From positions 1-64,000 of the forward strand of contig NZ_ABXA01000044.1 in the NCBI RefSeq assembly GCF_000173355.1: a stretch of 64,000 nucleotides of DNA, read 5' to 3'. This DNA comes from Anaerococcus hydrogenalis DSM 7454 (lineage in GTDB: Bacteria > Bacillota > Clostridia > Tissierellales > Peptoniphilaceae). Made by a program: the position numbers and the translations under genes. Positions 1 through 64,000 of the stretch are shown piece by piece; positions within the stretch are counted from its first letter, which is position 1; each line of letters begins with the position of its first letter. The notes beneath the pieces are model-generated. The model was not told the origin of the DNA and made no database searches. It saw nothing but the letters and a program-made list of their open reading frames with translations.

Positions 1-1
1 G

Positions 2-244
2 ATTGAACAAGAAGATGGTAGCTTTAAATACGGCTTGAAGCGAAAAAAGAAAGATAAAAAATCAATCAGAATCATCTTCACAAATAAAACAGGTAAGCTT
101 GTTTCAAAGGCAAATAATTCAACACAAAAACCAAAATCTGCTGTAAATGTAAAAACAGGAGTTGCAGGAGTTGGAGCTGTTGTCGGAGTTCTTCTTCTTG
201 CTATAATTGGATATTTTGTTACTAAAAGAAAAAATAAAGTCTAA
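2..244 (+). CDS. C-terminus of a cell-surface protein with sorting signal (5' partial)
   Basis: The reading frame is open from base 2, so this is the end of a gene that starts outside the window. The visible 80 residues are rich in lysine, then contain NVKTG, a hydrophobic segment of about 20 residues (GVGAVVGVLLLAIIGYFV) and a short basic tail TKRKNKV. That order of motif, membrane span and positive tail is the layout of a sortase cell-wall sorting signal, with NVKTG in the place of LPXTG. The function of the exposed part cannot be judged. A strong terminator follows directly. The anchor type is an inference; a simple C-terminal membrane anchor is the alternative. Confidence 0.7.
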   Translation: MEQEDGSFKYGLKRKKKDKKSIRIIFTNKTGKLVSKANNSTQKPKSAVNVKTGVAGVGAVVGVLLLAIIGYFVTKRKNKV

Positions 245-253
245 TAAGATTTA

Positions 254-287
254 ACCCCTAATCTCTTAGAGATTGGGGGATTTTTTC
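254..287 (+). terminator. Rho-independent terminator after the surface protein gene
   Basis: A stem of CCCC(T)AATCTCT with AGAGATTGGGG, one bulged base, is followed by six T. It starts about ten bases after the stop codon of the surface protein gene. Confidence 0.85.
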
Positions 288-341
288 TTTAAAATTTCTT
301 ATATAAAAAAATCTAAATATTTATTTAAAATTAAGTAGAAT

Positions 342-549
342 ATTTTAAATAAATATTTCAGATTGTTGACAAACTAAATTTTCACCCATTTTGAGCGAAC
401 GTAGTGAGTCGAGAAATCTCATGAGATCTCTCCATGCGTTCGTTTCACTCACTTAGTCGAGATGGTACTTAGCTTAATTTTATTTCAAAATAAAATATTA
501 TCTAAATTTATACTTTGTCTACGCTCTGGAAAATTTTAAATAAATATTT
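342..549. repeat. Short MITE-like repeat element, copy 1
   Basis: The body (359-532) begins CAGATTGTTGACAAA and ends TTTGTCTACGCTCTGG, an imperfect terminal inverted repeat (both ends read CAGA...GACAAA inward). It is flanked by an identical 17-base direct repeat, ATTTTAAATAAATATTT, at 342-358 and 533-549. The reverse complement of that sequence lies at 315-331, so the flank is one arm of a hairpin. The core holds GAGCGAACGTAGTGAGTCGAG-like sequence and no gene. The same ends occur at 10194-10514 in opposite orientation. Mobility is inferred from shared ends plus flanking duplication. Confidence 0.55.
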
Positions 550-594
550 TTTTTATTAACTTTTAAGCTTGGCAAAATCTTTCTTTAAAAAGAT

Positions 595-662
595 TTGACA
601 AAATTTTTAAATATTATAAAATAAAATCAAGAAGTGTATGGAGATACACCGAACACCATACA
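595..662 (+). promoter_or_regulatory. Promoter and possible operator of the YtrA-type regulator operon
   Basis: TTGACA (595-600) and TAAAAT (617-622) are separated by 16 bases. Just downstream, TGTATGG (635-641) and CCATACA (656-662) form an inverted repeat in the presumed 5' leader, where a GntR/YtrA-type repressor could bind to control its own operon. The promoter is well supported. The operator role is an inference from position. Confidence 0.55.
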
Positions 663-684
663 AAATTTACAGAAAGGAGTTTTT

Positions 685-1077
685 ATGTTTGATTTAAATA
701 ATTCATCTCAAATTCCCTTGAATGAACAAATTGTTGAGCAAACAAAATTAATGATTGCCCAAGGGATTTTACTTGATGGAGACCCAATGCCTTCGGTTAG
801 AGACTTATCAAAAACTTTGCTTATCAACCAATCAACTGTACAAAAAGCCTACAATAAATTGAAAGAAGATGGGATTTTGCTTACAAAAAAGGGCCTTGGA
901 ACTTTTGTAAGTTTGGATGTTAAAAAAATTGATTTAAAGAAGGCAAGGCTTGAGAAAAATTTATATGATATTTTTTTGAAGTGCAGGTTTTATGGGATTG
1001 ACTTTGAAAAGATAAAAGAAATTTATGAAAAAAGTAAGGAGGACTTTTATGATAGTGGAAGTAATGAGCCTTTATAA
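685..1077 (+). CDS. GntR-family transcriptional regulator, YtrA subfamily
   Basis: A 130-residue protein with one winged helix-turn-helix domain (about residues 9-77). It has the GntR signature PSVRDLSKTL, the recognition helix NQSTVQKAYNKL, and the wing G-GTFV. The short tail after the domain, without a ligand-binding or aminotransferase domain, is typical of the YtrA subfamily, whose members repress the ABC transporter genes they precede. The start is set at ATG 685, behind AGAAAGGAG; an upstream GTG in frame has no ribosome site. The gene overlaps the next by 29 bases, so translation is probably coupled. It likely controls its own operon. Confidence 0.88.
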   Translation: MFDLNNSSQIPLNEQIVEQTKLMIAQGILLDGDPMPSVRDLSKTLLINQSTVQKAYNKLKEDGILLTKKGLGTFVSLDVKKIDLKKARLEKNLYDIFLKCRFYGIDFEKIKEIYEKSKEDFYDSGSNEPL

Positions 1078-1912
1078 ATCTTTTGGGAAAAATAAAGTCT
1101 TGGAAGATGTAAATTTTTCCTTGGATGAGGGAAAAGTTTATGCCTTGGTTGGGAGAAATGGTTCTGGTAAGACTACCCTTTTAAAAATTATGGCTGATAT
1201 TTTCCAAAAAGATTTGGGAAAAATTAATATTTATGGCAAATCTTTTAAAGAAGATAAGCACATAATAGAAAATATTGCCTACCTACCTGACAGGTTTGAT
1301 TATTTTGATTATTCTTCTGTTGAAAAAATGCTCGGCTACTACCAAGATATTTATCCAAAATTTGATAAGAGATTTGTCATAAAAGAGCTTGAAAAAAACA
1401 ATATTGATATTAAGAAAAATTTAAGGTCTTTTTCTAAAGGATATAAAAATTTGATAGGACTTTTGGCAGTAATTGGAACAAATGCAAAGCTTGTCTTGTT
1501 AGATGAAATTCTTGACGGCATGGATGTTTTAAATAAAGAGCTTATTCTTTCTTATATTTTAGATATGAAAGATTTTGGAAGAACAGTTCTTGCTTCAAGC
1601 CATGAGCTTGAGGAATTGGCAAAGATTGCTGATGAAACCTTGTATATTTCTAAAAATGGAAGGCTTACAAATCTTTATCAAAATAAGGAAAAATTTGTAA
1701 AATTGCAAGTAGTTGTTAAGGATAAATTAGATCCAAAAATCCTAGAGAGGGCTGTTTTGAGATTTAATCTTGGCAGGGTCTATACAATTTTAATTGAAAA
1801 TAAGGAAAATTTATTGGAAAATATAAAGAAAAATGAGACTGTCGTTCAATTTGATATTTTAGATCCAAAAATTGAAGATTATTTCTATTGGGAGAAGGGA
1901 AGGAGTAAATAA
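1049..1912 (+). CDS. ABC transporter ATP-binding protein (YtrB-like)
   Basis: An ATPase subunit of 287 residues. Walker A is GRNGSGKTT (residues 35-43) and Walker B is KLVLLDEILDGMD. The signature loop reads FSKGYK rather than LSGGQ, a variant known in YtrB-type ATPases. The last third (from about residue 215) is a poorly conserved tail. The start at 1049 is chosen because AAGGAGG sits eight bases upstream; an earlier in-frame ATG has no such site. It lies between a YtrA-type regulator and a membrane protein, the usual three-gene export or stress module. The substrate is unknown. Confidence 0.88.
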   Translation: MIVEVMSLYKSFGKNKVLEDVNFSLDEGKVYALVGRNGSGKTTLLKIMADIFQKDLGKINIYGKSFKEDKHIIENIAYLPDRFDYFDYSSVEKMLGYYQDIYPKFDKRFVIKELEKNNIDIKKNLRSFSKGYKNLIGLLAVIGTNAKLVLLDEILDGMDVLNKELILSYILDMKDFGRTVLASSHELEELAKIADETLYISKNGRLTNLYQNKEKFVKLQVVVKDKLDPKILERAVLRFNLGRVYTILIENKENLLENIKKNETVVQFDILDPKIEDYFYWEKGRSK

Positions 1913-3165
1913 TGAAAGACTTTAAAAAAGAAATTAGCATTTTAAGTAGAAGAAATGGATTTTGGATAATTCTTGTTCTTGCAGTAGGTCTTCTGTTTTC
2001 TGGACTTTTTCAAACAAAATCCTTGGATGAAAGTTATAGGTCTTTAATCCAAACAACAAATACTCTAAATAAAATGGCAAAAACTGGAAAAAAATACGGT
2101 AAAGATGTAAAAATAGACAAAAAATTTTTCCAAGATAATGATATTATATTTGATAAAATGGCAAAAAAATATAAGTATGATGAATATGGTAATTTTAATT
2201 ATGAAAAGGCAAGACCTAAGGAAATTGATAAATATGAAGAATTTCAATTAAAGTATGGGGAGTATATTTCAACCCTAAACCAATACAAATATTTATCTCA
2301 TGAAGCCAAGGGAAAATCTAATAATTTTTACTTTGTTTATATTTCTCTTATGGGCATACTTGTAGCTATAGTTTTGGGAGTTTTATTTTCATCAATGGAG
2401 CATGCTACATCTTATTATGAATTTGCAAGAGTATACCCATGGACAAAGAAAAAAGATTTTCTTATGAAAATAGGCTTTGGTGTGATGATTATTTTAGGAT
2501 TTGTGATTCTTTCTTCAGCTTTAAATTATATGATTTTAAAAACTTCAAATTTTGAAATTTTAAAATTTGGAACAAGGCAAATTCCTGAAACTATCAAAGG
2601 TTTTGGAATGCTTTCAGCAATCTATCTTGCTATTTTGTCAGCAGGATTTATGGCTGGAAATATTTTGGGACACTTTGGTTTAACTATAATGACCTTTGGA
2701 TTTTTGGATATCTTGGATGGAATAATTGGAAATATTAGTGAAATTTTATTAGGATATTCTTACAACAATAGAACTTTTGCAAGTCTTATTGAGAAAAATA
2801 TTCCAAACAATGGAAGTCCTGTAAATACAATTTTGAGAGTTATTTTAAGACCGCCTACAAATTTTGATACTACAAAATATGGGGTTATAGGATTAATATT
2901 ATTTTCTTTAATAGTTTTTTCTGTATCTTTTTCATTAATAGAAAAAACAAAAACAGAAAATTCTGGAAAAATGATTTTATTAAAGCCAATTGAAAATCTT
3001 GCAAAAATTTTGGTAATTCTACTTTTTGCAAGTATTGGAACAATGATTTTCCAATCATCAATTTCTGAAGGATTTTCTATTATGAATTTTGTAGTTTTGG
3101 CTATTTTGATTTTTGTATTTACAAAAATATTTAATATCTTGTTTAATTTAAAATTAAAAGTTTAA
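1912..3165 (+). CDS. ABC-2 type membrane permease partner of the YtrB-like ATPase
   Basis: A 417-residue integral membrane protein. One span near residues 18-35 is followed by an extracytoplasmic stretch of about 100 charged residues. A cluster of five or six spans follows between about residues 140 and 275, with two or three more near the C-terminus. The start codon overlaps the stop of the ATPase gene (shared base 1912), so the two are translationally coupled and form one transporter. Similar pairs export lipids, peptides or antibiotics, but nothing here fixes the cargo. A terminator follows at 3195. Confidence 0.8.
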   Translation: MKDFKKEISILSRRNGFWIILVLAVGLLFSGLFQTKSLDESYRSLIQTTNTLNKMAKTGKKYGKDVKIDKKFFQDNDIIFDKMAKKYKYDEYGNFNYEKARPKEIDKYEEFQLKYGEYISTLNQYKYLSHEAKGKSNNFYFVYISLMGILVAIVLGVLFSSMEHATSYYEFARVYPWTKKKDFLMKIGFGVMIILGFVILSSALNYMILKTSNFEILKFGTRQIPETIKGFGMLSAIYLAILSAGFMAGNILGHFGLTIMTFGFLDILDGIIGNISEILLGYSYNNRTFASLIEKNIPNNGSPVNTILRVILRPPTNFDTTKYGVIGLILFSLIVFSVSFSLIEKTKTENSGKMILLKPIENLAKILVILLFASIGTMIFQSSISEGFSIMNFVVLAILIFVFTKIFNILFNLKLKV

Positions 3166-3194
3166 TAGGTCTACTATTTAAAGCATGGTAGTAT

Positions 3195-3223
3195 AAGGCT
3201 GGAGTAATCTTCAGCCTTTTTTA
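3195..3223 (+). terminator. Terminator of the YtrA-ABC operon
   Basis: AAGGCTG pairs with CAGCCTT around a ten-base loop, followed by a run of T. Confidence 0.85.
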
Positions 3224-3282
3224 GTGATTAAATATTTAAATTTGGTAAAATATAAGAAAGATAATTTTTAAGGAGTGAATTT

Positions 3283-3723
3283 ATGGCAAAAGATAGGTTA
3301 ACTTGGAATGAATATTTTATAAAACTTGCCCACATGGTTGCTCTTAGGGGAACTTGCGATAGGGCTTATGTTGGTTGTGTTTTGGTAAATAATGAAAATA
3401 GGATAATTTCTACAGGCTATAATGGATCTATAAAGGGAAACCCTCATTGTGATGAAGTTGGTCATACTATGAGAGATGGTCATTGTATTGCAACAATCCA
3501 TGCTGAAATGAATGCGCTTTTATATTGTGCCAAGGAAGGAATTTCTGTAAAAAATTCAATTTGCTATGTTACACATTTTCCATGCCTTAATTGTACAAAA
3601 TCTTTGATCCAAGCTGGGGTTAGGGAGATTTATTATACAAATGATTATAGAGTAGATCCATATGCAATTGAGCTTTTGGAGAAAAATAAAATTAAATTTG
3701 AAAAAATAGAAAATAGAGATTGA
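3283..3723 (+). CDS. comEB: dCMP/cytidine-type deaminase (ComEB family)
   Basis: A 146-residue zinc deaminase. H73-A-E75 supplies one zinc ligand and the catalytic glutamate, and PC-LN-C (C101, C104) supplies the other ligands. The additional Cys/His residues around positions 56-68 are typical of dCMP deaminases, which make dUMP for thymidylate synthesis. An AGGAG site precedes ATG 3283. The stop codon lies just before the UbiB-family gene. The substrate is assigned by family; the short ComEB form in Firmicutes has the same motifs and length. Confidence 0.88.
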   Translation: MAKDRLTWNEYFIKLAHMVALRGTCDRAYVGCVLVNNENRIISTGYNGSIKGNPHCDEVGHTMRDGHCIATIHAEMNALLYCAKEGISVKNSICYVTHFPCLNCTKSLIQAGVREIYYTNDYRVDPYAIELLEKNKIKFEKIENRD

Positions 3724-3725
3724 AA

Positions 3726-5360
3726 ATGGGATATAGGAAAAGAAAACTTGAGATAATAAGAGAATTTTTAAGTCTTGATTTAATCTTAGATATTAGAAAA
3801 CTTTTAAAAAATAAAAATAAAAATTCTAATCAAATAAGGGAAGTAGAAAGTCGTTTTGGGAAAAAATTGAGGACCTTATTTGAAGATTTGGGGCCAGTTT
3901 TTGTAAAATTTGGTCAATTATTATCAACGAGAAGGGATATTTTTTCTGAAAATATAATAAGTGAGCTTGAAAAATTACAAGATGATGTAAAAGAAGAAGA
4001 TTTTGAAAATATCAGGCAAGTTTTTTATGAAGAATTTTCCAAGGATATCTATGATGTTTTTGATGGATTTGACCAAAAGCCCCTAGCCTCAGGTTCTATT
4101 GCCCAAACTCATTTGGCAAGTATAAAGGTGGGATCTCTTGAAAGAAAAGTTGTTGTAAAAATCCAAAGAAAAGATTTGGACCAAAGAGTAAAAGAAGATT
4201 TAAAGATAATGAAAGATCTTTATAAAAAGCTTGAAAGTAAGCTTGATGGAATAGAATCTTTTAATTTTGGAGAAATAATAGAAGAATTTTCCCTATCCTT
4301 AAACAAAGAGATAGACTTTGAAGTAGAAAAAAATAATATTAAAAAATACAGAAAATTAAATGTAAAGGAAAATGACCTTTTATCCCCGGACGTTTATGAT
4401 TCTTATTCTAGCAAGAAAGTTTTGACCCTAGAATATATTGATGGAAAATCTATTAGGTCGGTTTTTGAAAAAAAGTCTAATAAAAGAAAAGATATGGCCC
4501 AAAAAATTATTGAGGCCTATGTCAATCAGATGTTTACATATGGATATTTTCATGCAGATCCCCATCCTGGAAATATTTTTGTAGATAAAAACTTAAATAT
4601 TTACCTACTAGATTTTGGAATTGTGGGAAATTTATCTGAAAATTATCGCTACCAAATAATGAAGGTATTTTTGGGAGCAAGTTTTGGAGAGGTAAAATTA
4701 ATCACTGATGCCATAATTGGCATGGGCCTTTTGGAATTTGATTCCAAGAAAATTGGAGATTTTGAAAAAAGAATCCAAAAACTTTTGGATAAGTATATGG
4801 TAATGAGCCTAAATCAAATGAAGCTTGCCGATTTGATTAGGGATTTTTATACCCTTTTGGTAGATTATTCCATAAAAATCCCATCAGAGCTTACAAATTT
4901 TGCAAAAACAGTTTTAATATTAGAAGGTCTGATAGAAAAATTAGTTTACAAAGAATCCTTCCTAGAACTTGCCCTTCCTATTGCAAAATCTATGGTTTTT
5001 AAAATATTTAGCCCAGATATTGTAGTAAATAGGCTAAGGCCAAAATTCTACGACACCTACTCCTTGATAAAAGAATTTCCCCAAACTACTTTAAATATCC
5101 TAAGGCAACTTGCCAGAGGAGATTTTAGGATAATAGACCAAAAAAGTGAAGAAGAAAGAAAATCTTACGAAAAAATAGAAAATCAAAAAAGCCAAGCCAT
5201 AATTTTTCTTGGTCTTTCTATAATTGTAGGTTTTTCTCTTCTGAGCCTATCAAATATAAAGATAGACCAAAATCTTTTAAAGGTAGTTTTAATATTATGT
5301 ATAAGCTTGGGACTTTTTATGGGATTTATTATCATAAAAAACCTATATAGAAAGGAATAA
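3726..5360 (+). CDS. UbiB/ABC1 (AarF) family atypical kinase
   Basis: A protein of 544 residues with the UbiB-family hallmarks in order: the KFGQLLSTR motif near the N-terminus, an Ala-rich nucleotide loop GSIAQTHLA, the catalytic HADPHPGNIF, and metal-binding LLDFGIVG. Two hydrophobic helices close the C-terminus and should anchor it in the membrane. In respiring bacteria the family supports ubiquinone synthesis. In an anaerobe without that pathway the role is open, and lipid or isoprenoid handling is a guess. ATG 3726 follows the deaminase stop by two bases. A TTG at 3720 is an alternative start, and neither has a strong ribosome site. Confidence 0.85.
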   Translation: MGYRKRKLEIIREFLSLDLILDIRKLLKNKNKNSNQIREVESRFGKKLRTLFEDLGPVFVKFGQLLSTRRDIFSENIISELEKLQDDVKEEDFENIRQVFYEEFSKDIYDVFDGFDQKPLASGSIAQTHLASIKVGSLERKVVVKIQRKDLDQRVKEDLKIMKDLYKKLESKLDGIESFNFGEIIEEFSLSLNKEIDFEVEKNNIKKYRKLNVKENDLLSPDVYDSYSSKKVLTLEYIDGKSIRSVFEKKSNKRKDMAQKIIEAYVNQMFTYGYFHADPHPGNIFVDKNLNIYLLDFGIVGNLSENYRYQIMKVFLGASFGEVKLITDAIIGMGLLEFDSKKIGDFEKRIQKLLDKYMVMSLNQMKLADLIRDFYTLLVDYSIKIPSELTNFAKTVLILEGLIEKLVYKESFLELALPIAKSMVFKIFSPDIVVNRLRPKFYDTYSLIKEFPQTTLNILRQLARGDFRIIDQKSEEERKSYEKIENQKSQAIIFLGLSIIVGFSLLSLSNIKIDQNLLKVVLILCISLGLFMGFIIIKNLYRKE

Positions 5361-5361
5361 T

Positions 5362-6068
5362 ATGAGAAAAACAAAAGAATTTGAAATAGGAAGATTTCTT
5401 ACAAATAGTGAGGGATACTTAAAAAATAAATATCTCTTAAGTTTGATGTTTGAAGTTTCTTTTGACCAGGCAGAAGAAGTAGAAGATGAAAAAATAATGA
5501 AAGATAAAAGGTGGCTTGTTTATTCTTGGGATATAAAAATAGAAAAACCAATAAAAGCAAAAGATAAAATAAAAATTACAACATTTGCCATATATATGAA
5601 TAAATTCTACGCTTATAGAAATTTCTTTATAGAAAAAGATGGAGAAATAATAGCTAAGGCTTATTGTGTATTTTTATTATTTGACCTTAAAAAAAATGCG
5701 CCCGGTAAAAAATTCCAAAAGAAATTGCAAGTGCCTACCAAAAAGAAAATCCAATTTATGAAGAAAAATCTCACCAATACGATAAAAATTTTGGACCTTT
5801 GAAAAAAATTCAAATAAGAAATACAGACCTTGATTCAAATTATCATGTTAACAATGCCTCTTATATGGATTTGTTGGGAGAAATAAGCGAAGTAAAAGAC
5901 CAAGATGTAGAATTTATAAATATAGTATATAAAAATGAAATCAGAGATAAAAAATATATATTTGGTCAAAAGTGTGAAAAAAACAATGAAATTTCCTACG
6001 AGCTTGTAGATGAAAATGGAAAAATATATAGTTTTGGAAAAATTAGGAGAAGAGATGTACAAGGATAA
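5362..6068 (+). pseudogene. Acyl-ACP thioesterase (FatA/B type), frameshifted at an A run
   Basis: Residues 1-115 in the first frame and the remainder in another frame together make one double-hotdog acyl-ACP thioesterase of about 235 residues, the normal family length. The first half carries WLVYSWDIKIEKP. The second half carries the family motif NTDLDSNYHVNNASYMD with the conserved Asn/His. The break is at an A6 run (5707-5712): one more A gives continuous KKIPKEIASAYQKENP across the joint. The enzyme releases fatty acids from acyl carrier protein. A sequencing error is as likely as true gene loss. It follows the UbiB gene without a gap and overlaps the next gene. Confidence 0.75.
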
Positions 6069-6635
6069 ATTTGGAAATATACCAAACAAAGACAAGATAA
6101 ATTATTACCTGATAGAATCTAACCAAAATTTAGGTCCCTGGGTTTCTAGGTTAAAATTAATAGGAAAAAGTGCAAAAATGATAGGAAAAGAATTAAAGCT
6201 CGATCCTGACATAGCCTATGCTTGTGGTTCACTTTTTGAAATAGGCAAAAAAGAAAATAAAAAAGACCTAGCCCAAGTAATGACTGGCTTTAATATTTTA
6301 AGAAATGAATCATATTTTTTTCCAGCAAGAATAGCAATCACCAGTAAATTTATAATAAAAGATATAAAAACTTTTGATGAAAATTTTAATATAGAAAAAA
6401 AAGACCAAAAAAAACTAGAAAATCTTTTAAAAAGCTACCAATATAATGACTACGACAAATTAATTCAATTATTAGATAAGTCGATTTTAGAAAATTATGT
6501 TGGGATAGACAATTATTACAAAGATAAAAAAGAAGAAAAAATAAAGAAATAAAAATATTAAAGGATTACCAAAAATATTTTGAAGAAAAATTAAAAAATC
6601 CAATTAAATATTACGTAGATAGAAACATCCGATAA
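6055..6635 (+). pseudogene. HD-domain-like protein lacking the metal ligands, frameshifted near its end
   Basis: About 190 residues. The fold pattern matches HD-type phosphohydrolases (a GPWV helix, then LDPDIAYACG, then a Y-FPARI block), but each place where metal-binding His/Asp normally stand differs: GPWVSRL, SLFEIGK, QVMTGF and ITSKF. It is therefore probably not a hydrolase. At A6 (6536-6541) the frame ends early with IKK; one more A extends it through DYQKYFEEKLKN to a stop at 6635. The start at ATG 6055 lies inside the thioesterase gene. The assignment is by eye from motif spacing; the function is unknown. Confidence 0.5.
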
Positions 6636-6752
6636 TTAACCGGGTGTTTTTTTATGAATATGATTTCATAAACAGAATAACTTATTACAAATACAAAAAA
6701 ACCCATAGTAATGTCTTAATATAAACCTTGATTATTTTTAAACAAATATAGG

Positions 6753-6781
6753 TTGACAATAAAATAATAATAGTGTAAACT
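6753..6781 (+). promoter_or_regulatory. Promoter of the tryptophanase operon
   Basis: A consensus TTGACA (6753-6758), a 17-base spacer and TAAACT (6776-6781) predict transcription from about base 6788, giving a leader of about 200 bases before tnaA. Confidence 0.75.
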
Positions 6782-6810
6782 ATTTCATAGATAATTCTAG
6801 AATATCAGAG

Positions 6811-6953
6811 TGCTGACCGCTCATCAACTTTTATTTTCGATAAGCGAGATTTTTTAATCGTTCGCTAGTCTACAATTATTTTGATAACCGGGGTTCTCAA
6901 TTTGGATACTGTCCGCTAGTTAATTTTTCGAAGTTAATAACCGGGGTTCTCTG
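6811..6953 (+). promoter_or_regulatory. Structured tnaA leader with three related hairpin units
   Basis: Three units share a CGCT...(AT)AA-CG hairpin: unit 1 about 6811-6857, unit 2 about 6858-6900, unit 3 about 6908-6953. Units 2 and 3 both end AACCGGGGTTCTC and keep the same internal mismatches in their stems. Unit 1 ends GCGAGATTTTTTA, so its hairpin plus T run could act as a terminator. They lie inside the predicted 5' untranslated RNA. I see no T-box sequence, no Trp-rich leader peptide and no known riboswitch consensus. The likely role is control of tnaA by attenuation or protein binding (inference). Confidence 0.55.
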
Positions 6954-6991
6954 TACACTTTAACTAAACTTAATTATATGGAGGCAATATT

Positions 6992-8635
6992 ATGAAAAAG
7001 TACCAATTGGATGTACCTACACCACATTCTTATACCTATGTCACAAAAAACGTTCCAAATGTAACAGTAGAACAAAGAGAAAGAGCTTTAAAAGCTACTC
7101 ATTATAATGAATTTGCATTCCCTGCAGGCATGCTTACAATTGACATGCTTTCAGATTCAGGAACAACAGCAATGACAGACGTTCAATGGTCTGCTATGTT
7201 TTTGGGAGATGAATCTTACGGTAGAAATAAGGGATATTATGTTCTTTTAGATACATTTAGAGATGTTTTTGAAAGAGGAAATGATCAAAAAAGAATAATT
7301 GATCTTGTTAGAACTGATTGTGAAGACGTTGAAAAAATGATGGATGAAGTTTATCTTTGTGAATATGAAGGCGGATTATTTAATGGTGGATCTGCTCAAA
7401 TGGAAAGACCAAATACTTTCATTATTCAACAAGGACGTGCTGCTGAATCAGTATTATTTGAACTTGTTAGAAATATTTTAAATGAACGTGAACCAGGAAA
7501 AACTTATACAATTCCATCAAACGGACACTTTGATACAACTGAAGGAAACATTAAACAAATGGGTTCAATTCCTAGAAACCTTTATAACAAAGAATTGCTT
7601 TGGGAAGTTCCAGAGGGTGGTAAATACGAAAAAAATCCATTCAAAGGAAATATGGACACAGAAAAACTTGAAGAATTGATTACAAAACTTGGAGCTGAAA
7701 ATGTTCCATTAATCTATACAACAATTACAAACAATACAGTTTGTGGTCAACCAGTATCAATGGCAAATATGAGAGAATGTTCAAGAATAGCTCACAAATA
7801 CGATATACCATACATGTTTGACGCAGCTAGATGGGCAGAAAATGCTTACTTCATTAAAGTAAATGAAGAAGGTTATGAAGATAAGTCAATAAATGAAATT
7901 GCTAAAGAAATGTTCTCATATTGCGATGGTTTCACAGCTTCACTTAAAAAAGATGGACACGCAAATATGGGTGGAGTTTTAGCTTTCAGAGATAAGGGAT
8001 TATTCTGGAAAAAATTCTCAGACTTTAACGAAGATGGATCATTAAAAACTGACGTAGGTATCCTACTTAAAGTTAAACAAATCTCATGCTACGGTAATGA
8101 TTCTTACGGTGGAATGAGTGGTAGAGATATCATGGCACTTGCAGCAGGACTTTATGAAGCTTCAAAATTTGAATACTTAGATGCTCGTACAAAACAATGT
8201 GAATATCTAGCACAAGGATTCTATAAAGCAGGAGTAAAGGGTGTTGTACTTCCAGCTGGTGGACATGGTGTTTATATAAATATGGATGAATTCTTTGATA
8301 ACAAGAGAGCTCCAGAAACATTTGCAGGTCAAGGATTCTCAGTTGAACTTATAAGAAGATACGGAATAAGAACAGCTGAACTTGGAAACTATTCAATGGA
8401 ATACGACCTAAAAACACCTGAACAACAAAAAGAAGTAGCTAACGTAGTAAGATTTGCAGTAAACAGAAGCCAATTAAGCAAAGAGCATATGGATTATGTA
8501 ATTGCAGCTGTAAAAGCTTTATACGAAGACAGGGCTTCAATTCCAAATATTAAGATTGTTAAAGGTCATAATCTACCAATGCGTCACTTCCACGCATTCT
8601 TAGAGCCATATGAACCATCAGAAGACGAAAAATAA
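6992..8635 (+). CDS. tnaA: Tryptophanase (L-tryptophan indole-lyase), long form
   Basis: A PLP-dependent beta-eliminating lyase that splits tryptophan into indole, pyruvate and ammonia. The cofactor lysine lies in SLKKDGHANMGG (K319/K320), and FDAARWAENAYFI holds the Asp/Arg pair that binds PLP and substrate. At 547 residues it is longer than the roughly 470 of the E. coli enzyme; most of the excess is an insert around residues 88-140 (DTFRDVFERGNDQKRIIDLV and following). Tyrosine phenol-lyase has the same fold, but the adjacent NSS transporter favours tryptophan. ATG 6992 follows GGAGG. It is the first gene of a two-gene operon behind a structured leader. Confidence 0.88.
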   Translation: MKKYQLDVPTPHSYTYVTKNVPNVTVEQRERALKATHYNEFAFPAGMLTIDMLSDSGTTAMTDVQWSAMFLGDESYGRNKGYYVLLDTFRDVFERGNDQKRIIDLVRTDCEDVEKMMDEVYLCEYEGGLFNGGSAQMERPNTFIIQQGRAAESVLFELVRNILNEREPGKTYTIPSNGHFDTTEGNIKQMGSIPRNLYNKELLWEVPEGGKYEKNPFKGNMDTEKLEELITKLGAENVPLIYTTITNNTVCGQPVSMANMRECSRIAHKYDIPYMFDAARWAENAYFIKVNEEGYEDKSINEIAKEMFSYCDGFTASLKKDGHANMGGVLAFRDKGLFWKKFSDFNEDGSLKTDVGILLKVKQISCYGNDSYGGMSGRDIMALAAGLYEASKFEYLDARTKQCEYLAQGFYKAGVKGVVLPAGGHGVYINMDEFFDNKRAPETFAGQGFSVELIRRYGIRTAELGNYSMEYDLKTPEQQKEVANVVRFAVNRSQLSKEHMDYVIAAVKALYEDRASIPNIKIVKGHNLPMRHFHAFLEPYEPSEDEK

Positions 8636-8649
8636 ATTTTAAAATTAAT

Positions 8650-8681
8650 AAATCAACAGGATTTTAATGTCCTGTTGATTT
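8650..8681 (+). repeat. Intercistronic hairpin between tnaA and the transporter
   Basis: A perfect 12-base stem, AAATCAACAGGA with TCCTGTTGATTT, around an eight-base loop. No T run follows, so it is more likely an mRNA stability or processing element, or a weak attenuator, than a full terminator. Confidence 0.65.
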
Positions 8682-8700
8682 ACTAATAAAGAGGTATATT

Positions 8701-10035
8701 ATGGACAATCAAATATCAAACAGAGATGGATTTAAGTCTAAGTGGGGATTTATACTAGCATGTATAGGATCTGCAGTGGGAATGGGAAATATTTGGAGAT
8801 TTCCAATTCTAGTTTCTCAATATGGTGGAATGACTTTTTTGATACCATATTTTATTTTTGTAGTATTAATTGCTAAAACTGGTGTAATAGCAGAAATGGC
8901 CTTGGGACGTTCTACAGAATCTGGAACAGTTAGGGCCTTTGGAAAGTGTACTGAGCTTAAATATGGCAAAAAAAGTATAGGTGAAAGTCTAGGAATAATA
9001 CCTGTTGGAGGATCATTAGCTTTGGCTATTGGTTATACTTGTGTTATGGCTTGGATATTTAAATATACTTTTATGGCTTTCACAGGTAGCTTAACTGCTA
9101 TGGAGCAAGATATGGACATAATTGGAAAAACCTTTTCCGATACTGCCATGGGGGCTCATTTTTGGATAGTCATTGCTATAGTAGTAAGTTTTACTATAAT
9201 GATACTTGGAGTATCCAATGGTATTGAAAAATCTAACAAAATTATGATGCCAGCCTTATTTGTTTTATTTATAGGACTTGCAATATATATTTACACAATA
9301 CCAGGATCATCAAAAGGTTATGAATATATTTTTACAGTCGATAAAGAACTTATAAAAAATCCTAAGGTTTGGATTTATGCTTTTGGACAAGCTTTCTTCT
9401 CCTTATCAGTAGCAGGATCTGGAACAGTAATTTATGGATCATACTTATCCAAAAAAGAAAATTTGATAAATTCAGCAAAAAATGTAGCTGTATTTGATAC
9501 AATAGCAGCTTTAATGGCAGCTTTTGTAATAATTCCGGCTATGGCGACATCTAATGCAGCACTTGATACTGGTGGCCCAGGACTTATGTTTATTCATTTA
9601 GTGCATGTAATGAATGGTATGCCAGGTGGTAGAATAGTTTCTATTATATTTTATGTTTGTATATTATTTGCAGGAATTAGTTCAATTATAAATTTATATG
9701 AATCATCAGTAGCCTACTTACAAGAAAAATTTAATTTTTCAAGAAAAAAATCAACTCTAATAATCCACGTCTTTGGATGTGTAGTTGCTATGCTAATCCA
9801 ACCTATAGTTTCAGAATGGATGGATGTAATTTCTATTTACATTTGCCCACTTGGAGCAGCTTTGGCAGCAATCATGTTTATTTGGGTTGCAGGTAAAGAA
9901 TTTGCATTAAAAGCTGTTAATGAAGGATCAGATAAGCCTGTAGGTAATTGGTTCTATCCTCTTACAAAATATGTTTATGTGGGAGCAGCTTTACTAGCCT
10001 TAATAGCTGGAGCAATATTAGGTGGAATTGGCTGA
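8701..10035 (+). CDS. tnaT: Sodium-dependent tryptophan transporter, NSS family (TnaT-like)
   Basis: A 444-residue neurotransmitter:sodium symporter family protein with about 11 membrane spans. The TM1 unwound region GSAVGMGNIWRFP, which coordinates sodium and substrate, is intact. Bacterial members carry amino acids. TnaT of Symbiobacterium imports tryptophan and is encoded beside tryptophanase, as here. It starts 65 bases after tnaA behind AAAGAGG and ends at a strong terminator. Import plus cleavage would supply pyruvate and ammonia and release indole. Tryptophan specificity is inferred from the neighbour. Confidence 0.85.
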   Translation: MDNQISNRDGFKSKWGFILACIGSAVGMGNIWRFPILVSQYGGMTFLIPYFIFVVLIAKTGVIAEMALGRSTESGTVRAFGKCTELKYGKKSIGESLGIIPVGGSLALAIGYTCVMAWIFKYTFMAFTGSLTAMEQDMDIIGKTFSDTAMGAHFWIVIAIVVSFTIMILGVSNGIEKSNKIMMPALFVLFIGLAIYIYTIPGSSKGYEYIFTVDKELIKNPKVWIYAFGQAFFSLSVAGSGTVIYGSYLSKKENLINSAKNVAVFDTIAALMAAFVIIPAMATSNAALDTGGPGLMFIHLVHVMNGMPGGRIVSIIFYVCILFAGISSIINLYESSVAYLQEKFNFSRKKSTLIIHVFGCVVAMLIQPIVSEWMDVISIYICPLGAALAAIMFIWVAGKEFALKAVNEGSDKPVGNWFYPLTKYVYVGAALLALIAGAILGGIG

Positions 10036-10105
10036 TAATTTAAAATAATTATTAAAAATTATAACACTAAGTGCTAATATGTGTAAGAGAAAAATTATTT
10101 AATAT

Positions 10106-10153
10106 ATGTACCAAGCTAAACTTTGATTTAAGTGAGGCTTGGTACATTTTTTT
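10106..10153 (+). terminator. Terminator of the tna operon
   Basis: An 11-base stem ATGTACCAAGC/GCTTGGTACAT followed by seven T. Confidence 0.92.
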
Positions 10154-10172
10154 AATAAATTTTAAAAAAAAC

Positions 10173-10538
10173 TTCTGATTATTTTATCAGAAGCCAGAGC
10201 GCAGACAAACCCTCAAGCACAAATATCTAACTCCAAAAATTGATGATTTCTAAATTTAAAATTCTAAAATCGCAAACTCGCTAACGAGAGAACAGATAAA
10301 TAGCTTAAAATTGTGCCAGTGGCACGATTTTAATATTTATCCCTCGGAGTAAACCGAAGAATTTAAATTTAATTGAATTTAATTTATTTAATAAATAGTC
10401 ATAGCTTTAAAATTTAGAGTGCGATTTTTTACGAATTTTCAAATTTGAAATCAAATCAATTTTTTCCGTATGATATTCTTAGCATGAGGATTTGTATACT
10501 TTGTCAACAGTCTGAATTCTGATTATTTTATCAGAAGC
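10173..10538. repeat. Short MITE-like repeat element, copy 2
   Basis: An identical 22-base direct repeat (10173-10194 and 10517-10538), itself a hairpin of TTCTGAT/ATCAGAAG type, flanks a body that begins CCAGAGCGCAGACAAA (10194-10209) and ends TTTGTCAACAGTCTG (10500-10514). Read on the minus strand these ends match the two ends of the element at 359-532. The inner sequence differs from copy 1 and contains no convincing gene. This element fills most of the gap of about 550 bases between tnaT and the next gene. Confidence 0.55.
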
Positions 10539-10584
10539 TTAAATTTTATAAATTATCAAAGATATATTTTTATGATATGTGTAC

Positions 10585-11391
10585 TTATTTAAGTAGGTAG
10601 TTTTCTAGATAGTAAGCTATACCATCTTCATCATTAGATTTTGTTACAAAGTCAGCCTTTTCTTTTATTTTTTCACTGGCATTTCCCATAGCAACAGAAA
10701 AAGCTCCTATATCAAACATAGAATAATCATTTTCTTCATCACCAAAAGCTATTATATTTTCTTTATCTATATTATAATATTTGGCAATTTCTAGTAGGGA
10801 AGAGCCTTTTGAAAATCCTCTTGGCATAAATTCCACATAGTTTTCAGTTGTCCTTACTACTGTATATTTATTTTCAAATTCTTTTTGAACAATAGGGTAT
10901 ACTTGGTCAATTTTATCCTTACTTGCTCCTATTATCATATTATTTGCCAAAAAATCTATGCCATTTCTCATATTTTTATCGATAAGGTAACCTATTTTTA
11001 ACCTTTTTGTTGTATCAATCAAAGATTTATTGTTCTTATCGTCAGAATATACTTTTCCGTCTTTAAAAGTAAATATTTCAACGTCCAAATTTTTAACAAA
11101 GCTTATTATTTCATTTGATTGATCAATTTTAAAGGTATGGTTAAATAAGACTTGGCCTGTGGCAAAGTTTGTAACCCTACATCCATTATAGTTTGATAAA
11201 AGTCCATTATACTTATCAAATTGAAGCTCTTCTGCCAAATCTTTTACCCCTTCAACATCCCTTCCTGAGGCTATAACAAGTATGTGTCCTTCTTTTTGGC
11301 ATTTTAAAAGGGTATTTTTGGTTTTTTCTGTAATTACATGTTTTGAATTAACCAGGGTACCATCAACGTCTAGAGCGATTATTTTTTTCAT
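10585..11391 (-). CDS. Cof-type HAD-superfamily phosphatase
   Basis: A 268-residue HAD IIB (Cof/YidA) phosphatase. Motif I is DVDGT (D8 nucleophile, D10 acid), an ASGRD block follows, and motif IV is GDEENDYSMF. Such enzymes dephosphorylate sugar phosphates or flavin/PLP phosphates in the cytoplasm. It lies downstream of the xylulokinase-like gene on the same strand but behind a hairpin terminator, so it may be only partly co-transcribed. A related copy lies at 37099-37917; both end in nearly the same DEDGIAYYLE sequence. The substrate is unknown. Confidence 0.88.
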   Translation of the reverse strand: MKKIIALDVDGTLVNSKHVITEKTKNTLLKCQKEGHILVIASGRDVEGVKDLAEELQFDKYNGLLSNYNGCRVTNFATGQVLFNHTFKIDQSNEIISFVKNLDVEIFTFKDGKVYSDDKNNKSLIDTTKRLKIGYLIDKNMRNGIDFLANNMIIGASKDKIDQVYPIVQKEFENKYTVVRTTENYVEFMPRGFSKGSSLLEIAKYYNIDKENIIAFGDEENDYSMFDIGAFSVAMGNASEKIKEKADFVTKSNDEDGIAYYLENYLLK

Positions 11392-11407
11392 ATTTCTCCT
11401 CTTTTAT

Positions 11408-11450
11408 AAAAAAGCTTCTGATTAAACATTTGTTAATTAGAAGCTTTTTT
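11408..11450 (-). terminator. Terminator after the xylulokinase-like gene, bidirectional
   Basis: A long stem AAAAAAGCTTCTGATTAA/TTAATTAGAAGCTTTTTT gives T runs on both strands. It sits seven bases after the stop of the minus-strand kinase gene. Confidence 0.85.
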
Positions 11451-11456
11451 TATTTT

Positions 11457-12962
11457 TTATAGGTGAAGAATTGAAGCGTAAGATTCTTTTAATGCTGGGT
11501 AAAGTTTCCTAAATTCTTCATAATATTTCTTATATATTTCTACATTTTCTTTATTTGGGGTATAGACATAATCTTTCATTTTTAAAATATGGTCAGATGC
11601 TTCTACCAAGTCTTTATATTGACCGTAACCTACCATACCAAGCATGGCAGCTCCCAAAGCTGCACTATTTTCTGAGTTCATATCTGGAAGGGCAACTGGT
11701 AGGTCATAAACATCAGCTAAAAGTTGTCTCCAAAATTCACTTTTTGAACCACCACCACACATATGGATTATATCAATTGGTGTTCCAGTATTTTCTATAC
11801 CATTTTTTATATCATTTAAGGCATAGCTTATTCCTTCAAAGACAGCTCTAGTCATATCTTTTTTGGTATTTAATGTAGACAATCCAACAAAAGATCCCCT
11901 ACATTCAAGGTTAAAGTGAGGTGATTGTTCTCCATTTAGGTAAGGTAGGAAAATTAAATTTTCACTTCCAGGTTTTGTAGATTCTAAATCTTTATTGATT
12001 TCTAAATAATCTTTATCATCTGGATAATAAGTATTTCTCCACCATTTTAAAGATCCACCTGCTGAGTTTACACTTCCCATATAATGCCAAGTATTAGGCA
12101 TGGTCATACAAAAACAGTAAACACTCCTGTTTTTATCTAAAATTGGTTTTTCTGAAAATGAAAATACAGTTCCGGAAGTTCCTATAGTTGTTAGAGTTCT
12201 TCCAGGTTTTACAACACCAACTCCAATAGCTGCAGCTGCGTTATCACTAGCTCCTCCAACAACAATTGTTTCATGGCTTAGGCCCAACTCATCAGCCAAA
12301 TTTTTTTCGACATAACCAGTAATTTCATGTGATTCATAAACTTTTGGAAGTCTTGATTTATCAATTTCCATCAAATCTAAAATTTCATCAGCCCATTTTC
12401 TATTTACAACATCTAGTAATTGGGTTGCAGATGCATCAGAAACTTCTGTAGCATAATTTCCTGTTAGTCTGTACCTTACATAATCTTTTGGAAGTAAGAG
12501 CATTTCTGCTTTTTCAAAAATCTCAGGCTCATTATCTTTAACCCATTGGATTTTTGCAGCAGTAAGACCAGGCCTTGCTGGGGTTAGGCTATATTTTTCA
12601 AATAATTCATCACTTACAATTTCTCTTACATGTTCACAGGCCTTGCTTGTTCTACCGTCATTCCATAGGATAGCCCTTCTTAGAGGGTCGCCATTTTTAT
12701 CAAGTAAAATTAATCCCATCATTTGACCAGACAAGCCAATAGCTTTGACATCGTTTTTATCAATATCGACCCTGTTCATAATATAAGAAATATTTCTTTT
12801 AACAGCCTTAAACCAGTCTTCAGGTTCTTGTTCTGACCAACCATTATGAGGTTGGTAATGAGGGTATTCTTGTTCAGCAACGGCAATTTCTTTACCATTG
12901 GAATCAAATAAAACTGTTTTTAAAGATCCGGTTCCAAGATCTAATCCGAAGTAGTAATTCAT
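11457..12962 (-). CDS. FGGY-family carbohydrate kinase, xylulokinase-like
   Basis: A 501-residue FGGY kinase. The N-terminal ATP loop is LDLGTGSLKTVLFD and the substrate-lobe motif is GLSGQMMGLILLD followed by ILWNDGRT. The C-terminal signature GGGSKSEFWRQLLADVYDLPV leads to a Gly-rich ATP site (NSAALGAAMLG). Overall it is closest to D-xylulose kinases (XylB). It shares a leftward transcription unit with a GpsA-like dehydrogenase (22-base gap) and lies opposite the RuBisCO-like operon, so the real substrate may be another ketose or polyol. It is probably controlled by the DeoR-type regulator, which has operators upstream of this unit. Confidence 0.85.
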   Translation of the reverse strand: MNYYFGLDLGTGSLKTVLFDSNGKEIAVAEQEYPHYQPHNGWSEQEPEDWFKAVKRNISYIMNRVDIDKNDVKAIGLSGQMMGLILLDKNGDPLRRAILWNDGRTSKACEHVREIVSDELFEKYSLTPARPGLTAAKIQWVKDNEPEIFEKAEMLLLPKDYVRYRLTGNYATEVSDASATQLLDVVNRKWADEILDLMEIDKSRLPKVYESHEITGYVEKNLADELGLSHETIVVGGASDNAAAAIGVGVVKPGRTLTTIGTSGTVFSFSEKPILDKNRSVYCFCMTMPNTWHYMGSVNSAGGSLKWWRNTYYPDDKDYLEINKDLESTKPGSENLIFLPYLNGEQSPHFNLECRGSFVGLSTLNTKKDMTRAVFEGISYALNDIKNGIENTGTPIDIIHMCGGGSKSEFWRQLLADVYDLPVALPDMNSENSAALGAAMLGMVGYGQYKDLVEASDHILKMKDYVYTPNKENVEIYKKYYEEFRKLYPALKESYASILHL

Positions 12963-12984
12963 AATATCCTCTTTCTCTTAAAAT

Positions 12985-14034
12985 TTATTTATTTTTATAA
13001 TCATCGATTATTTCAAAATCTTTCCAAGGTACATTTAACTTAGCATCTTTATTTAATAATTCATCTACATGCATTAGCAAAGGGAAGTCCTTTTGATCTA
13101 AAATATTTTTCTTGCTAAGTTTTCTAACGGCATCAGCAGTTCTTGTTGCTATAACAATAGCCTCTAGGGTTTCTCCCTTAAGTTCCTTTTTAACTTCTTC
13201 TATACTAAGGCCCTTTCCTAATAAAAGACCGACAGTCCTACTTCTACCTGCTTGAACTGTTACATATAAATCTCCAACTGCATACATGATATTTTTTAAA
13301 TCACAATTCATAAATTCTAACAATTCAAACATCTCCTTAGTAGATTGTTGGAATAGGGTAGAAATTCCATTTATAAATTTGATTCCATCATCTCTTTTTT
13401 CAGCCATTCCCATACCAATAGCAGTTGCTAGGGCATAGCCGTTTTTAAGGGCAACAGCAGCCTCAAGGCCAACAACATCAGTTGTAAGATTTATAATATA
13501 GTAAGGAGTTTCAAAAATTGACTTAATCCATTTTAATTTTTCTACATCAACTCCACAAAAAGCTACAAAAGTCTCTTCCTTATCAGTAAGACCTCTAGCA
13601 GTACAAGGACCACCTATAGCATAGATATCTCTGTCATTATCATATTCTCTTTTCCAATAATCAGGATAAACTGTCAAATTTCCGTCATCTTCATTGATCA
13701 TTCCTTTGGTAACAGAAAGAATTTCAATATCTTTAGGAATTTTTGGTAAAATTTCTTTTCCGAACCAGTCAACTCCAAAACTTGATACACCACAAACAAC
13801 AAGATCAGTTCCTGGTAGGGCATGGTCAAGCTCTTCGATTTTATAAAATTTTAACTTATCAGTTTTTGGCAAATCTCTCATCAAAGTTTTGTGATGATTA
13901 TTTTCTCTTAAGCCATCAATAATTTCACCATCAAGAGGGCTACCAACCAACCTAACTTCGTGACCATTATCTAATAGAGGGATGCTCAAAGATGATCCCA
14001 TTTGTCCTGAACCTATAACAGTAATAACACTCAT
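12985..14034 (-). CDS. GpsA-like NAD(P)-dependent polyol-phosphate dehydrogenase
   Basis: A 349-residue protein of the glycerol-3-phosphate dehydrogenase family. It begins with a Rossmann loop VIGSGQMGSSL and has the catalytic-lysine region AALKN in VGLEAAVALKNGYAL. The usual GPSFA motif reads GPCTARGLTDKEE, a clear divergence from housekeeping GpsA. It is first in a unit with a xylulokinase-like kinase, behind its own promoter and two operators. A phosphopolyol other than glycerol 3-phosphate is therefore plausible (inference). The start at 14034 is chosen because AAAGGAG sits just upstream; a start nine codons earlier is possible. Confidence 0.8.
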   Translation of the reverse strand: MSVITVIGSGQMGSSLSIPLLDNGHEVRLVGSPLDGEIIDGLRENNHHKTLMRDLPKTDKLKFYKIEELDHALPGTDLVVCGVSSFGVDWFGKEILPKIPKDIEILSVTKGMINEDDGNLTVYPDYWKREYDNDRDIYAIGGPCTARGLTDKEETFVAFCGVDVEKLKWIKSIFETPYYIINLTTDVVGLEAAVALKNGYALATAIGMGMAEKRDDGIKFINGISTLFQQSTKEMFELLEFMNCDLKNIMYAVGDLYVTVQAGRSRTVGLLLGKGLSIEEVKKELKGETLEAIVIATRTADAVRKLSKKNILDQKDFPLLMHVDELLNKDAKLNVPWKDFEIIDDYKNK

Positions 14035-14112
14035 ATAATCTCCTTTAATAAACGTTTTCAAAATAAATTTAGCTTAAATATTTAATAAAAAATTAAATAT
14101 TAAATCATTTAT

Positions 14113-14141
14113 AATATATCACCATAAATTAGAAGTGTCAA
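14113..14141 (-). promoter_or_regulatory. Promoter of the GpsA-like/xylulokinase unit
   Basis: On the minus strand, TTGACA (14141-14136) and TATATT (14118-14113) are separated by 17 bases, about 80 bases before the start codon. Confidence 0.8.
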
Positions 14142-14150
14142 TCAAAATAA

Positions 14151-14181
14151 ATCAATTGATATAAAATTATTATCATTTGAT
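14151..14181. promoter_or_regulatory. Pair of putative DeoR operators upstream of the leftward promoter
   Basis: ATCAATTGAT (14151-14160) and ATCATTTGAT (14172-14181), centres 21 bases apart (two helical turns), lie just upstream of the minus-strand -35 box. They match the sites on the other side of the deoR-type gene. Confidence 0.65.
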
Positions 14182-14243
14182 TAAATAAAATAAATTTAAA
14201 AGCCCTATAATTAAAATAGTACTCAATAGTTTGTGTGAATAAT

Positions 14244-15004
14244 TTATAATATTTCTATATTTTTAGAGATAAACTTCTCTCTAACCTTCTCATCAAGTTT
14301 GTCATCACTTATAATAATATCGACATCATTAGTTTGGCAAATTGTAGAAGTAGAAGTTGATCCAAACTTAGAGCTATCAATTAGGGCTATATTTCTTCTG
14401 CTTTTATTTAATATCTGATTTTTTAACCTTACTTCATAAATATTAAAATCAGTCAAAGTCCTAGTATCTATTCCTCTAGAGGAGAAGAAGAAAGTACTTA
14501 TATTAACTTCATTTAAAAGTTCATTATTAAAACTTCCCTCAGTAGTAAAAGTTTCATTAGAAAGCATGCCACCAATCAAGATAGTAGTAATTAATGGGTT
14601 ATTATTAATAGCTTCAGCAACCATCAAACCATTAGTTATAACAGTAAGTCTAAGCTTAGTTTTTGCAATTAATTTTGCAAGCTCATAACAAGTTGTAGAA
14701 CCGTCAAGGGCGATGCTTTGATCATCTTCTATGTATTTAATAGCCTTGGATGCAATTAATTTTTTCTCATTTATCTCTTCGCTTAATCTATTTTCAAAAA
14801 AACAAATTTGGAATCAGCAACATCGTCTATCTTAGCTGCTCCACCATGAATTCTTTTTATATCGCCAGCCCTATTTAAATCATTTAAATCACTTCTAATA
14901 GTTGATTCGGCATGGCCTAAAGAATCAGAAAGATATTTAACTGATACATTTTTTTTATCATTTACTATTTTTTTTATTAATTCTAATCTTTTTTCTTTTA
15001 TCAT
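14244..15004 (-). pseudogene. DeoR-family transcriptional regulator, frameshifted at a T run
   Basis: The two fragments join into one DeoR-type repressor of about 253 residues. The N-terminal HTH (KEKRLELIKKI, VKYLSDSLGHAESTIRSDL, RIHGGA) is complete. The sugar-phosphate effector domain has the ALDGSSTT loop and the GGML and DSSKFG motifs. The break is in a seven-base run (14796-14802, T on the coding strand); eight T restore FENRLSEEIN. Such repressors release DNA when bound to a phosphorylated intermediate. It stands between the two units it probably controls. A further ATCAAATGAT lies at 15062, in front of its own start. Given similar breaks elsewhere, the shift is likely an error. Confidence 0.85.
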
Positions 15005-15061
15005 TTAATCACCTTTTTCAAAATAATAATATCATAAAATATCACTTTTAGCAATTTTTAA

Positions 15062-15071
15062 ATCAAATGAT
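15062..15071. promoter_or_regulatory. Putative DeoR operator in front of the regulator gene
   Basis: ATCAAATGAT, the third copy of the palindrome, lies 58 bases upstream of the regulator start codon and suggests self-control. Confidence 0.6.
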
Positions 15072-15139
15072 ATTAAAAAATATTAAATTGATGAAAAAAT
15101 GATTAAAATGAAAAAAAATTATTATTTATTTAACAATTA

Positions 15140-15193
15140 TTGACTTTTAAAAAATCATATGATATATTCAAAGCAGATAATAAATCAAATGAT
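15140..15193 (+). promoter_or_regulatory. Promoter with two overlapping operators for the RuBisCO-like operon
   Basis: TTGACT (15140-15145), a 17-base spacer and TATATT (15163-15168) form a strong promoter. ATCATATGAT (15154-15163) covers the spacer and the first base of the -10 box, and ATCAAATGAT (15184-15193) lies just after the expected start point. This is a classic repressor layout. AAGGGGG precedes the first gene. Confidence 0.8.
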
Positions 15194-15250
15194 TAAATAC
15201 GACGCATAATGATTGTGATTCGATTTGAAATCACAATTAAGGGGGATTAA

Positions 15251-16531
15251 ATGAGTAATATTATTTATGAATTATTTGAAAATATTAATAATTCTGACTA
15301 CATAGTTGCAAGTTATTATCTTAGACTTGAGAAAAACGTTGACCCGTATGAAAAAGCAAAAAGTTTTGCTATAGGTCAATCATTAGGTACTTGGGTTAAG
15401 GTACCAGGTATAACTGATGAAATGAGAAAAAAATATATGGGAAAAATTGTAAACATAGTAGAAGTTCCTGCTTCTGATCTTGTAGATGATTCCATTTTAG
15501 AATATAGGGATTACATATTTTCTATAGCATATCCTTTTGATAATTTTGGACCAAAATTTCCAATGATTATGACAACTCTTTTAGGAAATGATGCTTCGAC
15601 ATCAACCCAAGCTAAGCTTATAGATATTTATATGCCAAAGAAATTTACAGATATGTTTGATGGTCCTAATTTTGGTATAGAGGGCTTAAGAGAAGTTAGC
15701 GGAGTAAAAGATCGTCCTATCTTATTAAATATGATTAAGCCATGTTTAGGATTTAAGGCAGAAGCTGGGGCAGAAATTTTTTACCAAACTGCTCTTGGTG
15801 GAGTTGATTTAATTAAAGATGATGAACTTTTGGCAAATCCTTCTTATTGTACATTGGAAGATAGGTTGGATAAATACATAGAAGCTTCTAACAGGGCTTA
15901 TGAAGAAACTGGCAAGAAAACCTTATATGTACCAAATATAACAGACCATGTTGATAAAATTTTAGATAATGCAAAGATGGCTGTTGATAAGGGTGCTAAA
16001 CTTGTAATGTTAAACTTTGCATCTGTTGGAATAGATGTTTTACAATATTTAACAAAAAATATAGATGTTCCAGTTATAGCCCACTACGCATCTGCTGGTC
16101 CTTACTATGAAAGTGCATTTTCAGGAATTGCCTCAAACCTATTTTTAGGAAAATTTGCAAGGATGGCAGGGGCTGATGTGGTTATGATAAATACACCATA
16201 TGGTGGATACCCACTCAAAAAGAGTAGGTACTTAAGAGCAGCTCACGAATTAATGCTTGATCATCCATCTTATAAAAAAACAATGCCATGTTGTGGTGGA
16301 GGAGTAAATCCTGGAATTGTTCCAACTTATATTAAACAATTAGGAAAAGATATAATGTTGGCAGCTGGTGGAGCTGTACAAGGTCATCCAGATGGGGCAG
16401 AATCTGGAGTAAAGGCAATGATTCAATCTATTGAATCAGCATGCCAAGGAATTGACCTAAATGAGGCTAGAAAAAATCATAAAGAATTGGATAAGGCTTT
16501 AGAAATTTGGGGAATTGATGATAGGTTATAG
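15251..16531 (+). CDS. RuBisCO-like protein (form IV type)
   Basis: A 426-residue homologue of the RuBisCO large subunit. Read against the plant enzyme, it keeps K175 (K163 in IKPCLGF), the carbamylated metal-site lysine and its acids (K189, D191, E192 in IKDDE), T65/W66 (T47, W48), N123 (N113), H294 (H278) and the phosphate-binding GG pairs (G349/G350, AGGAVQGHP). It loses E60 (Gly), K177 (C165), R295 (Tyr), H327 (Asn) and S379 (Cys). It should bind a metal and enolise a sugar phosphate but not fix CO2. Known relatives isomerise, decarboxylate or transcarboxylate sugar-phosphate derivatives. It leads a polyol-type operon. The substrate is unknown. Confidence 0.88.
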   Translation: MSNIIYELFENINNSDYIVASYYLRLEKNVDPYEKAKSFAIGQSLGTWVKVPGITDEMRKKYMGKIVNIVEVPASDLVDDSILEYRDYIFSIAYPFDNFGPKFPMIMTTLLGNDASTSTQAKLIDIYMPKKFTDMFDGPNFGIEGLREVSGVKDRPILLNMIKPCLGFKAEAGAEIFYQTALGGVDLIKDDELLANPSYCTLEDRLDKYIEASNRAYEETGKKTLYVPNITDHVDKILDNAKMAVDKGAKLVMLNFASVGIDVLQYLTKNIDVPVIAHYASAGPYYESAFSGIASNLFLGKFARMAGADVVMINTPYGGYPLKKSRYLRAAHELMLDHPSYKKTMPCCGGGVNPGIVPTYIKQLGKDIMLAAGGAVQGHPDGAESGVKAMIQSIESACQGIDLNEARKNHKELDKALEIWGIDDRL

Positions 16532-16540
16532 GAGTAAAAA

Positions 16541-17979
16541 ATGAAAAATTATGATGTAATTGTAATAGGTGGGGGCGCTACTGGCGCAAACATCCTTAGA
16601 GAATTGTCAAAATACGAACTAGATTTATTGTTACTTGAAGCAAATACAGATGTAGGAGCTGGAGTAACAAAAGGAAACGGTGGAGTTGTACACTCAGGAT
16701 ATGACGCTACAGCAGGTAGTTTGAAGGCAAAATTAAATGTAAGGGGAACAGAAATTTTTGAGCAATATGCTAAAGATTTAGGTATACCTTATGAAAGTAA
16801 GCCATCAATGACTTTAGCTTTTAACGAATCTGAGAAAGAAACTTTAGATAAGCTTTATGAAAATGGAAAACAAAATAAGGTTCCAGGACTAAGAATAATT
16901 GAAACTGATGAAATTTTAGAACTTGAACCACATGCAAATCCAGAAGTTAAGTATGCACTTCTTGCTCCATCAGCAGGAATAACAGATCCTTATACAATAG
17001 CTGAGGCTTGTTGTGAAAACGCAGTAATAAATGGTGCTGAAGTTAAAACTTCAAATACTGTTTGTGACATCAAAAAGGATGGAGATTTTTATACAGTTAA
17101 AACTAAAGAAGGAAATGAGTATAAGACAAAATATATTGTAAACGCAGCTGGAGTTTATGGAGATGTAATTGCTAATCTTGTTAATCCAGGATCACATGAA
17201 ATAACTGAAAGACATGGATCTTTGATGATTATAGATGGAAACATTGGCTTTGAACTTCAAACAACCCTATTCCCAGTACCTGGTGCTCATACAAAAGGAA
17301 TGGCAGCAATACCAGCTTGTGGTGGAAATATAATTTTAGGATCAACTGCAGAGATACAAAAAGATAAAGAAAATACAAGCTTTACAAAAGATCAAGCAGA
17401 CTTACTATTTAACTCCGCATCAAGACTTATCCCAGAGCTTGAAAAGAAATATATTATAAGAGTTTTCTCAGGACTTAGACCTGTAGAAGTAAATTCAAAT
17501 AACGATTTTGTTATAGAAGAAGATGAAAAAAACAAGGGCTTTTATAATGCAATAGGAATTCAATCACCTGGTATAGCATCATCATTTGCCATAGCAGAAT
17601 ATATGGTTGATCTTATGAAAAAAGACATAGACTTAAAAGAAAAATCAAATTATGATAAAAAAGAAAAGCTATTGTAGACTTCTCAAAATTATCAACTGAA
17701 GAAAGAAAGAAATTAGTAGATAAGGATCCTAAATATGCAAACGTAATCTGTAGATGTGAAGTTGTTCCAGAAGCAGAAATATTGGATGCAATAAGAAGAC
17801 CTTGTGGTGCAAGAACTGTAGATGGAGTTAAAAGAAGAACAAGATCAGGTATGGGTAGGTGCCAAGGTGGATTCTGTGAATCAAGAATTGTTGAAATTTT
17901 AAGTAGAGAATTGGGCAAAAAACCTGAAGAGATACTTAAAGAAAATAAGGGTAGCGAAATTTTAATTGGAGAAGAATAA
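16541..17979 (+). pseudogene. GlpO/GlpA-like FAD oxidoreductase with C-terminal [2Fe-2S] domain, frameshifted
   Basis: A flavoprotein of about 480 residues. The N-terminal FAD loop is VIGGGATGANILREL, with GNGGVVHSGYD and FSGLRPVEVN typical of glycerol-3-phosphate oxidase/dehydrogenase relatives. The C-terminal BFD-like iron-sulfur domain has CRC and GMGRCQGGFC cysteines. The frame breaks near A6 (17657-17662); one extra A restores KKEKAIVDFSKLS and joins both parts. It probably oxidises a polyol phosphate and passes electrons to the two following gene products, the arrangement seen for anaerobic glycerol-3-phosphate dehydrogenases of clostridia. It lies nine bases after the RuBisCO-like gene. 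Confidence 0.85.
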
Positions 17980-17981
17980 AA

Positions 17982-19259
17982 ATGGTTTATGATTTAATAA
18001 TTATTGGTGGAGGTCCAGCAGGACTTACAGCAGCCAAAGAAGCTTATGAAGAGGGCGTTAGAAACATGCTTATTATCGAAAGAGATAAGGAGCTAGGTGG
18101 AATACTAAATCAATGTATACACAATGGTTTTGGAATTTTAAAGTTTAATGAAGAATTGACAGGACCAGAATATGCAGGAAGATATATAGATTTTGTAGAA
18201 GAAAAAAATATAGACTACTTACTACACTCTATAGTTTTGGATTTAAGAGAAATAGAAAATGGAAACAAAATAGTAGAATGTGCATCAATGGATGATGGAT
18301 ACTTAGAGCTTGAAGCAAAAACTGTAATTCTTGCAATGGGTGCTAGGGAAAGAACTAGGATGATGATAGAAACTCCAGGATTTAGACCGGCAGGAGTTTT
18401 TAATGCAGGACTAGCACAAAAATATTTAAACATTGATGGATATAAGGTTGGAAAAAAAGTTGTAATACTTGGTTCAGGAGATATAGGACTTATAATGGCA
18501 AGAAGACTTACTCTTACAGGTGCTAAGGTTGAAAGAGTGGTTGAAATTGAACCATATACAAATGGACTTCAAAGAAATGTAGCCCAATGTTTGGATGATT
18601 TTGGAATTCCTTTACAATTATCCCACACAATTGCTGAAATAAAAGGAAAAGATAGGGTTGAATCAGTAGTTATTGCTGAGGTAGATAAAAATTATAATAT
18701 CATAGAAGGAACTGAAGAAGAAGTAGAATGCGATACAGTCCTATTTTCTGTAGGATTGATTCCTGAAAATGAATTATCAAGAAATTTAGGGGTTGATATA
18801 GATAAGGCTACAAAGGGACCTATAGTAAACAACTCACTTGAAACAAATATACCTGGCGTTTTTGCTTGTGGTAATGTTTTACATATACACGATGTAGTAG
18901 ACTTAGTTTCTGATGAGGCTGAAGAAGCTGCTAAAAACGTTGTTTCTTACTTGAATGCAGAAAGTAAAGAAAAAAAATCACATATTTTGGTAAAACATGA
19001 TAAAAATATAGGCTATGTTGTACCTCAAGTAATTGAAGATACAAATAAGCATGTTGAACTTAAGTTTAGGGTAAGAAAGCCTTCTGGTGGAATTTCATTT
19101 GTTGTAGAAGATAAAGATGGCAATGAAATAATAAGAAAGAAAAGATGGGCTACTCAACCTTCTGAAATGGAAAAATTAATAATTCCTAAAACAAAATTTG
19201 AAAAAATAGAAGATACAATAAATATTCGTGTTGAGGGAGAAGATATTTATGAAGAATAA
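17982..19259 (+). CDS. FAD/NAD(P)-dependent oxidoreductase, GlpO partner
   Basis: A 425-residue pyridine-nucleotide-disulfide type flavoprotein with an N-terminal FAD loop (IIGGGPAGLTAAKEA), a second Rossmann loop (VILGSGDIGLIMARRL) for NAD(P), and a closing FAD motif ending in VFACGNVLHIHD. It lacks the redox-active CxxC of disulfide reductases. Next to a GlpO-like protein with a [2Fe-2S] domain and a DUF1667 protein, it most likely carries electrons between the polyol-phosphate dehydrogenase and NAD. It starts three bases after the previous stop and overlaps the next gene by 11 bases. Confidence 0.87.
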   Translation: MVYDLIIIGGGPAGLTAAKEAYEEGVRNMLIIERDKELGGILNQCIHNGFGILKFNEELTGPEYAGRYIDFVEEKNIDYLLHSIVLDLREIENGNKIVECASMDDGYLELEAKTVILAMGARERTRMMIETPGFRPAGVFNAGLAQKYLNIDGYKVGKKVVILGSGDIGLIMARRLTLTGAKVERVVEIEPYTNGLQRNVAQCLDDFGIPLQLSHTIAEIKGKDRVESVVIAEVDKNYNIIEGTEEEVECDTVLFSVGLIPENELSRNLGVDIDKATKGPIVNNSLETNIPGVFACGNVLHIHDVVDLVSDEAEEAAKNVVSYLNAESKEKKSHILVKHDKNIGYVVPQVIEDTNKHVELKFRVRKPSGGISFVVEDKDGNEIIRKKRWATQPSEMEKLIIPKTKFEKIEDTINIRVEGEDIYEE

Positions 19260-19614
19260 AGAGTTAGTTTGTATAAAATGTCCAAGGGGTTGTAAGTTAT
19301 TTATCAGCAATATTGAACACCCAGACCAATTAATTGTTGAAGGTAACCAATGTCCAAGGGGAGAACAATACGCAGTAGATGAAATAGTTGATCCAAAAAG
19401 AACTATAACAGCCACTATAAAACTTATAAGTGAAACTGAAAGAAGACTTCCGATAAGAACAGATGGAGAAATTCCAAAAAAATTATACAAAGAAATAGTG
19501 GATGAAATAAATAAAATGAAGGTAAAAGCACCTATTAAAAGAGGTCAGGTTTTAGTTGAAAATATTAAAGATACGGGAGTAGATTTAATATCAACTAAAG
19601 CTGTAAGAAAATAA
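19249..19614 (+). CDS. DUF1667 cysteine-rich redox partner
   Basis: A protein of 121 residues with four conserved cysteines in CIKCPRGC and QCPRGEQYA, which look like iron-sulfur or zinc ligands. The family is regularly encoded directly after the GlpO-like and NAD-oxidoreductase genes and is thought to be a third subunit. Its exact role is not established. ATG 19249 is preferred over an upstream in-frame codon because GAGGGAG lies just before it. It overlaps the preceding gene, so the three proteins are probably made in fixed ratio. Confidence 0.82.
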   Translation: MKNKELVCIKCPRGCKLFISNIEHPDQLIVEGNQCPRGEQYAVDEIVDPKRTITATIKLISETERRLPIRTDGEIPKKLYKEIVDEINKMKVKAPIKRGQVLVENIKDTGVDLISTKAVRK

Positions 19615-19620
19615 TAAATA

Positions 19621-19650
19621 AGGCAATTAAAGCTAAGTCTTTAATTGCCT
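19621..19650 (+). repeat. Intercistronic hairpin inside the long operon
   Basis: A perfect 12-base stem AGGCAATTAAAG/CTTTAATTGCCT around a six-base loop, followed by A-rich sequence and no T run. It probably shapes mRNA processing or stability between the redox trio and the kinase genes rather than ending transcription. Confidence 0.65.
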
Positions 19651-19679
19651 AAAAATATATAAAACGAGGAGTGCATAGG

Positions 19680-21221
19680 ATGAAGTATGTAATTGGAATT
19701 GATGCTGGAACAACTAATGTTAAAAGTGTCTTATTTGATTTAGAAGGTAATGAACTTTATACTGAAAGTGTCCCAAATTTACCATATTATTTGCCTAATA
19801 ATGAAATTGAACAAGATATGAATGTTGTTTGGCAAAACGTTTTAAATTCTCTAATTCTTCTGATGAGGAGAAATAAAATCAACAAAGATGACGTCATAGG
19901 AATGGGAGTTACAGGTCAAGGTGAAGGAATTTGGTTAATAGATGAATACGGAAAACCTATTCAAAATGCTTATTTATGGAATGATGGAAGAGCCTATAAA
20001 GAAGTAGAAAATTTATTAAAAGATGAAAACGAAAATCTATACAAAGACATTGTTAAAACAACAGGACTAACAGCATTTCCAGGAAACCAATTAATTCTAT
20101 TGATGTGGATGAACAAAAATCAACCAGAAGTTTTAGAAAAAGCCGACAAAATGTTTTTCTGTAAAGACTGGATAAGATTTAACCTTACAGGTGAAGTTTT
20201 CACTGATACAACAGATGCAGGAACTGCCCATCTTGATTTAAGTACTAACCAACCAGCTAAAAGTATTTATAAAAAATTAGGGCTTGAAAAATATTTAAGA
20301 CTAATCCCAGAAGTTAAAAAACCACATGATATTGGTGGATACTTAACACAAAAAGTAGCTGACAATGTTGGATTAAATGCAGGTATTCCAGTAGTAATGG
20401 GTGGAATAGACCTTGTAAATTCCATGGTTGGTATGGGAGCTGTAGAAAATAATGATATAGGAATAATTCTTGGAACAACTTGTGGAGTTCAAGTTGTACT
20501 TGAAAAAGATAAGGCAGAATTCGGTGATTCTAGATACGAAAATCACGCCATAGAAAACCTTACCATATCAATGAATCCTACTATGAATGGTATGCCAAAT
20601 ATTGATTGGTCAGTAGGAGAAATTGCTGTCAATAAAGATTATAAAATCATTGACGAAGTAATTAGGGAAGTAAAACCTGGTTGTGGTGGACTTATTTATC
20701 ACCCATACATAGGAGCTGCTGGTGAAAGGGCACCTTTTACAAACGTAAATGCTAAAGCGTCATTTTTTGGTATAAATCAAGATACAGATAGGGCAAGCCT
20801 AGTAAAAGCTGTATATGAAGGAATGATTTTTGCTGTTAAAGATTGTCTATTAAAGGCAAGTGATAATGGAGAAATATTTATATCAGGTGGTGGAGCTAAA
20901 TCAACAATTCTTCCTCAATTAATAGCAGATGCAACAGGACTTGTTGTAAATAAATCAAAAGGATATGAACTTGGGGCTAAGGGAGCAGCAATTATGGTTC
21001 TAATAGCTTTGGGATATTACAAAGATTATCCAGAAGCTAAGGCAAAATGCTGTGAAGCTCTAGATAAAATTTATCCAAATAAAGACAAAAAATACATCTA
21101 TGATAGGTATTTCACCCTATATAAAAAATTAAGACTTGCCTATAATGACCTTTGGAATGAGCGTAGAGAAATTTTAGATGATGTAAATAAATATATGACT
21201 GAGAAAGGGATAGATAAATAA
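19680..21221 (+). CDS. FGGY-family carbohydrate kinase, possibly a tetritol or ketose kinase
   Basis: A 513-residue kinase. The ATP loop is IDAGTTNVKSVLFD. The substrate lobe has GVTGQGEGIWLIDEYGKP then LWNDGRAY, and the C-terminal signature is FISGGGAKSTILPQLIADA with a Gly-rich ELGAKGAA. The GQGEG element resembles erythritol/L-xylulose kinases more than glycerol or D-xylulose kinases; this is by eye and tentative. ATG 19680 sits nine bases after GAGGA; a GTG nine bases earlier overlaps the spacer. Its product would be a suitable substrate for the upstream dehydrogenase trio. Confidence 0.8.
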   Translation: MKYVIGIDAGTTNVKSVLFDLEGNELYTESVPNLPYYLPNNEIEQDMNVVWQNVLNSLILLMRRNKINKDDVIGMGVTGQGEGIWLIDEYGKPIQNAYLWNDGRAYKEVENLLKDENENLYKDIVKTTGLTAFPGNQLILLMWMNKNQPEVLEKADKMFFCKDWIRFNLTGEVFTDTTDAGTAHLDLSTNQPAKSIYKKLGLEKYLRLIPEVKKPHDIGGYLTQKVADNVGLNAGIPVVMGGIDLVNSMVGMGAVENNDIGIILGTTCGVQVVLEKDKAEFGDSRYENHAIENLTISMNPTMNGMPNIDWSVGEIAVNKDYKIIDEVIREVKPGCGGLIYHPYIGAAGERAPFTNVNAKASFFGINQDTDRASLVKAVYEGMIFAVKDCLLKASDNGEIFISGGGAKSTILPQLIADATGLVVNKSKGYELGAKGAAIMVLIALGYYKDYPEAKAKCCEALDKIYPNKDKKYIYDRYFTLYKKLRLAYNDLWNERREILDDVNKYMTEKGIDK

Positions 21222-21222
21222 A

Positions 21223-21993
21223 ATGAATGAAATAATAAAAAAAGATAATATAAAATTTACAGACCTTAAACTTGATTGGAAAAAAGCCCTATATTTATCA
21301 GCTAAACCACTTCTTGATGACGGTTCTATCAAAGAAGGTTTTATTGAAAATATTATAGAAAATATTGAAAAAAATGGTCCTTATATAAACGTAGGTAAGG
21401 GAATAGCTATTGCCCATACTAAAGATTCATCTTTTGTAAATGAAGATTCCTTATCCTTATTAAGACTTAGTTGTCCAATAACAATTGGAGAAGATAAAGG
21501 AAGTCCAATCTATAACCTATTTACTCTTGCAACAACAGGAAGCGATAAGCATTTAAAATATCTTTCAAGTTTAACAAAAAATTTATCAGATGAATCTATA
21601 TTAAAAGAGTTTGAAGATGCGACATCAAGAAGTCATATTCACAAATTATTAAATAACTTAGATGATGAAAAAATAAAATTTGCTACAGTTTGTGCTGAGG
21701 GTATAGTATCAAGTTTTATGATAAAAGAAAATATCAGCAATATCTTATCATACTGGGGTGTAAGAGATAAGGTTGAGATATTTATCTATAATATTGATAA
21801 TTATGAAACTGCAAAAAATAAAGCGATTGATGAATGGTTTGTTTCTAAGGATGCTGAAGATAAGGTAGACTTAGGAGATGATTACACTGTCCTAGATTCT
21901 GTTATTGATAGGGTTGAGTTAGAAAAGAAACTAAAAACAGTAGCAGAAAAATATGATTTATTAAATGGTAAAAAAAACCCAAATATGTTCTAG
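21223..21993 (+). CDS. PTS EIIA-EIIB fusion, ascorbate/fructose type
   Basis: About 250 residues. The first domain (to about residue 145) is an EIIA of the fructose/ascorbate class, with the phosphorylated histidine in GIAIAHTKDSS. After a short linker, the second domain (from about 152) resembles an ascorbate-type EIIB, with the active cysteine in TVCAEGIVSS. No EIIC gene lies nearby; the only candidate membrane protein is at 24263. It could be a transport component or a phosphorylation sensor. The last residues (KNPNMF) may be wrong because an A8 run (21970-21977) precedes them. It overlaps the glycerol kinase start. Confidence 0.75.
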   Translation: MNEIIKKDNIKFTDLKLDWKKALYLSAKPLLDDGSIKEGFIENIIENIEKNGPYINVGKGIAIAHTKDSSFVNEDSLSLLRLSCPITIGEDKGSPIYNLFTLATTGSDKHLKYLSSLTKNLSDESILKEFEDATSRSHIHKLLNNLDDEKIKFATVCAEGIVSSFMIKENISNILSYWGVRDKVEIFIYNIDNYETAKNKAIDEWFVSKDAEDKVDLGDDYTVLDSVIDRVELEKKLKTVAEKYDLLNGKKNPNMF

Positions 21994-23466
21994 TAATTGA
22001 TGAGGGAACAACTAGCTCTAGGGCGGCTGTATTTGATAAATCTGCAAATAGGATGGCATTTAAGGGAAGTGATTTTAAACAATATTTTCCTAAATCAGGA
22101 TGGCATGAACAAGATCCAGAAGAAATACTCGATGTTACAGTAGAGGCTATGAAAGAGGCAATAAAAAAAGCTGATATAAATGCATCCAATATAGCTTCTG
22201 TTGGAATTACCAACCAAAGAGAAACCACAATAATGTGGAATAAAAAAAACTGGAAAGCCATATTATAATGCAATAGTTTGGGCTTGTAGAAGAGGGGCTG
22301 ATTATTGCCAATCTTTAATCGATCAAGGCTTAAATGATTTTATAAATGAAAGAACAGGCTTAATAATAGACGCTACTTATTCAGCATCAAAAATTAGGTG
22401 GATTATAGATAATGTAGAAGGTGTAAAAGAAGATATAGAAAAAGATGAAGTATTATTTGGAACAATAGATACTTGGCTTTTATGGAATTTAACAGGTGGA
22501 AAAGTCCACGCAACAGACTCTACTAATGCATCAAGAACTATGTTATATAATATTTATGACCTAAAATGGGATGATGAAATATTAGAAAAACTAGATATAC
22601 CAAAATCAATTTTGCCAGAAGTAAAAGATACAATTGATGATTATGGTTTTGTAGATGAAAAAATACTAGGAGCTAAACTTCCTATCCATTCCTTAGTAGG
22701 AGACCAACAATCTTCACTTTTTGGTCAAGCTTGTTTTATAGAAGGAGACTGTAAAAATACTTACGGAACAAGTAACGTTCCTTTAGTATATATAGGAGAA
22801 AAAACTATAAAATCTGATAAGGGCTTGTTAACTCTTGCTTGGTCATTTGATAATAAACCTTACTATGCAGTTGGAGCAAGTATTCTTACAACTGGAGAAG
22901 TAATGAAGTGGCTAAAAGATAAAATTAAACTTTATGATGATAATGATAAGATGACAGAAGAAGTTAAATCCTTAGAAGATTCAAATGGGGTATTTTTCGT
23001 TCCAGCTTTCCAAGGACTAGGCGCACCACATTGGGATATGTATGCAAGAGGAATGATAATAGGATTAAGTTCTGGTGTTGAAAGAAAACATATAATAAAA
23101 GCTGGACTAGATTCAATTGCTTATCAAACAGAAGATTTATTAGACCAAATAGAAAAAGAAACTGGAATTAAAGTAAGCAATATGAAAGTTGATGGAGGTG
23201 CAAGTAACAATGACTACCTAATGCAATTCCAATCAAACTTATCAGATTTGCCAATAAAAAGACCTCTTGATACTGAAACAACTTCACTAGGTGTAGCTTA
23301 TCTTGCAGGACTTGGGGCTGGCGTTTGGGAAAACAAAGAAGTTATAAAAGATCTTTGGAAATCAGCAAAAGAATTTACACCAGATAGAAACAAAGAAAAA
23401 GTTAAAGAATCATACGAAGATTGGAAAAGAGCTGTCGAATATTCAAAAGGCTGGATGAAAAAATAG
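21965..23466 (+). pseudogene. glpK: Glycerol kinase, interrupted by two A-run frameshifts
   Basis: One FGGY kinase of about 500 residues read in pieces. With one A fewer at A8 (21970-21977) the gene starts at ATG 21965 as MVKKPKYVLVIDEGTTSSR. With one A fewer at A8 (22242-22249) it continues through NKKTGKPYYNAIVWACRR. All expected glycerol contacts are present: NQRET, the VWACRR tryptophan, and VGDQQSSLFGQ. It also has APHWDMYARG and VDGGASNN. It would make glycerol 3-phosphate. Two independent breaks, both at A8 where A7 is needed, point to base-calling error. It lies between the PTS-like gene and the isomerase gene in one operon. Confidence 0.87.
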
Positions 23467-23474
23467 GAGTCATT

Positions 23475-24266
23475 ATGAAAAAAGTTTATTTAGGTACTAA
23501 CACAAAAATGTATAAGACCATAAAGGAACATGTAGAATTTGTAAAAGATTTAGAAGAAGGAACAAAAGATATCAGCAGGGATGATTTAGAATTGTTTGTA
23601 ATCCCATCCTACACATCAGTTGGTCCTTGTAATGAAGCTATTGATGAAAGTTTAGTTAAAATTGGTGCCCAAAACATGAACTGGGCTGATAAGGGTGCCT
23701 ATACTGGAGAAATCTCTCCTTTAATGTTAGAAGAAGTTGGAGCGAAATTAATAGAATTAGGACATTCAGAAAGAAGACATGTCTTTGGTGAAGACGATAT
23801 CACTGTAAATAAAAAAGTTCTAGCATCTTTAAAACACGATTTTACTGCTCTTTTATGTATAGGTGAAACTGAGGAGCAAAAAAACGAAGGCTATACAGAT
23901 AAGATAATGAATATCCAAATTAATGTCGGCTTTGAAGGAGTTGAAGATAAGGGTATAGATAAACTTTGGGTAGCCTATGAACCAGTTTGGGCAATAGGTG
24001 AAAACGGTACTCCTCCAACAAAAGAATATGTTGAAAAAACACATAAGAAAATTAGAGAAATTCTAGTAAAAAGATTTGGAGAAAAAGGAAAAGAAATTCC
24101 TATCTTATACGGCGGTAGCGTAAATAATGAAAATTTTGAAGAATTAATCAGAATTGACGAAGTTGATGGATTATTTATAGGAAGATCTGCTTGGGTAAGT
24201 GAAAATTTCCTAAAAATAATAAAGAGGGTAATGGAAATTAAAAAGAAAAATAGGAGGAAGAGATGA
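23475..24266 (+). CDS. Triosephosphate isomerase homologue, possibly a tetrulose-phosphate isomerase
   Basis: A 263-residue TIM barrel with catalytic Lys (K11 in GTNTKMYKT), His (H97 in LGHSERRH) and Glu (in YEPVWAIG). The lid loop reads AIGENGTPPTKEYVE instead of the usual AIGTGKTAT, and the N-terminal motif is TNTKM rather than GNWKM. Both are as expected of paralogues such as EryH/LerI that act on erythrulose phosphate. Nothing in the window shows whether a housekeeping tpiA exists elsewhere. The start at 23475 follows TAGGAGT. It overlaps the next gene by four bases. Confidence 0.82.
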   Translation: MKKVYLGTNTKMYKTIKEHVEFVKDLEEGTKDISRDDLELFVIPSYTSVGPCNEAIDESLVKIGAQNMNWADKGAYTGEISPLMLEEVGAKLIELGHSERRHVFGEDDITVNKKVLASLKHDFTALLCIGETEEQKNEGYTDKIMNIQINVGFEGVEDKGIDKLWVAYEPVWAIGENGTPPTKEYVEKTHKKIREILVKRFGEKGKEIPILYGGSVNNENFEELIRIDEVDGLFIGRSAWVSENFLKIIKRVMEIKKKNRRKR

Positions 24267-25141
24267 CAATTCTGAACTTATGTCTGGCTTTTGCTGGAGG
24301 AATTTTTGCAAGTCTTATAGGTGGTACAAACTCATTTATTTTCACAGGTTTTACAGCACTTGCAGGAATTGCAATAAGCCTTGTAACAGGTAATGATGAT
24401 TTCTTAAACACAGTAGCTTTTGGGCCTTTCTTTTCACCAGCAATAGCATTTTTTGGTAGTGTGGCTTCAACTGCTTTTGCAGCTAGGTGGTGTAAAAGAG
24501 CAAAAGGCGATGAAAAAAATATGAAACCTTTAGGACCTGCAGGTATAGAAGGACAAAACTTATTAATGCCTTTATATAAAACAAAAGATCCTTTAGTAAT
24601 TTTGGTTGGAGGAGCTTTTGGTTCTATTGGATATTCAATTAACTATTTGTACAGCCAAATTTTACACCTAAACCTAGATACAGTTGCTCTTACAGTATTT
24701 ACAGGAGGAGTTATTTGTAGGTTATTATTTGGTAAAAAAGGACTTTTTGGACAATACCCATCAGATTTTAAAAGATATTCAGATATGACACCTAAATACA
24801 TTTTATTTACAGTTATCTGGGGATTTTTTATAGGTCTATTAAGTGGATACGTAGCAATCAAATTTAATATTGCATCAATCGGTTTTGCAATAAGTGCTAT
24901 GAGTTTGATATTCTTACACATTGGTCACGAATTTACATCAACTCACCACGTTACTCAAGTTGCAGCTTACGCAGGATTGGGATTTGCAAATCCATGGATG
25001 GCTGCTATATTTGGAGTTATAGCTGCCTTATTTGGAGAATATTGGGGAAGAACAACAAACACCTTTGTAGACACACACTTGGATAGAGAAGGAAGTACAA
25101 TAGCCCTATTTAGTTTCATAATATTTGCATTAACAGCATAA
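24263..25141 (+). CDS. Polytopic membrane protein of unknown function
   Basis: I do not recognise this family. The 292-residue protein is hydrophobic, with about eight membrane spans and few charges. Notable loops are GFTALAG, FGPFFSPAIAF in the third segment, KPLGPAGIEGQNLLMPLYK between spans three and four, and HEFTSTHHVTQVAAYAG before the penultimate span. It lies between the TIM-like isomerase (four-base overlap) and dhaK, where a GlpF channel or PTS EIIC would be expected. Transport of the polyol substrate is the obvious inference. Whether the EIIA-EIIB protein at 21223 works with it is open. Confidence 0.7.
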   Translation: MTILNLCLAFAGGIFASLIGGTNSFIFTGFTALAGIAISLVTGNDDFLNTVAFGPFFSPAIAFFGSVASTAFAARWCKRAKGDEKNMKPLGPAGIEGQNLLMPLYKTKDPLVILVGGAFGSIGYSINYLYSQILHLNLDTVALTVFTGGVICRLLFGKKGLFGQYPSDFKRYSDMTPKYILFTVIWGFFIGLLSGYVAIKFNIASIGFAISAMSLIFLHIGHEFTSTHHVTQVAAYAGLGFANPWMAAIFGVIAALFGEYWGRTTNTFVDTHLDREGSTIALFSFIIFALTA

Positions 25142-25151
25142 GGAGATTTAT

Positions 25152-26140
25152 ATGAAAAGATTAGTTAACAATCCAGAAGACATAGTTGAAGAATTAATAG
25201 AAGGTTATACAAAAGCCTTTGATGATGTAAAAGTTTCTGAACTTAGTGGAAGAGTAGTAGCAAGAAAAAATATCGACAAAGATAAGGTAGGAATAATTAT
25301 CGGTGGTGGTAGTGGACACGAACCATTATTTTTAGGATATGTTGGAGAAGGTTTTGCAGATGCATGTGTAATAGGTCACATTAATACATCACCAGACCCA
25401 TATGCTGTATATAATGCCATAAAAGAAGTAGGTTCTAATAAGGGAGTCCTATTGATGTATGGAAACTATACTGGAGATGTTCTAAACTTTGATATGGCTC
25501 AAGATATGGCAATAGCTGAAGGTTATAAGGTTAAATCTATCCAAGTAACTGATGACGTTGTTTCAGCAGAAGATAAAGATGGTAGAAGAGGAATTGCTGG
25601 TGATATTTTTGTAATGAAAATTGCAGCTGCAGCGGCAGATCTTGGATATGAATTTGATGAAGTTTATGAGCTTGCCCAAAAAGCAAATGACCTAACAGCT
25701 TCAATGGGTGTAGCTTTGGGAGCTGCAGATGATCCAAGAACAGGCCATGAAATGTTTAACCTAGAACAAGGACAAATGGAAATTGGAATGGGTATACATG
25801 GAGAGCCAGGAGTTAGAAGAGGAAAAATCGAAACTTTAAACGAAGTTGTAGATGAGATTACTGATCCTCTTATAAAAGAGCTAGACTTAAAAGAAAATGA
25901 CGAAGTAGGAGTTCTAATTAATGGTCTTGGAGCTACTCCTTACATGGATTTATTTGTAATGAATAAAAAATTAAGTGAAATTTTAGAAGAGAAAAAATAA
26001 AAGTAAATAGGACTTTTATTGGAACATGTGCATCTACTATGAATATGCCAGGCCAATCAATTACTCTTATAAAACTTGATGAAGAATTAAAGAAATTGTT
26101 AAATCACCCATGTGATGCACCATATTTCAAGATAAAATAA
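25152..26140 (+). pseudogene. dhaK: Dihydroxyacetone kinase subunit DhaK, frameshifted near its end
   Basis: The first frame gives 282 residues ending LEEKK. One extra A in A6 (25992-25997) continues it through KVNRTFIGTCASTMNMPGQ to a stop at 26140, giving about 329 residues, the normal DhaK length. The substrate-binding histidine is in GMGIHGEPGVRRG and the Gly-rich GGGSGHEP loop is intact. DhaK forms a hemiaminal bond with dihydroxyacetone, but phosphate transfer needs DhaL, which I do not find in the window. It may act on dihydroxyacetone or erythrulose with a DhaL encoded elsewhere. Ten bases separate it from the upstream membrane protein. Confidence 0.85.
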
Positions 26141-26162
26141 AGAAAAAAGGAGAAAAGAAATA

Positions 26163-28154
26163 ATGTTTAATAATGAAGATCAAAAAGCTGTTGACGCCCT
26201 AAGGGTCTTGTCAATATCTCAAATTGAAAAAGCTAACAGCGGCCACCCAGGACTTCCTATGGGGGCTGCTCCAATGGCTTATGTACTTTGGAATAAAGTT
26301 TTAAATACAAATCCTAAAAATTCTAAATGGATAAATAGGGATAGGTTTGTCCTATCAGCAGGACATGGATCAGCTTTGTTATATTCCTTATTACATCTTT
26401 CAGGATTTAATCTTAGCCTTGACGATTTAAAAGAATTTAGACAAGTCGGTTCAAAAACTCCAGGACATCCAGAAAGAATGCATACAGATGGAGTTGAAGT
26501 TACAACTGGACCACTAGGTCAAGGTGTTGCTAATGCAGTAGGTCTTGCTATGGCAGAAAAGCATCTTTCGAAATTATATAATAAAGATGATTATAAGCTT
26601 ATGGACCATTACACATATGCCTTATGTGGTGATGGAGATTTGATGGAAGGTGTTGCTCATGAGGCGATTTCTCTAGCTGGTCATTTAAAATTATCAAAAT
26701 TAATTTTACTTTATGATTCAAATGATATTTGTTTGGATGGAGACTTATCTACATCATTTACTGAAAATGTAGAAGAAACTTTCAAGGCTTGTAATTGGTC
26801 ATATATAAAAGTTGAAGATGGAAATAATCTTGAAGAAATTTTAAAGGCTATTGAACAAGCTAAAAGCGACAATGATAAACCAACTCTTATAGAGGTAAAA
26901 ACTACTATAGGTTATGGTTCAGAAAATGAAGGTACAAATAAGGTTCACGGATCACCAATAGGAGCTGATGATTTTAAGAAAGCCAAGGAAAGATACAATT
27001 GGGTAGATGATGACTTTGTAATTTCTGATGAAATTTATAAAACTTTTGAACAAATCCAAAAAAGAGGAAAAGAAGAAAATCAAAAATGGGATCAGATGTA
27101 TGATTCTTACAAGAAAAATTATCCTGACCTTGCCCAAGAACTTGAAGATGGCTTTAATAGAAAATTGCCAAAAAATTGGATAGATAAGGTTAAAAAATAT
27201 TCTCCAGAAGATAAGGCAATTGCAACAAGGGCATCATCTCACGAAATCCTTCAAGATATTGCAAGAGAAATTCCTAACTTGTGGGGAGGAAGTGCCGACT
27301 TATTTTCTTCAAATAAAACTGATATAAAAGATACTGTGGCATTTAGAGATGAAAGTCCAGAAGGAAGAAATGTTTGGTATGGAGTTAGAGAATTTGCTAT
27401 GGCAACAATTGCAAATGGTATTTTAGCTCATGGAGGATCCTTCCACCATGTTTCAACTTTCTTAGTATTTTCTGATTATTTGAAATCAGCTGTTAGGGTT
27501 TCAGCCCTTTCAAAATTACCAACAACTTATGTATTTACTCACGATTCAATAGCTGTTGGAGAAGACGGACCTACCCACCAACCAATAGAACAACTTGCTA
27601 TGTTAAGGTCTATTCCTGATACAATTGTCCTAAGACCAGCAGATGCAAACGAGGTTAGGCTATCATGGAAAATTGCCCTCGAAAGTAAAGAAAAACCAGT
27701 AGTAATAGCTCTAACAAGACAAAATGTTTCTAATTTAGAACAAACTACAAAGCTTGATAATATTGATAAGGGAGCTTATATAATAAGTGATAGTGACAAG
27801 AAGCCTGAAGGAATTCTTATAGCTACAGGATCAGAAGTTGAGCTTGCTTTAGAAACAAAAGAAATTCTTAAAAAACAAGGAAAAGATATAAGGGTTATAT
27901 CTATGCCTTCAATGGAATTGTTTAGAGATTCTGGAGAGGACTATATAGAAGAACTTTTACCTATGGAGTGTAAAAATATAGTTTCAATTGAAATGGGTAC
28001 ATCTTTTGGTTGGGGTGAATTTACAGGAAGAAATGGTCTAAATATATCTATAGATAGGTTTGGAATTTCTGGAGAAGGATCACAAGTTCAAGAAGAATTA
28101 GGATTTACAGCTGAAAAAATAGCTGAAGCTTACAATAAAAAATTTGATAAATAA
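26163..28154 (+). CDS. tkt: Transketolase
   Basis: A full-length, 663-residue, single-chain transketolase. The thiamine diphosphate motif GDGDLMEGVAHEA (ending near N187) is present, as are the substrate histidines in SGHPGLPMG, GPLGQG and VHGSPIGA. The Pyr domain carries the catalytic Glu region (VWYGVREFAM) and HDSIAVGEDGPTHQP. It moves two-carbon units among xylulose 5-P, ribose 5-P, erythrose 4-P and glyceraldehyde 3-P. As the penultimate gene of this operon it would consume erythrose 4-phosphate. AAAGGAG precedes the start. Confidence 0.95.
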   Translation: MFNNEDQKAVDALRVLSISQIEKANSGHPGLPMGAAPMAYVLWNKVLNTNPKNSKWINRDRFVLSAGHGSALLYSLLHLSGFNLSLDDLKEFRQVGSKTPGHPERMHTDGVEVTTGPLGQGVANAVGLAMAEKHLSKLYNKDDYKLMDHYTYALCGDGDLMEGVAHEAISLAGHLKLSKLILLYDSNDICLDGDLSTSFTENVEETFKACNWSYIKVEDGNNLEEILKAIEQAKSDNDKPTLIEVKTTIGYGSENEGTNKVHGSPIGADDFKKAKERYNWVDDDFVISDEIYKTFEQIQKRGKEENQKWDQMYDSYKKNYPDLAQELEDGFNRKLPKNWIDKVKKYSPEDKAIATRASSHEILQDIAREIPNLWGGSADLFSSNKTDIKDTVAFRDESPEGRNVWYGVREFAMATIANGILAHGGSFHHVSTFLVFSDYLKSAVRVSALSKLPTTYVFTHDSIAVGEDGPTHQPIEQLAMLRSIPDTIVLRPADANEVRLSWKIALESKEKPVVIALTRQNVSNLEQTTKLDNIDKGAYIISDSDKKPEGILIATGSEVELALETKEILKKQGKDIRVISMPSMELFRDSGEDYIEELLPMECKNIVSIEMGTSFGWGEFTGRNGLNISIDRFGISGEGSQVQEELGFTAEKIAEAYNKKFDK

Positions 28155-28167
28155 AAAGGAGAATAAA

Positions 28168-28614
28168 ATGAGAGAATACATTATTGGATGTGACTGCGCA
28201 GCAGTAGAATTAAAAAATACAATTAAAGAATTATTAGAAAATGAAGGTATCAAAGTTGAAGATGTTGGAGTAAAAACAGTTGAAGATGGAACCTACTATC
28301 CAAATGTTGCAAAAACTCTTTGCGAAAAAATCCAAGAATCTGACTATGAAAAAAGAGGAATCCTTGTTTGTGGTACAGGTATAGGAATGGCAATATCTGC
28401 TAATAAATGTAAGGGAATTAGAGCAGCTGTTTGCCATGACCAATATTCAGGAGAAAGAGCTGTATTATCAAATAACGCAAATGTATTTTGTTTTGGCCAA
28501 AGAGTAATAGGACCAGAACTTGCTAAAAAAATTGTAAAAGAAATTATTAGCCTAGAATTTAAAGATGGTTCTTCAACACCTAAGGTTGAAGCTATAAATG
28601 CATTAGAAAAGTAA
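28168..28614 (+). CDS. RpiB/LacA-family sugar-phosphate isomerase
   Basis: A 148-residue RpiB-type isomerase. The usual GSDHAG start reads GCDCAAVELK. The motifs CGTGIGMAISANK, RAAVCHDQYSGERA, LSNNANV and FGQRVIGPELA are clear. The family interconverts ribulose 5-P and ribose 5-P, but paralogues such as EryI/DerI act on erythrulose 4-phosphate. The changed first motif and operon position leave this open. The start is placed at 28168 behind AAAAGGAG rather than at an upstream ATG inside the transketolase gene. It is the last gene of the operon. Confidence 0.85.
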   Translation: MREYIIGCDCAAVELKNTIKELLENEGIKVEDVGVKTVEDGTYYPNVAKTLCEKIQESDYEKRGILVCGTGIGMAISANKCKGIRAAVCHDQYSGERAVLSNNANVFCFGQRVIGPELAKKIVKEIISLEFKDGSSTPKVEAINALEK

Positions 28615-28632
28615 TTTAATATGTTTTTAATG

Positions 28633-28664
28633 ATGGGCATAGAAATATGCCCATTAAATTTTTA
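28633..28664 (+). terminator. Terminator of the RuBisCO-like operon
   Basis: A nine-base stem ATGGGCATA/TATGCCCAT with a GAAA tetraloop, followed by TAAATTTTT. Confidence 0.8.
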
Positions 28665-28716
28665 AGTGAAAAAAATAGGGTAAAGTATATAGGTAATAAA
28701 AAAATAAGGAGGCTTT

Positions 28717-29937
28717 ATGAATTGTCTTGTTGGACAGTCAGGTGGACCTACTGCTGTAATCAATTCTTCATTGGCTGGAGTTATTCAGTCAGGAATTGAC
28801 TTAAATTATGATGGAATTTTTCTATCATTAAATGGCATTGAAGGAATTATAAATAAAAATATAAAAAAAGTTGATAAGGATCTATTTGAAAAAAATTTTG
28901 GAAAAGATAGGCTTAAGAAAAGACCTTCATCTATATTGGGATCTTGTAGGTATAAACTTCCTGAAGATTTGGATGATGAGGTATATGGTAAAATTTTTGA
29001 AAATTTCAAAACATATAAAATAGATACTTTTGTATACATTGGAGGAAATGACTCCATGGATACTGTAATGAAGTTGAATGCTTACATAGAAAAAAATAAA
29101 ATTGATTGGATAAATGTAGTTGGATGTCCAAAAACTATAGATAACGACCTTTGTGAAATGGACCATTCTCCAGGTTTTGGATCTGCTGCTAAATTTGTTA
29201 ATACAGTTTTAAGACAAGTTAGGCTAGATTGTGACATTTACCCTATAAAATCAATTACCTTTGTTGAAATAATGGGAAGAAATGCAGGCTGGCTAACTGC
29301 TACTTCTTATCTTTCTAATTATAAAAGAGATAAGGATGTAGTAAATCTTTTATATCTTCCTGAAGATGAAAAATCATTAGATCAGATAAAAGAGGAAATA
29401 AAGGAAAAATTAAAAGAAGATAGTAACCTTGTAGTTGCAGTATCAGAAGGTTTTATGGATAAAGATTCCCTTTTAGAAAATGAAAAACAAAAATCTTTTG
29501 ATAAGGGCTTCAACCATCCAATTATAGCAGGAATTGGACAAAAAATTTCTGACTATATCCACAAGGAATTAGAAATAAAAACTCGTTGTGTAGAACTTAA
29601 TATAGTTCAAAGAACAAGCTTTTTAATTTCAAAAACAGACTCTGATGAGGCCTTTGAGCTTGGATACTTAGCTTTGAAAGAAGGAAAGGATAAGACAAAT
29701 ATAGTTCCTTTCTTAAAAAGAGAAGAAAACAATCCTTATAAGGTTTCCTATTCTACAACAAATCCAGCTAATATAGCTAACAAGGAAAAGAAAATTCCGA
29801 AAGAATGGTTGGCTAATAGAAAAGTTTTAGAAGAAAAAATGATAGAATATGCCCTACCACTAGTTCAAGGCCAAATAGACCAAGAATATTCAGATGGTAT
29901 TTTTGATTATATAAAGTTAGAAGATTTTGCAAAATAA
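28717..29937 (+). CDS. pfp: Pyrophosphate-dependent 6-phosphofructokinase
   Basis: A 406-residue phosphofructokinase. The substrate motif is PKTIDNDL, and the donor loop reads GGNDSMDT with Asp where ATP enzymes have Gly; that Asp plus Lys in PKTIDND marks use of pyrophosphate. MGRNAGWLTA is also present. It phosphorylates fructose 6-P reversibly, and enzymes of this class can also act on sedoheptulose 7-P. It lies beyond the operon terminator, behind its own AAGGAGG site and likely promoter. With transketolase and transaldolase nearby it could serve pentose/tetrose phosphate flow. Confidence 0.88.
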   Translation: MNCLVGQSGGPTAVINSSLAGVIQSGIDLNYDGIFLSLNGIEGIINKNIKKVDKDLFEKNFGKDRLKKRPSSILGSCRYKLPEDLDDEVYGKIFENFKTYKIDTFVYIGGNDSMDTVMKLNAYIEKNKIDWINVVGCPKTIDNDLCEMDHSPGFGSAAKFVNTVLRQVRLDCDIYPIKSITFVEIMGRNAGWLTATSYLSNYKRDKDVVNLLYLPEDEKSLDQIKEEIKEKLKEDSNLVVAVSEGFMDKDSLLENEKQKSFDKGFNHPIIAGIGQKISDYIHKELEIKTRCVELNIVQRTSFLISKTDSDEAFELGYLALKEGKDKTNIVPFLKREENNPYKVSYSTTNPANIANKEKKIPKEWLANRKVLEEKMIEYALPLVQGQIDQEYSDGIFDYIKLEDFAK

Positions 29938-29960
29938 AAAGACCCCATAGGGGTCTTTTT
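29936..29960. terminator. Bidirectional terminator between pfp and the glutaredoxin-like gene
   Basis: AAAAAGACCCC and GGGGTCTTTTT form an 11-base stem with a three-base loop and T runs on both strands. Confidence 0.85.
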
Positions 29961-30198
29961 ATATGAATTTTATTTCTTCCTTATCGCTTATCATTACTGG
30001 GATTCCAACTTGATTTGTTTGGATTTTTTCTTTAAATTCAATTTTTTTATCCCTATAAGATAAAAATCTTTTTAAATTTGCCATAGATTCAGTTATATCA
30101 ACTAAGACTGCCTTTCCATAATATAGGGGGTCTTTTTTATAATTTTCTATTACCTCAATACAATCGGGGCAAAGGGAGCTTACAAAAATTTCAATCAT
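29959..30198 (-). CDS. Glutaredoxin-like thiol protein
   Basis: A protein of 79 residues with a redox motif CPDC (C10, C13) after the first strand IEIFVSSL, and the cis-proline in VGIPVMIS. This is the minimal thioredoxin/glutaredoxin fold. It overlaps the dihydrofolate reductase gene by four bases, so the two are co-translated. The partner protein cannot be named; small glutaredoxins of this type often serve as reductants for enzymes such as ribonucleotide reductase. Confidence 0.75.
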   Translation of the reverse strand: MIEIFVSSLCPDCIEVIENYKKDPLYYGKAVLVDITESMANLKRFLSYRDKKIEFKEKIQTNQVGIPVMISDKEEIKFI

Positions 30199-30683
30199 TT
30201 TATCCTCCTGTACACAAGATACTTGTAGGTCGTATTATCTTCTATAATTTCTTCAGATTCTTCTATAAGGCCAAAATTTTTATCTTTATCAAAGTTATGA
30301 AGGTAGGTATCAGCATCTTTTTTTGCATAAATTTTTGTAATAATAGCTTCATCACAATAATCTAAAAGCAAGTCAACTATTTGGCTTCCACCAATTACAA
30401 AAACTTCCCTATCTTTTTTGTTTTCCTTTATATATTTCAAAAGTTCATCTACATCACTAAATACTAGGGCATCATCAAGTTTTAAGTCTTTATTTCTAGT
30501 TAGGACTATATTTTCCCTCTTTGGAAGGGCTCCGTGCATGGATTGGTAAGTTTTTCTTCCCATAATTACTATATTATTCAAAGTAGTTTTTTTAAAATGA
30601 GCAAGGTCTTTTTTAAAATGAAAAAGTAGCTTATTATCTTTACCAATTCCAAAATTCTCATCAACTGCTAAAATTATTTTCAT
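30195..30683 (-). CDS. folA: Dihydrofolate reductase
   Basis: A 162-residue enzyme that reduces dihydrofolate with NADPH. Family marks are the N-terminal AVDENFGIGKDNKLLFHFKK, with Asp 26-27 region replaced by FHFKKDL, then MGRKTYQSM, the adenosine-binding VFVIGGSQI, and a closing TYKYLVYRR. It lies upstream of the glutaredoxin-like gene in a two-gene unit, behind AAAGGAG. No thymidylate synthase gene is next to it here. Confidence 0.9.
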   Translation of the reverse strand: MKIILAVDENFGIGKDNKLLFHFKKDLAHFKKTTLNNIVIMGRKTYQSMHGALPKRENIVLTRNKDLKLDDALVFSDVDELLKYIKENKKDREVFVIGGSQIVDLLLDYCDEAIITKIYAKKDADTYLHNFDKDKNFGLIEESEEIIEDNTTYKYLVYRRIK

Positions 30684-30805
30684 AATTACTCCTTTTTTAA
30701 ATCTTATATCTTATTTTATCATTTTAAAGTAAAAATTAAAACTATGAAAACTTTTTTTATAAAAGTATAATATAAATATAAGTATGAAAAATAAAGGAGT
30801 AAATG

Positions 30806-31453
30806 ATGAAATTTTTTCTAGATACTGCAAACGTTGATCAAATAAAAAGAATTAATGATTTAGGCCTATGTGATGGGGTTACAACTAACCCATCTATTAT
30901 AAAAAAAGAGGGAAGAGACTTTAAGGAAGTTGTTACAGAAATAGCATCTATAGTTGATGGACCAATTTCTGCTGAAGTTACATCTTATGATTACGATTCT
31001 ATGGTTAAGGAAGCCTTAGATATTGCAAAATGGGCAGATAATATTGTTGTAAAAATCCCTATGACTGAGGATGGATTAAAGGCTATAAACACCCTTTCAA
31101 AAAAAGGAATTAAAACAAATTGCACATTAATTTTTTCAGTAAGTCAAGGACTTATGGCAGCAAAAGCTGGGGCAACATATATTTCACCATTTGTTGGAAG
31201 AATTGACGATATGGGAGAAGATGGGGGAGAATTAATTTACAATTTAAAAACTGTCTTAGATAATTATGGCCTAGAAAGCGAAATTATTGCTGCATCAATT
31301 AGGACAAACAAACACCTAGAAGAAGCAGCACTAGCAGGAAGCCATATAGCAACAATACCAGGAAGTTTATTTGAAAAATTATGGACACATCCATTAACCA
31401 CTCAAGGAATTGAAAACTTCAAAAAAGACTGGGAAGCTTTTATAAACAAATAA
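30806..31453 (+). CDS. tal: Transaldolase (TalC/fructose-6-phosphate aldolase-like)
   Basis: A 215-residue short-type transaldolase. The Schiff-base lysine lies in NIVVKIPMT, and [24 protein letters not shown] and ASIRTNKH are family blocks. It exchanges a dihydroxyacetone unit between sedoheptulose 7-P and glyceraldehyde 3-P; the fructose-6-phosphate aldolase reaction is a possible alternative. ATG 30806 is preferred to the adjacent ATG 30803, as its spacing from AAAGGAG is better. TATAAT at 30766-30771 is a likely -10 box. It stands alone between terminators. Confidence 0.9.
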
Positions 31454-31457
31454 ATTT

Positions 31458-31490
31458 AAAAAAAGAGTTAGTTTTGCCTAACTCTTTTTT
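31458..31490 (+). terminator. Terminator of the transaldolase gene
   Basis: AAAAGAGTTAG pairs with CTAACTCTTTT around a six-base loop and is followed by T residues. Confidence 0.88.
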
Positions 31491-31520
31491 AAATATTTTA
31501 AACACAGTAAAGATTTATAC

Positions 31521-31546
31521 AAAAAAACCAGAGCTATTAGCTCTGG
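31521..31546 (-). terminator. Terminator of the thioredoxin-sulfotransferase operon
   Basis: An eight-base stem CCAGAGCT/AGCTCTGG with a seven-base T run on the minus strand, 15 bases after the sulfotransferase stop codon. T residues on the other side make it possibly bidirectional. Confidence 0.82.
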
Positions 31547-31560
31547 TAATTTTTTTTATA

Positions 31561-33453
31561 TTAAGCTTCTATTGTAACGCCTGTGTCGTATTTCTTATCG
31601 TCGATTATAACTTTTACCTTATATTCGCCTTTAAGTCCTTCTTTCATTACAACTGTTCTTGTGTCTCTATCATCATCTGTTAAGAATGTACCTGAACACA
31701 TTGCTCCACGGATATTGTTTGATGCTGTTGAAATGAAGTATTGGTGTTCTTCTGTATCATTTTCAAGAACTAATGCAGCTAATTGACCTTTTTCGAATTT
31801 AGCATAGAAAGTTAGCATATCGAATTGATCTTCAATTCTTGCTTCTCTCTTAGGATCTATTAAGCCTTCAGCTTCTTCTGCAGGAATTTTTACATCATTT
31901 TCTACAGTTTTTGCGTTTTTACCTACTATTTCACCTTTTCCAAGTGTTAGGTTGTTTGAACCTTCCTTGTAAAGAGAAATTTTTTCAGCTCTGTAGTAGT
32001 TTGATTTTGTTTTTAATTCCAATTCTTTTTTGCCGTGGTTCATTATAACAGTTGATGAATATAATTTTGCTCCATCATCATTATTTTGAATCAAAGCACC
32101 AAGTGAATTTGAAGGATTTCCGTCACCATCAAATGCGATTCCACCTGAGTGCATTAAATAATAATCTTCTCCGTAATAAACCATGTTACAGATATATGGT
32201 GAGAACCATTCAGCTCCTCTTTCTTTACCATATTGGTAAGTTTGTTCGATTTCCATCTTATCTGTATCTATTCTATAAATAACTCCTCTTGAGTAGTTAT
32301 CTTTTGCATCTAGATATTTATCAGGATTATTTGTTCCGAAATGGTGGTTATCAAAACATCCAACATCTCCATTTGGTGTATGGAATACTGAGTGTTGTTC
32401 ATATTGCCATCCGAAATCTTCTTGTCCTGCTTTTGGTGTGAAGAAATATTTTTGATATTTTTCAGGCCAGCATTCAGGATCTCCTATAATCCAGTTAAGT
32501 TCGTGTGTATCATAGTCTATGTTTACCATAGCGTTCATATGTCTTCCTGAAAGTGAGATTGAATTTGTGTATTTGTCATACCACAAAGAGTTGTTGTGGA
32601 ACCAATCTTCATCAGACCATGATCCAGATTTGTTAGCGCCTGGTTCTAAGAATTCTTTGTAGTTAATTGTCTTTTTAACTTCACCAGTTTCTCTATCAAT
32701 TACATAAAGTCTATCTTCAACTGTATGATCTTCAAAATCTCCAGAAAGAACCATCAAGTCTCCATTGTCCATAAAGATTTGATCGTGGTGGTAACCGTTT
32801 GGAATTCTGTATTCTCTGTAAATTTTACCAACTAGGTCAAATTCATAAAGTCCTGATAAAACATATGGCATTTTGATAAGTCTGTCTGAACTCATCCAGA
32901 AATGTCCATCGTTTGTTTGTTTGATATCCCAAATCAAAGCTCTATCAAATTTAATTCTCAAATCTCCTCTGTAGTCAGTAGCTATAGAAAGGTCACTTGT
33001 TGCAGGACATGAGAATATAACTTGGTCTTTTAAATATTCTTTTGTTGTATCCATTGAAATGATATTTTTATCAGTATCAACATCTGCAACTTTTATTGTA
33101 TGAGTAACTTTCTTATCTGGGTTTTGATATGGCCAAATTTCAATTTTATTTTCATAATCATTGTAAAGACCAACTATAGGAAGTACGTGTTCTTTAGCTT
33201 TTGGGAAAGTATGGATTAAATCTCCTTCTTTTTCCTTACCCTTAATTACAATTGTAAAAGCCATTTCCTCTTCAGTGTTAAATAACATAACTGCTGAAAG
33301 AGCATTTACTATGTATGGGTTATATTTAATCAAAGGATTATCAAATGTATAAGAACCTTCTCTAAGTTCCTTTAACATTTTTTCTTCGTTTTTATGTTGG
33401 ATTTCTATTAAGTGCTCATTGTAAACATATTTTACGTGCTTATTTTCTGTCAT
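31561..33453 (-). CDS. Arylsulfate sulfotransferase (ASST), cytoplasmic form
   Basis: A 630-residue enzyme of the arylsulfate sulfotransferase family, which moves sulfate from a phenolic sulfate to another phenol without PAPS. The histidine-rich active-site blocks are visible: GYHHDQIFMD, WFHNNSLWYD, SGRHMNAM and YEQHSVF, the last matching the catalytic His region. There is no signal peptide or membrane segment, unlike the periplasmic E. coli AssT, so it should act in the cytoplasm. It is the last gene of an operon with thioredoxin reductase and thioredoxin (one-base overlap). Confidence 0.85.
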   Translation of the reverse strand: MTENKHVKYVYNEHLIEIQHKNEEKMLKELREGSYTFDNPLIKYNPYIVNALSAVMLFNTEEEMAFTIVIKGKEKEGDLIHTFPKAKEHVLPIVGLYNDYENKIEIWPYQNPDKKVTHTIKVADVDTDKNIISMDTTKEYLKDQVIFSCPATSDLSIATDYRGDLRIKFDRALIWDIKQTNDGHFWMSSDRLIKMPYVLSGLYEFDLVGKIYREYRIPNGYHHDQIFMDNGDLMVLSGDFEDHTVEDRLYVIDRETGEVKKTINYKEFLEPGANKSGSWSDEDWFHNNSLWYDKYTNSISLSGRHMNAMVNIDYDTHELNWIIGDPECWPEKYQKYFFTPKAGQEDFGWQYEQHSVFHTPNGDVGCFDNHHFGTNNPDKYLDAKDNYSRGVIYRIDTDKMEIEQTYQYGKERGAEWFSPYICNMVYYGEDYYLMHSGGIAFDGDGNPSNSLGALIQNNDDGAKLYSSTVIMNHGKKELELKTKSNYYRAEKISLYKEGSNNLTLGKGEIVGKNAKTVENDVKIPAEEAEGLIDPKREARIEDQFDMLTFYAKFEKGQLAALVLENDTEEHQYFISTASNNIRGAMCSGTFLTDDDRDTRTVVMKEGLKGEYKVKVIIDDKKYDTGVTIEA

Positions 33454-33761
33454 TATATATACTCCTTTATCATTTTTTCAATTACTGGTTTTTGTTGTAA
33501 TGCTTGCTTTCTTTCAACTTCTTCGCCATCTTTGAATAAGATGATTGTTGGGTAACCTTCAACACCATATTTTTCAACAGTTTCTTTGTTTTCTTCAAAA
33601 CAAACTTTAACTATTTTTACTTGTTCAATTTCCTTGTCAACAGCATCAAGTATAAAACTTAACATCTTACAAGGTCCACATGTTCTAGAAAAGAAATCTA
33701 CAAGTACAAGACCTTCTTTAATTTCTTCTTCTAATTCAACTCCATTTACTTCTTTAGCCAT
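33453..33761 (-). CDS. trxA: Thioredoxin
   Basis: A 102-residue thioredoxin with active site CGPC (C28-C31, in SRTCGPCKM) and cis-proline in GYPTIILF. The usual tryptophan before CGPC is replaced by Thr, and F-S-R stands where FWA is common. It reduces protein disulfides using electrons from the reductase encoded directly upstream (adjacent, no gap). Being translationally linked to the sulfotransferase gene, it may keep that enzyme's cysteines in the right state, or simply be the cell's general thioredoxin. Confidence 0.9.
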   Translation of the reverse strand: MAKEVNGVELEEEIKEGLVLVDFFSRTCGPCKMLSFILDAVDKEIEQVKIVKVCFEENKETVEKYGVEGYPTIILFKDGEEVERKQALQQKPVIEKMIKEYI

Positions 33762-34694
33762 CTACATCTCCGTTTCTAATTTTTTAACATAGTCAAAGGC
33801 TCTTTGACCTGCTATAGCACCATCATTTACAGCTGTTGCAACTTGTCTTAAATGTTTAATAGTGCAATCACCAACTGCAAATACACCATCAAGACCTGTC
33901 TCCATAAATTCATTAACCTTTACATATCCTCTTTGGATATCAATGCCAAGATTTTGAGCATAGTCTGTTTGTGGGATAGCCCCAATATATTCAAAAACTC
34001 CGTCAGCTTCAACAGTTTCAACTAAGCTTTCGTCGTCTTTGTTAGCAAATTTTACAGCCTTAAGTAGGCCATCTTCATTAGGAATAAATTCCAAAACTTT
34101 TTTATAAGGATGAACTGTAACGTTATCAAGTGATCTTAAATGTTCTGCACTTGAAGGATCACTTGTTAGGTCGAAATCAGTAATAACTGTTATAGATTTT
34201 ACAAATTCTGACATGTAAATACTTTCATCTACTGCAGAATTTCCACCACCAATAACAACTACATCTTTATCATCATATTTGTGTCCATCACAAATTGCAC
34301 ACCATGAAATTGATTTTCCAGAAAGTTCTTCTTCACCTTTAATACCTAATTTTCTAGGGGTTGTTCCTGAAGCTATGATCACTGATTTTGTTATTATCTT
34401 ATCTTCAGATTCAAGTGTAGAAATTTCTTTGGTTTTTCCCAAATCTTTTATGTCTGTAACTGTTTTATAATCAAACTCTACACCTAGGTGCATTACTTGC
34501 TCAAACATTTTTATAGCAAGGTCTGCTCCGTTAATAGAGGTAAATCCTGGATAATTTTCTATATCAAATGTATTCAGAACTTGGCCACCAGCAGATAACT
34601 TATCTAATAAAAGCACATTTAAGTTAGCTCTTTTAGCATAAATTGCAGCTGTTAAGCCTGCGGGACCTGCGCCCACAATTACTAAATCATACAT
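33762..34694 (-). CDS. trxB: Thioredoxin reductase
   Basis: A 310-residue flavoprotein. FAD loop VGAGPAGLTAAIYAKR at the N-terminus, redox-active CAIC in SWCAICDGHKY, NADPH loop VIGGGNSAVDESIYM, and the C-terminal FAD motif GVFAVGDCT. It passes electrons from NADPH to the thioredoxin encoded next. It is the first gene of the three-gene unit, behind AAAGGAG and an A/T-rich region with a long inverted repeat. Confidence 0.92.
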   Translation of the reverse strand: MYDLVIVGAGPAGLTAAIYAKRANLNVLLLDKLSAGGQVLNTFDIENYPGFTSINGADLAIKMFEQVMHLGVEFDYKTVTDIKDLGKTKEISTLESEDKIITKSVIIASGTTPRKLGIKGEEELSGKSISWCAICDGHKYDDKDVVVIGGGNSAVDESIYMSEFVKSITVITDFDLTSDPSSAEHLRSLDNVTVHPYKKVLEFIPNEDGLLKAVKFANKDDESLVETVEADGVFEYIGAIPQTDYAQNLGIDIQRGYVKVNEFMETGLDGVFAVGDCTIKHLRQVATAVNDGAIAGQRAFDYVKKLETEM

Positions 34695-34790
34695 ACTATA
34701 ACTCCTTTGTCTAATAATTAACTTTTTAAATACATTTTAATTATATGATATTATGATAAGGATTTCAAATATAGCTATGAATTAAAAATA

Positions 34791-34833
34791 TTTATAAAAT
34801 TAAATTTAAATATATAATATTTAATTTTATAAA
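34791..34833. repeat. Perfect 15-base inverted repeat between trxB and the KdgT-like gene
   Basis: TTTATAAAATTAAAT (34791-34805) and ATTTAATTTTATAAA (34819-34833) flank a 13-base A/T loop in the divergent intergenic region of about 235 bases. It could be an operator for both directions, or a chance structure in A/T-rich DNA. Confidence 0.4.
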
Positions 34834-34930
34834 GGTATTTTACAAGTGAAATTTAATTTGCTACAATGTAGGTAAATTCTTAACAATCCTCATAGATTGT
34901 TAAAATACATATAAAAAAATAGGAGAACAA

Positions 34931-35878
34931 ATGCTTAAATTAATGAGAAAAATCCCTGGAGGGATGCTAATAGTACCAATGATCATTGCCATGGTATTTA
35001 CAAATATTTTCCCAAATGCTCTTCATATTGGTGGAATGACCGAGGCTACTTTTACAGGTAAGGGAAGTCAGGCAATGATAGGAATTTTATGTTTTATATC
35101 TGGAGCTAACATCGATATAAAATCGGTTCCAAAAGTTATTAAAAAAATGGGATCATTGATGTTGGTTAGGGCAATTATAGGAGTTTTATTAAATATAATT
35201 TATGTGAAATTGTTTGGATTTGAAGGAGTTTTAGGAATTCCTGCTCTTGCAGTTATGTCAACAACTTGTATATCAGCTGCCTTATACCTTGCCTTAACTT
35301 TAGATTATGGTTCAGACCTTGATATTGCTGGATTTTCTTTTGCAGGACTTTTAGCAAATCCTGGAATAATGATTTTATTATATTCTTTAGGTTCGGAGGG
35401 AGAACTTGATGTAATGACTATAGTTTCATCATTAATTCCTTTAATAGTTGGACTTATAGTAGGAAATCTTGATAAAGAATTTGCATCTTTTATACATCCA
35501 GCTACAGGAATGTTGATGCCATTTTTAGGATTTACTTTTGGTGCAGGAATAAATATATTAGATGCTTTAAAACAAAGTTTAAATGGAGTTTTATTAACTC
35601 TTCCAATATACTTTATTTCACTTCCAGCTATGATATTATTTGAAAGAAAAGTATTAAAAACAAATGGTGTAGCATCATTTGCCCTTTCAGCAGTTGGGGC
35701 TATTGCCTTATCACTACCACAATTATTACAAGATATTGATCCGGTAGTTGCTGCAAATGCTAGTGCCTTAACATCACAATTGGCATTTTTGACAATTTTC
35801 ACATCAATTCTCACACCAATATTATTATCAAAATATTGTAAAAAAATGGGAATAGAAAAAAACAAATTAGAAAGATAA
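34931..35878 (+). CDS. 2-keto-3-deoxygluconate permease family transporter
   Basis: A 315-residue membrane protein with about ten spans. It opens with KIPGGMLIVPMIIAMVFTNIFPN and continues with IGGMTEATFTGKG and MIGILCFISGANID, the characteristic start of KdgT-family permeases, which import 2-keto-3-deoxygluconate by proton symport. No KDG kinase or aldolase gene is nearby, so the substrate may be different. It has its own AGGAG site and a terminator directly after it. Confidence 0.82.
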   Translation: MLKLMRKIPGGMLIVPMIIAMVFTNIFPNALHIGGMTEATFTGKGSQAMIGILCFISGANIDIKSVPKVIKKMGSLMLVRAIIGVLLNIIYVKLFGFEGVLGIPALAVMSTTCISAALYLALTLDYGSDLDIAGFSFAGLLANPGIMILLYSLGSEGELDVMTIVSSLIPLIVGLIVGNLDKEFASFIHPATGMLMPFLGFTFGAGINILDALKQSLNGVLLTLPIYFISLPAMILFERKVLKTNGVASFALSAVGAIALSLPQLLQDIDPVVAANASALTSQLAFLTIFTSILTPILLSKYCKKMGIEKNKLER

Positions 35879-35912
35879 AAAATAGGGGGATAAAAAATCC
35901 TCCTATTTTTTT
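35877..35912 (+). terminator. Terminator of the KdgT-like gene
   Basis: AAAATAGGGGGA pairs with TCCTCCTATTTT around an A-rich loop and is followed by a run of T. It can act on both strands and also serves the convergent alanine dehydrogenase gene. Confidence 0.85.
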
Positions 35913-35920
35913 GCTTATTT

Positions 35921-37033
35921 TTAGTTAATATTTAATTCTTTATATTCAAATCCAGTATCTTCAGCAACACCCTCGTTTGTTACATAGCCATCGTAGGTAT
36001 TTACAGCTGTGATAATTTCTGGAGATTTTTCGCAAGCTTTTTTAAGGCCTATGTTTGCAATTGTTTTTATATATCTAGTAGTTGCATTTGATAGGGCATA
36101 GGTAGATGTTATTGCTACAGCTCCTGGAATATTTGCAACTGCGTAGTGAATTACACCGTGTTTTACAAAAATTGGATCAGAGTGGCTTGTTGCATGTCCT
36201 TTTGTAATATCTGTTGAACCACCTTGGTCAATAGCAACGTCAACTATTACAGATCCTTCTTTCATTTGCTTAACCATATCTTCCTTAATAAGTTGTGGTG
36301 CACGTCTTCCTGGAATTAAAACTGTTGAAATAACCAAATCAGCATCCCTAACAGATTCTTCAATATTCATTGGGTTTGAATAAACTGTTTCGATTTTATC
36401 TGGAAGTATATCTTGCAAATGACTTAAAGCTTCAATATTTACATCCAAAACAGTAACTCTTGCTCCCATTCCTACGGCAATTTTTGTAGCTCCTGTTCCT
36501 ACAGTTCCTGCACCAACAATTACAACGTGAGCAGGTCTTACACCTGGAACTCCTTGAAGTAAAATTCCTCTTCCACCTTCAGGCTTTGTAAGATATCTTG
36601 CCCCTTCTTGAACAGCCATTCTTCCTGCAATCTCACTCATTGGGGTAAGTAGAGGTAATTTGTTGTCAAGTCTTAAGGTTTCATAGGCTATTGCAGTAAC
36701 TTTTTTATCTACTAATTCTTTGGTTAATTCTTCGTTACTTGCAAGGTGAAGGTAGGTATATAAAATCAATCCTTCTCTTAAATACTTATATTCTTCTTTT
36801 AAAGGCTCTTTTACCTTATATATTATATCTGCACTTTCCCAAACTTCTTTTGCAGAATCTATAATTTTTGCCCCTACTTCTTCATAATCTTTATCTTCAA
36901 TTCCAGAATCAATTCCGGCATTTTTTTCTATTAATACTTCATGACCAGCTTTAACTAACTCAGAAACGGCACCAGGTACTATTGCAACTCTGGATTCTTG
37001 GTCTTTGATTTCTTTTGGTACTCCTATTATCAT
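35921..37033 (-). CDS. ald: Alanine dehydrogenase
   Basis: A 370-residue NAD-dependent enzyme that interconverts alanine and pyruvate plus ammonia. The N-terminal MIIGVPKEIKDQESRVAI, the catalytic lysine/histidine region (YLHLAS), the dinucleotide loop VIVGAGTVGTGATKIAVGMG, and VDVAIDQGGSTD are all conserved. The length is normal. It could link pyruvate and ammonia released by tryptophanase to alanine, and a sodium:alanine symporter gene lies about 4.3 kb away (inference). Confidence 0.93.
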   Translation of the reverse strand: MIIGVPKEIKDQESRVAIVPGAVSELVKAGHEVLIEKNAGIDSGIEDKDYEEVGAKIIDSAKEVWESADIIYKVKEPLKEEYKYLREGLILYTYLHLASNEELTKELVDKKVTAIAYETLRLDNKLPLLTPMSEIAGRMAVQEGARYLTKPEGGRGILLQGVPGVRPAHVVIVGAGTVGTGATKIAVGMGARVTVLDVNIEALSHLQDILPDKIETVYSNPMNIEESVRDADLVISTVLIPGRRAPQLIKEDMVKQMKEGSVIVDVAIDQGGSTDITKGHATSHSDPIFVKHGVIHYAVANIPGAVAITSTYALSNATTRYIKTIANIGLKKACEKSPEIITAVNTYDGYVTNEGVAEDTGFEYKELNIN

Positions 37034-37098
37034 ATTTCCTCCTTTATTTAATAAGATAGTCTAATATGGTTATACCCAATTTGTTATAAAATAATTTT

Positions 37099-37917
37099 TT
37101 AATTATTTTTATTAAAAACAAATTTTTCCAAATAATAAGCTATCCCATCTTCATCATTAGTTTTTGTAATAAAATCTGCCTTTGATTTCATAAAATCAGT
37201 TCCATTTCCCATTACAACTCCACTTCCTGCCATTTCAATCATGGTTAGGTCATTTTCTTCATCACCAAAAGCAATTACATCATCCATGGTCATGCCAAAA
37301 AATCCAGCGATTTCTTTTAAACTCTTCCCCTTATCAATTCCTTTTGGCATTATTTCATAAAAGCGTGGGGTAGACTTAACTTGGGCAGTTTTATCAAAAA
37401 ATTTTTCTTTTAATATCTTTGACTGATCATCTATCAAGTCTGGATAATATGAGAACATAATTTTATTTGGAGCAAAATCTAGGCTATAAGCCAAATCATC
37501 AATTACCTCATAGTGGGTAAAGGCCTTTTCGCAAATTTCTTTTAATGTATAAGTATCTTCAGAAGAAGTAAGAACTCCATCATCAGAATAAATTATATAG
37601 TGCATATCAAGATTTTTCTCGGAAAATTGCAAGATTTCCTTAGCTAGATTTAAGTCTAAGGTGTGATTAATTATCACTTCACCTGTTTTATAATTTGTAA
37701 TTCTTCCCCCGTTAAAATTTGAAAGAAGGCCTCCAAATTTTTTAAATTCCAAAATATCAGCAAAAGGATAAACTCCAAAAGGATCACGGCCTGATGCTAT
37801 AACAACAATATGTCCAAGCTCTTGAGCCTTGATCAGAGCCTTTTTAGTTTTTTCAGTAATTTCTCTTTTAGAATTTAATAAGGTCCCGTCTATGTCAACT
37901 GCAATAAGTTTTTTCAT
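37099..37917 (-). CDS. Cof-type HAD-superfamily phosphatase
   Basis: A 272-residue HAD IIB phosphatase with DIDGT (D8, D10), VIASGRD, and GDEENDLTMI. It is clearly related to the protein at 10585-11391: both share MPKGIDKGKSLKEIA-like and KTNDEDGIAYYLE blocks. AAGGAG precedes the start. It lies in a leftward pair with alanine dehydrogenase, 65 bases apart. The substrate is unknown; sugar phosphates are usual for the family. Confidence 0.88.
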   Translation of the reverse strand: MKKLIAVDIDGTLLNSKREITEKTKKALIKAQELGHIVVIASGRDPFGVYPFADILEFKKFGGLLSNFNGGRITNYKTGEVIINHTLDLNLAKEILQFSEKNLDMHYIIYSDDGVLTSSEDTYTLKEICEKAFTHYEVIDDLAYSLDFAPNKIMFSYYPDLIDDQSKILKEKFFDKTAQVKSTPRFYEIMPKGIDKGKSLKEIAGFFGMTMDDVIAFGDEENDLTMIEMAGSGVVMGNGTDFMKSKADFITKTNDEDGIAYYLEKFVFNKNN

Positions 37918-38054
37918 CTTAACTCCTTTTTCTTTTCTTTTTATATACTATATTGGTCAAATATTTTTTATCAAAAAATAAATATTTTAATTTTGAGTCC
38001 TTTTATTTTAAAAAATTAAAAAAATAGGGTAATAAAACAGAAAGAGGTGATTTT

Positions 38055-39534
38055 ATGGGGAATTTAATTAGTGTTGATAGAAAAATGAAGTTTCAAAACT
38101 TTAAACGTTCTGAGCTTGCTGAAAGGCTTGGTAGGCTTGCTAGGATTTGTAATGACTTGGATATTCCAATTTTAATTATTGTTGATGGATGGGAGTCTTC
38201 GGGGCGTGGTTATGTTATTAAGGACTTGTGCCGTGAATTTGCTGCTAAAAATTTTGATGTTGAAGTCTTTGATAAGGATGAATCTTTTGATGATTTGTAC
38301 CCTTTTATAAGAAAATTTTGGGTAAATGTGCCTGAAAAGGGAAAAATCAAAATTTTTGATAGGTCATTTTATTATAAAATTTTTGAAAAGAAAAATTTGT
38401 CTGATAAAGAAATTCAAAAAAGAATTGATTCTATAAAATCTATCGAAAAGGCCCTTTTTGATGACCAAACCATTATTTTGAAATTTTTCTTAAATATTGA
38501 TAAAAAGGAACAGAAAAAAAGAATTGAGAAATTGGAGGATTCTATTAAGGAAGATTTCTATATTGACGGTTTGGATGTAGACCAAGTTAAAAACTACAAG
38601 GATTATGAAAAACATTTCAAAAAAAACCTTGGTTGCTAGTGATTTTTCTTACTCTAGATGGGAAATTATTGATTCTAATGATAGAAAAGCTGCTAGCAAG
38701 GAAGTTTTGGGTCTTGCCCTTGATAAAATTAGTCAGGGGATAGAAAGGGTTGTTAGGCAAAGGGAAGAAAATGAAAATGAAAAAAGAGATTATATTTCTT
38801 CTTCTAATATTTTACAAAACATTGACCTTTCCAAATCTATTTCTGATGATGAGTATAAGGAAAAAAAAGATAAGCTCCAAGATGAAGTTGCTAAATTAAT
38901 GTACAAATTTTACCAAAAGGGTATCAGCCAAGTTTTGGTTTTTGAGGGGGTTGATGCTGCTGGAAAAGATGGGGCTATTGAAAGGTTGATTAAAAAAGTT
39001 GATCCAAGACTATACAGTGTTCACGGAATTTCTGCTCCATCAAAGGAAGAATTATCAAGAAATTATTTGTGGAGATTTTTTACAAAACTTCCTAAGGATG
39101 GTTATGTAGGAATTTTTTCAAGGTCTTGGTATGGAAGGGTTATGGTCGAAAGAGTTGAAGGCTTTGCCAAAACCAATGAATGGGACAGGGCTTACGGAGA
39201 AATGCTTGATATGGAAAAGCAAATTTACGACCACGGATCTTTGCTTTTGAAATTTTTTGTAACAATTGATAAGGATGAGCAATTAAAAAGATTTAAAGAT
39301 AGGCAAAGAGAGCCTGATAAGCAATATAAAATCACAGATGAGGACTGGAGAAACAGGGACAAATGGGATGATTATATTGAGGCAATGAATGAAATGCTTG
39401 AAAGAACCAATGCCAGCTACGCTCCTTGGATAATTGTTGAGGGAAACTGTAAAAAATATGCGAGAATAAAGGTTATGGAAGAATATATAAAGGCTGCTAA
39501 AAACCACCTAAAAAAACTCGAAAATAAAAAATAA
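38055..39534 (+). pseudogene. Two-domain PPK2 polyphosphate:nucleotide phosphotransferase, frameshifted
   Basis: Two open parts join into one protein of about 493 residues with tandem PPK2 domains. The first has a degenerate P-loop, VDGWESSGRGYVIK. The second is intact: EGVDAAGKDGAIERL, FSRSWYGRVMVERVEG, and lid residues in FKDRQREPDKQYK. The break is at A8 (38619-38626); A7 restores HFKKTLVASDFSYSRWE. This tandem form matches class II polyphosphate:AMP phosphotransferases, in which the second domain is catalytic. It would use polyphosphate to make ADP from AMP. The frameshift is probably a sequencing error. Confidence 0.85.
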
Positions 39535-39544
39535 TTATCAATTT

Positions 39545-39586
39545 GTAACATAGGTTACCGATTAATAATCTTTTTTCTTGTATTAT
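39545..39586 (+). promoter_or_regulatory. hcp promoter with a Crp/Fnr-type (HcpR-like) operator
   Basis: GTAAC-ATAG-GTTAC (39545-39558) is a perfect palindrome of Crp/Fnr-family type. A -10 box TATTAT lies at 39581-39586 with no good -35 box. The palindrome centre is about 41.5 bases before the expected start point, the position for class II activation. The Crp/Fnr-family gene at 42850 is the obvious candidate regulator. Confidence 0.65.
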
Positions 39587-39646
39587 AGGATTGTAAGATT
39601 AAAGAGAAGATAAAAATAGAGTATATATTAAAGAAAGGATTTTATT

Positions 39647-41263
39647 ATGTTTTGTTTTCAATGTCAAGAAACAGCTGGTAACAAGGGCTGTACAAAAGTA
39701 GGTGTTTGTGGAAAAGATGAAAATACTGCAAATAGCCAAGATTTGTTAATATATGTAACAAAGGGACTTGCTGAAGTTTTAAATAAATTAGAAAATGCAG
39801 ATTCTAAATATTATGATTTAATTTCAAATAATATGTTTGTAACAATTACAAATGCAAATTTTGATGAGGATCATATTTTAGATAAGGTAGAAGAAACTAT
39901 AAAGGCAAAAGATGAATTAATAAAAGAAAATAATATTGAAGATTTATCAGATGCAGGAAAATATACAACAGATGATAGAGATGAGCTAAAAAGAAAAGCT
40001 ATCGAAGTTGGTGTATTAAATATAGTAAATGAAGATGAAAGATCTTTGGTTGAATTAATAACTTATGGTCTAAAGGGAATGGCAGCTTATAACCACCACG
40101 CAAATGTTTTGGGTTATAGAAATGATCAAGTTGATAAATTTATCGCCAAAACTTTGGAAAAAACCTTAAAAGATGATAAGGATATAAATGATTTAATCAA
40201 TTTAACAATGGAAACTGGAAAACATGGTCTTATGGCAATGGAAACATTGGATAAGGCAAATACAGAAAAATTTGGTAATCCAGAAATTACAGAAGTAGAT
40301 TTTTCTGCAGGAGAAAATCCAGCAATTTTAATTTCAGGTCACGATTTAAATGATATGGAAATGTTGCTTGAACAAACAAAGGGTACTGGTGTAGATGTTT
40401 ATACTCACTCAGAAATGCTACCTGCAAACTACTATCCAAAATTCAAAAAATATGACCACTTCCATGGTAATTATGGTAATTCTTGGTGGAGCCAAAATGA
40501 TGAATTCCAAAAATTCAATGGACCAATTTTGATGACAACAAACTGCATAGTTCCACTTAAAAAAGATAATGACTATCTTGATAGGTTATTTACAACAGGA
40601 AATGCAGGATATCCTGGTGCAAAACACATAAATGCTGATGAAAATGGTCACAAAGATTTCTCACAAATAATTGAGATGGCAAAATCTTGCAAGGCTCCAG
40701 AAAATCTTGAAAATACAAAAATTGTTGGAGGTTTTGCCCATAACCAAGTTGAGGCTCTTGCTGGAGATGTGGTAAAAGAAATTAAGGCTGGAAATATTAA
40801 AAAATTCGTTGTAATGGCTGGTTGTGACGGAAGACACAAGGGAAGATCATATTACACAGAATTTGCAGAAAAATTACCAGAAGATTATGTAATTTTAACA
40901 GCAGGCTGTGCAAAATACAGATATAACAAATTAAATCTTGGAGACATAAATGGAATTCCAAGAGTATTAGACGCTGGTCAATGTAACGATTCATATTCTT
41001 TGGTAAAAACTGCTTTACTATTACAAGATGCCTTTGGTCTTGAATCAGTAAATGACTTACCACTAGAATTTAATATAGCTTGGTATGAACAAAAAGCTGT
41101 AATAGTTTTACTAGCTTTATTAAGTCTAGGAGTACAAAATATCCACCTAGGACCAACACTACCTGCTTTCTTATCAGAAACTGTAGTAAATTTCTTGGTA
41201 GAAAATTTCAATATTGCTCCAATTACAAATGTAGAAAAAGACTTAGAAGAATTTACAGCATAA
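39647..41263 (+). CDS. hcp: Hybrid-cluster protein (hydroxylamine/NO reductase)
   Basis: A 538-residue Hcp. The N-terminal cluster ligands are C3, C6, C15 and C21 ([21 protein letters not shown]). The hybrid cluster ligands include [17 protein letters not shown] and the GQCNDSYS cysteine. Hcp reduces nitric oxide and hydroxylamine and protects anaerobes under nitrosative stress. It has its own ribosome site AAAGGA and an activator-type promoter. The short N-terminal spacing fits class I/II Hcp of anaerobes. Confidence 0.94.
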
Positions 41264-41290
41264 AAAATAAAAAGAAAATAAATCTTATTA

Positions 41291-41322
41291 AAAGACCCAC
41301 AAAATTTGTGGGTCTTTGTCTT
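41291..41322. terminator. Bidirectional terminator between hcp and the symporter gene
   Basis: A near-perfect palindrome AAAGACCCACAAA/TTTGTGGGTCTTT lies between the two convergent genes, with T and A runs at its ends. Confidence 0.82.
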
Positions 41323-41325
41323 ATA

Positions 41326-42651
41326 TTAATATTCATTCATCATTTTTTTTACATCTTTATGTAGGTAAAAAAGTGCTATTACATTTGGAATAACCATCAA
41401 AGAATTAAATAAATCTGATAAATTCCAAACTAGTTCAATCTCTCTTGTAGATCCCCAAATTATAAAAAATAAAACTATAATCCTATAAGGGGTGAGACCT
41501 TTTTTACCAAATAAAAATTTAATATTAGTTTCACCAAAATAATACCAACCAACTATAGTTGTAAAGGCAAAAAATGTTAAAGATATGGAAAGAAGAATTT
41601 TTCCAATATTTCCAAATCCTAATTCAAAGGCCTTTTGGGTAACAAGGGCTCCATCAAGACCGAATTCATTTGACTTTGTTGAAAGAATTATTAAGGCTGT
41701 TGCTGTACAAACAACCATAGTATCTATAAAAACTCCAACCATAGCTGTATAACCTTGTTCTACTGGATGTTCAACGACTGCAGTTGCGTGAGCGTGAGGA
41801 GTAGAACCCATACCAGCTTCATTAGAAAAAAGTCCCCTAGCAACACCCATAACGAGAGCTTTTTTAATACCAAATCCTAAGGCTCCACCAGCAGCTGCCT
41901 TTGTAGTAAAGGCTGCTTGAAAAATTGTCTTTATAGTTGATGGAATATTGGCTCTAAATTTTATAAGGATAATTACTGAAAAAACTATATAAATAAGAGC
42001 CATAAAAGGAACCACAAGTTGGGCGAAATTTGCGATTCTTTTAATACCACCAATAAAAACAAGGCCTGCAACAATAGCAACTATAATTCCAATAACAATC
42101 AAGGGTATAAAATTAAAAGCTTCGTTAATACTAGTAGCTATAGAGTTTGATTGGGTCATATTACCAAAAAAACCTAAGGCAAGAACTATAAGAATTGCAA
42201 AAGTTTTTGCTAAAATCATTCCTAATTTTTTATTTTTAAAACCATTTTTCATATAATATGCAGGCCCACCTACATATCCCTCATCATTACTTTCCCTATA
42301 TTTTTGGGAAAGGCATGCTTCAGCAAAGATTGTAGCCATACCTAATAAGGCTGAAAACCACATCCAAAAAATAGCCCCAGGACCACCAACTACAATAGCA
42401 GTAGCAGTTCCTGCAACATTTCCTGTACCAACTTGGGCTGCAATAGCAACGGATAAGGCCTGGAAAGATGAAATACCATCATGGTTTTTCTCAAACATTC
42501 CACCAAAGACATTTTTAAAAGCAGTGCTAAATTTTCTAAATTGGATTGCTCCTGTATAGATTGTGTAAAAAATTCCTACACCCAGCAAAGATCCAATAAG
42601 TAGCCAGTTTCTAATTACACTATTTAAACTATTAATCAGATTCGATATCAT
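41326..42651 (-). CDS. Sodium:alanine/glycine symporter (AGCS family)
   Basis: A 441-residue transporter with about ten spans. It has the family motif AAQVGTGNVAGTATAIVVGGPGA in the second third and GLFSNEAGMGSTPHAHATA further on. It imports alanine or glycine with sodium. It is read toward hcp and away from the Crp/Fnr-family gene. Alanine dehydrogenase lies at 35921, so uptake and deamination of alanine are both encoded in this region. It starts behind AGGAG. Confidence 0.9.
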   Translation of the reverse strand: MISNLINSLNSVIRNWLLIGSLLGVGIFYTIYTGAIQFRKFSTAFKNVFGGMFEKNHDGISSFQALSVAIAAQVGTGNVAGTATAIVVGGPGAIFWMWFSALLGMATIFAEACLSQKYRESNDEGYVGGPAYYMKNGFKNKKLGMILAKTFAILIVLALGFFGNMTQSNSIATSINEAFNFIPLIVIGIIVAIVAGLVFIGGIKRIANFAQLVVPFMALIYIVFSVIILIKFRANIPSTIKTIFQAAFTTKAAAGGALGFGIKKALVMGVARGLFSNEAGMGSTPHAHATAVVEHPVEQGYTAMVGVFIDTMVVCTATALIILSTKSNEFGLDGALVTQKAFELGFGNIGKILLSISLTFFAFTTIVGWYYFGETNIKFLFGKKGLTPYRIIVLFFIIWGSTREIELVWNLSDLFNSLMVIPNVIALFYLHKDVKKMMNEY

Positions 42652-42849
42652 AATTACTCCTATAACTTATTTTTTTCATATTTACTTTAAAATCCTGGAT
42701 TTTGAATTGATTATATACAATTAAAAATAAATTGTCAAACAAATTTAATATATTGATTAATTAACGAACAAGAAAACGTTACTTATAAATAATTGTTATA
42801 ATGTAATTTTTAAAATACAAGGTAGGATATAATTTAATAGAGGTGAAAA

Positions 42850-43497
42850 ATGAATTTAAGACAAATACCCATATTTAAAAATTTAAAAGAAAAAGACTTA
42901 CAAATCTTAAAAGAAAATATAAAAATAGAAGAAAAAATATATGAAAAAGGATCCTATATATTTAAGCAAGGAGATATAAAAGGCGATTTATATTTTCTAA
43001 AAGAAGGATCAATATTAGTAGCAAAATTTGATTCAAATGGAAAAAGATCCATAATACAAGCCTTCAATAATAAAGCAATATTTGGAGAAGTTTATGCCTA
43101 CCTAAAAGAACCATTTGATTTTTCTGCACTGGTAGAAAAAAAATCAAAAATTATAGTAATTAAAGAATTTAGAAACTTAATAAACGAAACCATGCCAAAA
43201 TCATTTTTAATAAGCTATATAGACTTAATAAGTAAAAAATGCCTAGCCCTAAGTCAAAAAAATCAAATTACAAATCAATTTACTCTCAGGCAAAAAATAG
43301 CAAACTTCTTATTAATAGAAGAAGAAAACGAAAAAGTAATCTTAAAACAAACTAGAGAAGAACTAGCAGACTTTTTATCAACAACAAGGCCATCCTTATC
43401 AAGAGAATTATCAAATATGGCGGATGAAAAAATTATTAAAATTAAAGGAAGAGAAATCGAAATTTTAAATCTAGATTTGCTAAAGGAAATATTATAA
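42850..43497 (+). CDS. Crp/Fnr-family transcriptional regulator (HcpR-like)
   Basis: A 215-residue regulator. A cyclic-nucleotide-type beta-roll (about residues 8-120, with GSYIFKQGDIKGDLYFLKEG) is followed by a dimer helix and a C-terminal HTH with TREELADFLSTTRPSLSRELSNM. No Fnr-type cysteine cluster is visible; the sensor could be haem, as in HcpR. The nearby hcp promoter has a perfect palindrome at the activation position. The HcpR role is inferred from that site and closeness, not from a clear signature. Confidence 0.82.
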   Translation: MNLRQIPIFKNLKEKDLQILKENIKIEEKIYEKGSYIFKQGDIKGDLYFLKEGSILVAKFDSNGKRSIIQAFNNKAIFGEVYAYLKEPFDFSALVEKKSKIIVIKEFRNLINETMPKSFLISYIDLISKKCLALSQKNQITNQFTLRQKIANFLLIEEENEKVILKQTREELADFLSTTRPSLSRELSNMADEKIIKIKGREIEILNLDLLKEIL

Positions 43498-43618
43498 GGA
43501 TATTTACTCCTATATAATAATGATAGAACTTTTATAATAAAAAAATTTGCATTATTTAAAAAAAACATATATAATAATCAAGATTGGTACAAAAATTATA
43601 TAAAACTATGAAAATTAC

Positions 43619-43647
43619 TTGATTTTTATTGGTAATTGTTGTATCAT
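43619..43647 (+). promoter_or_regulatory. Promoter of the S10-spc-alpha superoperon
   Basis: TTGATT (43619-43624), a 17-base spacer and TATCAT (43642-43647) put the start point near 43654, about 140 bases before rpsJ. Confidence 0.75.
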
Positions 43648-43653
43648 GTTTAA

Positions 43654-43793
43654 GTGCTATGAAGTGGGAGGTTGCTTTCACACTTAAGCCAGATGTGGAA
43701 GGTAATTTCCACCAAGCAAGCTAGAGAATAATCTCTAGTGCTTTCCAAATATAATTAAACGCCCGGTAGGGTGGCACATCAAAAGGAGGAAAA
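43654..43793 (+). promoter_or_regulatory. Structured leader RNA of the S10 operon
   Basis: The 140-base untranslated leader contains several hairpins: AAGTG...CACTT (from about 43672), TGGAA/TTCCA (about 43695-43711), and CTAGAGA/TCTCTAG (43721-43738). Then comes CGCCCGGTAGGGTGGCAC and the AAAGGAGG site of rpsJ. Leaders of this operon in other bacteria bind ribosomal protein L4 for feedback control. That role is an inference here, and I do not recognise the exact consensus. Confidence 0.5.
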
Positions 43794-44102
43794 ATGGCTA
43801 ATCAAAAAATAAGAATTAGACTAAGAGCATATGATCATGAAATAATTGATAGCTCTGCAGAAAAAATTGTTGAAGCGGTAAAAAGATCAGGAGCAAAAGT
43901 AAGTGGACCAATTCCATTACCAACAGAAAAAGAAGTTATAACAATACTTCGTGCGGTTCACAAATACAAAGACTCAAGAGAACAGTTTGAACAAAGAACA
44001 CATAAAAGATTAATCGACATCATTGGACCAAATGCTAAAACTTTAGATTCTTTAAAGAAACTAAATTTACCAGCTGGTGTTGATATAGAAATAAAACTGT
44101 AA
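43794..44102 (+). CDS. rpsJ: 30S ribosomal protein S10 (NusE)
   Basis: A protein of 102 residues. [16 protein letters not shown] and [12 protein letters not shown] are the family blocks. It serves both in the small subunit and, as NusE, in transcription antitermination. It is first in a rightward run that ends with rplQ at 58226. A strong AAAGGAGG site lies six bases upstream, and a 65-base gap separates it from rplC. Confidence 0.98.
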
Positions 44103-44167
44103 TTAGAATGATTGAAGATTTTCCAATTAATTTTGGATCAATCCGCTGTAATTAAGGAGGTACTCAA

Positions 44168-44797
44168 ATGAAGAGTATATTTACAACAAAAGTAGGCATG
44201 ACTCAAGTCATTGATGAAGATGGTGTTGTTACACCAGTAACTGTACTAAAAGCTGATGAGAATGTAATAGTTCAAGTTAAATCAGAAGAAGTTGATGGTT
44301 ACAACTCAATCCAAGTTGGATATTATGACAAAAAAGAAAAAAATGTTAAAAAACCTATTAGAGGACACTTTGATAAGGCTAACGCATCTTACAAAAGATA
44401 TTTAAAAGAAGTTAGACTTTCAGAAAAATCTGAATTAAACCCTGGAGATACACTAAGTGTTGACCAATTTGAAGAAGGTGAATTAGTAGATATAGTTGCT
44501 ACTTCAAAAGGTAAGGGAACACAAGGTGCTATTAAAAGATGGAACTACGGAAGAGGACCAGCAAGCCACGGTTCTAAATCACACAGAGTAGCAGGTGCAA
44601 GAGCTGCAGGTTCTGATCCAGCTAGAGTGTTCAAAGGTAGAAAAGGCTCTGGAAAAATGGGTAATGAACGTGTAACAGTTCAAAACCTAAAAGTTGTTAA
44701 AGTTAACACAGAAGACAGCTACATCTTAGTTAAAGGCGCTGTTCCAGGACCAAAAGGTGGACTTGTTCAAGTAAAACAAGCAATCAAGAGCCTATAA
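44168..44797 (+). CDS. rplC: 50S ribosomal protein L3
   Basis: A protein of 209 residues starting KSIFTTKVGMTQVIDE. The long loop that reaches the peptidyl-transferase centre is seen as RWNYGRGPASHGSKSHRVAG. A TAAGGAGG site precedes it. It binds 23S rRNA early in large-subunit assembly. Confidence 0.98.
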   Translation: MKSIFTTKVGMTQVIDEDGVVTPVTVLKADENVIVQVKSEEVDGYNSIQVGYYDKKEKNVKKPIRGHFDKANASYKRYLKEVRLSEKSELNPGDTLSVDQFEEGELVDIVATSKGKGTQGAIKRWNYGRGPASHGSKSHRVAGARAAGSDPARVFKGRKGSGKMGNERVTVQNLKVVKVNTEDSYILVKGAVPGPKGGLVQVKQAIKSL

Positions 44798-44810
44798 TAA
44801 GGAGGAATAA

Positions 44811-45434
44811 ATGCCTAAAGTAGAAGTTTTAAATATAAAAGGAGAAAATGTTGGTGAAATCGAGTTAAACGAAACTCTTTTTGCAGCAGATATTGCTGAA
44901 ACAGCTGTTTATGATACAGTTAAAAACCAACTAGCTAATAAAAGACAAGGCACACAATCCGCTAAGACTCGTTCAGAAGTAAGAGGTGGAGGAAGAAAGC
45001 CATTCAGACAAAAAGGAACAGGTAGAGCTAGACAAGGATCTATAAGGGCACCTCACTATACAGGTGGTGGAATTGTATTTGCACCAAAGCCAAGAGACTA
45101 CAGCTACAAGATTCCTAAGAAAATGAAAAGAAAAGCTCTTTACTCAGTTTTAACTTCAAAAGTAAATGACAATGAATTAGTTGTACTTGATGAATTAAAA
45201 CTTGACTCATACAAAACTAAAGAAGCAAATGAAATCTTAACAAACATAAAAGCAGATAAAAAAGCATATGTAGTTATTGCTGAAAATGATGACAAAGTTT
45301 ATAGATCATTTAGAAATATTGAAGGTTGTGATGTAGAAAAAGCAAACCTAATCAATGTATATGATCTTTTAAGACATAACAAACTTGTTATAACAAAAGA
45401 AGCAATCGCAAAACTTGAGGAGGTATTTATATAA
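44811..45434 (+). CDS. rplD: 50S ribosomal protein L4
   Basis: A protein of 207 residues with the exit-tunnel loop seen as EVRGGGRKPFRQKGTGRARQ followed by SIRAPHYTGGG. In other bacteria L4 also represses its own operon through the leader RNA, which fits the structured leader at 43654. Its last base is shared with the rplW start codon. Confidence 0.98.
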   Translation: MPKVEVLNIKGENVGEIELNETLFAADIAETAVYDTVKNQLANKRQGTQSAKTRSEVRGGGRKPFRQKGTGRARQGSIRAPHYTGGGIVFAPKPRDYSYKIPKKMKRKALYSVLTSKVNDNELVVLDELKLDSYKTKEANEILTNIKADKKAYVVIAENDDKVYRSFRNIEGCDVEKANLINVYDLLRHNKLVITKEAIAKLEEVFI

Positions 45435-45727
45435 TGAAATCACCTTACGAAATAGTAAAAAGACCAATAATTACTGAAAAAAGTATGGAGTTAATTGAAG
45501 ATAATAAATACACTTTTGAAGTAGACAAAAATGCTAACAAAGCAGAAATCAAACATGCAATCGAAACTATCTTTGAAGGAGTAAAGGTTAAAAAAGTAAG
45601 AACATTAAACTTTACAGGTAAAAAAGTTAGAACTAGATATGGTTATGGTAAAAAAGCTGATTGGAAAAAAGCTTACGTTACATTAACTGAAGATTCTGAA
45701 GCAATTGAATACTTCGACGGAATGTAG
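45434..45727 (+). CDS. rplW: 50S ribosomal protein L23
   Basis: A protein of 97 residues with IVKRPIITEKSMELI at the start and a central NKAEIKHAIETIF helix. It lies at the tunnel exit and is the docking site for trigger factor and SRP. It overlaps rplD by one base. Confidence 0.97.
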   Translation: MKSPYEIVKRPIITEKSMELIEDNKYTFEVDKNANKAEIKHAIETIFEGVKVKKVRTLNFTGKKVRTRYGYGKKADWKKAYVTLTEDSEAIEYFDGM

Positions 45728-45738
45728 GGAGGATTTAA

Positions 45739-46572
45739 ATGCCTATAAGAAAATTAAAACCAACATCAAACGGACACAGAAATATGTCTGTTATGACATA
45801 TAGTGAAATCACAAAAAAAGCCCCAGAAAAATCTCTTACAACTGATTTGAAAAAATCAGGTGGAAGAAATAATACTGGTAGAATAACAGTTCGCCATAGA
45901 GGTGGTGGAGCTAAAAGAAAATATAGAATCATTGATTTCAAAAGAAACAAAGATAATATACCAGCAAGAGTAAAAGCTATTGAATATGATCCAAACAGAT
46001 CTGCAAATATTGCTCTTTTAGCTTATGCTGACGGAGAAAAAAGATATATACTTGCTCCAAGAAATCTTAAAGTTGGAGATGTAGTTGAAAGTGGAAAAGA
46101 AGCTGATATCAAACCAGGTAATGCACTTGAATTAAAAGATATTCCAGTAGGTACACAAATTCACAATATCGAACTTAAGGCAGGAAGAGGAGCAATTCTT
46201 GTAAGAAGTGCAGGAGTTTCTGCTCAACTTATGGCTAAAGAAGGAAGATTTGCAACAATAAAATTACCAAGTGGTGAAACAAGATTAATCCACAATGATT
46301 GTAAAGCAACAATCGGTATGGTTGGAAACATCGAACACGAATTAGTAAGAGTTGGTAAAGCTGGTAAAACAAGATATATGGGTCAAAGACCACATGTAAG
46401 AGGATCAGCAATGAACCCAGTAGACCATCCACACGGTGGTGGTGAAGGAAGAACACCAGTAGGTAGACCAGCACCATCAACACCATGGGGTAAACCAGCA
46501 CTTGGTCTTAAAACAAGAAGAAAGAAAAATAAATCTTCTAAATACATTGTAAGAAGAAGAAACGAAAAATAG
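45739..46572 (+). CDS. rplB: 50S ribosomal protein L2
   Basis: A protein of 277 residues. The highly conserved [14 protein letters not shown] block, holding the histidine near the peptidyl-transferase centre, is intact, as is [17 protein letters not shown]. The start is behind AGGGAGG. Confidence 0.98.
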
Positions 46573-46581
46573 GGGGATTTA

Positions 46582-46869
46582 ATGGCTAGATCACTAAAAA
46601 AAGGACCTTTTGTCGATGAACATTTAATGAAAAAAATTGAAGCATTAAATGAAAAAAATGACAAAAAGGTAGTTAAAACTTGGTCAAGACGTTCTACAAT
46701 ATTTCCTGAATTTGTAGAACATACTATAGCAGTTCACGATGGTAGAAAGCATGTTCCAATATATATAACAGAAGATATGGTTGGACATAAACTTGGAGAA
46801 TTCGTTCCAACAAGAACTTTCAAAGGCCACGCTAAAAAAGCGACTGAATTGAAATCAAAATTAAGATAG
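46582..46869 (+). CDS. rpsS: 30S ribosomal protein S19
   Basis: A protein of 95 residues: [18 protein letters not shown], the [12 protein letters not shown] strand, and [15 protein letters not shown]. It sits in the head of the small subunit near the A-site finger. AGGGGG lies upstream. Confidence 0.97.
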
Positions 46870-46879
46870 GAGAGTATAA

Positions 46880-47227
46880 ATGGAAGTTAAAGCAACAGCT
46901 AAATATGTAAGAATATCTCCTCTTAAAGTTAATTATATATGTAGAGAAATTAGAGGTAAACAAGTAGATGAAGCACTTACTATTTTAAGATTTACAAATA
47001 AAAAAGGTGCTAGACTACTTTCAGACGTACTTAAAAGTGCAATAGCAAACGCAGAAAACAATAACGGATTATCTAGAGACAATCTTATTGTTAAAAAAGC
47101 CTTCGCAAACGACGCTCCAACTATGAAAAGATGGAGACCTAAGGCTAAGGGTGCAGCTTATCCAATCCTTAAGAGATCATCTCACATAGGTGTAGTTCTT
47201 ACAGAAGACGAAGTAGAGGAGGCATAA
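46880..47227 (+). CDS. rplV: 50S ribosomal protein L22
   Basis: A protein of 115 residues. [20 protein letters not shown] is the globular domain start, and [20 protein letters not shown] forms the tunnel hairpin where macrolide-resistance changes occur in other species. The gap to rpsC is only two bases. Confidence 0.97.
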
Positions 47228-47229
47228 TA

Positions 47230-47955
47230 ATGGGTCAAAAAGTAAATCCTAAAGGTTTTAGAGTTGGCGTAATTAAAGAATGGGACTCTAAATGGTATGC
47301 AAATAAAAAAGACTTTTCTGAACTTTTAGTAGAAGATCATAAGATAAGAGAATTAGTTAAAAAAGAAGTTTACGATGCAGGAATTTCTGATATAGAAATT
47401 GAAAGAGCAGTAAATAACATCAAAGTTTCAGTTTATACTGGAAAACCAGGAATGGTAATCGGTAAAGGCGGAGCAGGAGTAGAAGAATTAAAGAAAAAAG
47501 TAGAAAAAATCGCTCCTGGCAAAAGAGTAATAATTAACGTTGAAGAAATCAAAAATCAAGACGTTGATGCTCAATTAGTAGCTGAAAATATAGCAGCACA
47601 ACTTGAAAATCGTATCACATTTAGACGTGCTATGAAACAAGCAGTTCAAAGAACAATGAGAGCTGGAGCTGTAGGAATCAAAACTCAAGTATCTGGTAGA
47701 CTTGGTGGTGCTGATATGGCAAGAAGCGAAGGATACAACGAAGGAAAAGTTCCACTTCAAACACTAAGAGCAGATGTTGATTATGGTTTTGCAGAAGCTG
47801 ATACCCAATATGGTAAAATCGGATGTAAAGTTTGGATTAACAGAGGAGAAGTTCTTCCTGGAGAAAAAGCAAAGAGAATTCCAGACATTAAACAACCAAA
47901 ACAAAACAGAAGAAACAAGAAAAGACGTCCAAATAGAAGAAACAACGATAGATAA
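47230..47955 (+). CDS. rpsC: 30S ribosomal protein S3
   Basis: A protein of 241 residues. KH domain loop [12 protein letters not shown], then the S3 C-terminal domain with [20 protein letters not shown]. The tail is very basic ([19 protein letters not shown]). It lines the mRNA entry tunnel and has helicase activity. Confidence 0.98.
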
Positions 47956-47984
47956 TATTATTATCTCAAGGAGGAAACAAGATT

Positions 47985-48416
47985 ATGTTAATGCCTAAAA
48001 GAGTAAAATATCGTAGACAACATAGGGGAAGAATGAAAGGTAAAGCCCAAAAAGGTAATACACTTGCTTATGGTGAATACGGATTACAAGCACTAGGTAG
48101 CACATGGTTAACAGCTAACCAAATCGAGGCTGCAAGACGTGCTATGACAAGATATATAAAAAGAGGCGGAAATATTTGGATTAAAGTATTTCCAGACAAA
48201 CCAGTATCAAAGAAGCCAGCAGAAGTAAGAATGGGATCTGGTAAAGGTGCTCCAGAATATTGGGTAGCAGTAGTTAAACCAGGTAGAATTTTGTTTGAAA
48301 TGAGTGGTGTAAGTGAAGAAGTTGCAAGAGAAGCTATGAGACTTGCAGCACAAAAACTTCCAATCAAAACAAAATTTGTAAAAAGGCTTGAAGTCAAAGA
48401 AGTGGAGGAAGCTTAA
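47985..48416 (+). CDS. rplP: 50S ribosomal protein L16
   Basis: A protein of 143 residues beginning [20 protein letters not shown], the standard start, ten bases after [27 protein letters not shown] binds near the A-site tRNA elbow. It shares one base with rpmC. Confidence 0.97.
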
Positions 48417-48622
48417 TGAAAGCAGTAGAAATCAGAAAATTAAGTGAAAGCGAATTAAATAAAAAACTTTTCGATTTACAATCTGAATTATTTAATCTTC
48501 GTTTCCAATTGGCTACAGGTCAACTTGAAAACCCAGCTGCTATTGGAAATGTTAAACAAGATATAGCTAGAGTAAAAACAATCCAAACAGAGAGAAAGCT
48601 CAATATAAATAAGGAGGCTTAA
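48416..48622 (+). CDS. rpmC: 50S ribosomal protein L29
   Basis: A short, helical protein of 68 residues with [20 protein letters not shown] and the conserved [12 protein letters not shown]. It lies beside L23 at the tunnel exit. Its start codon overlaps the rplP stop codon. Confidence 0.96.
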
Positions 48623-48626
48623 CTTG

Positions 48627-48887
48627 ATGGAAAGAAATAGTAGAAGATCCGTTCAAGGAATAGTTGTATCAGACAAAATGGATAAAACAATTACTGTAAA
48701 AGTAGAAACAAAAATCCAACACCCTGTATACAAAAAAAGATTAAATGTAAGTAAGAAATATAAAGCTCACGATGAGAACAATGAAGCTAGAGTTGGCGAT
48801 ACAGTAACAATAATGGAAACTAGACCATTATCTAAGACAAAAAGATGGAGACTAGTTAAAATTAACGAGACTGCAGTTCGTGCTTAA
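48627..48887 (+). CDS. rpsQ: 30S ribosomal protein S17
   Basis: A protein of 86 residues with an OB fold: [25 protein letters not shown] and [17 protein letters not shown] 48627 is taken rather than TTG 48624, as it is better spaced from AAGGAGG. Confidence 0.96.
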
Positions 48888-48906
48888 TTAGGTAAAGGAG
48901 ATTATT

Positions 48907-49275
48907 ATGATACAACAAGAATCTCGTATGAGAGTAGCAGATAACTCCGGAGCAAGAGAACTTTCAGTTATCAAAGTTCTTGGAGGAGCCGGAAGAAGAT
49001 ACGCAAACATTGGGGACATAGTTACTTGTTCAGTTAAAAGTGCAACACCCGGTGGAGCGGTAAAAAAAGGTGAAGTTGTAAAAGCTGTTATAGTTAGAAC
49101 TTCAAGAGGAGTTAAAAGAAGCGATGGATCATACATCAAATTTGATGACAACGCAGCTGTAATAGTAAAAGACGACAAATCACCTGTAGGAACTCGTATA
49201 TTCGGGCCAGTAACAAGAGAACTTCGTCATGAAGGATTCATGAGAATTATCTCACTTGCACCGGAAGTATTATAG
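48907..49275 (+). CDS. rplN: 50S ribosomal protein L14
   Basis: A protein of 122 residues: [20 protein letters not shown], then [20 protein letters not shown] and [13 protein letters not shown]. It contacts 16S rRNA in an intersubunit bridge. AAAGGAG lies upstream. Confidence 0.98.
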
Positions 49276-49284
49276 GAGGATTAA

Positions 49285-49593
49285 ATGCATATTAAAAAAG
49301 GCGATAAAGTCCAAGTAATATCAGGTGAATATAAAGGACATGTAGGAGAAGTTATTAAAGCATTTCCTAAGGAAAATAGAGTAATAGTTGAAGGTGCAAA
49401 CATTCAAACTAAACACCAAAAAGCAAGACAAATGGGTGAAGAAAGTGGAAGATTTGAAAGAGAAGGAAAAATCTCAGCATCAAAAGTTCTACTATACTCA
49501 GAAAGCTTGAAAAAAGGTGTAAGAACATCAACTGAAATAATCGATGGAAAAAAAGTAAGAGTTTGCAAAAAAACTGACGAAAAATTCGATTAG
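49285..49593 (+). CDS. rplX: 50S ribosomal protein L24
   Basis: A protein of 102 residues with an N-terminal KOW motif ([20 protein letters not shown]). The usual central block NIQTKHQKA and a C-terminal KTDEKFD follow. It helps start large-subunit assembly. Confidence 0.97.
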
Positions 49594-49610
49594 ATCCAAA
49601 AGGAGTAATT

Positions 49611-50153
49611 ATGACAAGTAGATTAAAAGAAAAATATAAATCAGAAGTTGTTAAAGGTCTTGTGGATCAATTCGGTTATGAAAACTTAATGCAAGTACCA
49701 AAACTTGAAAAAATTGTTATAAATATCGGACTTGGTGAAGCAAAAGATAATAAAAACATTTTAAACAAGGCAAAAAACGAACTTGCACTTATTACAGGTC
49801 AACAACCAATTGAAATAAAAGCTAAAAAATCTGTATCAAACTTCAAACTAAGAGAAGGCCAACCAATAGGTACAAAAGTAACTCTTAGAGGAGAAAAAAT
49901 GTATGATTTCATGGATAAATTAATTTCAATTTCTCTACCAAGGGTAAGAGACTTTAGAGGAATTAATCCAAATTCATTTGACGGAAGAGGAAATTATTCA
50001 TTAGGAATCAAGGAACAATTAATATTCCCAGAAATTAACTACGATGATGTTGATTTCTTACATGGTATGGATATTACATTTGTAACAACAGCAAAAACTG
50101 ATGAAGAAGCTAAAGCATTCTTAACATTAATGGGAATGCCTTACAGAAAATAA
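49611..50153 (+). CDS. rplE: 50S ribosomal protein L5
   Basis: A protein of 180 residues: [20 protein letters not shown], then [20 protein letters not shown] and [20 protein letters not shown]. It binds 5S rRNA. AAAGGAG precedes it at normal spacing. Confidence 0.98.
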
Positions 50154-50164
50154 AGGAGCAAAAA

Positions 50165-50350
50165 ATGGCAAGAAAGTCAATGATTGCGAAACAAAAAAGA
50201 AAGCCAAAATACAGTACAAGAGCATATTCAAGATGCAAGATTTGTGGAAGACCACATTCTGTATTAAGAAAATACGGTATTTGCCGTGTATGCTTTAGAG
50301 AGCTCGCAAACAAAGGTGAAATTCCTGGAGTAAGAAAAGCAAGCTGGTAA
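50165..50350 (+). CDS. rpsN: 30S ribosomal protein S14 type Z
   Basis: A protein of 61 residues, the short zinc-binding type. The four ligands are C24, C27, C40 and C43 in CKICGRP and GICRVCF. AAAGGAG precedes the start, and a basic C-terminus (VRKASW) closes it. Confidence 0.97.
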
Positions 50351-50368
50351 GTTAGGAGGAAAATAATT

Positions 50369-50764
50369 ATGATGACAGATCCAATTGCGGATATGCTAAC
50401 AAGAATAAGAAATGGTAATAAAGCTAATCATACATCTGTAAGCTTACCATCTTCTAATGAGAAACGTGCTATTGCTCAAATTCTATTAGACGAAGGTTAC
50501 ATCAAAGGATTTGATGTAGAAGAAGACAATAAGCAAGGTATTCTTACAATAGACTTGAAATACGCAGAAGAAGGCGAAAAAGTTATAACAGGACTTAGAA
50601 GAATTTCTAAACCAGGATTAAGAGTTTATGTAAAAGCTAATGAAGTACCAAAAGTACTTGATGGACTTGGAATTGCAATAATCTCAACATCAAAAGGACT
50701 ATTAACAGATAAAGCTGCAAGAGATTTAAATGTCGGCGGCGAAGTTATGTGTTATGTATGGTAA
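50369..50764 (+). CDS. rpsH: 30S ribosomal protein S8
   Basis: A protein of 131 residues beginning [20 protein letters not shown], with the C-terminal block [20 protein letters not shown]. It binds the central domain of 16S rRNA and, in other bacteria, represses the spc operon. ATG 50372 is an alternative start by one codon. Confidence 0.97.
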
Positions 50765-50774
50765 GGAGGAATAA

Positions 50775-51315
50775 ATGTCAAGAATAGGTAAAAAACCAAT
50801 TGAAATCCCTTCTGGAGTAACTATTGATGTTAAAGACAATTTGGTTACAGTAAAAGGACCAAAAGGTGAAGATTCTCAATTAGTATCAAAAAACTTGAAA
50901 CTTGAACAAAATGATAACGAGTTAAATGTTATCGCTTCTGAAAATCCTACAAAAATTGAAAATCAAGAACATGGTCTATTTAGATCATTAATTGCAAACA
51001 TGGTTTTAGGAGTAACAGAAGGATATCAAAAAAACTCTTCAAATAGAAGGAACAGGATATAGAGCTCAAAAACAAGGTAAAACTCTAGTAATGAATCTAG
51101 GATTTTCTCACCAAGTTAAAATGGACGATCCTGAAGGTATTGAAGTAGAAGTTCCTAATGACAGAACAATCATTGTAAAAGGAACAAATAAACAACTTGT
51201 TGGACAATATGCAGCAAATATCAGAAGATGGAGAAAACCTGAACCATACAAAGGTAAAGGAATCCGTTATGAAGGTGAGCATATTAGAAGAAAAGTTGGT
51301 AAGACAGGTAAGTAG
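50775..51315 (+). pseudogene. rplF: 50S ribosomal protein L6, frameshifted at an A run (likely sequence error)
   Basis: Two pieces form one L6 of about 180 residues. MSRIGKKPIEIPSGVTIDVK and [20 protein letters not shown] are in the first frame. [18 protein letters not shown] and [20 protein letters not shown] are in the second. A7 at 51028-51034 must be A6 to read [17 protein letters not shown]6 is needed for 50S assembly and this is the only copy in the operon, so a true loss is improbable. The break is good evidence that homopolymer calls in this sequence are unreliable. AAGGAGG precedes the start. Confidence 0.93.
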
Positions 51316-51324
51316 GGGGCAATA

Positions 51325-51690
51325 ATGGCTAAAAAAACTAAAGAGCAAAAATTAAAAACTCGTAAGTATAGAGTTAGAAATAAAGTCAGTGGAACTGCTC
51401 AAAAACCAAGACTTAGTGTCTACAAATCAAATACTAATATATATGCACAATTAATAGATGATGATGCACAAGTAACACTTGCAAGTGCAAACACATTACA
51501 AAAAGAAGTAAATGAAGGTTTAGAAAATTGTGCAAACATTGAAGCTGCCACAAAAGTTGGCGAAATGATAGCAAAAGTTGCACTTGATAAAGGAATCGAA
51601 GAGGTTGTTTTTGATAGAAACGGATATCTTTATCACGGAAAAGTAAAAGCCCTAGCTGAAGCAGCAAGAGAAAATGGTCTTAAGTTTTAA
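51325..51690 (+). CDS. rplR: 50S ribosomal protein L18
   Basis: A protein of 121 residues with [39 protein letters not shown] and the closing RENGLKF. With L5 it holds 5S rRNA. GGGGGC lies upstream. Confidence 0.97.
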
Positions 51691-51705
51691 CGAGGGAGGA
51701 TTTAG

Positions 51706-52212
51706 ATGTATTTATTAAAACAAGATGTAGACAAACTAAACCTCGAAGATAGAGTAGTTAGTATAAATAGAGTTGCGAAAACTGTTAAAGGTGGACGTAA
51801 CATGAGATTTGCTGCCTTAGTGGTAGTAGGAGATCAAAATGGACACGTTGGTGTTGGAACTGGAAAAGCAACAGAAGTTCCAGAAGCTATAAGAAAAGCA
51901 ACAGAAGATGGAAAAAAACATATGATTACTGTTCCTATAGTAAACACAACTGTTCCTCACAGAACATTGGCAAACAAAGGTGCAGGATCTGTACTATTAA
52001 TGCCAGCTAAAGAAGGTACCGGAATCATAGCAGGTGGACCAGTTCGTGCTATTTGTGAACTTGCAGGATACAAGGATATAAGAGCTAAAAACTTAGGTTC
52101 ATCAAATCCTAAAAATATCATTAATGCTTGCTTAAAAGCTTTCTCATCTATGAAAACAGTAGAAGAAGTAGCAAGATTACGTGGTAAATCAATAGAAGAA
52201 TTCGATTATTAA
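51706..52212 (+). CDS. rpsE: 30S ribosomal protein S5
   Basis: A protein of 168 residues: [20 protein letters not shown], then [20 protein letters not shown] and [18 protein letters not shown]. It contacts mRNA and S4 and affects decoding accuracy. AGGGAGG lies upstream. Confidence 0.98.
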
Positions 52213-52223
52213 GGAGTAATTCT

Positions 52224-52406
52224 ATGGCAAAAGTTGAAATAAAATTAAAAAAATCCTTCATAGGCAGAAAAGACGATCAAATCGCTACTGCAAAGGCGCT
52301 AGGTCTTAAAAAGATTGGTCAAACAGTAGTAAGAGAAGATTCTTCTGCACTAAGAGGAATGATCAATAAAATTCCATTTATGTTGGAAGTTAAAGAATTA
52401 AGCTAG
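52224..52406 (+). CDS. rpmD: 50S ribosomal protein L30
   Basis: A protein of 60 residues, the short bacterial type: [16 protein letters not shown], then [26 protein letters not shown] lies upstream. Confidence 0.96.
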
Positions 52407-52416
52407 GAGGTGTAAA

Positions 52417-52860
52417 ATGAAACTTCACGATTTAAAACCTAACCAAAAGCTAAAGACAAAAAATAGAAAAGGTAGAGGTCCAGGAAGTGGAAACGGAACT
52501 AGAGCAGGTCGTGGTCAAGACGGACAAAACTCAAGAAGTGGTGGAGGAGTTAGACCAGGATTTGAAGGTGGTCAAATGCCATTATTTAGACGTCTTCCAA
52601 AAAGAGGATTCAAAAATATTAACACAAAACAATACGAAATAATAAACGTATGTGATTTAGATATCTTTGAAGACGGTACAGAAGTTACACCTGAACTACT
52701 ATTTGAAAATAAGATTTTAAATAAAAATAAAGCAAAAGCTGGAATCAAAATTCTTGGTGATGGCGAAATAACAAAAAAATTAACAGTTAAAGCTCACAAA
52801 TTTACAAAATCTGCAGAAGAAAAAATCACAGCCCAAGGGGGAAAGGCTGAGGTGATCTAA
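52417..52860 (+). CDS. rplO: 50S ribosomal protein L15
   Basis: A protein of 147 residues with a Gly/Arg-rich N-terminal arm ([20 protein letters not shown]) that reaches into 23S rRNA, then [20 protein letters not shown]. Its last base is shared with the secY start codon. Confidence 0.97.
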
Positions 52861-54131
52861 TGTTAGATACGCTAAAGAGAGCATGGGGTGAAGAAGAAAT
52901 TAGAAAGAAATTCTACTTCACTCTTGTGATGTTATTAATCTATAGACTTGGAAATAACATCCCAATTCCATTTATTGACGCACAAAAGTTAGCTGCGGCT
53001 TATAAAGGAATGGAAGGAACCCTTGTTGATTACTTAAACATGCTAACAGGTGGTGGTCTTTCAACCCTATCAATATTTGCCCTTGGAGTACAACCTTACA
53101 TTACAGCATCAATCGTAATGCAGTTACTCACAGTTGTAATACCAAGATTTGAAGAGCTAACAAAAGAAGGCGAAGCAGGAAGAAAAACTATACAAAAATA
53201 TACAAGATATATGACAATATTTCTTGCTATATTTCAAGCTATAGCGATAACAAATGGATTATACGGAGCAGCTTTATCATCTGCTACACCATTTCAAAAA
53301 CTAGTTATGAATGTAGTACTTATCGGTGGAACAATGCTTGTAACATGGATGGGTGAAACCATAACAGAAAAAGGAATAGGAAACGGTGTATCAATTATAA
53401 TCTTCATGGGTATCATTGCAAATGTACCTAAAACATTAAAAACATGGAAGACTGGTCTTCACTACAATACAATCTCATGGCTTTCAATCTTAGTTATGGC
53501 AATTGTAGTAATATTTATAGTAGTATTTACTGTAAGAATTACAGAAGGTGAAAGAAAAATACCAGTCCAATATGCAAAAAGAGTAGTTGGAAGAAAAATG
53601 TATGGTGGACAATCAACCCACATTCCTGTAAAAGTAAATATGAGTGGTGTAATGCCAATAATATTTGCTTCAGCAGTATTAGCTATCCCATCAACAATTT
53701 CATTATTTATGGGAAGAGCAAATGGAGGATTGAATCAATTCTTTAGCAAATCAACACACGGATTTATAATATATCTTGTTGTCCAAGCTGCACTAATCTT
53801 AGTGTTTGCATATTTCTACAACATGATACAATTTAATACAGTTGAATATGCTAAGCAACTACAACAAAATGGTGGTTTTGTACCAGGAATTAGACCAGGA
53901 AAACCAACTAGTGATTACCTAGCAAAAGTTGGAAACAAAATCACATTTATCGGTGCTATTTCGTTAGCCTTACTTACAATAGTACCAGCACTATCATCAA
54001 GATTTTTAGGACTAAACTTATCATTTGGAGGAAGTTCAGTAATAATTGTTGTTGGTGTAATACTTGAAACAGTGAAACAAATAGAAGCAATGCTTACTAT
54101 GAAAAACTATAAAGGATTTTTAAATAGGTAA
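52860..54131 (+). CDS. secY: Protein translocase subunit SecY
   Basis: A 423-residue protein with ten membrane spans. The plug/pore region ALGVQPYITASIVMQLLTVV, the cytoplasmic loop KEGEAGRKTIQKYTRY and the RPGKPTSDYL loop are conserved. It forms the channel for secreted and membrane proteins with SecE and SecG, which are not in this window. It overlaps rplO by one base. Confidence 0.97.
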   Translation: MLDTLKRAWGEEEIRKKFYFTLVMLLIYRLGNNIPIPFIDAQKLAAAYKGMEGTLVDYLNMLTGGGLSTLSIFALGVQPYITASIVMQLLTVVIPRFEELTKEGEAGRKTIQKYTRYMTIFLAIFQAIAITNGLYGAALSSATPFQKLVMNVVLIGGTMLVTWMGETITEKGIGNGVSIIIFMGIIANVPKTLKTWKTGLHYNTISWLSILVMAIVVIFIVVFTVRITEGERKIPVQYAKRVVGRKMYGGQSTHIPVKVNMSGVMPIIFASAVLAIPSTISLFMGRANGGLNQFFSKSTHGFIIYLVVQAALILVFAYFYNMIQFNTVEYAKQLQQNGGFVPGIRPGKPTSDYLAKVGNKITFIGAISLALLTIVPALSSRFLGLNLSFGGSSVIIVVGVILETVKQIEAMLTMKNYKGFLNR

Positions 54132-54135
54132 TATT

Positions 54136-54780
54136 ATGAATATCATATTGTTAGGACCTCCGGGAGCCGGAAAGGGAACACAAGCAGAAAGATTAATAAA
54201 AGAATTAGATGCAGTTCAAATATCAACAGGTGATATATTTAGAACAAATATAAAAAATAATACACCTTTGGGAACTAAGGCTAAAGAATATATTAACAAG
54301 GGTCAATTAGTTCCTGATGAGTTAACAATAGATTTAGTTTGGGATGCCTTAGATAAGGTAGAAGATGGAAAAACAATTCTACTTGATGGTTTTCCAAGAA
54401 ATATTACTCAAGCCGAAGCACTTGATGAAGGAATGCAAAAAAGAGATAATAAGATTGATAAGGTAATAAATATCAACGTACCTGAAGATGTAATTATTGA
54501 AAGAATATCTGGAAGAAGAGTAAATGTGTCAACCGGAAAAGTTTATCATATAAAATTCAACCCACCAAAAGTTGAAGGGATTGATGATGAAACAGGAGAA
54601 AAACTAATCCAAAGAGAAGATGACACAGAAGCTGCAGTTAAAGAAAGACTTGATGTTTACAACAAACACACATCAGTTTTGATTGATTACTACAACAAAA
54701 AAGGTATATTAGTTACTATTGACGGTGCAAAAACTCCTGATGAAGTTTTTGATCAAATTAAAAAAAGTTTAGGTAGATAA
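54136..54780 (+). CDS. adk: Adenylate kinase
   Basis: A 214-residue kinase with P-loop GPPGAGKGTQAERL, GFPRNITQAEAL and a long LID. The LID reads GRRVNVSTGKVYHIKFNPP and carries none of the four zinc cysteines common in Gram-positive adenylate kinases; it resembles the Cys-free E. coli type. It converts AMP and ATP to two ADP. It lies four bases after secY. The gene map, usual between adk and infA in Firmicutes, is absent. Confidence 0.96.
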   Translation: MNIILLGPPGAGKGTQAERLIKELDAVQISTGDIFRTNIKNNTPLGTKAKEYINKGQLVPDELTIDLVWDALDKVEDGKTILLDGFPRNITQAEALDEGMQKRDNKIDKVININVPEDVIIERISGRRVNVSTGKVYHIKFNPPKVEGIDDETGEKLIQREDDTEAAVKERLDVYNKHTSVLIDYYNKKGILVTIDGAKTPDEVFDQIKKSLGR

Positions 54781-54948
54781 ATAAAAAAATATTAACAAAT
54801 ATGCTAAATTTTTCAATGAATTACAAAATCGAAAACGAGATAAAGATAGAGTCTTTCATAAAAGATATCTTGATTATGTCTTGTTGTAAAAAAGAATCAA
54901 TCAGACATTAATAGATCAAAATAAAAAAGAAAAGGAGAGATTTTATCG

Positions 54949-55167
54949 ATGTCAAAAAAAGATGCTATAGAAGTAACAGGAGTAGTTAAAGAAGCTCTAC
55001 CAAATGCAATATTTAAAGTAGAACTAGAAAATGGACATGAAATACAAGCACATATTTCAGGTAAACTAAGAATGAACTACATTAGAATATTACCAGGAGA
55101 TACAGTTACAGTAGAATTATCTCCATATGATCTTACTCAAGGAAGAATTACTTGGAGAAAGAAATAG
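54949..55167 (+). CDS. infA: Translation initiation factor IF-1
   Basis: A protein of 72 residues with one OB fold: [34 protein letters not shown]-like strand and the C-terminal RITWRKK. It blocks the A site during initiation. AAAGGAGAG lies upstream. The 168-base gap before it contains only a weak open frame of 36 codons (54801-54911), which I do not call. Confidence 0.96.
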
Positions 55168-55169
55168 TC

Positions 55170-55341
55170 ACGGCAGTGTTAAAGATTTTGATAAAAATCT
55201 TTAATTTTCGAGGCGAATGAAATGAGCCCGAAAAACTAAGCGAGCGAAGCGAGAGGATACGGTAGTGTTAAAGATTTTGATAAAAATCTTTAATTTTCGA
55301 GGCGAATGAAATGAGCCCGAAAAACTAAGCGAGCAAAGCGA
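55170..55341. repeat. Tandem 89-base repeat between infA and rpmJ
   Basis: Two units start at 55170 and 55259 and differ at only a few bases (for example CGGCAG versus CGGTAG). Each opens with a strong hairpin TTAAAGATTTT/AAAATCTTTAA, then TTTTCG...CGAAAA, and ends in a GAGCGAAGCGAG run. No gene is encoded. It lies inside an otherwise tight ribosomal protein operon. Confidence 0.85.
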
Positions 55342-55399
55342 GCAAGCTTTAAGCTGACTATTTGATAAACAAGTTTAGATAAAGAAAGAGAGAACGATA

Positions 55400-55513
55400 A
55401 TGAAAGTTAGAGCATCAGTTAAAAAAATGTGTGATAAATGCAAGATTATCAAAAGAAACGGTAAAGTTATGGTAATTTGCGAAAATCCAAAACATAAACA
55501 AAGACAAGGTTAA
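55400..55513 (+). CDS. rpmJ: 50S ribosomal protein L36
   Basis: A protein of 37 residues, [20 protein letters not shown] then a [16 protein letters not shown] tail. It is the zinc type with C11, C14, C27 and H32. The start is at 55400; the usual AGGAGG is missing and only GAGAGAACG lies upstream. The gene is placed before rpsM, as normal. Confidence 0.95.
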
Positions 55514-55524
55514 GGAGGTTTTAG

Positions 55525-55866
55525 ATGCCAAGAATAGCTGGTATAGACTTACCTAGAGAAAAAAGAGCAGAGATTGGATTAACTTATATTTATGGTATAG
55601 GAAAATCTTCAGCACAAGAAATATTAGAAAAAGCAGGAATTAATCCTGATACAAAGATGAAAGACCTTACAGAAGGTGAATTAGGAAAAATTCGTGAGGT
55701 ACTTGACGATTATACAATCGAAGGTGATTTAAGACGTGAAGTATCAATGAATATTAGAAACCTTAGAGAAATTAATTGCTACAGAGGACTAAGACATAAA
55801 AAAGGTCTACCTGTAAGAGGTCAAAATACAAAAAATAACGCAAGAACTAGAAAAGGAAGACATTAG
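55525..55866 (+). CDS. rpsM: 30S ribosomal protein S13
   Basis: A protein of 113 residues: [34 protein letters not shown] and the basic C-terminal [19 protein letters not shown]-like tail. It lies in the head and touches P-site tRNA. AAGGAGG lies upstream. Confidence 0.97.
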
Positions 55867-55874
55867 GAGGAGAT

Positions 55875-56279
55875 ATGGCAGCAAAGACTAGAAAATCTTC
55901 TGCTAAAAGAGGTAGAAGAAGAGTTAAAAAGAATGTCGAAAGAGGACAAGCTCATATCAATTCAACATTCAATAATACAATGGTAACTTTGACAGATGCA
56001 CAAGGTAATGCCTTATCATGGGCAAGTGCTGGACAATTAGGTTTTAGAGGATCAAGAAAATCTACTCCTTTTGCAGCACAAGAAGCAGCTTTAGAAGCAG
56101 CTAAAAAAGCTATGGACTATGGTTTAAAAAGTGTAGAAGTATTTGTTAAAGGACCAGGCTCAGGAAGAGAATCTGCAATCAGAAGTTTACAAGCAGCAGG
56201 GCTTGAAGTAACAATGATAAAAGACGTAACACCAATTCCTCACAATGGTTGTAGACCACCTAAGAGAAGAAGAGTTTAA
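55875..56279 (+). CDS. rpsK: 30S ribosomal protein S11
   Basis: A protein of 134 residues with [20 protein letters not shown] and the closing [18 protein letters not shown]. It shapes the platform near the E site. AGGAGG lies upstream. Confidence 0.98.
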
Positions 56280-56291
56280 TAAGGAGAAACT

Positions 56292-56885
56292 ATGGCAGTA
56301 AGCAGAGATCCAATTTTTAAAAGATGTAGAAGCTTAGGAATAAGCCCAGCATACTTAGGATATTCAGGAGAATCTAAAAGATCAAACTCTAATCAAAGAA
56401 GAAAACTCAGTGAATATGGTATGCAACAAAGGGAAAAACAAAAAGCTAAATTCATCTACGGAGTAAGTGAAAAACAATTTAGAAGTTATTATGAAAAAGC
56501 TTCAAAAATGCATGGACAAACAGGTGAAAACCTAATAATCCTTTGCGAAAGAAGACTTGACAATATAGCATTTAGATCAGGACTTGCTAGAACTAGAAGA
56601 GAAGCAAGACAAGTTGTAACACACGGACATTTATTATTAAATGGAAAAAGTGTTGACATCCCATCAATTCTTGTAAAAGAAGGCGATGTTATCGAAGTTA
56701 GAGAAAAATCAAGATCAAGCCAATTGTTTAAGGCTATCAAAGAAACAAACCAATCATTTGGAATTGTTTCATGGTTAGATTCAGATTTAGAAAACTTAAA
56801 GGTAAAAGTTACAAACTTCCCAACAAGAGAAGATATTGATATACCTGTTGAAGAACGTATGATTGTTGAGTTCTATTCTAAATAG
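56292..56885 (+). CDS. rpsD: 30S ribosomal protein S4
   Basis: A protein of 197 residues with ERRLDNIAFRSGLARTRREA (the S4 RNA-binding domain) and QVVTHGHLLLNGKSVDIPS. Only one cysteine is left near the N-terminus, so it is the zinc-free form. It starts 16S assembly and, in other bacteria, represses the alpha operon. Confidence 0.97.
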   Translation: MAVSRDPIFKRCRSLGISPAYLGYSGESKRSNSNQRRKLSEYGMQQREKQKAKFIYGVSEKQFRSYYEKASKMHGQTGENLIILCERRLDNIAFRSGLARTRREARQVVTHGHLLLNGKSVDIPSILVKEGDVIEVREKSRSSQLFKAIKETNQSFGIVSWLDSDLENLKVKVTNFPTREDIDIPVEERMIVEFYSK

Positions 56886-56918
56886 AATTAGTTAAATTGT
56901 TAGAACTAAGGAGATACA

Positions 56919-57875
56919 ATGATAGAAAAATTAGATACAAAAATTGAAATTTTAGATATAGACGAAGAAACAAATTACGGAAAGTTTGTCTTATATCCAC
57001 TCGAAAGAGGCTATGGTACAACCATAGGAAACAGTATGAGAAGGATGCTTTTATCATCCTTACCTGGTTCTAGCGTCTCAAAGATTCTTATAGACGGGGT
57101 ACTACATGAATTTTCAACAATTCCTGGAGTTGTGGAAGATGTACCTGAATTAATATTAAATATCAAAGGTATTGATATTAAAAAACATACAAAAGAAGAT
57201 CTAACACTATTTTTAGATATAGAAGGCCCAAAAATTGTTACAGCAAAAGATATTAAAACTGATGCCCAAATAGAAGTAGCAAATCCTGACCATTATCTTG
57301 CAACAGTCAATGATAAGGCAAGATTATTCATAGCACTTGATGTTACTGACGGAAAGGGCTACAGAGTTGCTGAGTTAAATAAAAAGGATACAGATCCTAT
57401 AGGGGCAATTGCAATAGACTCATCATTTACACCAGTTAAAAGTGTAAACTTTACAGTAGAAAATACTAGAGTTGGTGAATCTACAGATTATGATAAATTA
57501 ATTCTTGAAGTATGGACCGATGGAACAATCACTCCTCAAGAAGCCTTATCTGAAGGAGCTTCAATTTTGATGGAAGATATTAGATTTTTCAAAGATCTTC
57601 CAGGCCAACAATTCCCACCAGAAGTTGAGGAAGAAGAAGTTGAAGAAATTGAAGAAGAAGATGATAATCAAGTAGAATTATCTAAAACTATTGAAGAATT
57701 AGATCTTTCATTAAGATCATTCAATTGTCTAAAAAGAGCAGGATACAATACTGTTGGTGAGATAATAGAGAAAAGTGAAGCCGAACTAAAAGATATCAAA
57801 AACTTTGGTAAAAAATCTTTAGATGAAGTTATTGATAAGATTCATAGTTTAGGACTTAGCTTAAGAGAAGAATAG
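56919..57875 (+). CDS. rpoA: RNA polymerase alpha subunit
   Basis: A protein of 318 residues. The N-terminal dimer domain has YPLERGYGTTIGNSMRRMLL and LPGSSV. An acidic linker (residues about 229-246, rich in E and D) follows, and the C-terminal domain has LDLSLRSFNCLKRAG and ELKDIKNFGKKSLDEV, the DNA and activator contact surface. It joins transcription to translation genes in the alpha operon. Confidence 0.98.
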   Translation: MIEKLDTKIEILDIDEETNYGKFVLYPLERGYGTTIGNSMRRMLLSSLPGSSVSKILIDGVLHEFSTIPGVVEDVPELILNIKGIDIKKHTKEDLTLFLDIEGPKIVTAKDIKTDAQIEVANPDHYLATVNDKARLFIALDVTDGKGYRVAELNKKDTDPIGAIAIDSSFTPVKSVNFTVENTRVGESTDYDKLILEVWTDGTITPQEALSEGASILMEDIRFFKDLPGQQFPPEVEEEEVEEIEEEDDNQVELSKTIEELDLSLRSFNCLKRAGYNTVGEIIEKSEAELKDIKNFGKKSLDEVIDKIHSLGLSLREE

Positions 57876-57884
57876 GAGGATATG

Positions 57885-58226
57885 ATGGCTAATAAAAGAA
57901 AGCTTGGTAGAAGAACTGATCATAGAAATGCCTTACTTAGAAATCAAGTAACTTCTTTGTTAGACAACGGTAGAATTACTACTACCCTAACAAGAGCAAA
58001 AGAAACTCAAAAAATGGCTGATCGTATGATCACTTTAGGAAAGAAAAATACACTTCACACAAGAAGACAAGCAGCTCAATATATATACAAACCATCTACA
58101 GTTCAAAAATTATTTGGTGAAATTGCACCAAAATATGAAGATAGAAACGGTGGATATACTAGAGTATTAAAACTCGGACCAAGAAAAGGTGACGGTTCTG
58201 AAAGAGCAATTTTAGAATTAGTATAA
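57885..58226 (+). CDS. rplQ: 50S ribosomal protein L17
   Basis: A protein of 113 residues with [20 protein letters not shown] and the final [20 protein letters not shown]. The second of two adjacent ATG codons (57885) is taken because the first leaves too little room after AGGAGG. It closes the operon. Confidence 0.96.
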
Positions 58227-58241
58227 TTAAACTTACTCTAT

Positions 58242-58272
58242 AGCATCTTATGAAAATAAGATGCTTTTTTTG
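58242..58272 (+). terminator. Terminator of the ribosomal superoperon
   Basis: A ten-base stem AGCATCTTAT/ATAAGATGCT with a four-base loop, followed by seven T. Confidence 0.93.
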
Positions 58273-58390
58273 TGCTTATTTTTATTTTTTAAATTTATAC
58301 TATTTTTGTATAATTTATTCTTATAAAAATTGAAAATCTATCATATAAATGTTAACATTAAAAGAGAATAAATGTTAAAAAGAGGTTTAT

Positions 58391-59491
58391 ATGGGTAAGG
58401 AAAATATAGAAAAATTTAGGGATGATAATTTCTATGTCTTAAACTCAATGGATGACTGGGTTAGGATACTTGATAAATACGGGAGGATTGTATTTATTAA
58501 TGAAAAAATGAAAAGAGATATCCACTTAGATAGGTCACTCATTGAGCAAAATATAGATACTGAAAAACTTAATGAGAAGGCTGATATTTTTAAAAACACA
58601 ACAATTGAAGAAGAAAGACTTATTAACGATAAGTATTATTCTATAAAGTCGTCTCCCTTATATTATCAGGATGAATTTTTAGGAATTATTGAAGTTTATA
58701 GGGATATAACTAGTGAATCTAAAATGAAAGTTGACCTATTTAATGCAAATAGGAAGATGCTTGAAGATATTAGATTTGTTAGAAAAATTCAAAGCAATAT
58801 ACTTCCTAAAAATAAGGTATATGGGGATATAAAACTTGAAGGTAGATACCTACCTTCCAATGATGTTTCCGGTGACTTATTTGATATTATAAAAATTGAC
58901 AAGGATAAGTATTCCTTTTATATAGCTGATGTTATGGGTCATGGGGTTAAGTCTTCAATTATGACTATGTTTGTAAAACTTTCTATAGCAGCTATATTTG
59001 AAAGACACCCTTTTTATTCTCCAGGACAGGTTTTAAAAAAATTAAGAGAAGAATTTGTAAAACTTGATATGAACTCATCCCAATATTTTACAGTTTGGAT
59101 TGGAATTTTTGACTGCAAAAATAATACCCTTACCTTTTCAAATGCAGGCCACAATTGCCCACCTCTTCATTTGATTAATAAAAAATCCTATGTTGAAAAA
59201 CTTGTTGTTTCAGGAAGGATGATTTCAAATATAATAGAGCAAAATATCTACCAAGAAGTTACAATAAACTTAAATCCAAAAGATAAGATATTATTTTATA
59301 CTGATGGGATTATAGAAAGTAAGGATATAGGAAAAAATGAGTATTCCGTTGAAAGATTGATGAAAATTTTAAATGAAGATAGAGGTCTTGATTATATACT
59401 AGGTGATTTGGAAAAATTTACCTGGGGCGAACAAGATGATGATATAAGCCTTGCTATAATTGATTATAAAGGAGAAAAAAATGAAAATTAA
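58391..59491 (+). CDS. PAS-domain PP2C phosphatase (RsbU/SpoIIE type)
   Basis: A 366-residue protein. The first 120 residues form a PAS-type sensor ([17 protein letters not shown], then [16 protein letters not shown]). A short coiled helix leads to a PPM/SpoIIE domain with [35 protein letters not shown] and DDDISLAII, the metal-binding aspartates included. Such enzymes dephosphorylate anti-anti-sigma factors. No partner kinase or STAS protein is nearby, so the target is unknown. It overlaps deoC by 11 bases, which is an odd pairing. Confidence 0.87.
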
Positions 59492-60122
59492 CCAATATAT
59501 TGACCACACTATATTAAAAGCTGATGCTACAAAAGACCAAGTTAAAAAAATTGTTGAAGAAGCTAAGGAATATGACTTTAAATCTGTTTGTGTAAATTCC
59601 TCTTATGTTTCTTTTATTAGAAATATGGATAAGAATATTAGGATTACATCAGTAATAGGATTTCCTTTGGGAGCTATGTCAACTGAAGCTAAAGTTTTTG
59701 AAGCAGAAGATGCTATCAAAAAGGGTGCAGATGAAATTGATATGGTAATTAATGTTGGAAGACTAAAAGATAAAGATTATGACTATGTTCTTAACGATAT
59801 AAAAGAAGTTAAAAAGGCTTGTGGGAATAATACTTTAAAGGTTATTATAGAAACTTGCCTACTTGATGATGAGGAGAAAATCAAGGTATGTGAACTTTCT
59901 AAAGAAGCAGGAGCTGATTTTGTAAAAACTTCTACAGGATTTTCTACAGGTGGAGCAAGAAAAGAAGATGTTGCTCTTATGAGAAAAACTGTAGGAGAGG
60001 ATATGGGAGTTAAGGCTAGTGGAGGAATCCACACTTATGAAGAAGCTATGGAAATGATAGAAGCCGGGGCAAGTAGATTAGGTTGTTCAGCATCTATTGC
60101 TATAGTAAATGGAGAAAAATAA
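59481..60122 (+). CDS. deoC: Deoxyribose-phosphate aldolase
   Basis: A 213-residue class I aldolase that splits deoxyribose 5-P into acetaldehyde and glyceraldehyde 3-P. The Schiff-base lysine is in [14 protein letters not shown], the second lysine in [14 protein letters not shown], and KVIIETCLL and [10 protein letters not shown] are conserved. ATG 59481, behind AAAGGAG, overlaps the upstream gene. The amylase gene starts on the base after its stop codon. Confidence 0.95.
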
Positions 60123-61568
60123 ATGAGTGATGTTATGATGCAAGCCTTCGAGTGGGACACACCTGCTGACGGAGGCTATTATAAATTTTTAAAAGAAAAT
60201 GCAAAAAAAATTAAGGATGCAGGAATTGATGCCCTTTGGCTTCCACCAATGTGTAAGGGTGGAGGAGACCAAGATGTTGGATATGGAATTTATGACTTGT
60301 GGGATTTGGGAGAATTTGACCAAAAAGGCACAGTCAGGACCAAATACGGAACAAAAAAAGAACTTCTTGAAGCAATTGATGAACTTCACAAAAATGATGT
60401 AAAAGTTTATGCTGATGTTGTTTTAAACCACAAGGGAAATGCTGATTTTGAAGAAGAATTTATGGCAAGAATGGTAGATCAAAACAACAGGGAAAAAGAT
60501 GTATCAGAAGATATGAAAATAAAGGCTTGGACAGGTTTTGATTTTCCTGGAAGGGCTGGTAAATATTCTGACTTTGTTTGGCATTATTACCATTTTACAG
60601 GTGTTGATTATGATGCAAATACCGATACAAAGGCTATTTTTAGAATCCTTGGTGATGGAAAATATTGGGATGAGGGTGTAAGTGATGAAAAGGGAAATTT
60701 TGATTATCTCATGAACGCAGATATTGACCATTCCCACCCAGAAGTAAGAGAAGAAATTTTTAAATGGGTTGATTGGTTTATGGAAGAGACTGGGGTTGAT
60801 GGCTTTAGGTATGATGCTTTAAAACATATTTCTGATGAATTTATTTATGACCTATCCAAACATATTATGGAAAAAAAGGAAGATGATTTTTATCTTTTTG
60901 GAGAATATTGGCAATATGATGAGGGCCAAATTGATGGATATTTAGATGATACTGATTGGAAAATAGACTTATTTGATGTTCCACTTCATTTTCACATGCA
61001 AGAAGCAAGTAAGTCCAATGGAAATTATGATATGAGAAATATTTTTAACAATACCATAGTTGAAAATCATCCCCTTCAAGCAGTAACCTTTGTCGACAAC
61101 CACGATTCCCAACCTGGTCAATCTTTAGATTCTTGGGTTGAAGATTGGTTTAAAGAAATTGCCTACTCCTTGATTTTATTTAGAAAAGACGGCTATCCTT
61201 GCATCTTTGCAGGAGATTATTATGGTTTAAAAGGAGAAATTAAAAAAGATCCTTTAAAAGAAATGATTGATAAGATGCTTGATGTGAGAAAAAAATATTC
61301 TTTTGGGGACCAAGATGAATACTTTGATAATCCTCAAGTTGTAGGTTGGGTAAGAAGAACTGATAATGAAACATCCTCCCTTGCAGTTTTAATTTCTATT
61401 GGAGATATGGCTGAAAAACAAATGTTTGTTGGAGAAGAAGAAGCCGGAAAAGTTTATATAGATTTATCAGGAAATAACAAAAACCAAGTTACAATTGATG
61501 AAGATGGAAACGGGGTCTTTAATGTTGGACCTGGTTCTGTTTCATATTGGGCAGCAGAGGAAAATTAA
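60123..61568 (+). CDS. Cytoplasmic alpha-amylase (GH13)
   Basis: A 481-residue glycoside hydrolase family 13 enzyme with no signal peptide. It starts MMQAFEWDTPADGGYY, has YADVVLNHKG, the nucleophile Asp in GFRYDALKHI, the acid Glu in LFGEYW, and the third Asp in TFVDNHDSQ. It should split intracellular alpha-1,4-glucans such as maltodextrin or glycogen. It is of the AmyA-like cytoplasmic type of E. coli. It shares one base with the next gene. Confidence 0.92.
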   Translation: MSDVMMQAFEWDTPADGGYYKFLKENAKKIKDAGIDALWLPPMCKGGGDQDVGYGIYDLWDLGEFDQKGTVRTKYGTKKELLEAIDELHKNDVKVYADVVLNHKGNADFEEEFMARMVDQNNREKDVSEDMKIKAWTGFDFPGRAGKYSDFVWHYYHFTGVDYDANTDTKAIFRILGDGKYWDEGVSDEKGNFDYLMNADIDHSHPEVREEIFKWVDWFMEETGVDGFRYDALKHISDEFIYDLSKHIMEKKEDDFYLFGEYWQYDEGQIDGYLDDTDWKIDLFDVPLHFHMQEASKSNGNYDMRNIFNNTIVENHPLQAVTFVDNHDSQPGQSLDSWVEDWFKEIAYSLILFRKDGYPCIFAGDYYGLKGEIKKDPLKEMIDKMLDVRKKYSFGDQDEYFDNPQVVGWVRRTDNETSSLAVLISIGDMAEKQMFVGEEEAGKVYIDLSGNNKNQVTIDEDGNGVFNVGPGSVSYWAAEEN

Positions 61569-62154
61569 TGAAATATTACGCAGTAAAAAAAGGCAGAAAT
61601 CCTGGGATATATACATCCTGGGATTTATGTTTAAAAGAAGTAAAAGGCTACAAGGGAGCAATTTATAAATCTTTCAAGAAAAAAGAAGATGCCTTAGATT
61701 TTTTAGAAGATAAAAAAATTGAAATAAAGGCTGACAAGGACTCAGTAATAGCCTACATAGATGGATCTTATTCTAAAAAAGATAAAAAATATGGAGTAGG
61801 CATTGTCTATATTACTGATGAAAAAATAGAGGAAATTTACGAAGATTTTGATGATGAATTTCATATCCACAGAAATGTAGCGGGAGAGGTAAAGGCAAGT
61901 GTAGGAGCAATCAATAAGGCGATTTCTGATGGTAAAAAACAATTTATATCCATTTCGATTACCAAGGAATAGAATCATGGGCAAAAGGCGAGTGGAAAAG
62001 AAATAACGAACTTACAAAAAGATACTACGAATTTTTCCAAAAAGCAAAAGAAAAAATTGATGTCCATTTCATAAAAGTAAAGGCCCACTCAAATGACAAA
62101 TATAATGATATGGCAGATGCCTTGGCAAAAAAATCCTTGGGGATAGAGGCATGA
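61568..62154 (+). pseudogene. rnhA: RNase HI with N-terminal hybrid-binding domain, frameshifted at an A run
   Basis: The protein would have about 195 residues. The N-terminal RNA/DNA hybrid-binding domain (YYAVKKGRNPGIYTSWDLCL, about 45 residues) is followed by an RNase H fold with IAYIDGSYSKKDKKYGVG (first Asp) and NVAGEVKAS (Glu). The second half continues in another frame: DYQGIESWAKGEWK, then KVKAHSNDKYNDMADALAKK (His, Asp). One extra A in A6 (61934-61939) joins them. It removes RNA from hybrids. It is likely intact in the cell. Confidence 0.85.
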
Positions 62155-62704
62155 GAGAATTAGAAAAAATGCTAAAAGGTGAAATTTACAATGCAAATTT
62201 TGACCAAGAAATATCCAAACTAAGGCAAAAAGCCCAAGACTTATGCTTTGAATTTAACCAAACAAGGCCATCTGATAGAAAAAACAAAAAGAAATAATAA
62301 AAAAATTAAAAATTAAAACAAAAGAAAATTTCACTATAGAAAGTCCATTTTTTTGTGATTATGGTTTTAATATAGAAATAGGAGAAAATTTTTATGCAAA
62401 CCATAATTTGATAATCTTGGATTGTGCTAAGGTAGAAATCGGAGATAATGTATTTATAGGACCAAATGCGACAATTTCTACAGCAGGCCACCCACTAGAT
62501 TATAAAAAAAGAAATCAGGGCCTAGAATATGCCTATAAGATAAAAATTGGAAACAATGTGTGGATAGGTGCAAATGTAGTAATAAATCCAGGAGTAAAAA
62601 TAGGAGATAATACAGTAATTGGATCAGGATCTGTAGTGACAAAAGATATAAAAGAAAATTCACTTGCCTTCGGTAATCCTTGTAGGGTTTATAGAGAAAT
62701 TTAA
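62151..62704 (+). pseudogene. Maltose/galactoside O-acetyltransferase family protein, frameshifted
   Basis: The frame from ATG 62151 (MRELEKMLKGEIYNANFDQE) runs to RKNKKK and stops early. One extra A in A6 (62279-62284) joins it to a second part with the left-handed beta-helix repeats (VEIGDNVFIGPNATIST, IGNNVWIGANVVINPGVKIG) and the catalytic His in STAGHPLD. The joined protein has about 183 residues, as in Maa/LacA enzymes that acetylate sugars with acetyl-CoA. Its start overlaps the rnhA stop codon. The physiological acceptor is unknown. Confidence 0.83.
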
Positions 62705-62712
62705 GAAAAAAT

Positions 62713-62741
62713 TTGACAAAAGATTAGAATAATACTACAAT
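62713..62741 (+). promoter_or_regulatory. Promoter of argG
   Basis: TTGACA (62713-62718), 17 bases, TACAAT (62736-62741), directly before the T-box leader. Confidence 0.85.
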
Positions 62742-62758
62742 ATATTTAATTAAAATAT

Positions 62759-63012
62759 TAGTTAAGAAAAGTGTTGAAGAGAAGAGTAGCTATTTTAATA
62801 CTTAAAGCGAATCCCGTAGAGTGTGAGGGGATAAGTTAAGAGATAGTGAAAAGAACCTTAGAGCTTATGGGTCGATACAAGGAGACCTATACGGGAACTC
62901 CCGTTACAGAGTTAGAGTATGTTAGTACTTGATGAGGTTTATTTTGTGAAAAATAGACAAATACGGGTGGTATCGCGAGTCTTCGTCCCTTTTGGGATGA
63001 AGGCTTTTTTAA
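62759..63012 (+). promoter_or_regulatory. T-box riboswitch with arginine (AGA) specifier, upstream of argG
   Basis: The leader has the Stem I marks AAGAGTAG and AAAGCGA, then GTGAAA-AGA-ACCTTAGAGC. Aligned with the glyQS T-box layout (GAAA, specifier, A), the specifier codon is AGA (62852-62854), arginine. The T-box GGGTGGTATCGCG lies at 62965-62977, and the terminator stem GTCTTCGTCCC/GGGATGAAGGC with a T run ends near 63012. Uncharged tRNA-Arg should allow read-through into argG. Confidence 0.92.
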
Positions 63013-63062
63013 TTTCCAAAAACACAAATGACTAGTTTTTTAAAAAATTTAGGAGGAAAAAT

Positions 63063-64000
63063 ATGATTAATAATGAATATGAAATTTTAAATCAAGCAAA
63101 AAAAGTAGTATTGGCTTATTCAGGAGGTCTAGATACATCTGTAATGGTAACTTGGCTAAAAGAAAATGGAGCAAAAGAAGTTATTTGTGTATCAGTAGAT
63201 TTAGGACAGGTAAAAAATCCTGAGGCCTTGGAGAAAAAAGCTCTTAAATCTGGAGCTAGCAAATTTTATAATGTAAATGTTGAAGATGAATTTATAGAAG
63301 ACTATGCCTTCAAAACTTTAAAGGCTGGAGCTAAGTACGAAAATGTATACCTATTAGGAACAGCCATAGCCCGTCCTTTAATTGCCAAAGTTTTGGTTGA
63401 TGTGGCAGAAAAAGAAAAGGCAGATTTGATAGTTCATGGTTGTACAGGAAAAGGAAATGATCAAATACGTTTCGAACTTTCAATAATGACTATAAATCCT
63501 CAAATAAATGTTCTTGCCCCATGGAGATTTTGGGATATAAAGGGACGTAGCCAAGAAGAAAAATATGCAAAAGACCATGGCATAGAGCTTAAAGTAACAA
63601 AAGATGAAGACTATTCAATGGATGAAAATATTTGGCACCTTTCCCACGAAGGCTTGGACTTAGAAAACCCAGAAAATCCTGCAAACTTAGAAAAAATCCT
63701 ATATTGGGTTACACCAGCTGAAAAAGCTGTGGATGAGGCAGAAATTGTAGAAATAGAATTTGAAAAAGGAAAACCTATAGCCCTAAATGGGGAAAAATTA
63801 AAGGGATCTTCACTTGTAAAAAAATTAAATAAAATTGGAGGAAAACACGGAATAGGTGTAGATGATATGGTAGAAAGCAGGATGGTCGGAATGAAATCAA
63901 GAGGAGTATACGAAAATCCAGCTGCAAGTATCCTTTACTTTGCCCACGAAAAATTAGAATCCGTAACAATTCACCCAGATGCCTTCCAATATAAGCAAAA
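63063..64000 (+). CDS. argG: Argininosuccinate synthase (3' partial)
   Basis: 312 residues are visible before the window ends. The ATP loop is VVLAYSGGLDTSVMV, followed by CVSVDLGQ, LLGTAIARPLIAKVLV, GCTGKGNDQIRFE and APWRFW, with citrulline/aspartate contacts in ESRMVGMKSRGVYENP. It joins citrulline and aspartate, the next-to-last step to arginine, under control of an arginine T-box. AGGAGG lies upstream of ATG 63063. It lacks about 90 C-terminal residues. Confidence 0.96.
   Translation, partial: MINNEYEILNQAKKVVLAYSGGLDTSVMVTWLKENGAKEVICVSVDLGQVKNPEALEKKALKSGASKFYNVNVEDEFIEDYAFKTLKAGAKYENVYLLGTAIARPLIAKVLVDVAEKEKADLIVHGCTGKGNDQIRFELSIMTINPQINVLAPWRFWDIKGRSQEEKYAKDHGIELKVTKDEDYSMDENIWHLSHEGLDLENPENPANLEKILYWVTPAEKAVDEAEIVEIEFEKGKPIALNGEKLKGSSLVKKLNKIGGKHGIGVDDMVESRMVGMKSRGVYENPAASILYFAHEKLESVTIHPDAFQYKQ

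Follow-up and report, generated by a model that had tools for sequence, protein, structure and literature searches.

A conserved structured RNA in the tryptophanase leader of Anaerococcus hydrogenalis and other Firmicutes, a candidate ligand-sensing switch of translation

How is tryptophanase synthesis controlled in Anaerococcus hydrogenalis DSM 7454, whose tnaA gene is preceded by a leader with repeated hairpin units? In the window (the whole stretch of 64,000 nucleotides analysed here) tnaA occupies positions 6992-8635 of the + strand and was identified by profile and structure matches. It encodes a tryptophanase of the long type (547 aa), which scores 613 bits against the model NF009709 (cut-off 285) and matches the solved tryptophanase 8sl7 over residues 2-543 with 1030 bits, while falling short of the thresholds that the equivalog models of tryptophanase and of tyrosine phenol-lyase set. 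Its active site reads FDTT; the Asp of this motif we take to mark tryptophanases, and Thr at the same place (FTTT) tyrosine phenol-lyases. The gene is 99% identical to its ortholog in the relative G024. Directly 3' of tnaA, on the same strand, lies a gene (8701-10035, +) for a sodium-dependent amino-acid transporter of the NSS/SNF family (closest solved structure 4us3), which is probably co-transcribed with tnaA.

The putative promoter (6753-6781, +) consists of a -35 box TTGACA (6753-6758), a 17-nt spacer and a -10 box TAAACT (6776-6781), and matches the consensus at 10 of 12 positions; promoter-like sites number six, against 3.8 expected, in the 601-base stretch around the leader. The same arrangement is visible in four relatives (L003, L004, L007, and L012). 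Transcription is expected to start near 6788, and about 200 nt separate the promoter from the tnaA start at 6992, the Shine-Dalgarno sequence GGAGG being located at 6980-6984 (+). A cre-like sequence (6773-6788, +) overlaps the -10 box in the window and likewise in L004, L007, and L012 (Anaerococcus, Peptoniphilus); its form ATGTAAACTATTTCA in L004 and L007 differs by one mismatch from the CcpA consensus, and the window copy by one more, so that catabolite repression of tnaA is possible. Near the predicted 5' end of the RNA, an imperfect inverted repeat GATAATTCTAGAATATC was noticed by reading (6790-6806, +), which is longer in L014 and L015 (CATAGATAA..TTATCTATG); the minimum free energy (MFE) fold of the leader pairs its bases with others than their repeat partners.

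A first-pass annotation, made from the sequence of the window, had proposed three related hairpin units in this leader. Related units are indeed there, although they number two: the covariance model R1, built from 19 units, matches positions 6802-6903 (E 4.5e-9) and 6898-6956 (E 3.4e-16), and what had been regarded as units 1 and 2 turned out to be the flanks of the first of these matches. The tail AACCGGGGTTCTC, noted as common to units 2 and 3, is real and represents the 3' half of both units as now defined. The distal unit A (6808-6898, +) is composed of P1 (GAGUGC/GUUCUC), a UG bulge, the core ACCGCUC .. AACCGGGG and P2, in which AUCAA (6823-6827) pairs with UUGAU (6881-6885) around a long insert. 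According to the MFE structure, this insert carries an extra hairpin (6839-6870, +), whose loop and last two stem bases are formed by a T-run (6850-6855); in L004, L014, and L015, hairpins were found by reading at the matching place. The proximal unit B (6904-6951, +) has P1 GGAUAC/GUUCUC, the core UGUCCGCUA .. AACCGGGG and P2 GUUAA/UUAAU. On the whole genome at E 0.05, R1 finds units A and B and nothing else. A second model, R2, recovers unit B from the 64-kb window (E 1.1e-12) and misses unit A, probably because its filters lose the unit with the long insert. The folding energy of the leader, whole or in pieces, is no better than that of shuffled sequences (for the whole leader z 0.18, with 109 of 200 shuffles folding at least as well), and the support for the element is therefore comparative, not energetic.

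Comparison of the relatives gives a common plan: a stem P1 (with UAC/GUA at its inner end in most units), a UG bulge, a core that hardly changes (CUGWCCGCYM ... RACCGGGGU) and a stem P2 that covaries. The UG bulge is followed by one base (U, A, or G) and then by CCG opposite CGG; the internal loop of the core has CYM on one side and RAC facing it, and beyond it stands P2, whose loop or insert differs greatly in length between units. Applied to a MAFFT alignment, RNAalifold predicts the core stem and P2 de novo, P1 not being predicted. Covariation was assessed on an alignment (A2) of 74 units, 70 of them distinct, which includes the loci L111 and L137 and leaves out nine loci that carry the core pattern elsewhere than before tnaA. 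In P1 and P2 taken together, 118 alignment cells are changed on both sides, against 48.2 ± 7.0 after shuffling (0 of 500 shuffles as high) and 22-40 in controls with slid partners, with the qualification that the shuffle statistics ignore relatedness and that A2 was fitted to the structure. When counted as pairs with any both-side change, the result is no better than in shuffles (8 against 7.1, 168 of 500 as high), and the same is true of another count of pairs changed on both sides (6 against 5.2, 199 of 500 as high). The compensating differences that had been advanced in favour of an RNA structure are borne out once relatives are compared. P1 is weak, 19% of its cells being non-standard pairs, with strong examples in L087, L098 (Murdochiella) and L144 (an Oscillospiraceae MAG). 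The pairs of the core stem hardly vary, so covariation says nothing about them, and the invariance of the core in A2 is partly due to construction, as most rows were picked by the core pattern; the evidence free of such selection comes from the comparison of orthologs that started from tnaA and from the R1 searches. Columns 21 (before P2) and 108 (opposite) co-vary as well (A-G 48, C-A 13, A-A 8, U-G 1; mutual information 0.41, a level reached by none of 2000 shuffles, which give 0.02), a pattern that would suit a non-canonical pair.

The first-pass annotation had stated that a lack of conservation in front of tnaA in relatives would refute its idea, and such conservation is observed: among 36 close tnaA orthologs of the family, 26 are preceded by the element (14 in tandem, 12 as a single unit) and 10 are not, and several other families of Firmicutes carry it too, including Enterococcus. 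R1 matches 27 of the 130 genomes of the family, and 26 of these matches are the tnaA leaders; the 27th (G040, E 0.019) was rejected, being without the core. In the wider draws R1 matched 32 of 249 genomes of the order, 12 of 391 of the class and 5 of 398 of the phylum, which added G179 and G185 (order), G272 and G523 (class) and G993 (phylum), all before tnaA; the R2 search added G955, also before tnaA. The remaining additional R1 matches are weak, G189 and G239 (E 0.007-0.008) among them. Weak matches were rejected on inspection, either because the 3' core is absent or no unit is formed (L064, L070, L074, L082, L084, and L085), because the locus has no CCGGGG (L071, L075, L076, and L078), or because CCGGGG is present and the 5' core absent (L077). 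The carriers include Peptoniphilus asaccharolyticus, P. indolicus, [Clostridium] citroniae and Enterococcus alishanensis. In most genera the unit is single; the tandem form is found in Anaerococcus and many Peptoniphilus. A tandem element before tnaA was also observed outside this clade, in an Oscillibacter MAG (L090, 1679-1819, -), which suggests a second origin of the tandem form. No similar leader was found in the plasmid collection. In the class-wide sample, the element stands at 5 of 55 tested genes of the tnaA family, two further partial matches lying outside that count; it is one control of tnaA among others.

The specificity for tnaA is most evident from a species-wide scan with the strict core, in which 84,980 species were represented by one genome each. 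It returned 66 loci, and in 56 of them a frame of the tnaA family follows, as established by direct protein match; L111, whose own contig ends, is counted as the 57th, since it is a near-copy of L104. Nine loci lack tnaA (L086, L102, L103, L118, L124, L131, L136, L138, and L142) and fit chance, the expectation for the core pattern being about 22 matches in 257 billion bases (a hand estimate at even composition). All three inner P2 pairs are formed in one of these nine and in 47 of the 57 tnaA loci; the R2 scores of the nine (15.6-30.3 bits) are inflated, as R2 scores the very core by which they were selected. In each of the 14 genomes searched again with R2 the element is present as one copy or one tandem pair, or with one copy for each tnaA paralog. 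One Pseudoflavonifractor genome (L153, L092) has two tnaA paralogs (577 and 463 aa), both preceded by a separate copy of the element, and the divergent gene beside the former looks, by reading, like a YheO-type regulator. In [Clostridium] aminophilum (L104), a spacer of 80 nt separates the element from tnaA, and a possible long-range stem ends at the Shine-Dalgarno sequence. What precedes tnaA is a conserved, structured, aptamer-like domain in the predicted 5' UTR of a metabolically coherent set of genes.

The element also follows the tree of tnaA. In a tree of 93 proteins of the tryptophanase family (60 with the element and 33 without it), four state changes suffice against 27.3 for shuffled states, in a quick search with some long branches and a sample enriched for carriers; proteins shorter than 250 aa, L111 and the nine loci without tnaA were omitted. 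The active site reads FDTT in all 60 proteins linked to the element, and FTTT occurs in three of the 33 unlinked ones.

Is this RNA among those already described? The leader of the window matches none of the 4227 families of Rfam 15 at gathering score, the T-box and the glycine riboswitch included; a permissive search there yields four implausible sub-threshold chance matches (best E 0.13, URE2_IRES). The element has no family among 11 loci searched at gathering score (six of them with the element), and at four loci searched to E 1 (three with the element) the single match is a T-box in L202, a locus without the element. The tnaA leader holds a real, tnaA-specific structured RNA that is absent from Rfam 15. 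The T-box of L202 (161-428, -; 83 bits, just under the gathering score) belongs to the class-wide sample and stands directly before a gene of the tnaA family, which is odd for a catabolic enzyme; by eye, its specifier may be UAC (Tyr). Another T-box leader (62765-62993, +; 110.7 bits) lies in the window, is unrelated to tnaA and is followed by a frame at 63063 that, by reading, looks like argininosuccinate synthase (argG).

Nor do the known systems of amino-acid control resemble it closely. The T-box (RF00230) is a leader RNA of amino-acid genes in Firmicutes; the tnaA element, in contrast, is only about 50 nt long and has a different core. TRAP targets consist of about 9-11 clustered (G/U)AG triplets spaced by 2-3 nt, and such clusters are absent from 6788-6991, where reading finds seven scattered GAG/UAG. 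In E. coli, the tnaCAB operon with its tryptophanase is controlled by tryptophan through the leader peptide TnaC, whereas the element described here is a structured RNA without a conserved leader ORF. The first-pass view of a cis-acting RNA tied to tryptophan use, perhaps one that binds a ligand and distinct from T-box, TnaC and TRAP, agrees with these comparisons. A parallel is the glycine riboswitch, in which two similar tandem units precede a catabolic operon, presumably for induction by the substrate. The tnaA leader of the window likewise has similar tandem units before a catabolic gene; however, its core and fold are different, most genera have a single unit, and the proposed control acts at the Shine-Dalgarno sequence instead of a terminator. 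L-tryptophan aptamers were reportedly selected in vitro by Majerfeld and Yarus in 2005 and by Majerfeld et al. in 2010; they are said to bind tryptophan in a small internal loop and to contain a CYA element. The tnaA core is likewise an internal loop, and its CYM facing RAC provides a lead towards that CYA, the aptamer being artificial and the tnaA element natural. Artificial riboswitches derived from tryptophan aptamers expose the ribosome-binding site upon addition of tryptophan, according to excerpts of the source (PMC12566513). The candidate Firmicutes regulatory RNA trpB motif SRC-39-1, linked to tryptophan by its name, is described in the available part of its source as standing mostly before amino-acid ABC transporters and carrying an intrinsic terminator (PMC11109978); the tnaA element is set apart by this partial description, as it precedes tnaA and its window copy has no terminator. 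The CC-licensed PMC literature yielded neither a natural tryptophan riboswitch nor a tryptophanase leader RNA of such a kind, and in the excerpts of it that state an origin, a "tryptophan riboswitch" is artificial or synthetic.

As to the way in which the element could act, the first-pass annotation had thought of attenuation; the sequence suggests instead that the access of ribosomes to the Shine-Dalgarno sequence is regulated. In the window, an anti-Shine-Dalgarno sequence (6948-6955, +) overlaps the 3' strand of P1 of unit B and is predicted to pair with 6977-6984; on paper this pairing and P1 are mutually exclusive. In the free ensemble of the leader, positions 6949-6952 are paired with the Shine-Dalgarno sequence at 0.94-0.95. 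In other leaders, tails at or after the 3' strand of P1, often GUAUCCUC, GUUCCUC or GUACCUCC, are also complementary to it. The switch tests covered 62 leaders and excluded L111, whose contig ends, and L137, whose reading frame is odd. The duplex of tail and Shine-Dalgarno sequence has a mean energy of -7.93 kcal/mol. Shuffling the tails weakens it to -4.82, and exchanging them between species to -7.30; none of 200 shuffles and none of 5000 exchanges gave so low a value. Their pairing exceeds 0.5 in the free ensembles of 40 loci; among the other 22, the Shine-Dalgarno sequence pairs at 0.3 or above with the 5' side of the unit in eight and with neither partner in 14. It is unpaired at 0.17 when the leader is free, at 0.36 when the unit is imposed and at 0.32 with shuffled tails, and the imposed unit opens it in 51 of the 62 loci, the gain being above 0.2 in 29 of them; in five loci it becomes less open by over 0.05. 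For the full leader of the window, the openness is 0.06 in the free state, 0.07 with A, 0.21 with B, 0.58 with both, and 0.87 with both and the full P1 of B; imposing unit B on a short segment leaves it unchanged (0.11 to 0.10), i.e., the opening appears only with the full leader. Relative to the free ensemble, closing the unit costs 3.4 kcal/mol on average, which is to be expected if a ligand must pay this cost and would be expected of a wrong structure as well. A tail of this kind is little developed or absent in L068, L069, L122, L143, and L148. In the first two of these, P2 amounts to three pairs closed by GAAA, and the Shine-Dalgarno sequence is 0.85 open when free and closes somewhat with the unit imposed, remaining mostly open in both states. 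L083 and L152 show another arrangement, in which the flank GGUAUUUG of the Shine-Dalgarno sequence is complementary to the 5' strand of P1, CAAAUACC, and not to the usual anti-Shine-Dalgarno sequence of the 3' strand; this is possibly a second form of the expression platform.

Taken together, we incline, by a modest degree, to the view that the element is a ligand-sensing leader RNA which turns the translation of tnaA on, its ligand most likely being L-tryptophan. When the ligand is scarce, the 3' strand of P1 and the bases following it (UCUCUGUA) would pair with the Shine-Dalgarno sequence (UAUGGAGG), and the ribosomes would be blocked. Once the ligand occupies the conserved internal loop of the core, the unit would close, P1 would reclaim its own 3' strand, and the freed Shine-Dalgarno sequence would allow synthesis of TnaA and probably of the transporter, too. 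Two units in tandem, as in Anaerococcus and many Peptoniphilus, could sharpen the response. In this scheme, we infer small-molecule binding, the nature of the ligand, the ON direction and cooperativity. Since tnaA is catabolic and an NSS transporter gene stands next to it, induction by the substrate tryptophan suggests itself, the ligand being named from gene context only.

Two other explanations of the same RNA deserve attention. The element could be the binding site of a protein that controls the translation of tnaA or the stability of its mRNA, which we consider unlikely, yet worth serious thought: a P2 stem-loop with a conserved internal-loop core would also suit an RNA-binding protein, and post-transcriptional regulation of E. 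coli tnaA by ribosomal protein L4 is reported (PMC7186457). A dedicated protein would have to accompany the tnaA copies across several families, Enterococcus included, but this objection does not apply to a universal protein such as L4. It is likewise improbable that a riboswitch-like RNA responds here to another ligand (indole, another aromatic compound, or a PLP-related or charge signal) or works as an OFF switch. The dependence of the ligand's identity on gene context leaves room for such an RNA, as do L068 and L069 with their open Shine-Dalgarno sequences and no visible anti-Shine-Dalgarno partner; on the other hand, 57 of the 66 core-pattern loci precede a tryptophanase, the other nine fitting chance, and a catabolic gene combined with an anti-Shine-Dalgarno sequence that overlaps P1 fits induction by the substrate.

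The remaining explanations have much less in their favour. Transcription attenuation with an intrinsic terminator, for which the T-run at 6850-6855 had been put forward, is very improbable, given that this run tops a hairpin within P2 of unit A, in a variable insert, and that the scan of the + strand found no terminator-like site in 6500-7100. A leader peptide with tryptophan-dependent stalling of the ribosome would be in line with the established control of E. coli tnaA; however, the stretch between the core halves varies from 10 to 32 nt in all frames (mod 3 = 0, 1, and 2 in 21, 26, and 15 cases), and, with the leader counted from 20 nt before the element, small ORFs of at least eight codons preceded by a Shine-Dalgarno sequence occur in only four of 62 leaders, one of them with a Trp codon, so we give this mechanism hardly any credence. 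We find it just as difficult to believe in a DNA operator, i.e., a palindromic protein-binding site in place of an RNA element. Short palindromes near the promoter and the cre-like sequence over the -10 box, both seen by reading, could be cited for it; the units, in contrast, lie downstream of the promoter and reach to the Shine-Dalgarno sequence, their pairing is kept by compensatory changes, and P2 tolerates inserts of very different length.

The full form of the preferred interpretation, a natural class of tryptophan riboswitches of about 50 nt that frees the Shine-Dalgarno sequence of tryptophanase genes and acts in tandem and cooperatively in Anaerococcus and Peptoniphilus, appears to us tentative, its chances being a little less than even. 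If it is true, an aromatic amino acid has a receptor made of RNA in nature, and a natural tryptophan site could be compared with those selected in vitro, which figure in discussions of how the genetic code arose. Small in size and present in culturable species, the element is linked to the gene responsible for producing indole, a gut signal; the indole output of many human-associated anaerobes would then be an RNA-sensed response to tryptophan.
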